A stretch of 44,865 nt of DNA, from positions 1-44,865 of IMG/VR virus record IMGVR_UViG_3300012929_000029; one strand, 5' to 3'. Below are positions 1-44,865 of the stretch, piece after piece (within the stretch, counting starts at the first letter, position 1; the number at the start of each line of letters is the position of its first letter). The translations under genes and the position numbers were made by a program. Source of the DNA: a virus. The notes beneath the pieces were generated by a model, which saw only the letters and a list, made by a program, of their open reading frames with translations, was not told where the DNA came from and did no database searches.

Positions 1-2
1 AC

Positions 3-386
3 GCTGCCACGGACGTTGCCACGGACGAGGCCACGCGCGCTGCCACGGACGATGCCACGCGCGCTGCCACGCGCGATGCCACGCGCGCTGCCACGCGCGA
101 TGCCACGCGCGCTGCCACGCGCGATGCCACGCGCGCTGCCACGCTCGCAGCCACGTACGCTGCCACGCGCGCAGCCACGCGCGCTGCCACGCGCGATGCC
201 ACGCACGCAGCCACGCACGCTGCCACGCTCGCAGCCACGCTCGCTGCCACGCGCGCTGCCACGAACGATGCCACGGACGCTGCCACGGACGCTGCCACGC
301 TCGCAGCCACGCGCGCAGCCACGCACGCTGCCACGCGCGCAGCCACGGAGGGCGCCACGCTTGAGGCCACGGACGCTGATCTGATC
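3..386 (+). repeat. 12-bp coding tandem repeat (A-T-x-A/D peptide repeat)
   Basis: About 31 imperfect copies of a 12-bp unit (G-x-T GCC ACG xxC) run from the window edge to about 386. In the frame that continues into the downstream gene they encode a four-residue repeat, Ala-Thr-x-Ala/Asp, where x is mostly Arg with some Leu, His, Asp or Asn. Because the period is a multiple of three, the other two forward frames stay open as well and give Pro-Arg and Cys-His repeat peptides that are artefacts. Variation is mostly at the third codon of the unit. The array continues off the left edge, so its true length is unknown. Confidence 0.9.
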
Positions 387-1118
387 TATTTCCTCGCCCT
401 ATGTGCGAACAAAGCCTGGTACATGCGCGACGGCGGAAACCAGTGGTCCGGATGGTCAGCCTATCTCTCGTTCTCCCGGCATATCGCCGGGCTCGACATT
501 GATTACTCGAAATGGCAGCATTATGAGATATGCGCCGAACGTTCCGGTCCGCGTTTCATGCATGCGAAATTCTGCATTATATCGGATTGGCCAGAGGTGC
601 TGAATCTCGACGAACGGAACCGCCCGCACTGCGCCGACGGCCCCTCGCATCGCTGGCGTGATGGATGGGAACTCCATTACTGGCACGGTACGCGCGTCGC
701 GAAACGCGTGATCGAAAATCCGGAGAGCATTACCGCTGAAGATCTGCGCGGAGAGCAAAATACGGAAGTATTTCGCGCAATCGCGGAGCGCCTCGGCTGG
801 GCGCGAACGCTGGAAAGGCTTGGAGCCAAAGCCATCGACTCATGGAGCGACCCGAAGACCGGGCTCGAGTACTCACTCCATGCTGCCAACATCGGCGGCG
901 AGGAGGCTCGGTTTGTGCGCAAGCAATCGAGCGTCACGAAGCAAAATGAGCAACCCATTTATCTCGAACCCGTGCCATCCTTGATCCAGTCGGCTCAGGC
1001 TGCTCGCAAATGGCAAGCCATGGCCGCGTTTCTCGACGACGGCGACGAAGGCGGTGCCCTAGAACTTGCTCGACACTGCAACCAAGAACCGGAGCTCAGC
1101 TATCGCTGGGAAGCCTAA
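3..1118 (+). CDS. DUF6745-like protein with N-terminal AATR repeats (5' partial)
   Basis: Reading frame open from the window edge to the TAA at 1116-1118; at least 371 residues, start not visible. Residues 1 to about 128 are the Ala-Thr-x-Ala/Asp repeat. The rest is a globular domain rich in Trp, His and acidic residues, with segments such as AAYLSF-like SAYLSFSRHIAGL, YSKWQHYE, HAKFCIISDWPEVL and RPHCADGPSHRWRDGWELHYWHG. These match my memory of the DUF6745 family, found in actinobacterial, cyanobacterial and phage genomes and often preceded by AAT-type repeats. Its biochemical role is unknown. The next gene (GEVTGH protein) is the usual partner, and spacing is 26 bp. I am confident it is a real coding region and fairly confident of the family. 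Confidence 0.75.
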   Translation, partial: AATDVATDEATRAATDDATRAATRDATRAATRDATRAATRDATRAATLAATYAATRAATRAATRDATHAATHAATLAATLAATRAATNDATDAATDAATLAATRAATHAATRAATEGATLEATDADLIYFLALCANKAWYMRDGGNQWSGWSAYLSFSRHIAGLDIDYSKWQHYEICAERSGPRFMHAKFCIISDWPEVLNLDERNRPHCADGPSHRWRDGWELHYWHGTRVAKRVIENPESITAEDLRGEQNTEVFRAIAERLGWARTLERLGAKAIDSWSDPKTGLEYSLHAANIGGEEARFVRKQSSVTKQNEQPIYLEPVPSLIQSAQAARKWQAMAAFLDDGDEGGALELARHCNQEPELSYRWEA

Positions 1119-1144
1119 AGAAGACACGAAAAGGAAGCCGGCAA

Positions 1145-1483
1145 ATGAAACCAAAAGAAATAATCGCACTGTTCAAAAATTCAGAAATCAAGGCAAGGCA
1201 CGGCGATGTGATCATCGTTAGCGATCCGGCCGCACCCATCGACGGTAAAGAATGCCCAGATCGGGCACTCGCATACGGCGAAGTGACTGGTCATAGTCAC
1301 GCTCTGACGCGCGGAAAGGTGTTGACCGTGGTGAACAATCTGGTTCAGCGCACCTTGATCGTTGGTAAACTCGCGAAGGTCGACCACGAGGAGCACAAAG
1401 CGAGCCCGCTTCCGAAGGGCACGTTTCGTAGCGGCGTGCAGGCGCAGTGGACGCCGGAAGGCTTGCGTCGAGTCCAAGATTAA
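1145..1483 (+). CDS. Small GEVTGH-motif protein, DUF6745 partner
   Basis: 112 residues. The ATG at 1145 is chosen because AAGGAAG (1131-1137) lies at good distance and the product then starts with a helix, MKPKEIIALFKNSE. The body has a HGDVIIV strand, an AYGEVTGHSHAL motif, and a C-terminal DHEEHKASPLPKGTFRS segment followed by QWTPEGLRRVQD. This pattern (a GDV strand, GEVTGHxH, HEEH, then a P-x-G-x-Y/F turn) is familiar from small proteins encoded beside DUF6745 genes. The clustered histidines hint at metal binding but no function is established. Its TAA (1481-1483) overlaps the ATG of the next gene by one base, suggesting coupling. Confidence 0.7.
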   Translation: MKPKEIIALFKNSEIKARHGDVIIVSDPAAPIDGKECPDRALAYGEVTGHSHALTRGKVLTVVNNLVQRTLIVGKLAKVDHEEHKASPLPKGTFRSGVQAQWTPEGLRRVQD

Positions 1484-2370
1484 TGAATCTCGGATTTATC
1501 GGCGTGGGGAAGCACGGGCAGCGTATGGCGGCGGTGTTCCGCGAGCTCGGCGCGGAGATTGTGGCATTCGACTGCGCGACGGCGCAGCAGTATACGGCTG
1601 ATTGGTACTATGATGACGGTAGCAAGTACCGCACTGGACACAATAATGCATGGAGTCATGGATCGACAAAGGCTGACTTCGAGCATGCCCGGCAGCAACG
1701 CTGGCAATCCATGGTCACGGACTCGACCATCGATGCGATCGTCTGCTGCACGCCGCCTTTGGTGACAACAATGGTTGCGTGGGCGGCCGCGAATGTCGCC
1801 AAGCGCGTATGTGCGACCAAGCCGCTGATGTGGCCGGTTAGTGTAGCAGATTCGCGCGGCGTCTACGTTGACCTATGGCGGCTCTATAGCCCAGCCTGGC
1901 TTGCGCTCAAGGCGGACCTGCAGTGCCGCAGGGTCAGCGCTGTACATGTCGCCTTCTTTGGCGATGGACCGACGCGCCAGACACACAGCGGGCTGCTGGA
2001 TTACGGTCCTCATGCGCTTGCGTTTGTACTCGATCTAGGCTTCCAGCCGCAACTAGCTTGGAGCCAGCTCGCACCAGGGCAGTGGGAAGCGCGGAGCGAT
2101 GACGAGATTTCGATCGTTACCGGCAACGGATTCGCGCACTCCGGCATGAGGGTGCGCGTCGCCACGACCGACGGTGGGCAATACGTCTGGACAGAGCTCG
2201 GTCAGCTGCATATCTATGAGGCGGGTGGGACGCAGCTCATGCAACACTGGCGCGATCTAGCCCTGCGTAACTTCTGCCGCGCGTTCTTGCGTGGCGACCA
2301 GAGCGATACGCTTCGCATCAGCTGCGATGCGATGCGCTTGCTGATGGATGCGGAGTCGCAGTATAAGTAG
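1483..2370 (+). CDS. Gfo/Idh/MocA-type NAD(P)-dependent oxidoreductase
   Basis: 295 residues from the ATG at 1483, which overlaps the previous stop; an in-frame start at 1447 would add residues that spoil the Rossmann N-terminus. MNLGFIGVGKHGQRM is the nucleotide-binding first strand and glycine loop (GxGxxG-like, GVGKHG). CCTPP (about residue 87) followed by VCATKPL corresponds to the family's TPP and EKP motifs, with Thr replacing Glu but the Lys kept. The C-terminal half (HVAFFGDGP, GLLDYGPHAL) resembles the substrate domain; D-x-G-x-H is a usual family pattern. Such enzymes oxidise or reduce sugars and NDP-sugars. It points toward the sugar island but is transcribed convergently to it. 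It is at the short end of the family (about 330-380 aa). Confidence 0.7.
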   Translation: MNLGFIGVGKHGQRMAAVFRELGAEIVAFDCATAQQYTADWYYDDGSKYRTGHNNAWSHGSTKADFEHARQQRWQSMVTDSTIDAIVCCTPPLVTTMVAWAAANVAKRVCATKPLMWPVSVADSRGVYVDLWRLYSPAWLALKADLQCRRVSAVHVAFFGDGPTRQTHSGLLDYGPHALAFVLDLGFQPQLAWSQLAPGQWEARSDDEISIVTGNGFAHSGMRVRVATTDGGQYVWTELGQLHIYEAGGTQLMQHWRDLALRNFCRAFLRGDQSDTLRISCDAMRLLMDAESQYK

Positions 2371-2372
2371 GC

Positions 2373-3089
2373 ATGTTCAACCCTGATCAGCCACGAGACG
2401 ACCATGGTCGATGGGGCGGCGGCGCATCCGGAGACGCCAAAGAGACTGTCTCGGCTGCATTAGATGCTCACACAAGTGCAATCTCTGCCACAGCAGCGTC
2501 TGGACATGCCTTCGCTTCACAGGCCAGAGAAATGGCCGCTAAACATATGGCTAGCGGGCAACAGCTTGAGGCCGGGGCTGGAACTCCAGATGGAGCTCGT
2601 GCGGCAAATGCAGAATATGCAGCGCATGCGAATTTGATTGAGCGAGCGGTTGCTTTGGAAAAAGAAGCGAACGCTAACGATCGTAATGTGCACGATCTGG
2701 GGCGAGCTAGAGCCGCATTAGATCGCGGAGAAGTGGAGCGCGCGGCAAATATTTTAGACGATGTCTCGTCTGGCGATTCAGTAGAGCATGACGCATTCCA
2801 AGAAGACTATCTGAAGACCACAGCCACTGGTCATGAGCGCAATAGCTCTAATTTATTTGTCAATTCACATTATGGCAGGGATATGACGTTATCCGACACA
2901 CTGCATCACGCGCATGAAGATGATGGTCCGCGTGTAACGGAGACTGGGCACGGCCGTTTTTTAGTCATGGATAGTTCTGATCGCCAGCGTGCGTCGGTTG
3001 GCAATCGTCAGAAGGCTGAAAAACTCGCAGCGCGTGTGGCATATCAGGACAAGCAAAATGCCAAACGCGATCCTAACCGGCGAGCCTGA
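2373..3089 (+). CDS. Hypothetical protein with N-terminal PDQPRDDHGRW motif
   Basis: 238 residues starting two bases after the previous stop. The first residues, MFNPDQPRDDHGRWGGG, carry a short motif that I recognise from many phage head-morphogenesis and associated proteins, where it occurs at domain boundaries or N-termini; its purpose is not known. The remainder is hydrophilic and helical: Ala-rich helices (AALDAHTSAISATAAS), a charged middle, and a basic C-terminus (AYQDKQNAKRDPNRRA). No enzyme motif is visible. Codon use is visibly more AT-rich than the neighbours (ATTTTAGAC, AATTTATTT and similar), consistent with recent acquisition. The 3' end overlaps the convergent dehydratase gene by 17 bp. 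A structural or injected virion protein is possible, but this is a guess. Confidence 0.6.
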   Translation: MFNPDQPRDDHGRWGGGASGDAKETVSAALDAHTSAISATAASGHAFASQAREMAAKHMASGQQLEAGAGTPDGARAANAEYAAHANLIERAVALEKEANANDRNVHDLGRARAALDRGEVERAANILDDVSSGDSVEHDAFQEDYLKTTATGHERNSSNLFVNSHYGRDMTLSDTLHHAHEDDGPRVTETGHGRFLVMDSSDRQRASVGNRQKAEKLAARVAYQDKQNAKRDPNRRA

Positions 3090-4092
3090 CGAGCTCCGCT
3101 AGCCCATCGTCGAAATCAGCCACGGGCATCCACCCGAGCGCACCCAGCCGATCCGATTTGATGGCATAGCGCATATCGTGCCGCGGCCGGTTCGGCACGA
3201 AGTCGACGAGCTCATAATGCAGGTCCTTACCGATCAGTCCCGCAATGCGCTGCGCGACTTCAAGGTTCGAGTACTCGCGGTCCCCACTGATGCCATAGCG
3301 CCCGGTACCTCGGCCGCCGAGAACGCCGCCCTTAGTGAGCACCGTGAGCACCGCGCGTGACACGTCGTCCACGTGCACGTAGTAGCGTGTGCTCGACCGC
3401 TTGCCCTGCGCGTGAATCTGAATCGTCTCGTTCCGCCCGATGCGCTCGATGCACAGCGGGATGAACTTCTCCCGGTGCTGCATCGGGCCGTAGACGTTTG
3501 TGCACCGCGTGATCGCAATCGGCTGCCCGTACGTGTTCGCCCATGCTGGGCAGAGCACCTCGCCGGCTGCCTTCGCCGCGGCGTACGGATTCAGCGGGTT
3601 CATTGGTGACAGCTCGTCGAACGACTCGACGCCATCGGCGGAGCCAACCACCTCATCCGTGCTGAAATAGAGCAGCTTCGTGGTCGGCGCGTGCCTCCGC
3701 GCCCACTCAAGCAGATGCGCCGTGCCCACGCAGTTGTCCGTGATGAACTCGAGCGGGTTCCTGACCGATCGGTCGACATGCGAACCGGCGGCCATGTGCA
3801 CGATATATTTGAATTCGCCTCGGATGTAGTCCGCGTGAATCGGAGCGCGCAGGTCATGCCAGTAGGCTTGGAGCCGCGTCGGGAAGCGTGTCTTGAGTTC
3901 GGCGAGACGCTGCAGATTGCCCGCGTCATCAAGGCGATCCAGCGATACAACAGAGTACTGAGTGTTCTCTAGCACGTAGCGCGTGAAGTTCGACGCAATA
4001 AACCCCGCCGCACCGGTGACGAGTATTCTCTCCGGTGGATGCGGTATCGTAAGGCGCGAGAACGCCTCACTGATGATTTTGTCAGCATGCAT
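3073..4092 (-). CDS. NDP-sugar 4,6-dehydratase/epimerase, RmlB-like
   Basis: 339 residues, extended short-chain dehydrogenase fold. NAD-binding GAAGFIAS is at residues 27-34; the catalytic STDEVVG is at 144-150 (the TDE triplet typical of dTDP-glucose 4,6-dehydratases) and YAAAK at 170-174 supplies Tyr and Lys. NPLEFITDNCVGT and TRCTNVYGPMQ are also family signatures. The likely reaction is conversion of an NDP-hexose to the 4-keto-6-deoxy sugar, the entry step for deoxysugars, in the cytoplasm. It is the last gene of the minus-strand sugar island. The ATG at 4090-4092 has an A/T-rich leader and no visible Shine-Dalgarno sequence, unlike most neighbours. UDP-sugar epimerase is the alternative, but TDE favours dehydratase. 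Confidence 0.85.
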   Translation of the reverse strand: MHADKIISEAFSRLTIPHPPERILVTGAAGFIASNFTRYVLENTQYSVVSLDRLDDAGNLQRLAELKTRFPTRLQAYWHDLRAPIHADYIRGEFKYIVHMAAGSHVDRSVRNPLEFITDNCVGTAHLLEWARRHAPTTKLLYFSTDEVVGSADGVESFDELSPMNPLNPYAAAKAAGEVLCPAWANTYGQPIAITRCTNVYGPMQHREKFIPLCIERIGRNETIQIHAQGKRSSTRYYVHVDDVSRAVLTVLTKGGVLGGRGTGRYGISGDREYSNLEVAQRIAGLIGKDLHYELVDFVPNRPRHDMRYAIKSDRLGALGWMPVADFDDGLAELVRLAG

Positions 4093-4104
4093 TTTTTTAT
4101 TTAT

Positions 4105-4695
4105 CTACTTTCGGACGAGACATGAGCGAGCGAGAGAAACGAGCCACTCAGCGAATGGACCGGGTGTCCGCCGCTTGAGCTGCTTGGAGGCGACGGGCAA
4201 CCGCTTGGTCTGGCGCGGCCCAGTGCAGATGCAGTGAGTAGGCGTCCCGGTCCCACGCCGATCTCGGATGTTGCGCATCACACGCTTCTGGTCGACCCCG
4301 ACGACATAGAGCCAGGTGGGTTTGCTGCAACAGTGGCCCCAATCAACCTGATGAACGAGATACGTTCGGCCGTTGTAGCTGTCGGTCGCGTCGCCTGGGC
4401 CTGTGAGCCCCATGTACGGCCAGATCTGCGAATTGGCTGGATGCTCTAGCACGCCGCCCCAGCGCCGAACCTGCTCCATGGCGCGCGGTCCGCAATCGCG
4501 ATCGTTGCCCTTATAGAGGTGCCGCAGTTTCGACCATGACCCGCACGGCGGATGAGCTACGACCGGATGCGGGCCGTCATACAGCTTCGCGTCTCGCGCT
4601 TCGTCCCAGCAGTCGACGCCAGCCATAGCCGGATAGGGGCCGCGCGGATCGATGTAGAGCGCGGCGATTGGAACGAGTGTCAAAGGAGTACCCAT
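4105..4695 (-). CDS. Conserved phage protein with HPPCGSWSK motif (methyltransferase-like?)
   Basis: 196 residues; ATG at 4693-4695 with GAGGGAGA just upstream, overlapping the previous gene by 16 bp. Motifs in order: YIDPRGPY, VVAHPPCGSWSKLRHL (about residue 46), RRWGGVLEHPANSQIW (about 78), then a WGH and KPTWLYVVG segment. This layout is common in phage genomes. The PPC-x-x-W and xxxEHP pair recalls the catalytic Pro-Cys loop and ENV-like motif of DNA cytosine-C5 methyltransferases, and the family may be a reduced relative, but a SAM-binding glycine loop is not obvious. I treat it as conserved hypothetical with a possible DNA- or nucleotide-modifying role. It sits inside the sugar operon. 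Confidence 0.6.
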   Translation of the reverse strand: MGTPLTLVPIAALYIDPRGPYPAMAGVDCWDEARDAKLYDGPHPVVAHPPCGSWSKLRHLYKGNDRDCGPRAMEQVRRWGGVLEHPANSQIWPYMGLTGPGDATDSYNGRTYLVHQVDWGHCCSKPTWLYVVGVDQKRVMRNIRDRRGTGTPTHCICTGPRQTKRLPVASKQLKRRTPGPFAEWLVSLARSCLVRK

Positions 4696-5846
4696 TCTCC
4701 CTCGAAGTCAGCATGCCGGGCTTTGATATCGTCAGCAAAGTTCCCGCTGAAAATGATGCAAATGTCCGCTAGATAGAGCTGACTTGTCGGCACGATCGGC
4801 CAATGCGTGCCCGATGTGTATCGACCCTGCTTGAGCGGGTTGTCGTCGGCCACGAATTTAATATCGCCGTGGCTCATCTGGCACACATGGGCGATCGTGG
4901 TCAGCTGCGCAGGTGATCCATATCCGCAGACCGTTAGTCCAGCGCGCCGTGCTCGCGCTAGCAGCCCCTGTGCCCTGACTCTGCTCCGCCAGATTCTGTT
5001 CTGGAGGCTAGATGTGTCATATGAAACTGCCGTCTCCTCGATGATGGCGCGCAGACGGTCTGATTGCGGGCGAGGGCGGCTCGATGCACGGTAGCGCATC
5101 GAGCCGCCCTGAGTCGGGACCCGCTCCGCGTCATAGAGATGTAACCCGTGCGCCATGAGGAACGAAAACATCGGCCCGATGTGCCAAAACGATAGATGCT
5201 CATGATAAATTACAGAAAAAACGCCATGCGCGAGCATGTCAGGCAAGTACCCGCATTCAATGACGAACTCACCGTCGTCCGCGAGCAATGCAGCAACACC
5301 TTCCACAACATCGACCAGGTCATCGACATGCGCAAATACATTCAGCGCGATCACGAGGTCCGCCTTGCGACCGATCAGGTGCCAATTGACAAGCGTCGCG
5401 CGTCCGAAGAATGCCCGCAGCGTCGGTACACCGTTCTCGCGCTCGGCAATGTCCGCGATGTTCTTTGCCGGGTCGACCCCGAGCACCTCGAAGCCATTGC
5501 GCTTGTACTCCGCGAGGAGGGAGCCATCATTCGATCCAATCTCAACCACGAAGCCGCCTGGTTTCGGTTGGACATCACGCGCGAAATCCTTCAGGTGCTG
5601 AACGAACACTGGCGACGTATTCGATCGGTAAACATAGTCGCTGAAAAGTCGCCGCGGATTCACGACCACGGGGAGCTGCACATGCGAGCAATCTTCGCAG
5701 CGACTGACGTACAGCGGAAACAGCTCTTGCTCCGCGTCCTGCCTATCCGGGAGCTCGTTAGCCAGAGTCGTCGCTCCAAGATCGAGCTGCTCATGCAGTT
5801 TGCCACCACAGAGGCGGCAGTCAGAGCGGATGTGATAATCCTTCAC
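4680..5846 (-). CDS. Sugar C-methyltransferase (zinc-binding N-domain, SAM-dependent)
   Basis: 388 residues from a GTG at 5844-5846, 10 residues before the first zinc motif. Three-part architecture of NDP-hexose C-methyltransferases (TylC3/NovU/TcaB9 type): N-terminal zinc ligands C10xxC13 and C50xxC53 with the LDLGATTLANEL stretch; SAM-binding EIGSNDG at 102-108; YHEHLSF at 214-220, a hallmark carrying the proposed catalytic residues; and a C-terminal Rossmann-like domain (VCGYGSPAQ, VADDNPLKQGRYTSGT). The reaction would be C-methylation of a keto-deoxysugar nucleotide, which fits directly after the dehydratase encoded next door. Length is close to the family norm of about 410. The product would be a branched deoxysugar. 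Confidence 0.85.
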   Translation of the reverse strand: MKDYHIRSDCRLCGGKLHEQLDLGATTLANELPDRQDAEQELFPLYVSRCEDCSHVQLPVVVNPRRLFSDYVYRSNTSPVFVQHLKDFARDVQPKPGGFVVEIGSNDGSLLAEYKRNGFEVLGVDPAKNIADIAERENGVPTLRAFFGRATLVNWHLIGRKADLVIALNVFAHVDDLVDVVEGVAALLADDGEFVIECGYLPDMLAHGVFSVIYHEHLSFWHIGPMFSFLMAHGLHLYDAERVPTQGGSMRYRASSRPRPQSDRLRAIIEETAVSYDTSSLQNRIWRSRVRAQGLLARARRAGLTVCGYGSPAQLTTIAHVCQMSHGDIKFVADDNPLKQGRYTSGTHWPIVPTSQLYLADICIIFSGNFADDIKARHADFEGEWVLL

Positions 5847-6075
5847 TACGATCGGCCTTTCGCCGCGCGATGGCGGCTTTTAGGTACGGTTTTAATCGAG
5901 GGTCACCGGTCTTGAATGCGGCACCGATGCCAGTTGCGGATTCGAAGTAGACGATCACATGGGCCGCAGAGCGTAGCCCATGGTCGTCGATTGGGATTCG
6001 TCGCATGTCGGCGACACGAAGTGCGGTAGCAAAACCCTCGCAGAGCACGTCCCCATCGGCCGTGCCGCCGATCAT
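5821..6075 (-). CDS. Small hypothetical protein in sugar operon
   Basis: 84 residues from the ATG at 6073-6075, which forms an ATGA overlap with the stop of the upstream glycosyltransferase; the 3' end overlaps the next gene by 26 bp. The overlap pattern is the main support that it is translated. The protein starts MIGGTADGDVLCEGFATAL, contains RRIPIDDHGLRSAAHVIVYF and ends in a basic helix (LKPYLKAAIARRKADRSEG). I do not recognise a family. It could be a small accessory subunit, or a remnant of a larger enzyme. Confidence 0.5.
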   Translation of the reverse strand: MIGGTADGDVLCEGFATALRVADMRRIPIDDHGLRSAAHVIVYFESATGIGAAFKTGDPRLKPYLKAAIARRKADRSEGLSHPL

Positions 6076-7169
6076 CGTCCGCCCCACGATGCGCCGCCGA
6101 TCACCGAAGTATATTCGAGCAGATAATTGCTTGCCATCACCTTGCGATCGAAACGTGTAACGGCATCTTCTCTCACGGCTATCGGACTGAAATAAAAGTT
6201 GCGGAAATCACCGCTGGCCCATCTCTCCGGCGGCACAGCAACGCCCTGTCCACCAACTACCTCAGGCACAGAACCACGCGCGATACCGAAGACCGGAGTG
6301 CCGCACGCCATGGCCTCTGCCATGGATAAGCCGAATGGTTCATTGAACCCAACCGGATACAAAAGCGCCCTCGCCTTGCGGTAGAGTTCACGCTTCGCCT
6401 GGTGGTGCTCGGTCATTCCAGCCGGAAGCCACCTGAAGTTGATGTTCACGACCTGGTGGGCTAGCCGCAGTGCTTCGTTCGCAAATTCCTTCTCGCTGTC
6501 CCAACGCATGTCGTCTGGGTGCTGACCGGCCATCACTAGTTCGATTCCGGTGTCCTTCGCTATCTCGATTGCCTGACGAAAACCCTTGGCTGGATGCCAG
6601 CGATTTAGGAATAGGAAGTAGTCATCCTTCGAGTAATCGCTTGGACAGTAAAAGTCCGTGTCAACTCCGCCGTAAACCACGTGCGCATCAGTGATCGGGC
6701 GCGTCGGCGGTCCGGCCAGGTCAGGCGTCGGCGTATTCCAGTAGTCGGTGTATCCATGAAGCGCACGCTGGCGCATCGCATGGGACCAAACGCAAACATT
6801 GCGACCATTCGCAGGGTGATTGTAGTTTCCGCCGAGCAACGTCGAGATTACTGGCCGCCCGTAATTCATGGCGCGGTCTGCGATGCATTTCTCGACACTG
6901 AAATCGTGCAGCACATCGCATTCAAGCAGTTCCGCTGTGTGACTTTCCCAGCATGCGAGCTCGCACGCTCGCGCGCTCGGCTCCGAAGCCCCGAGACTCG
7001 CCGGCATCTCGCACAGCTTGTCGGGCGCCTTCGTGCCGGCGGGAGCAAACATCACGACTTCGTGGCCAAGCTCGTGGAGCGCGATGGCCAAGTCTAGCAG
7101 CACAATATCTCCCGTGTGGACGGGCGTTGGGATTGGCCAACTGTGGGTTGAAACGATACCGATTTTCAT
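6072..7169 (-). CDS. Glycosyltransferase, GT4-like
   Basis: 365 residues; ATG at 7167-7169 in an ATGA overlap with the upstream gene. GT-B fold pattern: N-terminal MKIGIVSTHSWPIPTPVHTG donor/acceptor loop with the xxGG-like TGD, a second Rossmann domain starting DYFLFLNRWHPAKGF (residue 184 on, the usual lysine-bearing segment) and LVMAGQ, and the EPFGLSMAEAMACG motif at 277-290 with both glutamates (E277, E285) of the E-x7-E signature. This family retains donor stereochemistry and transfers from nucleotide sugars. No membrane segment is visible, so it is likely cytoplasmic. In this operon it is a candidate for attaching the deoxysugar to a virion protein or glycan. Confidence 0.85.
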   Translation of the reverse strand: MKIGIVSTHSWPIPTPVHTGDIVLLDLAIALHELGHEVVMFAPAGTKAPDKLCEMPASLGASEPSARACELACWESHTAELLECDVLHDFSVEKCIADRAMNYGRPVISTLLGGNYNHPANGRNVCVWSHAMRQRALHGYTDYWNTPTPDLAGPPTRPITDAHVVYGGVDTDFYCPSDYSKDDYFLFLNRWHPAKGFRQAIEIAKDTGIELVMAGQHPDDMRWDSEKEFANEALRLAHQVVNINFRWLPAGMTEHHQAKRELYRKARALLYPVGFNEPFGLSMAEAMACGTPVFGIARGSVPEVVGGQGVAVPPERWASGDFRNFYFSPIAVREDAVTRFDRKVMASNYLLEYTSVIGGASWGGR

Positions 7170-7480
7170 TGGGCCGACTTATGCTCTCCAGCGAGTTCCG
7201 CTCGCCACCATTCGTCATAGCCGTCTATTGCAACTGTCGCCTCAGGAGCCAACTCAGCAACCAAGTCGCGAACTTTCGGCATATGCCCGTATTCGAGATG
7301 CAAGAGCAGACGACAATATTTGTCGAGCGTCGGTAGTTCTGACTTATTCAGGCCCCAGGCGTAGGTGATCAGGTAGGTTGCTAGAGGCGCGCGCAACTGG
7401 TTCGTTGTGATTTCACAAAAATCAGAGCTGCACGCCTTGAGCGCTCGCCAAACGTCTCTTGACGCTGCATGCATGCTCAC
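7166..7480 (-). CDS. Hypothetical protein in sugar operon
   Basis: 104 residues. The GTG at 7478-7480 is preferred because it gives a GTGA overlap with the upstream FkbM gene, the pattern used repeatedly in this operon; ATG at 7474 is the alternative. The downstream end overlaps the glycosyltransferase start by 4 bp. The protein is mostly helical, with CSSDFCEITTNQLRAPLATYL near residue 20 and a C-terminal YDEWWRAELAGEHKSAQ. Two cysteines are four residues apart. No family recognised. Confidence 0.55.
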   Translation of the reverse strand: MSMHAASRDVWRALKACSSDFCEITTNQLRAPLATYLITYAWGLNKSELPTLDKYCRLLLHLEYGHMPKVRDLVAELAPEATVAIDGYDEWWRAELAGEHKSAQ

Positions 7481-8106
7481 GACGGCCTCCCAACCAACAT
7501 CACGCACGGCGGGCGTTCCACCTCTTCCAGTTCATACCCTGGCAGCAACCGCTGACACTTCGCCACGAGCTCCGGGTCAAGAAACACATGGCACTCGACG
7601 ATGACCCGCGGCTTGCACCGCTCAATGGTCGCCTGAGCGCCCCGAAGTACTCGCTCCTCGGCACCTTCCACATCGATCTTCAGCCAATCAACGCGCGGCA
7701 GATTGAACCGGTCGAGCGGGAGCATCGTGAAGTCACCGCTCACCGTGCCGGCGGGCCAATGCGGCGCATAGCTGTGCATCGCCACAACGGCCGCTTGGTC
7801 CCAGAGTCCAACCTGATACAGCTCCACTTGGAACCCGTTCGCAACGCAGTTGCGCTTCAGGTCGTCACAGACCGACCGTTCCGGCTCGAAGGCGTGCACG
7901 GCTGCCCCGCACGCCGCGGCGGTCAGCGTGTAGGCGCCATAGCTCGCGCCCACATCGACCACTATCTGCCCTGAGCGCGGGCGCCAGTACTTCTCACGAA
8001 AATCGGCTTCCTCATCGGTGAAGCAGTGCAACGAATATTCCGGGTGCGTCGAGCCGCGTAGAACCCGGAAGGTGTGCTCACGGAAGGTGTGAGTCAGCTC
8101 GTTCAT
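7477..8106 (-). CDS. FkbM-family methyltransferase
   Basis: 209 residues; ATG at 8104-8106 overlaps the cupin stop by 4 bp. SAM-binding motif I DVGASYGAYT is at 51-60, the acidic post-I AFEP near 72-75, and the family signature WLKIDVEGAE at 141-150, followed by VLRGAQATIERCKPRVIVE. FkbM proteins are SAM-dependent methyltransferases, often O-methylating sugars or polyketides, and are frequent in surface-polysaccharide clusters. Here the likely substrate is a hydroxyl of the sugar or glycan built by the neighbouring enzymes. Length and motif order are normal. Confidence 0.88.
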   Translation of the reverse strand: MNELTHTFREHTFRVLRGSTHPEYSLHCFTDEEADFREKYWRPRSGQIVVDVGASYGAYTLTAAACGAAVHAFEPERSVCDDLKRNCVANGFQVELYQVGLWDQAAVVAMHSYAPHWPAGTVSGDFTMLPLDRFNLPRVDWLKIDVEGAEERVLRGAQATIERCKPRVIVECHVFLDPELVAKCQRLLPGYELEEVERPPCVMLVGRPS

Positions 8107-8492
8107 TTCGTGCCGTCCCGCACCACGTCGTCCTCGTGGCTCACGCGATCGCGAGGTCGCAGTGAAAGCGAAAGCAGCATCGTCTCTTCGGGGAAATAGG
8201 TTCTGTGAAGAACCAGTGGGCCCGTATAGACCATCTCGCCAGGCCGAAATATGCCAGGTGCCGACGGATAATGCGGCTCGTCAAGATTGCGCTCCCAATA
8301 ATGGAGCAAGCCAGAGATCACATAAAGCCAGTGACCATCGGTCTTGTGGTAATGATTGCTCCGCGTCGTGCGAGCCCGCGAAGTAATGATGGCTGCCCCT
8401 CGGATGGGCAGATGACCCAGGGCATCTAACTCGACGAGATTTTGAATAGTACCGCGATGGTCGGTCGACGGGACTGGGAGTTTGATACGCAT
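8103..8492 (-). CDS. Cupin-fold protein (WxcM/sugar-isomerase-like)
   Basis: 129 residues. Start at the ATG 8490-8492 is supported by a strong GGAGGAG site (8501-8507 region); an in-frame extension upstream to 8555 would overlap the glycosyltransferase. The single cupin barrel shows TTRSNHYHKTDGHWLYVISG (residues 42-61; His47 and His49 as likely metal or substrate ligands), then FRPGEMVYTGPLVLHRTYF for the second cupin motif. The N-terminus, DHRGTIQNLV, is like the start of dTDP-sugar 3,4-ketoisomerase/epimerase-type cupins. In this operon a sugar epimerase or ketoisomerase role is plausible, but the barrel alone does not prove it. Confidence 0.7.
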   Translation of the reverse strand: MRIKLPVPSTDHRGTIQNLVELDALGHLPIRGAAIITSRARTTRSNHYHKTDGHWLYVISGLLHYWERNLDEPHYPSAPGIFRPGEMVYTGPLVLHRTYFPEETMLLSLSLRPRDRVSHEDDVVRDGTK

Positions 8493-8493
8493 T

Positions 8494-9675
8494 TTAGGCT
8501 CCTCCTCCAATAGATACGGCTCGCATCGCTTCCACACGACCGAGCCGCCGATCACCGATTGCTGCTACCAACCGCTCCGCATGCTTCGCCCAGGTTAGCG
8601 ATTCGGCGAAAGCGCGGGCGCGCGCGCTCCAATTGTCGCGCGACTTTTCAATTTGGAGAATCTCGATGACCGCATCGCGCCATTGCTCAATATTGCCCCG
8701 TGGCATCACGCGGCAGGCGTTGTTGTAGATACCCTCAAGGGCATCGCAGTCAGTAATCACCGGACATGCGCGCGCAGCGCATCCCTCAAGAATCGTGCAC
8801 GAGAACCCCTCGCTCCAGCGTGTCGTATCGCACGGGTACCCTAGCACCTCAGCTTCGCACATCTCGCGCTCGATCTGCTCACGGCTAACAGAATCGAGCA
8901 CGGTGATTCCCCACTCGGGTCCGTTCATTCTCCGAAGCGCTTCTTGGATGTACACAGCCCGACCGCGCAACTCCTCGATGGGTGGCGAATAGGCCGTGTC
9001 TTGGAAGTTGTCTATCCATGCCTGGAGCCGGTAGAAAATCCGGAGCGTCGAATGCGGAACCGCGCGCTTGATTTGAGGCCACTCCTGAAGCAACCAGTGG
9101 AGCCCACGGTCCGGGCTCGAGCAGTACACGACGCGCCCGGACACCTTGACCGAATCGACCGGATAGCGCTCCGGATCACATCCGAGCGGTAGGACGATCC
9201 AGTTTTTTGGATCGGCTTTGAACAATGCCCCGGCACCAGCCGGAGTAAGCTCGACCTCATGCGTTTCGCGCAGAATCATGTCGAGGTGACCCTGGGATGG
9301 CGAGCACCACAGGTCGACGTGTTTTTCGAAGCCGACCTTGCAAAAATCGAAGCTGTTTAACCACAACTCACACGCGCGCAACCGCGCCCTGCATCCGCGT
9401 AGTAGCTCTGGTTCATTGATGGCGATCGCCGCATCGAAACTCGAGTCTATTTCTTCCGCCGCGGTCACGGGTCGAATCGTGATGCCCTCGTACTCGGTTT
9501 CGTCGCTCACGGTATAAGCGGTCACTGAATGCCCACGCTTCACCAGTTCTTGCGCGATTCGAATGAACCCGATTTCGCTTCCCGTGAGCCCGCGAGCGTC
9601 TTGCCGGTGGCCCTTGAATGGGAGCGAGCCGCGGAAGGTGAGGCACCACGCACCCATTAATACAGCTATCTTCAC
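8494..9675 (-). CDS. Glycosyltransferase, GT4-like (SSPDRGL type)
   Basis: 393 residues from a GTG at 9673-9675 in a GTGA overlap with the lysozyme-like gene; a longer in-frame extension reaches 9900 but lies over that gene and lacks family features. N-terminus VKIAVLMGAWCLTFRGSLPF is a first Rossmann strand and loop; GLTGSEIGFIRIAQEL is the acceptor-domain GGxE-like loop; VVYCSSPDRGLHWLLQ starts the second domain; EGFSCTILEGCAARACPVIT is the C-terminal donor-site region with E-x7-E spacing. The domain from SSPDRGL onward closely resembles the C-terminal domain of the 855-aa glycosyltransferase two genes upstream. Confidence 0.82.
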   Translation of the reverse strand: MKIAVLMGAWCLTFRGSLPFKGHRQDARGLTGSEIGFIRIAQELVKRGHSVTAYTVSDETEYEGITIRPVTAAEEIDSSFDAAIAINEPELLRGCRARLRACELWLNSFDFCKVGFEKHVDLWCSPSQGHLDMILRETHEVELTPAGAGALFKADPKNWIVLPLGCDPERYPVDSVKVSGRVVYCSSPDRGLHWLLQEWPQIKRAVPHSTLRIFYRLQAWIDNFQDTAYSPPIEELRGRAVYIQEALRRMNGPEWGITVLDSVSREQIEREMCEAEVLGYPCDTTRWSEGFSCTILEGCAARACPVITDCDALEGIYNNACRVMPRGNIEQWRDAVIEILQIEKSRDNWSARARAFAESLTWAKHAERLVAAIGDRRLGRVEAMRAVSIGGGA

Positions 9676-10232
9676 TGGAGCCTCGCCAACACGCTTTGGT
9701 ACGTGTGCATCCGCTGCGCCTCGCCCTTGAGCGGCATCGAGCACCCGCGACCACTGAGGGCCCGCATCGTCGACAACGGGAACGGTACACCGCTGTTCCG
9801 GCACATGTTGTAATACTGGCGCGTCAGGTGGCTCGCAGCCTTCACCTGGACGGCGATGTCCGGAGAGCCCCAGACATTCGCATTGCTCGCTGACTTCCAA
9901 TTTTGAAACAGCCCCCAGGCTTTACCGTGGTCGCCTTCGTGTGGCTTGTATTCGCTCCGGGCGATCCTGGCGCTGAGCGCGCTCTCGTGGTGAGCCGTCG
10001 TCAGGAGCAGCGCAGCCCACTGCGGGCTATGGGTGACCGATGTGATTGCATCCGCGAGCTCACGCGCGTCGACTGGTTCTTCCGAACGCGATTGCAGCGA
10101 CGACTGCACCGCCACCAGATTGTCCGTGAGCGACCGCGGAGCTGCGTGCACGAGTGCGGAGAGCGCCATGCACAGCGCAACGGCCATGAGCAGCGCGACA
10201 ACTGTCCAACCGATGCGGATGTCCGCCTTCAT
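9672..10232 (-). CDS. Signal-anchored lysozyme/transglycosylase-like protein
   Basis: 186 residues; ATG at 10230-10232 gives an ATGA overlap with the upstream gene. A hydrophobic segment (about residues 9-28) ends in LVHAAP, a possible signal-peptidase site or signal anchor. The soluble part has HHESALSARIARSEYKP with a candidate catalytic Glu at 83 and KAWGLFQNW at 104-112, the E...GLxQ pattern of SLT/lysozyme-like folds that cleave peptidoglycan. It would act in the periplasm, either in lysis or in virion-associated wall cutting. It is unusual that it sits between two glycosyltransferase genes rather than beside the GH25 lysozyme 4 kb upstream. Confidence 0.72.
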   Translation of the reverse strand: MKADIRIGWTVVALLMAVALCMALSALVHAAPRSLTDNLVAVQSSLQSRSEEPVDARELADAITSVTHSPQWAALLLTTAHHESALSARIARSEYKPHEGDHGKAWGLFQNWKSASNANVWGSPDIAVQVKAASHLTRQYYNMCRNSGVPFPLSTMRALSGRGCSMPLKGEAQRMHTYQSVLARLQ

Positions 10233-10882
10233 GGTTTTGTCGCCTCTGCCGCCCAACTGTGCGACATGCCGGCATCAACGCACTCGGCGAAGACATCCGA
10301 CTTGGCATCGAACGTCACGTCCGTAAACCCGATTACCTCGAGCAGTGCCTTCGCGTGACGCTTCCCGAGGCAGGCCATATGACCCTCATAGTTTTCCGTG
10401 GTACATGCGGGCCCGCACGCGCCAAACATGATGTAGCTCAGCTGCGCATCAGGCGTGACCTGCATGTAAAATTCTGGCTGCTCGTGCGCGAAGTCGTCCA
10501 TCTTGCCTTCCCAGTAGGCGTTGAGCAGTACGTCCAGGTCTGGCGTCGTGATGCGAACCTTGCCGCCCGGCTTGAGCATTCGCCAGCACTCTCCGAGCAG
10601 CCTGGGGAGCTCGACGATCGGTTGCATGTGCTCGACTACCTGACCCAGATAGATAGCGTCGATGCTCGAGTCCGCGAACCGATGCAGGTCGTAGCGCATG
10701 TCCAAAACGCTGCAGCTCACGGCGCCATTACGCGCGTGGTCGGCCATCTTCTGCTGATGCTCGGGCCACGTCGAGATATCTCCAGAATGCCGGAGCGTTT
10801 CTAGATAGCCGGACATATCGATCTTGTCGAGATTAGTCCAGCCCGGAAACATGTTGGCTGCGCAGCCTAGATTAAGTCTCAC
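10229..10882 (-). CDS. Class I SAM-dependent methyltransferase
   Basis: 217 residues from the GTG at 10880-10882, in a GTGA overlap with the upstream gene; an in-frame extension to 10960 would run over that gene. VRLNLGCAANMFPGWTNLDK is motif I with the GWTNLD continuation typical of a group of methyltransferases found in phage and polysaccharide clusters. RFADSSIDAIYLGQVVEHM (middle) and MLKPGGKVRITTPD are motifs IV-VI of the Methyltransf_11-like fold. The C-terminus has several cysteines (FGACGPACTTENYEGH). Substrate unknown; sugar or glycan methylation is the simplest guess from the operon. Confidence 0.82.
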   Translation of the reverse strand: MRLNLGCAANMFPGWTNLDKIDMSGYLETLRHSGDISTWPEHQQKMADHARNGAVSCSVLDMRYDLHRFADSSIDAIYLGQVVEHMQPIVELPRLLGECWRMLKPGGKVRITTPDLDVLLNAYWEGKMDDFAHEQPEFYMQVTPDAQLSYIMFGACGPACTTENYEGHMACLGKRHAKALLEVIGFTDVTFDAKSDVFAECVDAGMSHSWAAEATKP

Positions 10883-13446
10883 ACAACTACCGCCTTGTAG
10901 AATTTCGGCACGACGCGCCTCCGCACATCGTTCAGGATATCGAGTAGCATCGTTTCCCATTCCGACGCAAGCTCTTCTAGCCCGAAGTGTTTCCGAGCAT
11001 ATTCTTGCAGTGCCGCGCGGTCGTCAACGGCTCGAGCGCCCAGGGTCTCGGTCATCGCCATCACCACTGCCGCCGCAAACGTCTCGATATAGCCCGGCGT
11101 TCCGAACCCGGGGACGAGCTGTCCGCGATCACCAACCGTCTCGTTCAGGGCCGCCAGCGGCGACGTGACGATGCGGCATCCGGCGGCCTGGGCTTCCATT
11201 CCGGTGAGGCACGAGGTCTCTGTGAATGCGGTGCTGAACGTCCACACGCCACACCGCAATTGCTCGCGCGCCAGCTCCTCGCCATTCACGCGCCCACGCA
11301 CGCGCACGCCAGCGGTGCGCGCAAGCTTCGCTTTGAGATGAGCGATTTTCTTTCGCTCATTATCGTCGGCGCTTCGCTCCCAATTTTCGAAGCCATAGAA
11401 GACGTGCAGCTCCGCGTCTGGTATCGACTTGCGAACGACGGGCCACACATCAAGCAGTACATCGAGTCCTCGGTCTGGGCTCGAGCTGTAGAACGCGCGT
11501 CGCGCGTTGCGCGTCTCTCGTCCGTCGTATCTCGTCAGATCGATACCGTTGCGCGTGACCAGGATTTTTTCTGGATCGATGAGCGGGTAACACCGCCGGA
11601 GGAACGACTTGTGCCAGTTGCTGAGCGCGAGGATTCGGTCAAAACGAATGTTTCGTTTGTGAGTGAGCTGCGGTCCGCAATGCACATCGTGCAGCCACAA
11701 AATGCGAGCACCGGCTGTGATGCCCGCGCCATCGTCGACTACTCCGGGTTGTCGGGAAGAGATGAGCACGTCACAGTGCCGCGCTCCCGGTCTACCGCCG
11801 TAATCACCACTGAAGAATTCGTCGCATCCGATGAATTCGACTCCGTCGAAAGTTCCGGCAGGTGCACCGGGACCAACATGCCCGATGAGGCGAACCCCGT
11901 GACCTCGCTTGGCGAGGCGCCGAGCGAGCTCCCAGGCCATGGTTTCGCTTCCGCCGAGTCCGGTACGAGCGATAGTTTCCCCGTTCCACGGCTCGAAGCC
12001 CGGGCCAACGAAGAAGATGATGTCGAGCTTGCCCGGAGAGCGCGCAGCGCGTGGATGCCCATCAGTGCCTCCCGAAACCCCGGCACCGTTACTGCGAAAA
12101 GGCAGAACGCGCCCGGGAGCCGCGTCAGGCACGTGAGGCGTGGGCGGCTGAAGTTGTACGCTGAAATCATCACTAAGGGCCATCCTTATCACGGCGTCCG
12201 CGCCGGCGGCGAGAGCCCCTGCCTGCTGCAATACGCTTGTTTCCGCAAGCACCCGCCGCTTCGCTCGCTCGATGTGGAAGGCCTTGAGGTTTTTTTTCAT
12301 CAGCTCATGTTCGGGCATGACACGCAGCCCGGCCTCGAGCGACCCGATCGCGTCATCTAGATGCCCGATACTGCCTTGGCACACGGCAAGGACCTCGTGC
12401 GCGCGTGCTCTCTCGGTCGGATCCTGCGCGAGCAATGACTGCGCAACGTCGGTCGGCACGAGAGACATCCCGATTTGACCAAAATGCACAGCACGCTCGT
12501 AGTTCAGTCGCTCGCTACGCTTATCCTGACGCCCGATCGAGTAATAGCTCCGCATCAGCACCCAATACGCCTCAGGGAAATGCTTCGTTTCGCTCGCACG
12601 AAACGCCCACCGGATCGCTTCATCGTGATCGTTCAAGCGCTGGTAGTGGCGAGCAATCTCGAGCAACGCAAGGAACTTCTCATCAGCCCAATAGGCGAGC
12701 TCTACGTAGCGTTTCAGCACGCGCAAAGAGGCGCCTGTGTTTTCGAGAAACGCGCCAATATCACCGCGACCGTACCCGCGCATCGCTTGCAGTCCGAGTT
12801 CCACGCCGTAGTAATAGAGACTGCGAACATCTTCCTCGCCGACACGCTCGATGTATTTTCGCAAGATACGTAGATTGCGCTCGGTCTCGCGTGTCTTGCC
12901 CGAACCTGACCCATGCACGAGTCGCACGGACTCATCGCGGGTAGCAACCGAGAGTTCGTGGCCGGCGGTGAGCAAGCAGCTTTCATGCACCGGGAAGCGC
13001 CATTCCCAGTGCTTGCGCGGGTACAGCATACGCTCGCGATACTGCAGCAAAGTCACGCGCCCTTGCTCGTCATGCGCATACTCGTACGGCAGGATGACTT
13101 GCGAATTTGGATATTTCACCAGTTCGGCAGCGATGAGCGGCAGGTGTTCGGCCCCCTGGAGCACGTCATCACCATCGAGCCAAAGCACTACGTCGTTGCT
13201 CGCGATCGCAAAGCTTCGGTTCCGCGCAAGAGAGAAGTCGTCGATGCGCCCTTCGGCATCGTTGCAGTCGAGAAAAACTTCGAACTTGTCAGCGATTTTT
13301 CGCGCGATGGCCGGAGTGTCGTCGGTTGAACCGGTGTCGACGATTACGATTTCGTCGACGTATTGTCTAATCGACGCGAGACACGCCTCAATGGTGCCCT
13401 GTTCATCGCGCACGATCAGGCAAGCGGATATTTTATTGGTCGTCAC
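10879..13446 (-). CDS. Bifunctional GT2-TPR-GT4 glycosyltransferase
   Basis: 855 residues from a GTG at 13444-13446 with GAGGAG upstream. Residues 1-230 are a GT2 domain: ISACLIVRDEQGTIEACL, VDTGSTDDT and the metal-binding LWLDGDDVL (DxD). Residues about 230-400 are helical repeats resembling TPRs (LEIARHYQRLNDHDEAIRWA and EVLAVCQGSIGHLDDAIGSL). A Pro-rich linker (about 430-480) leads to a GT-B/GT4 domain: KLDIIFFVGPGFEPW, GLGGSETMAWELARRLAKRG, FYSSSPDRGLDVLLDVWP and TETSCLTGMEAQAAGCRIV. Two active domains would add two sugars in sequence or work on different linkages; the TPR part may bind a protein acceptor. It starts the sugar operon and is the largest enzyme in the window. Confidence 0.88.
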   Translation of the reverse strand: MTTNKISACLIVRDEQGTIEACLASIRQYVDEIVIVDTGSTDDTPAIARKIADKFEVFLDCNDAEGRIDDFSLARNRSFAIASNDVVLWLDGDDVLQGAEHLPLIAAELVKYPNSQVILPYEYAHDEQGRVTLLQYRERMLYPRKHWEWRFPVHESCLLTAGHELSVATRDESVRLVHGSGSGKTRETERNLRILRKYIERVGEEDVRSLYYYGVELGLQAMRGYGRGDIGAFLENTGASLRVLKRYVELAYWADEKFLALLEIARHYQRLNDHDEAIRWAFRASETKHFPEAYWVLMRSYYSIGRQDKRSERLNYERAVHFGQIGMSLVPTDVAQSLLAQDPTERARAHEVLAVCQGSIGHLDDAIGSLEAGLRVMPEHELMKKNLKAFHIERAKRRVLAETSVLQQAGALAAGADAVIRMALSDDFSVQLQPPTPHVPDAAPGRVLPFRSNGAGVSGGTDGHPRAARSPGKLDIIFFVGPGFEPWNGETIARTGLGGSETMAWELARRLAKRGHGVRLIGHVGPGAPAGTFDGVEFIGCDEFFSGDYGGRPGARHCDVLISSRQPGVVDDGAGITAGARILWLHDVHCGPQLTHKRNIRFDRILALSNWHKSFLRRCYPLIDPEKILVTRNGIDLTRYDGRETRNARRAFYSSSPDRGLDVLLDVWPVVRKSIPDAELHVFYGFENWERSADDNERKKIAHLKAKLARTAGVRVRGRVNGEELAREQLRCGVWTFSTAFTETSCLTGMEAQAAGCRIVTSPLAALNETVGDRGQLVPGFGTPGYIETFAAAVVMAMTETLGARAVDDRAALQEYARKHFGLEELASEWETMLLDILNDVRRRVVPKFYKAVVV

Positions 13447-13459
13447 TAAAGGGGACTCC

Positions 13460-13891
13460 TCAAGTAGTGATTCTAAATGGTGGTGGTGTTTTTTCCAGCG
13501 CGTTCTCTAGCGCATCCATCCTCCTTTTGAGCAACTCGAATTCGGCGCGAAGCGCGAGGAGGCCGTCCTCTATCATTTTCACACGCGGCGCGAGCGCTCG
13601 AACCTCTGCCAACGTATCGACAATCGGCTCACGGAGCATCTCATAGCCAGCGCTCACAACAGCCTGGAACTCTAGGCGCGCCTGGGCGATCAAGATAGCG
13701 GGGTCATAGACCTTTCGTGCCTCACGCATCTCGTGCGCGCCATCGGCCGCCGCCGCGAGCGCGACATGCAAAAAAAGGCTGTCATCGTAGCCGGCCATGC
13801 GCTTGAAAGTGTCGCTTGGCTTGAGCGATAGGGCTGGCGGGGGCTCGGTCCGGGCGGATGGCGGCTGGGTATCTCTGTCATCAGCGGTCAC
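13460..13891 (-). CDS. Hypothetical protein with C-terminal coiled coil
   Basis: 143 residues from a GTG (13889-13891) in a GTGA overlap with the GH25 gene. The N-terminal 25 residues are Pro/Thr-rich; the middle resembles SLFLHVALAAAADGAHEMREA; the C-terminal half (TLAEVRALAPRVKMIEDGLL, then FELLKRRMDALENAL) is a strong heptad coiled coil. No membrane segment or signal peptide. Its position next to the lysozyme is where phages often encode lysis helpers, but it lacks the transmembrane helix of a spanin or holin, so I call it hypothetical. Confidence 0.65.
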   Translation of the reverse strand: MTADDRDTQPPSARTEPPPALSLKPSDTFKRMAGYDDSLFLHVALAAAADGAHEMREARKVYDPAILIAQARLEFQAVVSAGYEMLREPIVDTLAEVRALAPRVKMIEDGLLALRAEFELLKRRMDALENALEKTPPPFRITT

Positions 13892-14670
13892 GTAATGCCC
13901 ATTCCTTTTGCGCTTTCGTCATCATGTGACAGATCGAGCCCAGCCGTCAAGGCGGCGGCAAGACGCATGGATCGCAGATCGTCGTGGTTGTCCGGTGCTG
14001 GCGGCGCACCGGGCGCTCGTACCATGCTCGGGCTCATCGTCGCGAGCGGCAACGGATCGTCGGCGACGTTTTGATCGAGCAACATCGGCTTGATGGCGCC
14101 GCCGAGTCCGTCCGGCTCATACGGTCCCACGCGCCGTTGCCAGATCGCGCAGGGCTTGTTCCCGGGCGTCGCAGGCGTTGCTGCGTTCGTGTAGTGCGCC
14201 ACCCAAAGCGGGTGGTCGAGAATCCACGCGGGTTTTCCGAGTCGGCCGAAGTCGCGCTGTGTGATGTAAGGCATGACAACCCCGAATTCGCTTGCGAGTC
14301 CATCGGCAAAGGCCCGCACGCTTGGTTCCCAACTCGGCTCGAGCTTCGCGGTCAGATCGTCCTCGATGTCGAGCGCGGGCGCGATGTCGCCGATGCCGAT
14401 GCCGCATGCCAGGGCACGTGCGCAAAATGCGTCGAGCTGCTCTTGGACGCTCTGGGTAGATCGGAAAAATGCATATAGCCCGACCTGGAGCCCGGCGGCG
14501 CGCGCGTTGTGCACGTGACCGACCGCGCTCGCATCAGGCGCCGAGCCGTAGGTTGCTCGCGCGATCGCAAAGCGGCACTTCTCGGCAATTTTTATCCATG
14601 ACACACCGGCTGGAGCAGTCGTGGATTGGTAGTGCGAGACGTCAATACCGAGTAATCTGGTCATGTTCAT
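13888..14670 (-). CDS. GH25-like lysozyme (endolysin)
   Basis: 260 residues; ATG at 14668-14670, ATGA overlap with the upstream gene. GIDVSHYQ at 8-15 supplies the first catalytic-site Asp (D10), and PALDIEDD at 98-105 (D101, E103) the second acidic cluster of GH25 muramidases. The TIM-barrel pattern continues through LQVGLYAFFRS (61-71) and KPAWILDHPLWVAHYTN. Its C-terminal 50 residues are Pro/Ala-rich with no recognisable wall-binding domain. It would cleave the MurNAc-GlcNAc bond. No signal peptide, so it needs a holin or acts from the virion. Position directly after the tail genes suits an endolysin. Confidence 0.85.
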   Translation of the reverse strand: MNMTRLLGIDVSHYQSTTAPAGVSWIKIAEKCRFAIARATYGSAPDASAVGHVHNARAAGLQVGLYAFFRSTQSVQEQLDAFCARALACGIGIGDIAPALDIEDDLTAKLEPSWEPSVRAFADGLASEFGVVMPYITQRDFGRLGKPAWILDHPLWVAHYTNAATPATPGNKPCAIWQRRVGPYEPDGLGGAIKPMLLDQNVADDPLPLATMSPSMVRAPGAPPAPDNHDDLRSMRLAAALTAGLDLSHDDESAKGMGIT

Positions 14671-15011
14671 GCACCATCACTTTGCACTACAGCGGCCACA
14701 GTGACAGCGGTAGAGAGCTTAATAACGAGCAACGGAGCCTCAATTTTCTGCGCCGATGGCAGTGCGTTGACCACCGCAGGCAGCGCAAGCTGCGCCTGCG
14801 CCGTGTCGGAAACATAGAGCGAGCCATCGACTTCCAAGCGCGCGTACGAGCACCCCGGAATTTCTTGGCCGAGCGCAATGCGCGCGGCGAAATCAAGCGG
14901 TATTACGACATGCATGCCTGCGCCCGCATGACAACCAGCGCGCGGCGGCTCGAGGGCGTTGCACACGTCGGCATCGAGCTGGAGAGCGATCGCCACAAGC
15001 TTGGTGCTCAC
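14667..15011 (-). CDS. Small hypothetical virion-region protein
   Basis: 114 residues from a GTG (15009-15011) in a GTGA overlap with the adhesin gene. Beta-rich: MSTKLVAIALQLDADV, MHVVIPLDFAARIALGQEI and YARLEVDGSLYVSDTAQ, ending in APLLVIKLSTAVTVAAVVQ. No family recognised. Coupling to both the adhesin and the lysozyme suggests a late structural or assembly role. Confidence 0.6.
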   Translation of the reverse strand: MSTKLVAIALQLDADVCNALEPPRAGCHAGAGMHVVIPLDFAARIALGQEIPGCSYARLEVDGSLYVSDTAQAQLALPAVVNALPSAQKIEAPLLVIKLSTAVTVAAVVQSDGA

Positions 15012-15985
15012 AACAACACCGCCGCCCCATACTTTGCTGTCACGGCCGCGCGTACAGCTAGCCAGTTAGGCGTGCCCGGTGCGTACGCGAGGGCGAGTAG
15101 TTCCATGGTTCCGTTATTTGTGCCTCCTGTTTGTGAGGCAACCTCGAGCCCAGTGATCGCTGTGTTCGCAACGGCACCGGTGGCAGTGGTGGTGCCGAGC
15201 TTGGAGGAATCTGTCGCAGCTGCCGCCCGCACAATCTCGAGTATCACCCAATTGTTAATCGCCGCTCCACCGTTGGCCTGACCCGAGGCGCCAACGCGAC
15301 ACAAGATAGTTGGCGAGCCGATCGCTTGAAACACGTTCTGCCCGGCCACCGTCGAACCGAATAAAAACGTATTGACGATCCATGCCGGTTGTCTGAAAAC
15401 AGCAAACATAGAATATGGCGTGACGCCCGGCGCAGGCAGATTGCACGTCGACACGAATGAGTCATCAACACCATCGCTCAACAGTCCCGGAAAACCGTTG
15501 AGACCTGGCGTGATCACGAGCTGCTTTGTCGCGGTAGCCTGCGAGTAGTTCTTACCGTTGCCGCTTTGATCAGCCAGCGCTGCGCACGTGGCCTTCCAGA
15601 CGTTGTCCCCGGCCGCCACACCAGCCGCGATATTCAATGTAAGCCCAGCGCCAGCACCAGTTAGCGGCACCGTGGCAGCCGATGTGAACGATTGCGCTTG
15701 TGTGGCCCCACCGTCATACGATACCTGACCGGTCCAGGTCCCTAGGATACCGGGCACCACATCGGTCACGGTGATGGGCACCGGAACAGTAATAAGTGCA
15801 CCCGTTAAGGTTATCACCGGCGGCGTCGTCCCGGCGGCCAGCATGGTCCCTCCGTAGGTCAGGCCTAGATCGGTCTGTACGCTTTGGAACGCGCCGGGGA
15901 ATAGGATCGCAAAGTTGCCAGTGAAACCCGCCCGGGCAAATGTCGTCCCGCGGCGGCCATGCGTACCAACGCGGCGTATGCTCAT
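15008..15985 (-). CDS. Tail adhesin with LamG/concanavalin-like domain
   Basis: 325 residues. The N-terminal half has IPT/Ig-like beta segments (TPPVITLTGALITVPVPITV, GILGTWTGQVSYDGGA). The second half begins LADQSGNGKNYSQATATKQ, the pattern of LamG-type jelly-roll domains in phage receptor-binding proteins, followed by GLLSDGVDDSFVST, MFAVFR and MELLALAYAPGT. Such domains bind host glycans. Low charge and abundant Thr, Gly and Ala fit an exposed fibre or spike. It may also be an acceptor for the phage's own glycosyltransferases. Confidence 0.72.
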   Translation of the reverse strand: MSIRRVGTHGRRGTTFARAGFTGNFAILFPGAFQSVQTDLGLTYGGTMLAAGTTPPVITLTGALITVPVPITVTDVVPGILGTWTGQVSYDGGATQAQSFTSAATVPLTGAGAGLTLNIAAGVAAGDNVWKATCAALADQSGNGKNYSQATATKQLVITPGLNGFPGLLSDGVDDSFVSTCNLPAPGVTPYSMFAVFRQPAWIVNTFLFGSTVAGQNVFQAIGSPTILCRVGASGQANGGAAINNWVILEIVRAAAATDSSKLGTTTATGAVANTAITGLEVASQTGGTNNGTMELLALAYAPGTPNWLAVRAAVTAKYGAAVLL

Positions 15986-16434
15986 GGCGCCCGGAACATT
16001 CCGGCATCTTGGTTGGGACTGAGCGAGCTCCGGTACATGCGCAGATATCCGGTCGCTGCTCCCGAGGCCCCCTTGAAATGGAGAATGTTGTAGTTCACCA
16101 GCGTCGCTATGTTCGTCGCGCGCTCATCGCCGTATTGGCCGGAACGCACGGATAGCTGCTGCCCGTCGGCGATCGGGAAACAGACATTGTTACCAGTCCC
16201 GAGTTGTCCCTCATCGATCGTCCCTGCGACCGTACCAAATGCTACATAGACTTTGCCACCATCTGCCTGCAGTGTCAGATAATGTCCGTTGTCTAGTTTG
16301 CCAAACAACGCCGTCAAATCCTGCGTCTGCGTCGCTCCGCCGTACACCAAAACAGCAATGCACTTCATCGCATTGCTGTTTTTCAGCGGCGGCGTGACAT
16401 TGTTAGCCTCATAAGTCACCAAACTCTCCGTCAT
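15982..16434 (-). CDS. Hypothetical virion protein next to adhesin
   Basis: 150 residues, ATGA overlap with the adhesin gene. Beta-rich sequence: MKCIAVLVYGGATQTQDLTA, HYLTLQADGGKVYVAFGT, VCFPIADGQQLSVRSGQYGD, ILHFKGASGAATGYLRMYRS. No signal peptide or membrane segment. The strand-turn pattern and place between the ejection proteins and the adhesin suggest a small tail or fibre-connecting protein. No family recognised. Confidence 0.65.
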   Translation of the reverse strand: MTESLVTYEANNVTPPLKNSNAMKCIAVLVYGGATQTQDLTALFGKLDNGHYLTLQADGGKVYVAFGTVAGTIDEGQLGTGNNVCFPIADGQQLSVRSGQYGDERATNIATLVNYNILHFKGASGAATGYLRMYRSSLSPNQDAGMFRAP

Positions 16435-16437
16435 TTG

Positions 16438-19400
16438 CTATCCCTTTCGCGCTCCCGCGAGCCGCTCCGTGTATGTTGGTTTGCTCGTCGCTAGCTCAAG
16501 CGGTCCATTCGGCTTTGGTTTGCTCTGCGCCTCTGCGGCCGCTATCGCCGTCATGCGTTGCGCAAATCCGCGGTCGACAGAAGTCTGCAGCTTGCCGTCG
16601 AAGCCTAGCAAATAATCGATCTGCGTGAGCATCGAATCCGGAATCGCAGCGCGCTCATTATCGTCCAGGTGGGCATGGAGCACGTCGAGCATGCCAGCCT
16701 GAGCCGCTTGCTGCAGGCCTGGGTATTGTTTCCACGTGTAACGCGCCTTATCGTAGTCGATGGTGCCCGCGTGGAAGTCGGCAAATACGCTCATCGGTTT
16801 GGTCGTCGCCTCCCACATCGCGTTGGCTTTCCGCAAGTCGCCGCTGGAAAGCGACTCGAAGGCCTTTCCGCGCACATTCGCCGGTGGTTTTGGCATATCG
16901 CGCAATAGTGTTGCCATGCGCTGCTGCGCGTCGGTCATCACCGCAACCTGCATCGCGGGCGGAATGTTTGGCATGCCGCGCATGGCGTTCTCCCCCACTG
17001 TTGGGTCCTGGCTCCCAACGGCCTGCGCCAGCGCCTGCATGCGATCGGTATAGAGCGTTTTTAGCTCTCCTGGCGACTTTGGTGGAACGGGGATCGATGG
17101 GCGAGACTCGCCGCCAGAAAAACGGTCGGATTTCTTGCCGAGTATGGGCAACATTTTTTCCATCTGCGGGCGCATAGTGTTCAGCACTAGCATTTGCGGG
17201 CTGCCTTTTAGGCCCCGCGCGTCGGCACCTGGCGCATCTTTGAAAAAATCGAGCACCCTACCGGCGGGTCCACCATCGAGCGTGACGGCGTTTTCCGCTT
17301 TCAAGAATTTTGCTTCCGTCGCCTTGAGTTGGCGAGCAACGCCCGCGTCCGCCGAGCCACCGCCAAGCTGTTTCCTCGCATCGTGCGCTTCGAGTACAGA
17401 GCGGGCCAATTCTCTGAGTGCAGCCGGGAGAGCACCATGTGATTGCGTCGACGCAAGCGCAACACGCAGCGTGGCCGGGTCAAGCAGCTGCTGAAATCCG
17501 CCGCTCGGCGCCGAAGTGAGCTGCCCATAAACAGCGCCGGCTTTGCCAAATGATGGATCGCTCAGCTGCTGCTGCAGCGTTGTGACCTGCCGCGCGATAT
17601 AGTCCCGTGTCAGCGGGTCACTGGCGCCGTCCGAAAGCCCAGACAATCGGCGCGCTAGCTCGTGACCGGTCGTCATCGCATCCGGCACATCGGCGTCGGA
17701 CAGCCTCTGCAGCGTCAATCGCGCTACCTGTCTAAGCTGATCGCCGGTCGGCGTCGCAGGCGCACCGCGGGCCATCTCGCGCACAGCCGATTGCACGCCG
17801 CCGATGGCGAGCGGCCCATCGGCATCCTTCGTGAGTTTTTTCACGCGATCGAAGAGCAACTCGAAGTCCGGCGATGGCTTGAGCGATGCCGCATGCGCTG
17901 CGTCCTGCGCCAGGTCGGTTGATACCTGATTCAAAATTTCAGTCCGATGCAGAACCTTTTGCATTGGGTTAGGCGGCTTCTCGGCCCATGTTTCGGCGTT
18001 GAATGGGCCGGCCTTACTTGCCAGTTCATCAGAGACTCGATGCATAGCGAGCATCTGCGCGACCTGCCTCTGATCTGGATTAGGTCCAGCTCGTTCAACG
18101 GCCTCATTTACTCGTGCTTTTGCGCGCGCCAGGTGCGCGATCACGCCCTGCGCTTCGCGCCCTCCAGCAGCATCCACGGAGATGACCTCATGATCCGCCT
18201 TAGGCCACAGCATGGTCAGCAGATTGCCTCCGACCGTCCCCGCAATAAGTCCGCGTCTGCCGGCTGCAGCCGCCTCAGCCGCCGCGTGAGCATCGGCCGT
18301 CACAGCTTCCGCCTCAACGCCGATGTTTGCTTCGCCGAAGTAATCTGAAGTTTTTGCAAGCACCTCGCCAATCTTCTCGCTGTTTCGCGCCACCTTGTTT
18401 GCCAGGGCCGCCATGAACGCAGAACCGTGTTCACGGGCATATTTATGGAGCGCCGTCACCCCTAAGCCCTTGATGGCAGCGCCGACGCCGCCACCCGAAG
18501 CAATATCCCCGGCCAGCGCAGCTGTGCCAGTGATCGTGTCTGTGAGTGAAAAGCCACGATTACCAAGTCTTCGAGCAGCTGCCATTCTAGATATCTGATC
18601 GGCGTGGATAAATGAGCTGTCCAGGCGCTTGAGTTTCGTGTACTGCGCTGCCAGCGCTGCGCCCTCATGGCCGACGTTGCCCATCTGTTTGGCGCCGCGG
18701 TCAACAGCCTTGACGACCTCGTCCTCTAAGATGCCAGAAACGATTTTCTGCTCTTCTCGCGCTGCCGAAACTGGAGCCGATAGCCCTCCACGCGGGTTCG
18801 GTGGATAGACTTCCTTGTTCAGTCGCTCCTGTATCCTCCGGAGTGCACCAATGCTGATTCTTGTGTCTCCTTCCGCGGTTGCGCCATGCAAATCCTTGAG
18901 CACATCTAGGATCGGTCCAGCCTTGTGTCCCGATATGCTGCTCGACTCCAGTTCGTTCAGCACGTCTTTGCGAATACGGCTCTCGAGCACATTAACGCTC
19001 GGCCGCAAATCAGGCGCGCTTTTGTCTATGAACTCACCGACTGTGCTTCGAATCGTACCGATTTTCGAGCCGAGCTCAGAACGGGCAGATCCAATCCGCT
19101 CGACGACATCGTCGAGCGGCATCGTTCCGGCTTTGAAAATGCTGCTCGGAAAAACCGTCTCCCCATCGTCAAGCACGTGTTCGGACACATCCTTGGCCAT
19201 CTGCATGATTTTCCGTTGGCCTAGTGTTCTCACATCGCCACCGGTTACCCCGATCGCTTTCCCGGTCCGCTCAAGCGCGAACTTTTCAAGCCCCTCCTCG
19301 AATGCCGCACCTTCAAAATAGTGCGCCGCTCCCTGAAAACCGGCAGCTGTTCCCGCGCCGAGCAGGCCGCCCATGAGCGCCGAGCCGACCACGTCGCGGA

Positions 19401-20187
19401 ATGGTCGCCCCTCGTCATAAGCCGCCTGACCGCCTGCGCCTAAGCCTTCCCATCCGCCAAGCGCAGCACCACGGGCCAGAGTCTGCGTGAAGGTCGGCGC
19501 GATGGCGCTTGCACCGGCCAGAGCGCCCAAGCCGAGCGATGCTGCCGTCGCGCCTGCGAAATGTGAGACGGTCGACAGCATCGGCCACGCCTCTTGCTGT
19601 TCATGCACATTGCGAATCGTCTGCTCGTAGGCCAAACGCGCCTTTTCCGGATCGTTTGCGGCACCAAAAATGGACTTCGTTGCCTCGACGACGGGCGAGC
19701 CGAATAACGTGGCCATCGCCTGGCTACCCGTTGCCGATTCCCCGATGCCGTGCCCCAGGTCTTGCAAAAACTTTGAGCCGGTCAGATAGCCCGTCGATTC
19801 GGTCAAGATCGCAGCCGGCACAGCCCCCAACGAAAAAACGAAATCGAGTGCGCCGCGAGCTGCTTGCGTAGCGATCGTAGCGCCGCGCCCATGCTCTTGC
19901 TCGAGCTTCGCTTGCTCCTCGTTCTTCTCGACCATCTCACGCAAATAGGGATTGGCCGCGTGACCTTGCGCGATAGGCGCGGGGCCGAGTTGTGAGACGA
20001 GCTGCTGGGCTGGCGCAAGCGACGCATCGTAAAATGCCTGCTGATTATCCGGCTGCGCCGCTGCTTGATAGAGGCGCTGCGCCGGACCGAGCGCAGCATC
20101 GGCAAATGCCGGCCCCAGTGGCGGAAGCGGTTGTGTCACCGCGCCACCGCCGGTCAGCGGCTGGTTAGGGCTCGCGCCGAACGCCAT
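16438..20187 (-). CDS. Large internal virion/ejection protein
   Basis: 1249 residues, the longest gene. Three Gly/Ala-rich hydrophobic stretches lie in the first 300 residues (ALDFVFSLGAVPAAIL; SLGLGALAGASAIAPTF; ALMGGLLGAGTAAGF), followed by long charged helices and coiled-coil segments to the end. This is the composition of podoviral inner-core/ejection proteins that cross the envelope with the DNA; no transglycosylase motif is obvious. The stop of the next upstream gene shares a base with its ATG (TGATG). Function is inferred from size, composition and position in the late block. Confidence 0.65.
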   Translation of the reverse strand: MAFGASPNQPLTGGGAVTQPLPPLGPAFADAALGPAQRLYQAAAQPDNQQAFYDASLAPAQQLVSQLGPAPIAQGHAANPYLREMVEKNEEQAKLEQEHGRGATIATQAARGALDFVFSLGAVPAAILTESTGYLTGSKFLQDLGHGIGESATGSQAMATLFGSPVVEATKSIFGAANDPEKARLAYEQTIRNVHEQQEAWPMLSTVSHFAGATAASLGLGALAGASAIAPTFTQTLARGAALGGWEGLGAGGQAAYDEGRPFRDVVGSALMGGLLGAGTAAGFQGAAHYFEGAAFEEGLEKFALERTGKAIGVTGGDVRTLGQRKIMQMAKDVSEHVLDDGETVFPSSIFKAGTMPLDDVVERIGSARSELGSKIGTIRSTVGEFIDKSAPDLRPSVNVLESRIRKDVLNELESSSISGHKAGPILDVLKDLHGATAEGDTRISIGALRRIQERLNKEVYPPNPRGGLSAPVSAAREEQKIVSGILEDEVVKAVDRGAKQMGNVGHEGAALAAQYTKLKRLDSSFIHADQISRMAAARRLGNRGFSLTDTITGTAALAGDIASGGGVGAAIKGLGVTALHKYAREHGSAFMAALANKVARNSEKIGEVLAKTSDYFGEANIGVEAEAVTADAHAAAEAAAAGRRGLIAGTVGGNLLTMLWPKADHEVISVDAAGGREAQGVIAHLARAKARVNEAVERAGPNPDQRQVAQMLAMHRVSDELASKAGPFNAETWAEKPPNPMQKVLHRTEILNQVSTDLAQDAAHAASLKPSPDFELLFDRVKKLTKDADGPLAIGGVQSAVREMARGAPATPTGDQLRQVARLTLQRLSDADVPDAMTTGHELARRLSGLSDGASDPLTRDYIARQVTTLQQQLSDPSFGKAGAVYGQLTSAPSGGFQQLLDPATLRVALASTQSHGALPAALRELARSVLEAHDARKQLGGGSADAGVARQLKATEAKFLKAENAVTLDGGPAGRVLDFFKDAPGADARGLKGSPQMLVLNTMRPQMEKMLPILGKKSDRFSGGESRPSIPVPPKSPGELKTLYTDRMQALAQAVGSQDPTVGENAMRGMPNIPPAMQVAVMTDAQQRMATLLRDMPKPPANVRGKAFESLSSGDLRKANAMWEATTKPMSVFADFHAGTIDYDKARYTWKQYPGLQQAAQAGMLDVLHAHLDDNERAAIPDSMLTQIDYLLGFDGKLQTSVDRGFAQRMTAIAAAEAQSKPKPNGPLELATSKPTYTERLAGARKG

Positions 20188-22103
20188 CAGTCCTCGCCTT
20201 CACCCGCCTGCGTCGTACCCTCAGCTGGTGCCGCTGATGACTCCGCGCTCGGATTTTGCTGTGCGATTTTGAGCGACCGCTTCGTTGCCACCAGCATGTC
20301 CTTGATTTGCCCACCCGACCACGACTGATGCTGCTTGACGAAATCATCGATCGCATCCGGTGACACCCGCTGACGGTGAGCCGCCAACACGCTCGGCGCC
20401 GCCGCCCTGATTGCCGCGTTGTATTTCTGTGTTGTTTCTGAAACCGTGTAACCGCCGCCGGAGCGCCCCGTCCAGCTGGCCTCGCCTTCGAAATCGTTAT
20501 CCGTCGGCGTCAGACCAATAGTTGCCCCGGCGATGTCCAGGTTTTCGAGCGCAGTGTTGATGGCGCCTGCGTTTTTCGGCTTGCCTGCGTTCTGCGCTTC
20601 GGCGCGCGTCTTCGCCGTCTCGGCGAGTGTCTTCGCCGTGCCCGCCGTTTTCGCCCCGAGCTCGGCATTTTTAGCAGCAAACGCCATCGCCTCGTCGGGC
20701 GAATACAGCCGCAAGCCACCGCCACCACCTGCGTGCGGGTAAACCACTTGCGAAGCGACTTGCTTGGTACGAGTCCCGATCGCGCCCTGTCGATAGGCCT
20801 CATTGCTGTCGTTCAGCGCGCTGAGCACTTCGTTGTGCAGCATGTCACGCCGTGGCTCGACCTGAGAGCCCTTCGTCATCGCCGCCGATTGCTGATTTTG
20901 CGCCGCGACCCACTGCAGCTGTGCTGACCGTAGGCCGAGCTTGGCTTGCTCGAGGCTCTGTCCCGACCGCATGTATTGCGTGAGCGCGTTGTCGGCGAGG
21001 GTGCCCTTGATTTTGATTTCGTTTTCCTGTGCGGAGATGTCCCGATCGATCGCCGATTGAATCGCTTGGAAGGCAAGATTTGGCGCTCCCGGATGGCCGC
21101 CCATCGCCTGCAGACCGGAGCCAGCCGCGCCGAGCCCAGCCGCAAGCGCGGCTCCAATCGCTCGCCAAGTGCCGCCAGTGCCGGAAAAAATTCGATTTGG
21201 ATTCACCTTCGCGTTGCCGAGTTCCTTTTGCAGCCGGTCTCGCGTCTCTAAATCCTTCTGTACCTGAGCCGTAATCTGTGCTGTGCGCGCCTGCTCTTCG
21301 GCTTTGAAATCTGCCGCCATTTGAAATTGCTGATCGGCAATTTGCTTTTCACGCACTGCATTCTCAGCCTCAACGTCTGAGGCTTTGTCGATCGCCAAGC
21401 GTTTATCGATCGCCAGATCCGCGCGTCGCTCGAGATAATCCGCTGATGGATCAAAGCCGCCAGTGGTCGTTTCTGAAACGCTATGAGGCGCCGCAACACC
21501 CTGCCCGCTCCCCAATTGCTGACCCTCGCCATATTTTTTCAACAGTTGCTCCTGAGTCACGGCTGCAACGCCCGGAGTGCGCACCGCCAGTTGCCCATTT
21601 GGCAGCTGAGTCACTCCGAAATTGATCCCATTAGCTCCGAGCGCAGTCGGCGTCGGCGGTGCTGACGCGCCCTGCGCCGTAGCTACTGGCGCCACGCCCT
21701 CCGTTGGCCCAGCCAACTGTTGTGCCATTTCGCGCGCCTCAGGTGACGGCGCGACTGGCATGCCTTCCGCGATTGGGCCGACGGGCGCAGTCGATATGAG
21801 TGGCGCCGGCGGCGGCGCAGCCGGGGCGACAGACATCGCTGGCTCGGGAGCTGGAGCCGGCGCGTTCAGCGCGCCCGAACCAGCCATCACGCTATTAGCC
21901 GGCACACCGCCTGCGTCCCCAGGAGCTCCGCCACCGGGACCAGCTACCGCTTGACCAGCCAAGCCGGAGCTCGCGTCGAGTCTCGCTTTTAGTTGCTCGG
22001 CTGGCGCGCCATAGAGCATCTGCGGCGGCCCATTGCGTTGCTGGAACAGATATGCCCCGGGCTGCTGGGTCGGTATATAGCCGGTGATATTTCCGTAGGC
22101 CAT
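20187..22103 (-). CDS. Internal virion protein, helical
   Basis: 638 residues. N-terminal 200 residues are Pro/Gly/Ala-rich and probably disordered (MAYGNITGYIPTQQPGAYLF). The middle (about 225-330) is a long coiled coil full of Gln, Glu and Lys. Then a hydrophobic GAALAAGLGAAGSGLQAMGG, more helices and a Ser-rich tail. It is two genes from the S74-like protein and likely part of the same ejection complex. No enzymatic motif seen. Confidence 0.6.
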   Translation of the reverse strand: MAYGNITGYIPTQQPGAYLFQQRNGPPQMLYGAPAEQLKARLDASSGLAGQAVAGPGGGAPGDAGGVPANSVMAGSGALNAPAPAPEPAMSVAPAAPPPAPLISTAPVGPIAEGMPVAPSPEAREMAQQLAGPTEGVAPVATAQGASAPPTPTALGANGINFGVTQLPNGQLAVRTPGVAAVTQEQLLKKYGEGQQLGSGQGVAAPHSVSETTTGGFDPSADYLERRADLAIDKRLAIDKASDVEAENAVREKQIADQQFQMAADFKAEEQARTAQITAQVQKDLETRDRLQKELGNAKVNPNRIFSGTGGTWRAIGAALAAGLGAAGSGLQAMGGHPGAPNLAFQAIQSAIDRDISAQENEIKIKGTLADNALTQYMRSGQSLEQAKLGLRSAQLQWVAAQNQQSAAMTKGSQVEPRRDMLHNEVLSALNDSNEAYRQGAIGTRTKQVASQVVYPHAGGGGGLRLYSPDEAMAFAAKNAELGAKTAGTAKTLAETAKTRAEAQNAGKPKNAGAINTALENLDIAGATIGLTPTDNDFEGEASWTGRSGGGYTVSETTQKYNAAIRAAAPSVLAAHRQRVSPDAIDDFVKQHQSWSGGQIKDMLVATKRSLKIAQQNPSAESSAAPAEGTTQAGEGED

Positions 22104-22106
22104 GAA

Positions 22107-24749
22107 TCAACCTTGACCGATACGAGCTGCCTTGGCGCGGCCCCTCTGAGATGGCGCGAACGGTACCGACGGTAGGTTCCAAATTGGAGTGTACTTCCCG
22201 CCATTGCTGTAGTCCGGCACCTCCCAAAAATGGTGCCCAGACCCCGCCGGCGCCGATTCGGCGCCCGGCTCATAGCCAGCGCCACCTTCGGCACCATTCT
22301 CTGCCACGGCGCCGCCTTTCATCGCGTCGATTTCTGATTTGAGCTGCTCGAACTTCGCAGCGTTCTCAAGCCTGTCGCTATGCAGCGCCGCATGCTCGAC
22401 CAGCGCGAGCCTGCCGGTGTTGACCGCTAGCGTGCCGTCTGGCGCGCGCTCGACCGTACTCGCGCCAGCTGGCGTCTTCAGCAAATCTTGCGCCATCGGT
22501 CCGAATTTCTGCCCATAGCCATGCTTAGCCGGGTCCTTGTATTGATACGAGTAGCCGGGTGCTTCGTCGACCATATTGAGCGCGTCCGAATGCTGGGCCG
22601 TAGCGCTCTGCTGAGCCGCTGCCGCCTGATTCAGCATCGCTTTCGTGGGAGGCGCAACAGCGGGCGGATAGGTGAGTCGCGCGCCGGGAGCTGCAGCGTC
22701 CTGATCGGCAGCCGCTTGATTGAGCATCGCTTGCGATGGCGGTCCGCCCAACGCCGATTTCAGCGCTTCGTTTTCGTCCGTCAGTTTTCGGATCGCTGTT
22801 TTGCTGTGCGCGTCGGAAGCGAGCGCGCCAGGCGATGACCAGCCCTGTTGACCCCAGCCCATCCCATATCCGGGCTGAAATCCTCCCTGTCCCAGCGTTT
22901 GCAATTGCCCGGGCGTCGGCGCACCGGCAGCTGCGCCTTTCGCAAAATTGTCGAAGCCGCCAGAAATACCGCCAACCATGCTCGCAATGGCTGCCTTCTT
23001 GGCTTGATTTTTCAGATCTGCATCGGCCGCACTCGCGCCACTCGCGGCCAGGGCCGCCTTGTCGCGCCCAGCCCCGAAGGCATTGCTCATGCCGGCTTGA
23101 GTCGACCCGCTCGGATTGATTTGGCCATAGCCCATTGGCCCGCTTGGCGATGTTATGCCGCCCGAATCTAGCGGTTGCACAGAATCTTTGCCGTGAATGT
23201 CGCTCGAATGGGTGCCACTCGACAGATACGAGCCGGCAAGCTTGCCTGCGAGCGACCCTGCCACACCGCCCGCGACCGTGCCCGCGCCCGGGGCTATCAC
23301 CGTGCCGATAGCTCCGCCCACCAAGCCGCCGACGCCTTGGGCGACGGGGGCGATCCAAGAATCGCCTTTCGCGGGCTGCATGGGCGGGGCACCCGAATCA
23401 GGCGCCGCAACTGGCGCCCCCGCTGGCGCAATCGATTGCGCGGGCGTGCCCATGCCTACGAATGGTTTGTCCAGCGGCTGGATGGCTTGTTTTGCGCTCG
23501 CGTCGGATGCGGCAGTAATAGCAGTACCGCCGATCGCGGCCGCAGTACTGAGCGCGGTACCCCAGCCGGAATTGACGGCTGCCTGATTGCTAGCGGCCAC
23601 ACCCGCCTCGATGCCTTGTTTTTGGAGTAGGCCTTGCTCGCGCGTCAAATCGGCTTGCTGCTGCGCGGTCATATTGATGCCCGCCATCTGTTCGCCCGTC
23701 ACGTATTGCCCGGCGGCTGCTTGCGAGCCTTGAAGGCCAAGCGTCTGTCCCGCTTGCGTCGCGCTTGCACCGCTGGTGAGCCCGCTCAACCCGAGCTGGC
23801 CCGCTGCGCCATAGGCTTGCAGTCCCTGCCCAGTCAGAGCTGCCTGCGCCTGGTCATTCTCCGCCATCACCTGCGCCTGCAGCTGGGCCTGCGATAGGCC
23901 TTGTCCCTGCAAGGCGTTGGCCACGCCGGACGAAATCCCCGCTGCGCCCTGGAGATTCTGCGCTTGGCGCGCACGCCAGGCGGCATCCTCCTGAGCCTTC
24001 AGCATCGCGGCACTGTTCCCAGCTTGCTGTCCAGCGGCCGCATTCGCTCCAACGGCTTGCGAGAGTGCGGACGCAGATCCGCCAAACCCATGGCCCGAGC
24101 GAGCAAGGGCCAGGTTGGATGCCTGGGATTGATTCAATCCGCTCTGCAGCTGCGCCTGCGCGGCCGATGGTCCCTGCGCCTGCTCGAGCGCCGACAGTTG
24201 CGAGGCGTCGTTTTTTGCGACCTGAAAAACTGAATTGGCGCCCTGATAGTCAGCACTCAACGTCCGCCCCTGCATCGCCGCGCCCTGCCCGATAGCAGTC
24301 TGAGCCATGCCGCCCAGAGTCGAGCCGATCTGTTGCCCATAGCCGCTGATGTCGGCTCCCATCTGCGCGCCGGTATTGATCGCTTTCGAGGCCTGCCCGT
24401 ACATGTCGCTCTCGGCCGCCGCCGCGTGCGCACGTTCGGCGGCTGCTGTATCCGTCGCGTAATTCGGATCACGCCCATACATAAAATCGCGCGGGTCGGT
24501 GCTGTTGATGAAATCGCCAGGATTGGCTGCAGCCGCGACACCGCTGCTATCGCCATAGACCGAATTTCCCAAAAACTTCGGCGCCGCCGGCGCTGGCGCC
24601 TGCACCGTACCGCTCACGGTCGTTGTCCCACCTGGGCTTAGCGCCCTTTCCTGTTGCGGTGGCGCTGGCGTATCCGCCTTCCCGGGCGCGGTCGTCGGGA
24701 CGCCATTTTCTATCCACTGACCAGTTTCTGGATCGTATTGCTTGCTCAT
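22107..24749 (-). CDS. Virion protein with three S74-like motifs and chaperone-type C-terminus
   Basis: 880 residues; start at ATG 24747-24749 has GGAGAAG upstream. The first 400 residues are Ala/Gln/Gly-rich helices. SDASAKQAIQPL (about residue 415), SDIHGKDSVQPL (516) and SDAHSKTAIRKL (645) are three copies of the motif that opens S74-type intramolecular chaperone domains. The C-terminus has YSYQYKDP, FGPMAQDL (about 749-756), VNTGRLALVEHAAL and a final coiled coil, the pattern used in phage structural proteins. A duplicated PP-x-x-AMLNQAAA repeat lies near 672-710. Likely a tail or ejection component that trimerises through its C-terminus. Confidence 0.68.
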   Translation of the reverse strand: MSKQYDPETGQWIENGVPTTAPGKADTPAPPQQERALSPGGTTTVSGTVQAPAPAAPKFLGNSVYGDSSGVAAAANPGDFINSTDPRDFMYGRDPNYATDTAAAERAHAAAAESDMYGQASKAINTGAQMGADISGYGQQIGSTLGGMAQTAIGQGAAMQGRTLSADYQGANSVFQVAKNDASQLSALEQAQGPSAAQAQLQSGLNQSQASNLALARSGHGFGGSASALSQAVGANAAAGQQAGNSAAMLKAQEDAAWRARQAQNLQGAAGISSGVANALQGQGLSQAQLQAQVMAENDQAQAALTGQGLQAYGAAGQLGLSGLTSGASATQAGQTLGLQGSQAAAGQYVTGEQMAGINMTAQQQADLTREQGLLQKQGIEAGVAASNQAAVNSGWGTALSTAAAIGGTAITAASDASAKQAIQPLDKPFVGMGTPAQSIAPAGAPVAAPDSGAPPMQPAKGDSWIAPVAQGVGGLVGGAIGTVIAPGAGTVAGGVAGSLAGKLAGSYLSSGTHSSDIHGKDSVQPLDSGGITSPSGPMGYGQINPSGSTQAGMSNAFGAGRDKAALAASGASAADADLKNQAKKAAIASMVGGISGGFDNFAKGAAAGAPTPGQLQTLGQGGFQPGYGMGWGQQGWSSPGALASDAHSKTAIRKLTDENEALKSALGGPPSQAMLNQAAADQDAAAPGARLTYPPAVAPPTKAMLNQAAAAQQSATAQHSDALNMVDEAPGYSYQYKDPAKHGYGQKFGPMAQDLLKTPAGASTVERAPDGTLAVNTGRLALVEHAALHSDRLENAAKFEQLKSEIDAMKGGAVAENGAEGGAGYEPGAESAPAGSGHHFWEVPDYSNGGKYTPIWNLPSVPFAPSQRGRAKAARIGQG

Positions 24750-24750
24750 T

Positions 24751-27700
24751 TTACGTCTTCTCCGCATCTGAGAGGAGCCGAATGCCGTTGGTCGGTTCGA
24801 CTTCAAGCGTTATCGAGATGAATTTGAAGCCGCCGATCGCAAGGCTCGGCGCCTGACACCTGAGCTGCACCTGCACAGCGGTGCAAGCTCGCACGTTGAC
24901 TACCAGGAGCCGGTAATTGAGCTGCGCGCCCGTGATCACCCAGCTCGCCGTCTCTATCGTGTTGGTATCGGTCTGCACGGTCACGTCTAGCGTCTGCGTG
25001 GCGCCTAGAGACTCGAGCGCAAACAACACCGCGTTGACCTTGCCGAATCCGCCTAACCCAAACGGGTGAATCCACGCAGTCTTTGCCACTTGAACGATGG
25101 CGCTGTTGCCACTATCGTCGCCCGGCTGCGCTGCTGATTCGATCCACACCGGCGTCGTCGATGTGGCGGTGCTCAGATCTCCGCGAACGAATACCGCCCC
25201 CTTTTTACCGTCCAAGGCGAGCGAATCATAGGCTCCAATCTCAGCGATGTCCGCGATGCCAGAGCCGATCGTGTCGTGAAACCACTGGCCGTCATCCAAA
25301 TCGTAGGTAAACACATCCGTCGCGCCCGTGGCAGCCGGCGAGCTCCCCAGGGCCACGAGAAATCGCGCCAGATGATTGCCGCGCGTCGTGTGCGAGACAG
25401 AGCCGAGCACGACCGGTCCGAGGTCCTGCGTCGGGTCGCTCAATGCGTTCATGTCGCTCAATACGGCTGCGCCGACGTACTGGGTCGGGCCAAAACCGCG
25501 CGGCAATAGGTAAAACCCTTGGTTTGCCTGGAACATCACCCCGCTATTGGTCTCGACCACGGAGCGATAATCGCAGCACCCGACCGAGCGCGTGATGCAG
25601 CGTGGCGCAGCGAATGCGCCGGCGCCTTGATCGTTCGGTCCGTCGCCACTAATCACATACATGGCGTCCGCGGTGAACGCCACCACGCTGCCGTCCATGT
25701 AGGCCAACGCGGTGCATGGAGCGGGCAGCTGCACTTGGTGCGAAGCGTCATCGGTGCATTGAATCGGCTCGCCCGGAACGATCACCTTCGAGCATTGCAC
25801 AATATTCGTGTCCCAGAGGCCGCCGAACCAAAGGCGGTCCTCGGACTTGCAAATGAATCGGCAACTCGGCGCCAAGTCATCAGCGAGCACCCCGCCATCG
25901 GTGTAGATGAAGCCGTCCTGCGCGATATTGTCGTCTGTCTCCCCGTCGGCAATCGTGGCGTATCCCGTAGCTGGCTGCCATGCCGTGACGACCCGCGTCA
26001 GTTCGTGATATTCCGTTCCGCCAGCGACTGTGCGATACACTCGAATCGTGCAAAACAGCGTTGTGTTAAACGTCTGGCGTTGTGATATGTTGAGCCCGCT
26101 CACCGTCAATGTGGCCGATCCTTCGGTCGTGCCATTGATGGTGACTGAGACGGGGTTCGATGGTGCAGACTGATGGCGCCTGCCATACATATCGATCCAC
26201 TCGAAGGTGCAGCGATAGCTCCGAGTGCCCGCAGTTACCGAGCCTGCTCCGCCCGCTACGACGGACACGATCGGCGCATGCGGGAAGCCAATCTCGCTTG
26301 CACCGGCATGCTGCGCCCCCAATTGCTGCGCAGTAAACTGCGTGTCGATAGTGGCTACCGATTGGCCGAAGAATTCCACCGGCTGTCCAGCGATCGTAGT
26401 CGTGGCCGCAAAGCGCGTGGCCTGGCGATGCGGCTCCTGTTGCGCCGTCGTATACTCGTATACGTCCAGTTTTACGATCGCCGCGCTGCCGTAAAATTGT
26501 TGCACAACTGTGGGCAATGCGGCGAATGACCGGCTCGAGCCAAGGCCACCGTTGCCAAAAAACCAAGTCGGATCCGCTGGCAAAGGATCGGAGCCCGAGG
26601 TTACCTTGAGTAAGTTGGGGCTCGATAGTTCAATCGTTGGTACATCCGCTGCTGACAGCGCATAATAGAAGTTTGGGAATTTCAGCAGCACGTATTTTGT
26701 AATCAGCTGATTGCTAGATTTGCTGTGATGGATGCACCAAACGCGATTGTAGTTGTCGGGTTTGCTGATGGGCAACACATGCCAACAGAGCAACCCTGGA
26801 ACCCCAGAAGATGCTCCAGTGCCAGGCTCAAAGCCGACCTTCGTGGCGGACGCAAACGGTGCAATCAGCAAACTATAGCGATAGCAAAAAAAGACATATT
26901 TGGCGGCCGGAAATGGCACTGTCAGATGGGAACGCCCGAACATCGGCGGTCCAAACCGCGTTCCCGATTCGAACGTGGTCTTGGTGCGCAGATTGACGAT
27001 GGTCGCGCTGATATCCCAGAGAGTATAGGCGACATCACCAGTCACTAGAGGGTTGTCGAAAAAACCAACCCAGAGCAGTGCATCGATCGGATCGGCGAAT
27101 AGCGTGATCGGCGGTCTACCCGTGCAGGCAAATGTGGCCGTGCTACTGCTGGCTGTCCCGTTGAATTTGGTCAGAGTGATCAGCGCCGCACCGCTCTGAT
27201 GCGCAAGGTACCAGTTGGCAGCATTGTAGGATGATAGGTCCCAAGACGATGCTGGGTTCGACAGGGTCGCGATGTTAACGGCCGCGGCTTCGGTGATTTG
27301 TCCTGCGGCGATCGTCACGGTGACCACGAAGATCAGTGCTCCAGCGTCCTGATATGCCAGGATGATCACATCGGATTGCGCGGCTAGGCGCACGCGAGTA
27401 AATGGCCCATCGAGCTGTTTGTAGAACAGCCGTACGCCATTCACGTCCTCGACGTAAAAATGCATCTTGTTGTCGGTCGTGAGCGCGATGACCGCTAGAT
27501 AACCAGAGGCAGTGACCACGATATCCGGCGGCGTGAACCCGAAACCGCTGTAGGAAAGCCCAGCTCCACCAGCGATAGGAGCATCCCCAGTCGACAGTCC
27601 GTATCGCTTGCGGACAGGGAGACAGGTCGAGAAACAGCCCTGAAATTGCCAGACGGTCGAGAATGCAAAAGCATCTCCCGATGTGTTTCCGACCAGCAAT

Positions 27701-27975
27701 GCCGACAGCACCTGACAGGCAAATGACGGCCGCTCGATGCTGGTATTTACACCATCGCCCTGCAGCGAGTGTTGGCCAGTAGTGTGGCCGCCTGGGTTTG
27801 CAGTCGTCCCGGTCAGCCCAGTCGAGCCGGGTCGTTTCTCGAGGACACCATTACCCGCGGTCCGACAGTTGTAGACCAGCGACAGTGTCCCGGTCGGCGC
27901 AAGCCGCTCTGACACGGCTTGATTCATTCCGACATTAAGCGGAATATCGAGCAGTTTGTCTTCCGTCGAACGCAT
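24751..27975 (-). CDS. Large tail protein (beta-propeller-like)
   Basis: 1074 residues. It starts MRSTEDKLLDIPLNVGMNQAV. The sequence is beta-rich throughout. Residues 600-900 contain the signature I associate with a common phage tail protein: VYRTVAGGTEYHELTRV, FIYTDGGVLADDLAPSCRFI, DRLWFGGLWDTN, IVPGEPIQC, TADAMYVISGDGPNDQGAG and GFYLLPRGFGPTQYVGA. These fit a podoviral tubular tail-B or propeller/nozzle protein. ATG at 27973-27975 overlaps the stop of the upstream gene by one base. Confidence 0.68.
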   Translation of the reverse strand: MRSTEDKLLDIPLNVGMNQAVSERLAPTGTLSLVYNCRTAGNGVLEKRPGSTGLTGTTANPGGHTTGQHSLQGDGVNTSIERPSFACQVLSALLVGNTSGDAFAFSTVWQFQGCFSTCLPVRKRYGLSTGDAPIAGGAGLSYSGFGFTPPDIVVTASGYLAVIALTTDNKMHFYVEDVNGVRLFYKQLDGPFTRVRLAAQSDVIILAYQDAGALIFVVTVTIAAGQITEAAAVNIATLSNPASSWDLSSYNAANWYLAHQSGAALITLTKFNGTASSSTATFACTGRPPITLFADPIDALLWVGFFDNPLVTGDVAYTLWDISATIVNLRTKTTFESGTRFGPPMFGRSHLTVPFPAAKYVFFCYRYSLLIAPFASATKVGFEPGTGASSGVPGLLCWHVLPISKPDNYNRVWCIHHSKSSNQLITKYVLLKFPNFYYALSAADVPTIELSSPNLLKVTSGSDPLPADPTWFFGNGGLGSSRSFAALPTVVQQFYGSAAIVKLDVYEYTTAQQEPHRQATRFAATTTIAGQPVEFFGQSVATIDTQFTAQQLGAQHAGASEIGFPHAPIVSVVAGGAGSVTAGTRSYRCTFEWIDMYGRRHQSAPSNPVSVTINGTTEGSATLTVSGLNISQRQTFNTTLFCTIRVYRTVAGGTEYHELTRVVTAWQPATGYATIADGETDDNIAQDGFIYTDGGVLADDLAPSCRFICKSEDRLWFGGLWDTNIVQCSKVIVPGEPIQCTDDASHQVQLPAPCTALAYMDGSVVAFTADAMYVISGDGPNDQGAGAFAAPRCITRSVGCCDYRSVVETNSGVMFQANQGFYLLPRGFGPTQYVGAAVLSDMNALSDPTQDLGPVVLGSVSHTTRGNHLARFLVALGSSPAATGATDVFTYDLDDGQWFHDTIGSGIADIAEIGAYDSLALDGKKGAVFVRGDLSTATSTTPVWIESAAQPGDDSGNSAIVQVAKTAWIHPFGLGGFGKVNAVLFALESLGATQTLDVTVQTDTNTIETASWVITGAQLNYRLLVVNVRACTAVQVQLRCQAPSLAIGGFKFISITLEVEPTNGIRLLSDAEKT

Positions 27976-28400
27976 CAGCCGCCCCAGTCCGCCGCGAGTT
28001 GCGGACTGGAGTAGTAGTTCGCGCCGTCGAAAAAGATCGAGTAAAGACCGGGCGCAGCGGGCAGTAGTTTCGTCGCGCGTCCGTTGATGAGCGCACCAAC
28101 TCCGCGAATCGTGCAGGTGCCCGTGATCGATTCGCGCTTGATGTATAGCGTACGACCGCCATTGATTACATCTACTTGCGGCAGCTGCAGAGCGAGCGTG
28201 GCACCCGTGACGAGCGTGACGCGCGTGAGTTTATCGAACGAAAGTATGCCGAGTTGCCCTGGCGTGGGCAGCGCTATGAACGCCGCGGGCGCGCCCGAAC
28301 GCGCATACCCATCCACAGCATGCGCGAAGCGTTCCAGGTCGCGTTTGAGCGCCTTCGCGTCTGCCGTATCGTACACGGACGGGATATCGAGCTTTGCCAT
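27975..28400 (-). CDS. Small tail/head-tail protein
   Basis: 141 residues. The N-terminal helix (ADAKALKRDLERFAHAVDGY) is followed by a beta domain: LSFDKLTRVTLVTGATLALQ, GGRTLYIKRESITGTC, LYSIFFDGANYYSSPQLA. The SIFFDGANYY ending is common in phage tail appendage proteins. No named family assigned. Located between the adaptor and the large tail protein and probably part of the tail. Confidence 0.6.
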   Translation of the reverse strand: MAKLDIPSVYDTADAKALKRDLERFAHAVDGYARSGAPAAFIALPTPGQLGILSFDKLTRVTLVTGATLALQLPQVDVINGGRTLYIKRESITGTCTIRGVGALINGRATKLLPAAPGLYSIFFDGANYYSSPQLAADWGG

Positions 28401-28407
28401 CGGAGCC

Positions 28408-29142
28408 TCATGGCGCGGGCAGTGCGCGATTGCGGCGCCAATTGTCCATCAGTCCGCGCTCGCCCATCGAGTCGCGCCCAAGCGCAGCCCCGCCAGCGCT
28501 CGAGACGCGCGTGGCGTTTCGCAAGATGTCCGCCCAGAGCTCCTGGCGATATCCCGTCGCGATTTGGTAGGCCGTGACGTACTGGTCTCGGATGATCAGG
28601 CGGCAGACGACATCCCACGCGATGAAATCTTCCCAGCCCGCGACGCCATCCCACGTATCGCCGTCTGCAGTCAGGTCGGCGAGCACCGGCAGATACCAGA
28701 CATTGTACGGGTAGGCCTGAGACGGCGCCGGCATGATGGCGAGTTTTCGCGTATTGAAATGTGCCCACGCGATCGGCTCACCCGTCACAATCGGGCCGCC
28801 GAAGTCCGTACGCGACTGAAATGGAGAATGTGAGAGCGCGATCACGATGCCGCTCGAAAGCTTCACGTCGATGCCGAATGAGCGCACGACGCTCGGGGTC
28901 ACGGCGCTCAAATCGAGCACGCCAAACGGAAACGGTGACGTTGCCCCAGCGGTGAGCGTCCCCGCCGTGTTCGTCAAAAAGTGGGTCGCACCCTCGGTGG
29001 ACAGCTTTTCGCGAAAACGCTGAATTGACTGGTTTATGAAGCGATTCAGCGTCGCGGTCGTGTACCGCGCGGTCCCTCCCACGATATCCGCTTGGGTGGC
29101 GATGTCCGTGCGGAGCTGTAGGAGGGTTACGTTGCGGCTCAC
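28408..29142 (-). CDS. Head-tail adaptor/tail tubular A-like protein
   Basis: 244 residues from a GTG at 29140-29142. N-terminal helices VTLLQLRTDIATQADIVGG and TLNRFINQSIQRFREKLS are the usual opening of podoviral adaptor (gp4/gp11-like) proteins. RSFGIDVKLSSGIVIALS and IMPAPSQAYPYNVWYLPVL follow, then a C-terminal helical part with WEDFIAWDVVCRLIIRD. It would connect the portal ring to the tail. Family assignment rests on the FINQSxQR pattern, order and size. Confidence 0.65.
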   Translation of the reverse strand: MSRNVTLLQLRTDIATQADIVGGTARYTTATLNRFINQSIQRFREKLSTEGATHFLTNTAGTLTAGATSPFPFGVLDLSAVTPSVVRSFGIDVKLSSGIVIALSHSPFQSRTDFGGPIVTGEPIAWAHFNTRKLAIMPAPSQAYPYNVWYLPVLADLTADGDTWDGVAGWEDFIAWDVVCRLIIRDQYVTAYQIATGYRQELWADILRNATRVSSAGGAALGRDSMGERGLMDNWRRNRALPAP

Positions 29143-29152
29143 TCAGGTTTTC

Positions 29153-29413
29153 TCACTTCTTTTTTGGGGCTCCAAACAGCAACGCAAGCCCAGCATGCTT
29201 GTCGCCCGGCCCCTCTGACTCATCTCCGCCGCCGCCGCCATAATCGTCCATGCAGAGTTTCATCAGCGCCTTCAGAGCATCGAGCCGCTCGGGAGACCAG
29301 TCCTCAGCCGGGAATGCCTCCTCCGCGGCTTGTCTGATTTCAGACATCTCGTCATCACCCGGAGGGACATCCGGGCTATCCATGCTCGGCTTGTAGTGCA
29401 GTCCGTCGGCCAT
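29153..29413 (-). CDS. Small acidic hypothetical protein
   Basis: 86 residues; ATG at 29411-29413 shares a base with the stop of the upstream gene (TGATG). An upstream in-frame extension would overlap that gene and is rejected. Acidic helix PERLDALKALMKLCMDDY followed by a GGGGG linker, an acidic DESEGPG and a basic PKKK end. Position between capsid-accessory and adaptor genes suggests a head or assembly role. No family recognised. Confidence 0.55.
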   Translation of the reverse strand: MADGLHYKPSMDSPDVPPGDDEMSEIRQAAEEAFPAEDWSPERLDALKALMKLCMDDYGGGGGDESEGPGDKHAGLALLFGAPKKK

Positions 29414-29823
29414 CAGAACTCCGAGTAGGGCGACACAAAGAACAGCAGCTTGACCTGCGTTCCCGTCGGGGGGTTGATAAATTGCCCAAATCCAGAGGGG
29501 GCCCCAGTGTTCGCGGCCTCCTGAAAGAAATGCAGCTCGGCGATGCCAGATTTTGCGGTGTGCTTGGCGATGTTCGCCTGGAAAAACATCCCGGATGGTG
29601 CCTGAACGGCCGGGATAATGTCCGCGCCCACGCTCGGCGGGTGCGCGATCTGATAGACCCCGGTCGAAAGCCGCGTGGCCGACACCCCTGGAACGCCGTA
29701 CATCGTCGAGATGAGCCCGGTCTGTCCCTGGAAAAACATGCGCTCCATGCCGAGGAACGCACCTTCGCCCTTGGTGCCCACGGCATTGAGCGGAAATTGT
29801 GCTGATTCTGCAAAGCTCGGCAT
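29413..29823 (-). CDS. Head protein following the major capsid gene (decoration-like)
   Basis: 136 residues with AGAGG just before the ATG at 29821-29823. Beta-rich: MPSFAESAQFPLNAVGTKGE, MERMFFQGQTGLISTMYGVP, IIPAVQAPSGMFFQANIAKH, KLLFFVSPYSEF. It directly follows the major capsid gene by 9 bp, the usual place for decoration or head-completion proteins. No named family recognised. Confidence 0.6.
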   Translation of the reverse strand: MPSFAESAQFPLNAVGTKGEGAFLGMERMFFQGQTGLISTMYGVPGVSATRLSTGVYQIAHPPSVGADIIPAVQAPSGMFFQANIAKHTAKSGIAELHFFQEAANTGAPSGFGQFINPPTGTQVKLLFFVSPYSEF

Positions 29824-29832
29824 CGGACCTCT

Positions 29833-31152
29833 TTACACGAGTGAGATGCGGCCGTTGTTTTTTGGCGCTCGGCACGCGAGCAGCGGGTAGGACACGAGCC
29901 GAAACTCGTAATCCGTCGATGTCGCGCGGCGCAGGATCTCGAGCCCGTCACCCATTTGCGGGTGAAGCAACTCGCCCATGGAAGAAATCCACCAGTCTTC
30001 CATGCGGAATGCAAAGAAGTTACCGCGCGGGCAATGCCGATCGCAGTAGATCGGGATCCGACCTGCGCTGGTCATGATATCGATTTTAGAAAAACCGAAC
30101 TGTGTCGAGTCGTCTTCAAGTGCGCGAAGTCCGCGGGCCTGCATGAGCGTTTCGAGAACCTGAAAATCTTCGGGATGCATCCAGCCCGACGTCGGGGCCT
30201 TCGCTTTGAAACGGCCCGTCATCTGCGCGAGCAAAATCTTGATGCGTTCCTCGAATGTCTTGCCGACGACGGTCGACTGAGCAACGCGGCATCCGGCAAA
30301 GCGTTGCGGGTCCGTCGCGCGCGTTGCAGCAGTGATGCCCCAGAGCGCCGGCGGCGCGTCCGTCGGGGTTACATAGGCCTGCACGCCAGCGATGACCACA
30401 ACGCCCGTATTGCCGAAGAAATCACCTTGCCTGAACAGCGTGTCATTGTTCGCTAGGCCCGTGATGCCCGCGACGGTGTTGAGCGTGATGAGCCCGGTGC
30501 CGCGGTTGATCGCTGATATCGTCGCTGAACCGGCTCGGAGCACATGCGTCGGGTCCGAGCCGTCGTTTGCCGACGCGACCACGACCATGCCGACTTCGAA
30601 CTGCGCGACGGATTCAGGCGCGGTCAGAACCACGTCGTTCGTGTTCTGGATATTGCCAACCTGGCCGACACCTTGTCCGCCATTGCCCCAGAGATAGATC
30701 GAAAGATTTTCTCCGGCGGTCTCGTAGAGACCATCGATTTCGACCTTCTTGTTTTCGAGGTAGGCGCCCTGATTCGTGCGTGATGCCTGCAGGACCTTGT
30801 CCCCGATTTGCACGACGCCGTAGTAGTCGCCGGCGACGATGTTGAATTTCGAGGCAACGATATTCGATGCGTTGGTCTGCGCCGTCGAGAACACGCCGCC
30901 TGCGCCCTGCGGATTACCGGTGACGATCGGTACCGGCATCTGATCGCCCAGCATCCCGGTATCGCCGCGCTTCTCAAACATCGTGAGCAGCGGATTTTCC
31001 GGGTACATCAGCTCCTGCACCATGGACGAATCCATGAAGCGATCTTTGAGTAGCGCCGCGAACGTAGTCAGCGTGGAACCGTCGCAAATATTTGGGCTCT
31101 GGTAGCGGAGCTCGCTCACGCCCCCCAGATCGTCGACTGTGAAATTGAGCAT
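29833..31152 (-). CDS. Major capsid protein (HK97-like fold expected)
   Basis: 439 residues starting MLNFTVDDLGGVSELRYQSP; the ATG at 31150-31152 has AGGGAG upstream, and an in-frame extension to 31221 lacks support. ALLKDRFMDSSMVQELMYPE and PLLTMFEKRGDTGMLGDQMP resemble the N-terminal region of podoviral capsid proteins; QIGDKVLQASRTNQGAYLEN and a long E-loop/spine helix follow; YCDRHCPRGNFFAFRMEDWW lies in the C-terminal A-domain. It forms the shell built around the scaffold. Identification is from composition, gene order and pattern. Confidence 0.78.
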   Translation of the reverse strand: MLNFTVDDLGGVSELRYQSPNICDGSTLTTFAALLKDRFMDSSMVQELMYPENPLLTMFEKRGDTGMLGDQMPVPIVTGNPQGAGGVFSTAQTNASNIVASKFNIVAGDYYGVVQIGDKVLQASRTNQGAYLENKKVEIDGLYETAGENLSIYLWGNGGQGVGQVGNIQNTNDVVLTAPESVAQFEVGMVVVASANDGSDPTHVLRAGSATISAINRGTGLITLNTVAGITGLANNDTLFRQGDFFGNTGVVVIAGVQAYVTPTDAPPALWGITAATRATDPQRFAGCRVAQSTVVGKTFEERIKILLAQMTGRFKAKAPTSGWMHPEDFQVLETLMQARGLRALEDDSTQFGFSKIDIMTSAGRIPIYCDRHCPRGNFFAFRMEDWWISSMGELLHPQMGDGLEILRRATSTDYEFRLVSYPLLACRAPKNNGRISLV

Positions 31153-31354
31153 GAAAATCTCCCTGAGTTTCGAATGGCAGTCGCCAGCAAACTCGGGGGA
31201 CTTCGGTGGCCCGGACCACAACTCGGGATGGATCGCCCGGACGATTAGTTAGCGCTCAAAGCCTATTCCTACCCCGCACGCATTGTCCAGCATGTAATGC
31301 AGTGTCACGCCATATTCTCGTGTGGCTGTAATACCGATTCTAGTCGATTACACC

Positions 31355-31382
31355 TTGTGCTCGGCGTCAGGCGCCCTATTAT
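31355..31382 (+). promoter_or_regulatory. Candidate sigma70 promoter for plus-strand island
   Basis: TTGTGC (31355-31360), 16-bp spacer, TATTAT (31377-31382; 5/6 to TATAAT). It would produce a leader of about 255 nt containing the hairpins. Confidence 0.4.
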
Positions 31383-31383
31383 A
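31378..31383 (-). promoter_or_regulatory. Perfect minus-strand -10 (TATAAT) upstream of capsid gene
   Basis: The reverse complement of 31378-31383 is TATAAT, overlapping the plus-strand -10. No good -35 is present on the minus strand, so it may depend on an activator or be chance. It would give a leader of about 220 nt for the capsid operon. Confidence 0.25.
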
Positions 31384-31523
31384 TAGATGTGAGCGGCGCT
31401 GAAAGGCACCGCGAACGGTCCGGCGGGACCAAAAGCACGCTGAACCTGGCCCAGGCGATGATGACGGGACCTCGAGAGAGCGCGGACAGACAGCGCCCGA
31501 CACCCCGGAAAGACGGGGACACT

Positions 31524-31556
31524 CGAGCTCCCACTGGAAACGGTCGGGGGCTTCAG
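31524..31556 (+). repeat. GAAA-capped hairpin repeat, copy 1
   Basis: Contains a 25-bp direct repeat (31527-31551) that differs from copy 2 by one base. The core arm ACTG (31533-31536), GAAA loop (31537-31540) and CGGT pair as a stem; after one bulged C (31545) the stem continues with CTCCC/GGGGG. Outer bases differ from copy 2 but still mostly pair. Confidence 0.6.
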
Positions 31557-31594
31557 TTGTCATGCGCGGCTTGCGAGTCGCAAATAAGTGACTG

Positions 31595-31628
31595 CTCGGC
31601 TCCCACCGGAAACGGTCGGGGGCCCGAG
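31595..31628 (+). repeat. GAAA-capped hairpin repeat, copy 2, next to RBS
   Basis: Left arm 31595-31608, GAAA loop 31609-31612, right arm 31613-31628. The arms give 14 base pairs with two single bulged C residues. The hairpin ends three bases before TTGGAGG, the ribosome binding site of the first island gene, so it could gate translation. The 25-bp repeat part is 31599-31623. Confidence 0.65.
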
Positions 31629-31644
31629 GCATTGGAGGCTCAAG

Positions 31645-31884
31645 ATGGCACATACCGTAATGACCCGAGACGAAGCAATCGCGAAACTGGTCGAGCTCGA
31701 CGTTGCCCGGTGGGGCGAGTCAGAGCGCGAGGCTAGTAAACGCCTACATGCGAGCCGCAGCCATGCGCTCGCGCTGAATGCCGTCGCGAATTACGATGTC
31801 GACAATATCGACGCGGACCTCGCGAAAATGGCCAAGTCGCTCATGACATCGGCAGACCGCGCGTACCTGCGCACCGGCGGCTGA
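31645..31884 (+). CDS. Small hypothetical protein, first gene of plus-strand island
   Basis: 79 residues; ATG at 31645 with TTGGAGG at 31632-31638. Helical: VMTRDEAIAKLVELDVARWG, EREASKRLHASRSHALALNA, ADLAKMAKSLMTSADRAYL. A hydrophilic, Ala-rich small protein with no known motif. Two short in-frame starts upstream would run through the hairpin repeat and are rejected. Possible DNA-binding or regulatory role is only a guess from its place at the head of the island. Confidence 0.65.
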   Translation: MAHTVMTRDEAIAKLVELDVARWGESEREASKRLHASRSHALALNAVANYDVDNIDADLAKMAKSLMTSADRAYLRTGG

Positions 31885-31936
31885 CAGCCCCATGCCTTCG
31901 GGCGATTCCTGCAACCCAGAGCAGCTCGAGGGTCCG

Positions 31937-32395
31937 ATGGAACCATCTGAACAACGCTTCATTGACAAATCCACATGGGGCCCTGGACCGTGGCAAGACG
32001 AGCCTGATCGCCTCGAGTGGAGGCACGCCGGACTGCCGTGCCTGATCGTGCGGAGCGCGGCTGGAGCTCTCTGCGGGTATGTTGGGGCCCCGCAGGACCA
32101 CCCGTTCTACGGTAAACATTATGCCGACGATGATGCGTTGGGCAACCTGGACGCGCACGGCGGAATCACCTTCGCTCAGCCGGGCGAACCAGAAGCAGTA
32201 TGGTGGCTGGGCTTCGACGCTGCGCACGCTTCGGACTATGTGCCCGGGATAATGGCCAAGTTAAACAATAGCGAACTGCTGCCCGTCACCTACAAGGACT
32301 TGCGCTACATGCGCAGCGAAGTCGAACGGCTCGCCGACCAGGTACGCGACGCTGGGCGCGTCGACGAGCAGCTCGAGCGCCAGGAACGTCCATGA
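31937..32395 (+). CDS. Conserved phage hypothetical (WGPGPW / GYVG family)
   Basis: 152 residues; ATG at 31937 has GAGGG (31928-31932), while an earlier ATG at 31892 has none. Motifs: STWGPGPWQDEPDRLEW, GLPCLIVRSAAGALCGYVG, HPFYGKHYADD, HGGITFAQPGEPEAVWWLGF, DAAHASDYVPGI and a C-terminal helix that ends the protein (YKDLRYMRSEVERLADQV). I recognise this pattern from many phages, but no function is assigned. The 3' end overlaps the lipoprotein start by 4 bp. Confidence 0.72.
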   Translation: MEPSEQRFIDKSTWGPGPWQDEPDRLEWRHAGLPCLIVRSAAGALCGYVGAPQDHPFYGKHYADDDALGNLDAHGGITFAQPGEPEAVWWLGFDAAHASDYVPGIMAKLNNSELLPVTYKDLRYMRSEVERLADQVRDAGRVDEQLERQERP

Positions 32396-32715
32396 GATTA
32401 TTCTATCTACTGTGTCTAAGCGCCTGCTCGCTGCCAGTCGAGCACGCGATCGGTTCAATCGCGGCCGTAACAGGTGAGCATTGCGGATGGGTCGAGGCGC
32501 CGCATAGTCCCTACGCGCCGGAGGCCAGCTGTCAGCTCGCTACATGTGTTGGACCGTGCGGGCTCTTGCCTGCTGGGGCAGACCCGTGCGACTCGGAACC
32601 CGTTGCCGAGCTCGACGTGCCCGCTGGCCAGATACATTCGGGGTGGCACCGACTCGATGCGCTGTCCACGCCGTATGAAATTACGGAATGGGATGTCGCG
32701 TGCGCAACCGAGTAG
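32392..32715 (+). CDS. Predicted small lipoprotein
   Basis: 107 residues in an ATGA overlap. N-terminus MRLFYLLCLSACS has a short hydrophobic stretch and a lipobox-like LSAC (Cys at 12) for signal peptidase II. The mature part is Cys- and Pro-rich (CGWVEAPHSPYAPEASC; CVGPCGLLPAGADPC), suggesting disulfides. It would be anchored to the periplasmic side of a membrane. Phage lipoproteins can block superinfection or take part in lysis as outer-membrane spanins; this one is longer than typical o-spanins, so exclusion is equally likely. Confidence 0.6.
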   Translation: MRLFYLLCLSACSLPVEHAIGSIAAVTGEHCGWVEAPHSPYAPEASCQLATCVGPCGLLPAGADPCDSEPVAELDVPAGQIHSGWHRLDALSTPYEITEWDVACATE

Positions 32716-32750
32716 ATACCATCAGTTAACAATTGAAATGGAGAGCGGCC

Positions 32751-33167
32751 ATGGGTGAGATTTCCTTTGTGATGACTCAGACCTTCGAGTCCTGCGGGCC
32801 GTGCATCAAGTGCGGCGTCGAGGTGATCCTGCCAAAGGAGCTGAAAAATCGGCGTAAGGAGAACCACGAGGGCTTCTATTGCTGCAATGGGCACGTCCAG
32901 TGCTACCTAAGCAAGACCGAGCTCGAGAAAGCTCAGGAGCTGCTAGCGACCGAGCGACGTTGGCGCGAGCAGGAAAAGGAAAGCCATGCGCGCACCAAAG
33001 CGCAGCTCGAGCACAGTGACCGAAGCCGGGCCGCACTGAGGGGCAAGGTGACGGAGATCAGGAACCGCGTCGGCAACGGTCTCTGCCCGTGTTGCAACCG
33101 GAGCTTCACAAATTTGCGGCGCCACATGCACACGAAGCACCCAGACTTCAAGGATGCGGTCGAATGA
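32751..33167 (+). CDS. Zinc-finger protein with C-terminal C2H2-like finger
   Basis: 138 residues; GGAGAG lies before the ATG at 32751. Near the N-terminus are CGPCIKCGVEV and FYCCNGHVQCYL, a likely treble zinc cluster. A coiled-coil helix spans about 60-100 (ELEKAQELLATERRWREQEK). The C-terminus is CPCCNRSFTNLRRHMHTKHP, a C2H2-like finger with C-x2-C and H-x4-H spacing. Nucleic-acid binding is the probable role. The 3' end overlaps the next gene (ATGA). Confidence 0.7.
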   Translation: MGEISFVMTQTFESCGPCIKCGVEVILPKELKNRRKENHEGFYCCNGHVQCYLSKTELEKAQELLATERRWREQEKESHARTKAQLEHSDRSRAALRGKVTEIRNRVGNGLCPCCNRSFTNLRRHMHTKHPDFKDAVE

Positions 33168-33367
33168 GCGAGCGCGAGATGGTGGCCGATGGCGAGCTGC
33201 CAGCGTCGCTGCTAGAGCCCGAGGCGTGCGGTTGCGATGAATTGAAGCGGCTTGGAGCTGAGGTGCTACGTATCAGCAGTGAGCTTGTCGATGAGCGCAA
33301 CGAGAACAGGCTGCTCCGTGCGCGAGTGGGCTATCTCGAGGCCAAAATGTCTCAACTGTGGCCATGA
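33164..33367 (+). CDS. Small hypothetical, coiled-coil
   Basis: 67 residues, ATGA overlap at both ends. An acidic N-terminus with ACGCDELKRLGAEVLRISS leads into a heptad helix (ELVDERNENRLLRARVGYLE). No known family. Likely translated because of its coupling to neighbours. Confidence 0.55.
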   Translation: MSEREMVADGELPASLLEPEACGCDELKRLGAEVLRISSELVDERNENRLLRARVGYLEAKMSQLWP

Positions 33368-33543
33368 ACGATGATGGCCTCTGCGAATGCGGACCGACAA
33401 GATGTATCGAGGACGTCCCCTACCACCGCGAAGCTGCGGCGCCAGAAACGCTATGCGCGTTGTGCGGGCGCGAGTGTTCGCCCGAAGATCGAGCGCAGTG
33501 CTGGCGCTGCCGACGAGATGACGATCAGTTAGGCGAGAAGTAG
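33364..33543 (+). CDS. Small Cys-rich (zinc ribbon-like) protein
   Basis: 59 residues from the ATG at 33364, ATGA overlap with the upstream gene. CECGPTRC near the N-terminus and LCALCGRECSPEDRAQCWRC later give two or three CxxC-type knuckles. Likely zinc-binding; no function known. Confidence 0.55.
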   Translation: MNDDGLCECGPTRCIEDVPYHREAAAPETLCALCGRECSPEDRAQCWRCRRDDDQLGEK

Positions 33544-33555
33544 GAGATGGTACAA

Positions 33556-33744
33556 ATGCCTGCAATTAACTACGACCCATCCGAGTTACCAGAGGTCGGA
33601 GACTATATGGTCGACGCAAAAGGCGAGCCTCATATGGTTATAGCCGTAAATCGCGCCGAGGGCTGGTTCGAGGTTGAGGGCGGCTCGCGTACTTGGGTTG
33701 CGCATGGGGGGCGATCGGGAGTGAGCGAAGACCCACACGAATGA
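33556..33744 (+). CDS. Small hypothetical, last gene of plus-strand island
   Basis: 62 residues. The ATG at 33556 is favoured over 33547 because AGGAG (33542-33546) abuts the earlier ATG but is nine bases from this one. Beta-rich: GDYMVDAKGEPHMVIAVNRA and WFEVEGGSRTWVAHGG. It ends one base before the stop of the convergent sigma factor gene. Confidence 0.55.
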   Translation: MPAINYDPSELPEVGDYMVDAKGEPHMVIAVNRAEGWFEVEGGSRTWVAHGGRSGVSEDPHE

Positions 33745-33745
33745 C

Positions 33746-34291
33746 CTATCCCATGCTCTGCCTCAATAGCTCCACCGCACGCTTCAGCAGTTGCGAAGCG
33801 CGCGGCTGGCTCAGCCTAAGCGCGATCGCGATTTTTCCCATCTCGCGACCGCGAAGCAGGCTCCGGACAATAAATCGTTCGCGCTTCGGCAGTCTTGCCA
33901 CAGCCTCGGCGAGCTCACGCGACAGGTCGGCCCGATCGATATCGCCCTCGATGTCGGGCCGCACGGACAGTTCGCGGATGCTGTCGGTTCGCTTCAGCGC
34001 GTCGACATGTAGCCGGCTGAGCCCTTGACCGAAGCTCGCTCGCGCGTACCTCGTGAGCCAGTCTTGCGATCGGAGCTCGTCGGCAATCGCACCACGGATC
34101 CGGACGATCGCAACGGCCTCGAACTCGGCTGGCGGCAATCGATGGTGCTTCAGCGCCGATCGCCATAAACCGACGTGTGCAGCAGCTAGCAAGTCCTCGT
34201 AGAGCACATATTTCGGCAGACTATTGCGGCGAATACCAGCGATGCGGCGTGCCATAGGCTCGAATCTGGCGAACGCCTCACGAGCTGTCAT
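33746..34291 (-). CDS. FliA-like (sigma70-family) phage sigma factor
   Basis: 181 residues. Region 2: KYVLYEDLLAAAHVGLWRSA (2.1-2.2) and AIVRIRGAIADELRSQDWLT (2.3-2.4) match the FliA pattern (DDL-x4-GLxxL and IRGAIxDELR-x-DW). Region 4 is the C-terminal helix-turn-helix: LPKRERFIVRSLLRGREM and GKIAIALRLSQPRASQLLKR. It lacks region 1 and is shorter than typical FliA (about 240 aa). It should redirect host RNA polymerase to phage promoters, most likely late ones. The ATG at 34289-34291 lies inside the end of the upstream gene. Alternatives such as an ECF factor are less likely given IRGAIADELR. Confidence 0.85.
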   Translation of the reverse strand: MTAREAFARFEPMARRIAGIRRNSLPKYVLYEDLLAAAHVGLWRSALKHHRLPPAEFEAVAIVRIRGAIADELRSQDWLTRYARASFGQGLSRLHVDALKRTDSIRELSVRPDIEGDIDRADLSRELAEAVARLPKRERFIVRSLLRGREMGKIAIALRLSQPRASQLLKRAVELLRQSMG

Positions 34292-34478
34292 TCGGCGGGT
34301 CGCTCACCCAATCCCAGCCTTGTCTGAGCGCTCGCACGGTGTATTTGCCGAATTTGCCAAGCCGGACGTGGAACACCGCTATTTCAGTCACGGTAGCGGT
34401 ACGGCGCTGGCCGCCGAGTTCTCGCCAGGTGCTGCCAAGAACGATGGGGCGCTCGTCATCAGCAGCAAGAACGGTCAC
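34278..34478 (-). CDS. Small conserved hypothetical (WRELGGQRRTATV)
   Basis: 66 residues from a GTG at 34476-34478 in a GTGA overlap with the upstream membrane protein gene; overlaps the sigma gene by 14 bp. Sequence core PIVLGSTWRELGGQRRTATV and KFGKYTVRALRQGWDWV is small and beta-rich. The look is that of a common phage small protein; function unknown. Confidence 0.5.
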   Translation of the reverse strand: MTVLAADDERPIVLGSTWRELGGQRRTATVTEIAVFHVRLGKFGKYTVRALRQGWDWVSDPPNDSS

Positions 34479-34672
34479 GGCAGATGGATTCGGCGCGGCG
34501 CACTGAGCGACATGCCGCTGAGCAGTCCGAACGCGGTGAGCACGTAGAGCACGACGCAGACGATCGCGACCACGATGATCGCTTTCGAAAATTGTGGAGG
34601 CATGGGCACGAGCGTAGTGATCGCCCAGCAGAAGAGACCAACCAGGGCGATGACAACGATGAGCTGAATCAT
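34475..34672 (-). CDS. Small two-TM membrane protein
   Basis: 65 residues from the ATG at 34670-34672 (ATGA overlap); an extended in-frame start would overlap the upstream gene. Two hydrophobic helices: IQLIVVIALVGLFCWAITTL (2-21) and AIIVVAIVCVVLYVLTAFGLL (about 32-52), joined by VPMPPQFSK. Small phage proteins of this shape are common and unassigned; a holin role is possible but it is far from the lysozymes. Confidence 0.6.
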   Translation of the reverse strand: MIQLIVVIALVGLFCWAITTLVPMPPQFSKAIIVVAIVCVVLYVLTAFGLLSGMSLSAPRRIHLP

Positions 34673-34899
34673 TTTCCAGGCCTCACATAGGGGTTGGTCT
34701 TCCTGATGACATCGGCTCGATCGTGTTCCATCCTTTCGCGATCGTCGTAGCCAGCCTCGTAGCCCAGGTTCCAGGCCATGATGAGCTCGGATTGTTGCAA
34801 CGGTAGGCTCGGGCACGGTTTATCGCAGACAGGACAGATCATTCCAGTCGCTAGGTATGGTCCACGATTGCCGCAGCTAGGACAGATCATTCCGTTCAT
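34669..34899 (-). CDS. Zinc-ribbon-like small protein
   Basis: 76 residues; the ATG at 34897-34899 has AGGTT upstream, one base after the scaffold stop. MICPSCGNRGPYLATGMICP and VCDKPCPS form two CxxC knuckles. The middle is AWNLGYEAGYDDRERM and the end is basic. Possible nucleic-acid or metal binding. First gene of a short group ending in the sigma factor. Confidence 0.55.
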   Translation of the reverse strand: MNGMICPSCGNRGPYLATGMICPVCDKPCPSLPLQQSELIMAWNLGYEAGYDDRERMEHDRADVIRKTNPYVRPGK

Positions 34900-34900
34900 A

Positions 34901-36136
34901 CTAACCTAGATTTTCTTCAGCGATGGCCTCAGCCAAGCGACGGCTAAACATTGCATCCTTTTCTTTGCGCGTCATTTTCGTGCTAGCTGCGCTTGCGGCG
35001 CCAGCCGTAGCTGCAGTGGGCACAATCGCGGTGCGATTTTTCTTGCCGCCGACTTCACCCGCTGCATCGGCGTCTGCGGCGACTGTGACAGCGGGCGCCG
35101 CCACCTGCGCGACGACGGCGGCGGCCTGCGCGGGGCTCGCGCCGAAAACCTTCTGGAGCCGCTCGTAGAGCCCGCGCATATGCTGAGCAATCGGGGCCTG
35201 GAAGCCCTCTGCTGCGATCTTGATCGCCTTCTCCGGCGAGACCGTCGAGTGCCCATCCCAATTCTGGCGCTGCACCTCGATGATCGAGGCTAAAAACTGA
35301 GGGTCATCATGCATCGCGGCGACAAGCGGATCTGCGCTCGCCCTCATCTGCGCCTGCAGATTGACGACATGCTCCTGTCGCGCTGCAGCCTGGCGCTGCG
35401 CAAACGCCGCCCGCTCTTGCTGCACGCGGTATTGCTCTTGTCGCTCCTCCTGTTGCGCGCGGTACTGCTCGAGCTCCTTGAGCCGCTTGTAGTTCGGATC
35501 GGATATCTGCGCGATCACATCTTCCTGCAGCGCGTTCCAGTCCTTTTTGCCGAGCAACTGAGCGAGCCCCTCGAAGTCGCCGCCAGCCGCCGCCATCTCG
35601 ATTTTCTCGGCCTTGCTAAGCCGATCGCTAAACTGCGCCTTGGCTTGCTCGAGCCGCTGAAGCACCTCATTTTCTTGCGCCTGAATCCGTTCGTTGAGTT
35701 TCTTCTTCAGCTCGCGGAACTCGACTCGCTCACGCGCCGTCACGGTCGCGCCATCCACATCCATCTCGAGCTCGGCCGCTAGCGCGCGTAGCTGCCCGAG
35801 CTTGTCCACGGCAGGCGCCGCCGCTGCTACCGCTGCGGCGGGAGCCGCTTCAACGGCGGCCGCTACTGCGGCAGCAGGACCGCTCGAAGTCTTCGGGACT
35901 TTCTTTCCCTTTTTCCCCTTGGCGAGTTTCGTGTCCGCTGCGTCCGGCGCCGGCGCGCTCGGCGTCCCATCATCCGCTGCCGGACTACCATCCGCCGCAG
36001 AAAACCCACCGAAGCGCTCCATCTGCTGCGCGAACGTCTCACCGGCGACCGGCTTTGAGGCCACCATCGGAGATGCTGCTCCGACGGGCGCAACGGCGGG
36101 AGCAGCAGAAACAGCGACAGCAGTAGAATCAGGCAT
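34901..36136 (-). CDS. Scaffolding protein-like
   Basis: 411 residues. Disordered Ala/Pro/Gly-rich N-terminus (about 1-110), then a long helical, charged middle: ELRKLKKK-type helix at 150-200, LQRLEQAKAQFSDRLSKAEK, LEQYRAQQEERQEQYRVQQE. The C-terminus has TKMTRKEKDAMFSRRLAEAI, a basic helix of the kind that contacts capsid protein. Composition and position between portal and capsid match phage scaffolds. Note that the island and sigma group separate it from the capsid gene. Confidence 0.7.
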   Translation of the reverse strand: MPDSTAVAVSAAPAVAPVGAASPMVASKPVAGETFAQQMERFGGFSAADGSPAADDGTPSAPAPDAADTKLAKGKKGKKVPKTSSGPAAAVAAAVEAAPAAAVAAAAPAVDKLGQLRALAAELEMDVDGATVTARERVEFRELKKKLNERIQAQENEVLQRLEQAKAQFSDRLSKAEKIEMAAAGGDFEGLAQLLGKKDWNALQEDVIAQISDPNYKRLKELEQYRAQQEERQEQYRVQQERAAFAQRQAAARQEHVVNLQAQMRASADPLVAAMHDDPQFLASIIEVQRQNWDGHSTVSPEKAIKIAAEGFQAPIAQHMRGLYERLQKVFGASPAQAAAVVAQVAAPAVTVAADADAAGEVGGKKNRTAIVPTAATAGAASAASTKMTRKEKDAMFSRRLAEAIAEENLG

Positions 36137-36163
36137 AAAATCAGCAGTCCTTTCATCCGTTGG

Positions 36164-38068
36164 CTACGCAGCTGCCGCCATTGGCTGGCGCGGAGCGGGC
36201 GGCACCGCCGGCAACTGATCAGTCGGCGGCGCAGGCGGCGTCATGAGCCCGTCCAGCTCCTGGATGTACCGAGCTAGCAGCCCAATATTGAACTCCGCCT
36301 TGCGCCGTTCAGACGCGGGCAGCGAGGTCTGATCGATGCGTGCCCGAAACCATGCCGAGGCGAACCGGCGCACGGCTCCGACCTTGTTCGCGATAAATCC
36401 CTCAGGCGCCTGGTAGTCCTCTGCGCTCCAGGTCACCTGGTCAGCGTCGAGATATTGCTCGATGAGCGAATCGATGTATTCGGACTCGGCGTTTTCGACG
36501 TTCAGCTCCGAGTCGAGGTCTGGCCAGCCGATGAGCATCTTCGCCGTTTCCTGCGAAATCAGCGAGGATTTGTACATATCCTGCACCATCTCCTGACGTC
36601 CCGCCGGATCATGCGGTAGCGCCGAGCTTGGCGCGACTGAGACAGAAAACTCATCGTCTTTCGCGTCGGCATCGGCCCATTTCACCGTGCGCAGCAGTGA
36701 TTTCCCTGGCCACTGAATCACGAACTCCGGATCGTCTTCTCCAAGCTCCCGCAATCGCCAGACGTATTGATGCGCGAGATCCACGTACGCCTGCTCATAG
36801 CGCTGGGATTTCACCAGCTGCCGCCCGGCCTTCGTATCGTTCAGTGTCAAAATTGCGATGCCGCTCTGTACCCCGGGCTCTCGCCGCGCCGCTGCGCTCA
36901 CTTGCGATAGTCCGATCGCATCCCAGAACGCCGCCACGCGCTGCCGCAAAAAATCGAGCTCCATCGGAGCAAACGGGGTCGAGACACTCTCAGTCGGCGG
37001 CTGAGCGCCGTCGTACGCGACGCCAACCACCGCATCATTGAGCATCAGGTCGTCCGGCTTCACGCTATCGCGCGGATAGTAAATCTTCTTTCCGCTCGCG
37101 ACGATCTCGCGATACATCAGCCGCTTGTCGAGCTCAGAGCATTCTTCGGCGATCGCCGCGCCCTCATCCGCGATGCCGCTCCCCCAAAACCCATCCCGAT
37201 GAGGTTCCCACACCAAAAAAACGAAGGGGAACGACGGCGCTGTCCACTCGCCAGAATCGACCACCGTCCCGTTGATGATCGCCGCCCATTTGCCAGGTTC
37301 ATCCTCGGACACCGGCAGGTGCCAGGCATAGACGATCTCAATGACCCGCGTCGCACGCGGCCTCGAGGTCACGGCCCGCCCATACCATTCGTAATTCTTC
37401 GCTCCTCGAATCGCCTGCTTCGCGCCCTTACCCTTGAACGTCTTGTACGCCGTCCACTCATCAATCGGCGCGCGCTGAAATAAGCTCTGGGGGTTACGCC
37501 CTTCGCTCGGATCGACGAACAGGTCCGGCAACGGGACGAGCTCGTGCACGATCTTTTTCTTGACCTGATCGGCCACCACCTTGATGCAAGCGACGCCCTG
37601 TAGTGCGGCGTCCGCCGCCGCATCGACCATGAACGACCAGACGTTAATCCAGCGCCCTTGCCGTTGGTTCAGGATGCCTTCGCAAATTCGGTCGAGCCGA
37701 TAGGCCTTGCGCCGCGTCGCCCATGTCGCGCCCAGCGTCTGGAACTGTGGTTTCGGTTTCTGCGGCGCGTACACGCTTGCAACCGCGCTCGCAACCGCCG
37801 AACGCACGAGCCGCAAACGATCCACGCGAAACGACTGCTCCTCGAATGCCGAATCGACATACGAGTGCGCCGAGTAGCCCGCCATGCGGCGCCCCTCGTA
37901 GATTTCCAGGTTACGCACGTAGCGCGCGCGTCGACCCGACTGCTCGGTCTTGTATCCATCAACGATACGCGCGACGTTCGGACCCATCTGCTCGGGCGCC
38001 TGCTCGTGCCAGGGCTCGCCGTCGTCGATGGTGCTCCGTGTCAGCGAACGTGTGGTCGGCTTAGCCAT
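36164..38068 (-). CDS. Portal protein
   Basis: 634 residues; the ATG at 38066-38068 has GAGGGG upstream and overlaps the terminase stop by 8 bp. Podoviral portal pattern: YVRNLEIYEGRRMAGYSAHS, PLPDLFVDPSEGRNPQSLFQ, FVFLVWEPHRDGFWGSGIAD and the DKRLMYREIVASGKK segment. It forms the dodecameric DNA channel at the capsid vertex, binds the terminase and joins the adaptor. Size fits portals of short-tailed phages (about 550-700 aa). Confidence 0.82.
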   Translation of the reverse strand: MAKPTTRSLTRSTIDDGEPWHEQAPEQMGPNVARIVDGYKTEQSGRRARYVRNLEIYEGRRMAGYSAHSYVDSAFEEQSFRVDRLRLVRSAVASAVASVYAPQKPKPQFQTLGATWATRRKAYRLDRICEGILNQRQGRWINVWSFMVDAAADAALQGVACIKVVADQVKKKIVHELVPLPDLFVDPSEGRNPQSLFQRAPIDEWTAYKTFKGKGAKQAIRGAKNYEWYGRAVTSRPRATRVIEIVYAWHLPVSEDEPGKWAAIINGTVVDSGEWTAPSFPFVFLVWEPHRDGFWGSGIADEGAAIAEECSELDKRLMYREIVASGKKIYYPRDSVKPDDLMLNDAVVGVAYDGAQPPTESVSTPFAPMELDFLRQRVAAFWDAIGLSQVSAAARREPGVQSGIAILTLNDTKAGRQLVKSQRYEQAYVDLAHQYVWRLRELGEDDPEFVIQWPGKSLLRTVKWADADAKDDEFSVSVAPSSALPHDPAGRQEMVQDMYKSSLISQETAKMLIGWPDLDSELNVENAESEYIDSLIEQYLDADQVTWSAEDYQAPEGFIANKVGAVRRFASAWFRARIDQTSLPASERRKAEFNIGLLARYIQELDGLMTPPAPPTDQLPAVPPAPRQPMAAAA

Positions 38069-39572
38069 AGGCCCCTCGACGCTTCCGCTCCTGCTCACGC
38101 ATCACACGCTTGCGCTCCGCCGCCAGCTCGAGCTTGATCGCTTCCGGCGAGCCGGGCAGCGCAGCGTTCTCTTGTGGCTCGTACTTCGGATTCATCGCAT
38201 GCGTTATGTAAAGCATGCTGTCCGCCAGATGTCGAGTATATCGCTCGTCTTCGAGCCCGGTCTCCTCATCGAACTGAAGCTTGCGGCACTCTTCAACGAG
38301 TTCGCGACACTTGCTGAAGTCCATCAGCAGGCCCGCGCCGCCCAAATACAATCCGTCCGCTCCTTTTTCCGGCGCGTGACCGGTCAAAATCAGTCCGCGC
38401 AAAATCTCTTGATGCGCGCGTTTCCCACGCTTGGCTGCTGGCTCGCACGTGACGCCCATCGATCGCATCTGCTCGGCGTAGCCGACGCCAAGCGCGCCCT
38501 CATCGACCACAACGCGCAGACCGATACGCTCGGGCGTCGAGCCCATGCCACCCGCTTCGCGCTGCACGAGCTCGCGCACGCCTTGTACGTGCGCCGCGAG
38601 TGCCGTCGGAATGAGCCGCGAACGCGTGTATGCCGACAGCACGAACACCTGCCCGGTGCCACGCCTGACCGCGATCAGCACGAATCCGGTCGAATGCAGC
38701 GAAAATCCGAGGTCCACCCCAAGCCCATAACTGTATTCGCCCGGCGGCAGCCCGAATGGGAGCTCGCCATCCGGCGACCAAGCATTCTCGCTCGTGAGCG
38801 GATAGACGAGCGCACCGATGTCCTCGGTCCACTCGCCCAGGTATTCGCGGCGATAGGTCGGGTGGTCGTCGGTCCAGTTGTTTCGATCTTTGTGCTCATC
38901 TAGCCACCGCTGCGCGTGCGGGACGTGCGGGTTATCGAGCACGGTCCAGTGATGAGTTGGCCAGCGTATGACATCCGGATCTCCTCCCGTCGTCGCGGCC
39001 CAAAAATATCCGCTCGCCACCGGACTCGGCGTGCCGGCCAGCGCCAGCTCACCCTGCAAATCCATCAGCGCAGGCTCGATGGCCTCTTCAATGAGGATCT
39101 TGAGATATGAACCGAACGCTTGCGCCTCGTCGACCACGGCGCGCCGCAGTCGTTCACCACGAACCTTAGCCACTTCGCTCTGATTGTCGATGCCGAGCAA
39201 CCAGATCCGATGGCCGTTTTCGAGCGCGATGTAGAGCTGACCCTCATCATGCTTCAGTCGGAGGCCGAGTTTGTAGCGATCGCTCAGTCCAGCGAGACAG
39301 TCATCCCATAGGATGGACTTCGCCTTGCCCCGAGTGAGCGCAATGAACAGCGACTTGCCGCGCGGGCTGTCTTCTCCGCCCTCGAGCAGCCAGCAGCCGA
39401 TGCCGTGCGATTTACCACCACGCCGCGACGTGAGTGCGCATTTGCGCTTCGAGCGGTCGTCGACGAATGCGCGTTGCTTAGGGTGACAGTCGTCGACGTA
39501 GCTCGGCACGAACCCGGCCAGCGCCCGGAGAGCGCGGTAGGTAGACGCCGGCATGTCGACAGATGCGCTCAT
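38061..39572 (-). CDS. terL: Terminase large subunit
   Basis: 503 residues; ATG at 39570-39572, ATGA overlap with the GroES-like gene. ATPase: Walker A-like SRRGGKSHG (49-57), Walker B RRAVVDEAQ (143-151). RNase-H nuclease: GVDLGFS with D287, VVVDEG with D357, HLADSML with D451. It cuts concatemers and pumps DNA through the portal. Gene order (terminase then portal then scaffold) is standard. Walker A reads RRGGKS rather than GxxxxGKS, which is normal for this clade. Confidence 0.92.
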   Translation of the reverse strand: MSASVDMPASTYRALRALAGFVPSYVDDCHPKQRAFVDDRSKRKCALTSRRGGKSHGIGCWLLEGGEDSPRGKSLFIALTRGKAKSILWDDCLAGLSDRYKLGLRLKHDEGQLYIALENGHRIWLLGIDNQSEVAKVRGERLRRAVVDEAQAFGSYLKILIEEAIEPALMDLQGELALAGTPSPVASGYFWAATTGGDPDVIRWPTHHWTVLDNPHVPHAQRWLDEHKDRNNWTDDHPTYRREYLGEWTEDIGALVYPLTSENAWSPDGELPFGLPPGEYSYGLGVDLGFSLHSTGFVLIAVRRGTGQVFVLSAYTRSRLIPTALAAHVQGVRELVQREAGGMGSTPERIGLRVVVDEGALGVGYAEQMRSMGVTCEPAAKRGKRAHQEILRGLILTGHAPEKGADGLYLGGAGLLMDFSKCRELVEECRKLQFDEETGLEDERYTRHLADSMLYITHAMNPKYEPQENAALPGSPEAIKLELAAERKRVMREQERKRRGAYG

Positions 39573-39985
39573 TCTGCCGCTTGTTCCACTTCTGCCACGG
39601 TTTCGATCACTGCGTAGGCTTCCATCTCTCTAATCAGTCTGAATTTTGCCTGCACGCCGAGCAGCTCAGCAAACTCGTGCCCGACGTTGTGCCTCGGGAT
39701 TTGCAAGTCGAGGCGGTAGTCGTTGCCCGGATTTGCATCCACAACGATCCTGTCGCCCGGCTTCAGCTCGCATGGGACGAAAACTTCGGTCGGCTCGGAC
39801 ACAACGCGATCACCGAGCAGTCTGCGCGTGGTGCGCCAATACCCGGGCCCAACCGCGAGCACGAGCGCGGTGCGTGAAGCTCGAGCCGTCGGCCCTTGGC
39901 CAGCGAGGATTTTGATTCCATGCGCAAACTCCTCTTGCTCGGGCTCTAAGATACAGACGACGTTGTCTTGCGTCGGCCGGATCAT
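39569..39985 (-). CDS. GroES-like co-chaperonin
   Basis: 138 residues from the ATG at 39983-39985 (ATGA overlap). MIRPTQDNVVCILEPEQEEF and the loop EEFAHGIKILAGQ align with GroES strand 1 and its mobile loop (GIKI at 23-26 in place of the GroES GIVL, the tripeptide that docks GroEL). LVLAVGPGYW and ELKPGDRIVVDANP match the GTVVAVGxG and PGDxV segments. It would replace host GroES so that GroEL folds a phage protein, probably the capsid. It lies between terminase and a small membrane gene. Confidence 0.7.
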   Translation of the reverse strand: MIRPTQDNVVCILEPEQEEFAHGIKILAGQGPTARASRTALVLAVGPGYWRTTRRLLGDRVVSEPTEVFVPCELKPGDRIVVDANPGNDYRLDLQIPRHNVGHEFAELLGVQAKFRLIREMEAYAVIETVAEVEQAAE

Positions 39986-40203
39986 GGCTTTTCTATTCCG
40001 ATCACCTGCGCGATCTTTTCGACAACGCGTTCCTCGTGCCCCCATGCATCCAAATAATGCGAGAGCCCGGCGAGTAACGCGACCAGTGTTGCCTGCATTG
40101 CCTCCGGCGCGAGCGGCACGAACTGCTTTTGCAGCGCGACCAGCGCAGCGCCAGCAATAGCTGCAGCGACGGCAGAAAGCGCTTTTTTAAGCATCGGATT
40201 CAT
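39982..40203 (-). CDS. Small membrane protein (holin-like)
   Basis: 73 residues; ATG at 40201-40203 overlaps the upstream stop by 4 bp. MNPMLKKALSAVAAAIAGAA is a hydrophobic helix, and ATLVALLAGLSHYLDAW a second, with a charged C-terminal tail (HEERVVEKIAQVIGIEKP). Small size, two helices and a charged tail fit a holin, but it is next to the packaging genes, not the lysozyme, so the call is tentative. Confidence 0.5.
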   Translation of the reverse strand: MNPMLKKALSAVAAAIAGAALVALQKQFVPLAPEAMQATLVALLAGLSHYLDAWGHEERVVEKIAQVIGIEKP

Positions 40204-40619
40204 CGGTGCACCGCCACGCTCTGTTGCCACGGCCCCGAGTTCTCGCGGGTCACCGGCTCATGCACCAGGTTGTCAACCTCGCTGTACATACCGTTGCCAA
40301 AAAATATGAACGCCCCGTAGCGCTCGGTCGAGCCGCTGTATGGGTCCGCGTTGAGCTCGATGATCACCCGCACGAATCCTTGCGGCATGATCGTAATCCG
40401 GCGCACGAGCCCACTCAGTGAACCGCCGCCGGCGAAGTGTTGACCGACCACCAATCCGAAGCCGCCGGTGTGTGCCATCATCATCGGCAGCGTCAGCGTC
40501 GTCACATCGATTTCGCCGGTCCAGTCGAGCGGCTTGAGAGCGGGCGACGGCGGCGGCGCCGGTAGGCTCACCACTGGCCGCGCGCCATTGGCCACGGTGA
40601 CATCACTTGGTCTCGTCAT
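40200..40619 (-). CDS. Hypothetical protein upstream of terminase block
   Basis: 139 residues; the ATG at 40617-40619 has AAGGAAAGG upstream and overlaps the previous gene by 17 bp. Pro-rich N-terminus (VSLPAPPPSPALKPLDWTGE) then a beta domain: GGFGLVVGQHFAGGGSLSGL, RRITIMPQGFVRVIIELNAD, RYGAFIFFGNGMYSEVDNLV. No family recognised; possible structural role. Confidence 0.55.
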   Translation of the reverse strand: MTRPSDVTVANGARPVVSLPAPPPSPALKPLDWTGEIDVTTLTLPMMMAHTGGFGLVVGQHFAGGGSLSGLVRRITIMPQGFVRVIIELNADPYSGSTERYGAFIFFGNGMYSEVDNLVHEPVTRENSGPWQQSVAVHR

Positions 40620-40905
40620 TTTGCCTTTCCTTCATCCGCAGCTCCGCCGATTTTATCAGCCGCTTCGCCTCTTCCAGCGGCACGCTCACGCTGTCGCCTG
40701 GGCTTCGCTTACCGTCCGCGCTGAGTAGCCCGTAAATCTTAGCCTGCAGCTCGAGAATCTTCGGCAATGCCGTGAGGTCCGGCATCGACACGCCGTTTTC
40801 CGCAGTGCGGTCGAACGCCAGGTCCTTCGCCCGATCAATATCCGCGTAAAGCCGCTCGACCGCCCGAATTCGGTCAAACGGCTCCGTCGCCTCTCGCTCG
40901 GCCAC
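40603..40905 (-). CDS. Small helical protein, possible terminase small subunit
   Basis: About 100 residues; start uncertain. A GTG at 40903-40905 gives VAEREATEPFDRIRAVERLY; a TTG at 40942-40944 would add 13 residues with three cysteines. Helices IDRAKDLAFDR and LTALPKILELQAKIYGLLSA precede a C-terminal VPLEEAKRLIKSAELRMKER. It lies at the head of the packaging genes and ahead of the AGGTGGTCCA array, the place where small terminase subunits are usual, but no helix-turn-helix is obvious. Confidence 0.5.
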   Translation of the reverse strand: MAEREATEPFDRIRAVERLYADIDRAKDLAFDRTAENGVSMPDLTALPKILELQAKIYGLLSADGKRSPGDSVSVPLEEAKRLIKSAELRMKERQNDETK

Positions 40906-41041
40906 ACAGCCAGCACCGTCGCACGCCTGCGGGCAACTGCGCAAGCGTCACGCCTCCCTCGACGGCCAGCTCCTGTGCAACGCCGCGAATTAGGTCGGCT
41001 CGCCCGCGGAGCAACGCGAGCGTCCCTGGACGACTGGACAT
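40874..41041 (-). CDS. Short open frame, doubtful gene
   Basis: 55 residues, ATG at 41039-41041: starts MSSRPGTLALLRGRADLIRG and ends with a CWLC pair (RRCWLCGRARGDGAV). It overlaps the previous entry and has no clear ribosome binding site. The frame has sensible helical sequence (GVAQELAVEGGVTLAQLPAG), so it may be the true N-terminal part of the neighbouring gene separated by a frameshift, or a small gene of its own. Confidence 0.3.
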   Translation of the reverse strand: MSSRPGTLALLRGRADLIRGVAQELAVEGGVTLAQLPAGVRRCWLCGRARGDGAV

Positions 41042-41438
41042 GTTTTTTTGGACCGCCTGGACTTCTGGTTTTGGTTTGCGTGACCATATGGATATGGGCA
41101 AACCTTGACCTTTTTTCTGTACCGGCCGGCCAGTGGACGCTTTCTAGGTGGTCCAAACCGGGGTGGTCCAACAGGTGGTCCGTTAGGTGGTCCATGACCA
41201 CCCGGCATCATTTGTGCCTATTGGACCACCTAGACCACCTAATATAGAAATAACCCATAGGAGGACTGAGCATTTACAAGAAAATAGGATCTACAAAGTT
41301 TGGTCTCTTTTTTTGCTCGAGGTGGTCCACGTGCAAGCCATTGATATAATGGAGCAAAAAAAACTGGACACCTCCGCCTGACAAAAAGGAGGTGGTCCAG
41401 GCGGTCCAAGACGGGCGAGTCAGGCGACTCTGAGTGGC
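41042..41438. other. Intergenic region carrying the AGGTGGTCCA array
   Basis: About 400 bp without a supported gene. It contains the 10-bp repeat array (listed separately), AT-rich stretches at 41241-41252 and 41341-41362, and two excellent anti-SD matches with no start codon at the right distance (41258-41265 TAGGAGGA; 41385-41393 AAGGAGGTG, part of a repeat). A small stem GAGTC-AGGC-GACTC at 41417-41430 follows the helicase-primase stop but has no T-run. Overall it looks regulatory or replicative. Confidence 0.6.
41049..41408. repeat. AGGTGGTCCA repeat array (about 11 copies, both orientations)
   Basis: Forward copies: 41146-41155, 41161-41170 (GGG start), 41173-41182 (ends CCG), 41185-41194, 41320-41329, 41390-41399, and AGGCGGTCCA at 41399-41408. 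Reverse copies: 41049-41058 (TGGACCGCCT), 41195-41203 (partial), 41222-41231 and 41231-41240. The copies at 41185-41194 and 41195-41203 form an inverted repeat: GGTGGTC (41186-41192), CAT, GACCACC (41196-41202). Spacings of 12 bp (41173 to 41185), 9 (41222 to 41231) and 15 (41146 to 41161) occur in the left cluster. This looks like an iteron/operator array for a DNA-binding protein, possibly the replication origin or packaging site. Exact copy boundaries are by eye. Confidence 0.85.
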
Positions 41439-42671
41439 CTACGTATTGGAATTAGCTGGGTAAACTCGGATTTTATGACCTGCAACGAGTTCGCGACGGC
41501 CGATGAAGTTGGCTCTTGCGAGGATAGCGCCGACTCTGGTTTCGGCGCTTTTGCTCCAGCGCTCGGCTGGGATATTTAACGGGCCGCCGAGGACATCGGC
41601 GAGGGTGAAGGGTAGCAGTCGTTGCTCAGCCCAGTCAACGACCGAGCGAGTCCAGGGGTCCTCCTGGTAGCGCTCTTCCTGCTCCTCGGTAATTGCAGCA
41701 ACGAAATCCTCGGTAGGGTAGTATTGCTCGCCGCGTTTGAGGCGATCGCGGGCCTCGGCCCAAAGCTGATCGCGGGCGGCGCGCAGTAGCCGGATGTCGA
41801 TGGAGCCACAGCGGATGGGCCAGAAGCGGCGTGCGCCAGTTGGGTCGGAGAGCGACAGGAGATTATTGGTCGTGCCGGCGAAGACGACTGAGCGTTCGCG
41901 GCGTACGAAGTGGTGGCCGTAGGCCGGGCGATAGATGTCGACGGTGCGCGTGATGAAGTCCTTGACGGCCGTCACCTCACTGCGACGCAGGGCCTCGAGC
42001 TCGCCGCACTCGACGATCCAACGACCGTGCAGGGCGTGAGCGGCGCGCGTGCCGTCGTTGATATCGGGCAGCTCGGGCAGGTACCAGGCGCCCCCGAGCA
42101 CGCGCAGGGCGGAGCTCTTGCGGATCCCCTGGGGCCCCTCCAGGAGCAGCATGTGGTCGACCTGGCATCCGGGCTGTGTTGCACGTGCAACAGCGCTGAT
42201 GAGCCACCAGGTGCCCACAGCCGAGGCGTAGGGCGTGTCCTCACACCCGAGGTACTCGTGGCACCAGTGTGGCAGCCGCTCGATCCCGTCCCAATCGAGT
42301 GACGCCAGGTACTCGCGCAATGGGTGGACGGTATTGCGACGGCCTGCGGCCGAGACAGCTGAGTTTATTGTTGACTCGCGATAAGTAACCTGCATCGGGT
42401 TACCAACGCGGGAAAAATAGTGCTGGACATAGACGGTGTCCTGATCGGACAGGTCTGCACCCTGGCGCGGCAGCGTAAATTCATCGAGCGGCGGCGGCGC
42501 CTTGGCCCAGAACGTGCGATCGCCGAATTCGTCGTAGGCGATACAGCCGCGGAATGCGCCGTTGGTCAACATCAGGTAGGCATTACCAACCTCGGCCGTG
42601 ACGATGCCCTTGGCGTTGGCCTTGAGCGCACGCTTCCAGTCGTGGCCGCTCATATCGATGAGGTCACCCAT
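41439..42671 (-). CDS. VirE/D5-type helicase-primase ATPase
   Basis: 410 residues; ATG at 42669-42671. SF3/VirE-type ATPase: RNTVHPLREYLASLDWDGIE (about 112-131), the Walker A region LLLEGPQGIRKSSALRVL with GPQGIRKSS at 179-187, Walker B-like RWIVECGELEAL (217-228) and VVFAGTTNN (262-270), a sensor-like segment with the ARRFWPI arginine finger region after it. These proteins unwind DNA and are often fused to primases; here the primase half is not evident. The Walker A has Arg instead of the usual Gly before Lys (GIRKSS). It is the main replication gene and sits just before the iteron-like array. Confidence 0.82.
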   Translation of the reverse strand: MGDLIDMSGHDWKRALKANAKGIVTAEVGNAYLMLTNGAFRGCIAYDEFGDRTFWAKAPPPLDEFTLPRQGADLSDQDTVYVQHYFSRVGNPMQVTYRESTINSAVSAAGRRNTVHPLREYLASLDWDGIERLPHWCHEYLGCEDTPYASAVGTWWLISAVARATQPGCQVDHMLLLEGPQGIRKSSALRVLGGAWYLPELPDINDGTRAAHALHGRWIVECGELEALRRSEVTAVKDFITRTVDIYRPAYGHHFVRRERSVVFAGTTNNLLSLSDPTGARRFWPIRCGSIDIRLLRAARDQLWAEARDRLKRGEQYYPTEDFVAAITEEQEERYQEDPWTRSVVDWAEQRLLPFTLADVLGGPLNIPAERWSKSAETRVGAILARANFIGRRELVAGHKIRVYPANSNT

Positions 42672-42710
42672 GGACCTCGCTCTGCCCCCTCTCTCTCGCC
42701 GCCAGGCGGA

Positions 42711-42923
42711 TCACTCGCCGCTCGCGAGTTTGCGAGCCTGTCTGCTGTTGGCGAGCGTCGCGCCACGGAGTAAATCGGTGCCTCGCCGCAGCACCTCGGC
42801 CTTGGACAGGCCGAGACTGTCGGCGAGTTTCTGGAGCTGGGCGAATTCGGCCGCCGTAAATCGGAGCTGAAAGCGCGTGCTCCGCGGGCGCTCCGGCAAG
42901 TAATTTGATGACGGTTTCCGCAT
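42711..42923 (-). CDS. Ribbon-helix-helix DNA-binding protein
   Basis: 70 residues, ATG at 42921-42923. STRFQLRFTAAEFAQLQKLA (about 15-34) is the ribbon strand and helix A, and LGLSKAEVLRRGTDLL (about 37-52) is helix B, the RHH/CopG pattern. RHH proteins bind direct repeats as tetramers. No good ribosome binding site is visible; the start lies close to a predicted -10, so translation may be leaderless. It is a candidate regulator for itself, the helicase-primase downstream and the AGGTGGTCCA array. Confidence 0.7.
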   Translation of the reverse strand: MRKPSSNYLPERPRSTRFQLRFTAAEFAQLQKLADSLGLSKAEVLRRGTDLLRGATLANSRQARKLASGE

Positions 42924-42928
42924 AAAGT

Positions 42929-42960
42929 GGTCAGTACTGCCGATGGCGTTGCGGTGTCAA
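42929..42960 (-). promoter_or_regulatory. Candidate promoter/operator for the RHH gene
   Basis: Reverse complement of 42955-42960 is TTGACA (perfect -35); 18 bp further is TACTGA (42931-42936, weak -10). The palindrome CAGTACTG (42932-42939), extended as GGTCAGTACTGCC (42929-42941), overlaps the -10, as an autoregulatory operator would. Confidence 0.4.
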
Positions 42961-42977
42961 GGGGCGGGGACGTTGGT

Positions 42978-43006
42978 GTGACAGTTTAGTTGATTGGGCA
43001 TAGACT
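42978..43006 (+). promoter_or_regulatory. Candidate promoter for gene at 43043
   Basis: GTGACA (42978-42983; 5/6 to TTGACA), 17-bp spacer, TAGACT (43001-43006; 4/6). Points rightward toward 43043, divergent from the RHH gene. Confidence 0.35.
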
Positions 43007-43042
43007 TTGGGTCCGTTGACCGACCGAGCCCCGCGGCCTCCG

Positions 43043-43750
43043 ATGCCAATCCGCCAGGCACGTGGGAGTCGTCCGGACATCGTGGAGCAGATTGCTCCCG
43101 GAGCCGTACGTGAGCACAGGCCGCGGATCAGCAATTACCCGCCACAGGAGATGGGCTCTTTGCCCAAGCCGCGCGGCAAACTCGACTCGCTGGAAGTCAG
43201 CGCCGAATCGTTGCTGGACGAGCTCGCTGCAAAGAGTGCTGATGGCGCTCGGCTTGAGCGGGAGCTGGCGATAGCCAGAGCCCAGTTAGCCTCACGCTCC
43301 CGGCCAGCTAGCGATCCGCCAATGAAGGCCGACCGCGAGCTTGGTCATGCGGTCCGCGTCTTGCTGGGTCATATCGTCAAGCTGCTCGTATCGGCCATAC
43401 TGGGCGGCGGGGCAGTCATTCTCGCGCGCCCAGGCGCCGCGCCAGAGCGGGTCGATTCTCAGGGCGTGAGGCTTGATACGGTAGAGAAGCAGGCGGCCGG
43501 AAATCGAGATGCCGCGCTCGCCGAGAGCCGATACAGACAACTGCAAGCCGTCGCGCTCGATTGCAGGCTGCGACACATCCGCGCCGCATTGGAGCGCGAA
43601 GGCGCTATCCTAGACTCGCTACCTGCCGGCGCCGTTGATTGGCGCTCGCGTTACCTGCCGAGCGGGCGGGCCGCGCGAACCACGCCCGAGTGGCAGATCA
43701 GCGACGATTGCCCGCCGCTGCCGGGCCCGCCCATGCTACCGCCACCATAG
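43043..43750 (+). CDS. Hypothetical protein with one TM helix, start uncertain
   Basis: 235 residues if started at the ATG 43043; other starts (ATG 43151, or in-frame GTG/TTG) cannot be excluded because no clear ribosome binding site precedes any. Features: helix DSLEVSAESLLDELAAKSAD and ARLERELAIARAQL (coiled coil), a hydrophobic segment IVKLLVSAILGGGAVILARP, more helices (ALDCRLRHIRAALEREGAIL) and a Pro-rich end. One plus-strand gene between minus-strand genes. A spanin-like or membrane-anchored accessory protein is possible. Confidence 0.5.
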   Translation: MPIRQARGSRPDIVEQIAPGAVREHRPRISNYPPQEMGSLPKPRGKLDSLEVSAESLLDELAAKSADGARLERELAIARAQLASRSRPASDPPMKADRELGHAVRVLLGHIVKLLVSAILGGGAVILARPGAAPERVDSQGVRLDTVEKQAAGNRDAALAESRYRQLQAVALDCRLRHIRAALEREGAILDSLPAGAVDWRSRYLPSGRAARTTPEWQISDDCPPLPGPPMLPPP

Positions 43751-43756
43751 ATGCGA

Positions 43757-43984
43757 TCAGTAGCCGCCGTCGAACAGGGCGATCACGTCCTCGGGCTCGA
43801 GCTTGAGCTCGTCGGCCACGGCCATGGCGAGCTTGCCGCGTATCCACTCCGAGCGGGACTCGATACAGGCCTTGGCGCACTGGTCGATCAAGGCGACCGC
43901 CTCGGCTGGGACCACCACCCCGAGCACGGGGTTGACGTGTTTTCCGGAGCGAGCTCGACCAATGTCGGCTTTGCGCTGGGTCAT
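43757..43984 (-). CDS. Ribbon-helix-helix-like small protein
   Basis: 75 residues; ATG at 43982-43984 overlaps the upstream stop by 4 bp. A basic N-terminus (QRKADIGRARSGKHVNP), a strand VLGVVVPAEAVALIDQCAKA, then helix B CIESRSEWIRGKLAMAVADE, resembling an RHH DNA-binding fold. The C-terminal tail is acidic (LEPEDVIALFDGGY). Likely a second small regulator in the early region. Converges with the plus-strand gene, 6 bp away. Confidence 0.55.
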   Translation of the reverse strand: MTQRKADIGRARSGKHVNPVLGVVVPAEAVALIDQCAKACIESRSEWIRGKLAMAVADELKLEPEDVIALFDGGY

Positions 43985-44388
43985 TTTTTGGAGTCCGCGC
44001 GCGTCGCCACTGCGGCCTTGGAGCTCTCGAAGCCAATGACGAATCCATCTCGGATTGCCGCGGCTATTTTAGACGCTGCCCCCACTGGCAATGCGACATC
44101 GGACAAATGCTTCATTGCTGTGTCCACGAGCAGCGATTGGCAGTGTTCCGCTGCCGCCTCGCAGGAGGCTCGCGCCGATTCTATTTTTTCGGATTGGTTC
44201 ACCGCGCGACGGATTTCAGCGTCGCGCTCGATTTTAGGGCGAGCTAACCACGCGCGCTGTTCGTGCTCCGCTCGCGCCTCCATGCGACGGCAGTGTCGGC
44301 GCTCGCCGAAGTAGCCGATGAGCATTCCGAGTAATAGCCCGATCATGATCGCGCAGACAGCGAGCCCAAATGCAAATAGAACTGACAT
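43981..44388 (-). CDS. Membrane-anchored coiled-coil protein
   Basis: 135 residues from the ATG at 44386-44388 (GAGG upstream). Hydrophobic MSVLFAFGLAVCAIMIGLLL then GMLIGYF (about 1-28) anchor the N-terminus. A charged helix follows (ERRHCRRMEARAEHEQ) and then a soluble helical tail with three cysteines. This is the shape of an i-spanin, but it is encoded in the early region, so a different membrane role is equally possible. Confidence 0.55.
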   Translation of the reverse strand: MSVLFAFGLAVCAIMIGLLLGMLIGYFGERRHCRRMEARAEHEQRAWLARPKIERDAEIRRAVNQSEKIESARASCEAAAEHCQSLLVDTAMKHLSDVALPVGAASKIAAAIRDGFVIGFESSKAAVATRADSKK

Positions 44389-44407
44389 TTTCGTATTTTC
44401 CTCAACG

Positions 44408-44430
44408 CCACAAGCCCCCGGACCTTGTGG
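44408..44430 (-). promoter_or_regulatory. Intergenic hairpin before the membrane gene
   Basis: CCACAAG (44408-44414), loop of nine bases, CTTGTGG (44424-44430). It lies between the 44468 and 44388 genes, with no T-run on the minus strand, so an attenuator or RNA-stability element is more likely than a terminator. Confidence 0.3.
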
Positions 44431-44467
44431 GCGCGGGGGCGGGAATCGCCCGAAGGCAATGGGGAGG

Positions 44468-44734
44468 TCATGACTCGGCCCCGAAGTACCGGCGGTTGTT
44501 CGCGCTGCGCTTATTATTCTTGGCGGCCTTGATCTTGATTTCGGCGACGAGCGACGCATGACCCGGGTAGGTAGCCGGATCGACTACGAGGCGGCCCGCG
44601 AAACCGGATTTGCTGTCAGCCCAGGTGAGGCCGACGACACCATCCTTGTCGAGGACCTTGACGTTCCAGGCTGCCGGGAACGTGGTCTTGGGGATGCTAT
44701 AGAGGTCAGCGAGAATTTCTGCGGGGGTTGCCAT
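44468..44734 (-). CDS. Small hypothetical early protein
   Basis: 88 residues; ATG at 44732-44734 has the strong site AAGGAGAA upstream; earlier in-frame codons are not supported. MATPAEILADLYSIPKTTFP then VKVLDKDGVVGLTWADSKSG, RLVVDPATYPGHASLVAEIK and a basic C-terminus (KIKAAKNNKRSANNRRYF). No family recognised. Its good promoter and ribosome binding site suggest early, strong expression. Confidence 0.6.
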   Translation of the reverse strand: MATPAEILADLYSIPKTTFPAAWNVKVLDKDGVVGLTWADSKSGFAGRLVVDPATYPGHASLVAEIKIKAAKNNKRSANNRRYFGAES

Positions 44735-44865
44735 CTGTCGATTCTCCTTCGGGTTGCCAGCTCCGTGCTGTTCGCCCTGACCCAATCAGTATGGGTACGC
44801 GCGTACGTGCGCGCAAGTGGTCATCTGGCGGAATCCTCTACCGCAGAAACCTGCGTCTGAGCTTC
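44735..44865. other. Right-end promoter region
   Basis: Noncoding in the minus direction. It holds the candidate promoter for the 44468 gene and a perfect 12-bp palindrome. If the sequence is joined to the left edge, a plus-strand frame stays open across the join; see findings. Confidence 0.5.
44788..44816 (-). promoter_or_regulatory. Candidate promoter of rightmost gene with operator palindrome
   Basis: On the minus strand TTGCGC (44811-44816), 17-bp spacer, CATACT (44788-44793). The perfect palindrome GTACGCGCGTAC (44795-44806) lies in the spacer, a good place for a repressor operator. Confidence 0.4.

Follow-up and report, generated by a model that had tools for sequence, protein, structure and literature searches.

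The 44,865-nucleotide viral contig analysed here, taken as a whole as the window, contains an array of AGGTGGTCCA iterons that is very probably the replication origin of the phage, of the SaPI/PICI type. As judged from the sequence, the iterons would be bound by the C-terminal winged helix of the adjacent VapE helicase, and two hexamers would be loaded. The original prediction had proposed this site as a candidate origin or packaging site. The first of these readings is well supported by the AT-rich core between iteron sets, by the initiator-type helicase encoded on its 5' side and by the repetition of this anatomy in many VapE relatives.

The iteron array and its AT-rich core

The array occupies the non-coding gap that separates the helicase gene (stop at 41439) from the ATG of the next open frame (41041), both on the minus strand. 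AGGTGGTCCA occurs there ten times, exactly or with one mismatch, over about 360 bp (41049-41408), seven times on the plus strand and three times on the minus strand, and the densest cluster consists of four direct iterons at 41146-41194. The earlier count of about eleven elements in both orientations was a fair one, given these ten copies and a half-site, GACCACC, at 41196-41202. The half-site also forms the inverted pair previously placed at 41186-41202, which reads GGTGGTC-CAT-GACCACC. The features of the array and its neighbourhood are as follows.

40603-41041, minus strand: two overlapping open frames in different frames (40874-41041 and 40603-40944), read from the sequence
41049-41058, minus strand: outlying iteron AGGCGGTCCA, one mismatch
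41146-41155, plus strand: iteron AGGTGGTCCA, exact
41161-41170, plus strand: iteron GGGTGGTCCA, one mismatch
41173-41182, plus strand: iteron AGGTGGTCCG, one mismatch
41185-41194, plus strand: iteron AGGTGGTCCA, exact
41196-41202, minus strand: inverted half-iteron GACCACC, partner of 41186-41192, read from the sequence
41222-41231, minus strand: iteron AGGTGGTCCA, exact, first of a close-set double iteron (arm 41221-41240)
41231-41240, minus strand: iteron AGGTGGTCTA, one mismatch, second of the same double iteron, with one base common to both
41241-41319, no strand: AT-rich core by AT content, proposed DNA unwinding element
41320-41329, plus strand: iteron AGGTGGTCCA, exact, within the AT-rich region
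41334-41389, no strand: second AT-rich stretch, AT content 0.57
41390-41399, plus strand: iteron AGGTGGTCCA, exact, first of the opposite double iteron (arm 41390-41409)
41399-41408, plus strand: iteron AGGCGGTCCA, one mismatch, second of the opposite double iteron, with one base common to both
41439-42671, minus strand: VapE-family (PF05272) AAA+ helicase, 410 aa, Pfam E = 4.7e-71
42711-42923, minus strand: RHH protein, 70 aa, adjoining the helicase gene; NikA-like profile match below the cut-off

The array is far above chance: the 9-mer AGGTGGTCC, with at most one mismatch, occurs ten times in 41021-41420, as compared to a maximum of five in 300 dinucleotide shuffles. In a contig-wide scan for 9-mer arrays, the sole higher scorer was a simple 12-bp tandem repeat at 2-347. 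This repeat, at the contig start, comprises about 29 copies of the unit CGCTGCCACGCG and overlaps open frames.

The AT-rich stretches noted previously within the array are real, as the AT-richest 80 bp of the contig begins at 41241 (AT content 0.66, versus a contig mean of 0.39). Moreover, among 8944 windows of 149 bp, just four have an AT content as high as that of 41241-41389. This stretch is flanked by inverted double iterons that the original prediction had missed: 41221-41240 and 41390-41409 form a 20-bp inverted repeat, 90% complementary and 149 bp apart, with one iteron (41320) inside. The anatomy is that of a classical origin, in which a DNA-unwinding element lies between two iteron sets.

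Two other types of origin were considered and rejected. A DnaA-dependent iteron plasmid origin does not agree with the contig, which contains no match to the DnaA box TTWTNCACA anywhere, and a lambda-type origin, with iterons inside the initiator gene, does not agree with an array located in a non-coding gap outside the helicase gene. An Rfam search gave no match. The raw cumulative GC-skew minimum falls at 40984, only 65 bp from the array, and the third-position skew flips sign between the same-strand genes on either side of this position. The minimum shifts to 26042 after detrending, and no GC-skew extremum was found at the array in the three relatives examined. Since the raw minimum, although suggestive, was not robust, GC skew was not used as origin evidence.

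The position of the gap also bears on a transcriptional reading, in which the array would be the regulator-bound control region of the leftward structural operon. The promoter of a leftward operon starting from 41041, if any, would indeed fall within the gap. However, no sigma-70-like promoter was found in the array region, similar arrays occur where the downstream genes are unrelated, and this reading leaves the AT-rich core between inverted iteron sets unexplained. We therefore regard it as highly improbable as an account of the array, while transcriptional control could coexist with origin function.

The VapE helicase and other candidate binding proteins

The AlphaFold2 model of the helicase, for which ten viral homologues were aligned, has a mean pLDDT of 85. 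The model has a helix-helix-helix-strand-strand fold at the C-terminus (residues ~341-404), which is predicted to be a winged helix. The best PDB fold match is 7PDS, the structure of PriRep1 with dsDNA (E = 7e-28), which is also the best match by sequence (E = 2.9e-46; by profile, E = 3.3e-95). PriRep1, annotated as 'similar to D. nodosus vapE' and solved with dsDNA, belongs to the same helicase family as the contig protein. On the other hand, the contig protein is shorter (410 aa versus a 477-residue chain), with 24% identity in the structural alignment.

The original prediction had placed the array between a helicase-primase and the packaging genes. Its position holds, but the VapE helicase carries no fused primase, and a search of the contig for a Prim-Pol domain gave no match. 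The packaging genes adjoin the array in a loose sense, as the start of TerL is about 1.5 kb away with small open frames between. The closest helicase relatives (L277 and L278) are proteins of about 715 aa, extended at the N-terminus by a part that resembles a primase domain, and in L324 the helicase and primase-like parts appear to be separately encoded.

From this arrangement, we infer that the helicase is the binding protein, that the site is the origin and that loading involves two hexamers. The VapE helicase, encoded directly upstream in its own reading direction, would bind the AGGTGGTCCA iterons via its C-terminal winged helix. The iteron sets on both sides of the AT-rich core, including the inverted doubles at 41221-41240 and 41390-41409, would place two opposed hexamers, which would melt the core and load themselves. 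Such self-loading would allow replication to begin without a DnaA-type loader.

The binding protein suggested previously was the RHH protein encoded at 42711. Proteins of the RHH family are known to bind clustered short repeats of either orientation, and the RHH gene adjoins the helicase gene, so that the array might be an operator or partition site like those of omega, ParG and ParR. However, tblastn detected no homologue in the other VapE loci searched, with the caveat that short proteins can be missed. The array-bearing relatives L278 and L324 have other genes upstream, which, as read by eye, resemble those for an SNF2-type helicase and a VRR-NUC-like protein. Furthermore, the array is located 3' of the helicase gene, not at the RHH promoter. 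Binding by the RHH protein thus seems very unlikely, and the helicase, with its predicted C-terminal winged helix, is the better candidate.

Arrays beside VapE helicases in related phages

To survey VapE helicases for similar arrays, we searched for 9-mer arrays at 30 VapE loci, in the first 450 bp beyond the 3' end of the helicase gene, and compared each locus with 60 shuffles. The loci were mostly phages from ranked tblastn lists, together with homology-found viral contigs, the contig itself and L153, which does not count as independently drawn, having come from a motif scan. An array beating all 60 shuffles was found at 18 of the 30 loci (the contig included), with 7-11 copies at 13 of these 18, while the remaining 12 loci had no significant array in this interval. 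Among the 5' flanks of the helicase, no VapE locus of the 30 reached seven copies. A separate search for PF05272 in 100 genomes of one phylum gave one match and was of no use.

The array-positive loci belong to phages of Bacillota, Bacteroidota, actinobacteria and proteobacteria, and their arrays are often split around an AT-rich core. The iteron sequences differ, as illustrated by TGTAACACC in Lactobacillus phage LfeSau, GGGATGACC in Marinobacter phage PS3, CGTCCCTTT in Staphylococcus phage 2638A and GTAACAACC in APSE-7. In Pseudomonas phages LPPA36 and Haddon, CTGTCCCAC arrays with nine and eight copies, respectively, lie one open frame further on. The array layout beside the helicase recurs across these phages with different repeat sequences.

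A second, homology-only sample from IMG/VR (36 loci after dereplication) was the source of L278 and L324. L278, with a helicase 45% identical to that of the contig, has five direct copies of TGGTCCAAC, an AT-rich core and then six inverted copies (11 in total), and L324 has six direct iterons, an AT-rich core and six inverted iterons (12 copies). As compared to these two, the contig array is less symmetric, with a plus-strand iteron in the AT-rich region and the outlier at 41049. Two of the four streptococcal satellites tested, Javan292 and Javan217, have an array 3' of the VapE gene, and none was detected by the same test in Javan469 and Javan518.

Across 24 loci, iterons tended to be more similar where the helicase C-terminal domains had higher identity (rho 0.22, permutation p = 0.002), and this relation was stronger than that with identity in the helicase core (rho 0.14, p = 0.057). 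This covariation, which is weak and confounded by phylogeny, fits the helicase as the binding protein without proving it.

The genes that follow the arrays bear on the packaging reading, in which the array would be a pac or cos site for the small terminase subunit. The contig array abuts the head and packaging gene block, with TerL at 38061, and in Caulobacter phage BL94 the helicase is followed by the array, an open frame, terS and terL, in that order. However, BL94 is the only annotated relative with a terminase close behind the array; in most of the others, the following gene encodes a VRR-NUC nuclease or another non-terminase protein. Nor was a recognisable terminase small subunit found in the whole contig. 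The frames at 40603-41041, which read like one gene split by a real frameshift or a sequencing error, have no family match and could be called terminase-small by position only. The array keeps its place beside the helicase even as the gene behind it changes, which disfavours packaging, and we assign that reading only the slightest probability.

Beside TerL, 39569-40045 (minus strand) encodes a small protein with a weak match to the GroES co-chaperone (NF001528, E = 8e-4, below the cut-off). Glycosyltransferase-like phage proteins are encoded at 10879-13446 and 6072-7169 (minus strand).

Other helicase families and known origins

Blind motif scans of viral contigs and GTDB genomes required GGTGGTCC in both orientations. 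A viral-contig pattern of three tandem GGTGGTCC was swamped by coding repeats, Gly-Gly-Pro-like and mostly spaced by multiples of three, and was therefore replaced by both-orientation patterns. Most matches still lay within open frames, but a small set consisted of multi-copy intergenic arrays beside replication genes. Arrays were located directly 3' of helicases of the VapE (L153), DUF927 (L048), Prim-Pol/AAA_25 (L141 and L150), AAA_25 (L212) and D5/DUF5906 (L157) types. The GTDB matches were mostly in long open frames; the one convincing array beside a helicase was that of L212, a Mycobacterium MAG that also has an integrase-like open frame nearby. Weak or different cases (L133, L134, L144, L151, L155, L115, L196 and L201) were not counted. 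With the reversed motif as a control, no intergenic array was found, and all 24 matches were inside open frames.

A near-identical GGTGGTCC iteron thus adjoins unrelated helicase families (L048, L141, L150, L157, L212 and L153). SaPIbov1 Rep and SaPI5 Rep belong to the DUF927 and D5/Primase_C helicase families (PMC7581432). A C-terminal domain common to the helicase families with GGTGGTCC arrays was looked for and not found. It is conceivable, but unlikely, that such iterons serve the origins of unrelated initiators (VapE, DUF927, Prim-Pol/AAA_25 and D5), which would then share or exchange either a single specificity of origin recognition or a common host factor. As the collection is very large, the co-occurrence may instead reflect chance sampling of 8-mers.

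Among known systems, phage P4 resembles the contig in that its initiator helicase, alpha, binds short iterons accompanied by AT-rich DNA. P4 requires two separate sites, ori and crr, whereas the contig has a single array. P4 alpha and P4 ori are mentioned in the study of PICI replication (PMC6092414). In that study, PICI origins adjoin the 3' end of rep, an AT-rich region separates their two sets of iterons, and a plasmid carrying rep and ori is able to replicate. With SaPI/PICI origins, the contig shares the multiple short iterons that lie directly 3' of the initiator gene and flank an AT-rich region (PMC6092414). It also shares an initiator that is an AAA+ helicase with a C-terminal DNA-binding domain, predicted in the contig protein, for which self-loading may be supposed. 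The C-terminal domain of SaPI Rep recognises iterons just downstream of the rep gene (PMC7581432, citing Ubeda 2007). The contig differs from SaPI/PICI elements in its iteron sequence and in its VapE-class helicase without a fused primase. Its terminase, connector-type and lysis genes also make it look like a phage genome, not a satellite. Given that PICIs are satellites without their own head, tail and TerL, the possibility that the 44.9-kb contig is itself a PICI was ruled out by its TerL, head-tail adaptor match and endolysin.

In SCCmec, Cch2 binds repeats directly downstream of the cch2 gene, at a putative origin with the same placement as the contig array, and its isolated helicase C-terminal domain binds these repeats in vitro (PMC7581432). 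This system differs from the contig in its D5/Primase_C-type helicase and in having only three AAGTG iterons, with no replication in vivo demonstrated. In pRN1, an essential element likewise lies directly 3' of a primase-SF3 helicase-winged-helix gene (PMC4234260), but it is a stem-loop of about 100 nt, where the contig has iterons.

The kind of origin proposed here is already known as the SaPI/PICI type, and the contig adds a probable phage example. The PICI study calls the rep-ori organisation unique to PICIs (PMC6092414), which is why the breadth of the VapE arrays matters. In openly licensed papers, we found no description of such arrays as widespread on the 3' side of VapE helicases in full-size phages. 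Our survey argues that VapE phages share the PICI-type layout, and hence PICI and phage VapE replicons may have a common ancestry; a phage and a satellite could vie for one another's iterons or else evade them. The analysis provides a concrete origin candidate for this phage and, for many other phages, the rule of looking directly 3' of the VapE helicase gene; hosts of VapE-type phages include staphylococci, streptococci, Bacteroides, corynebacteria, Pseudomonas and more. The variation of the iteron sequence from phage to phage beside one helicase family offers natural material on the evolution of initiator specificity.
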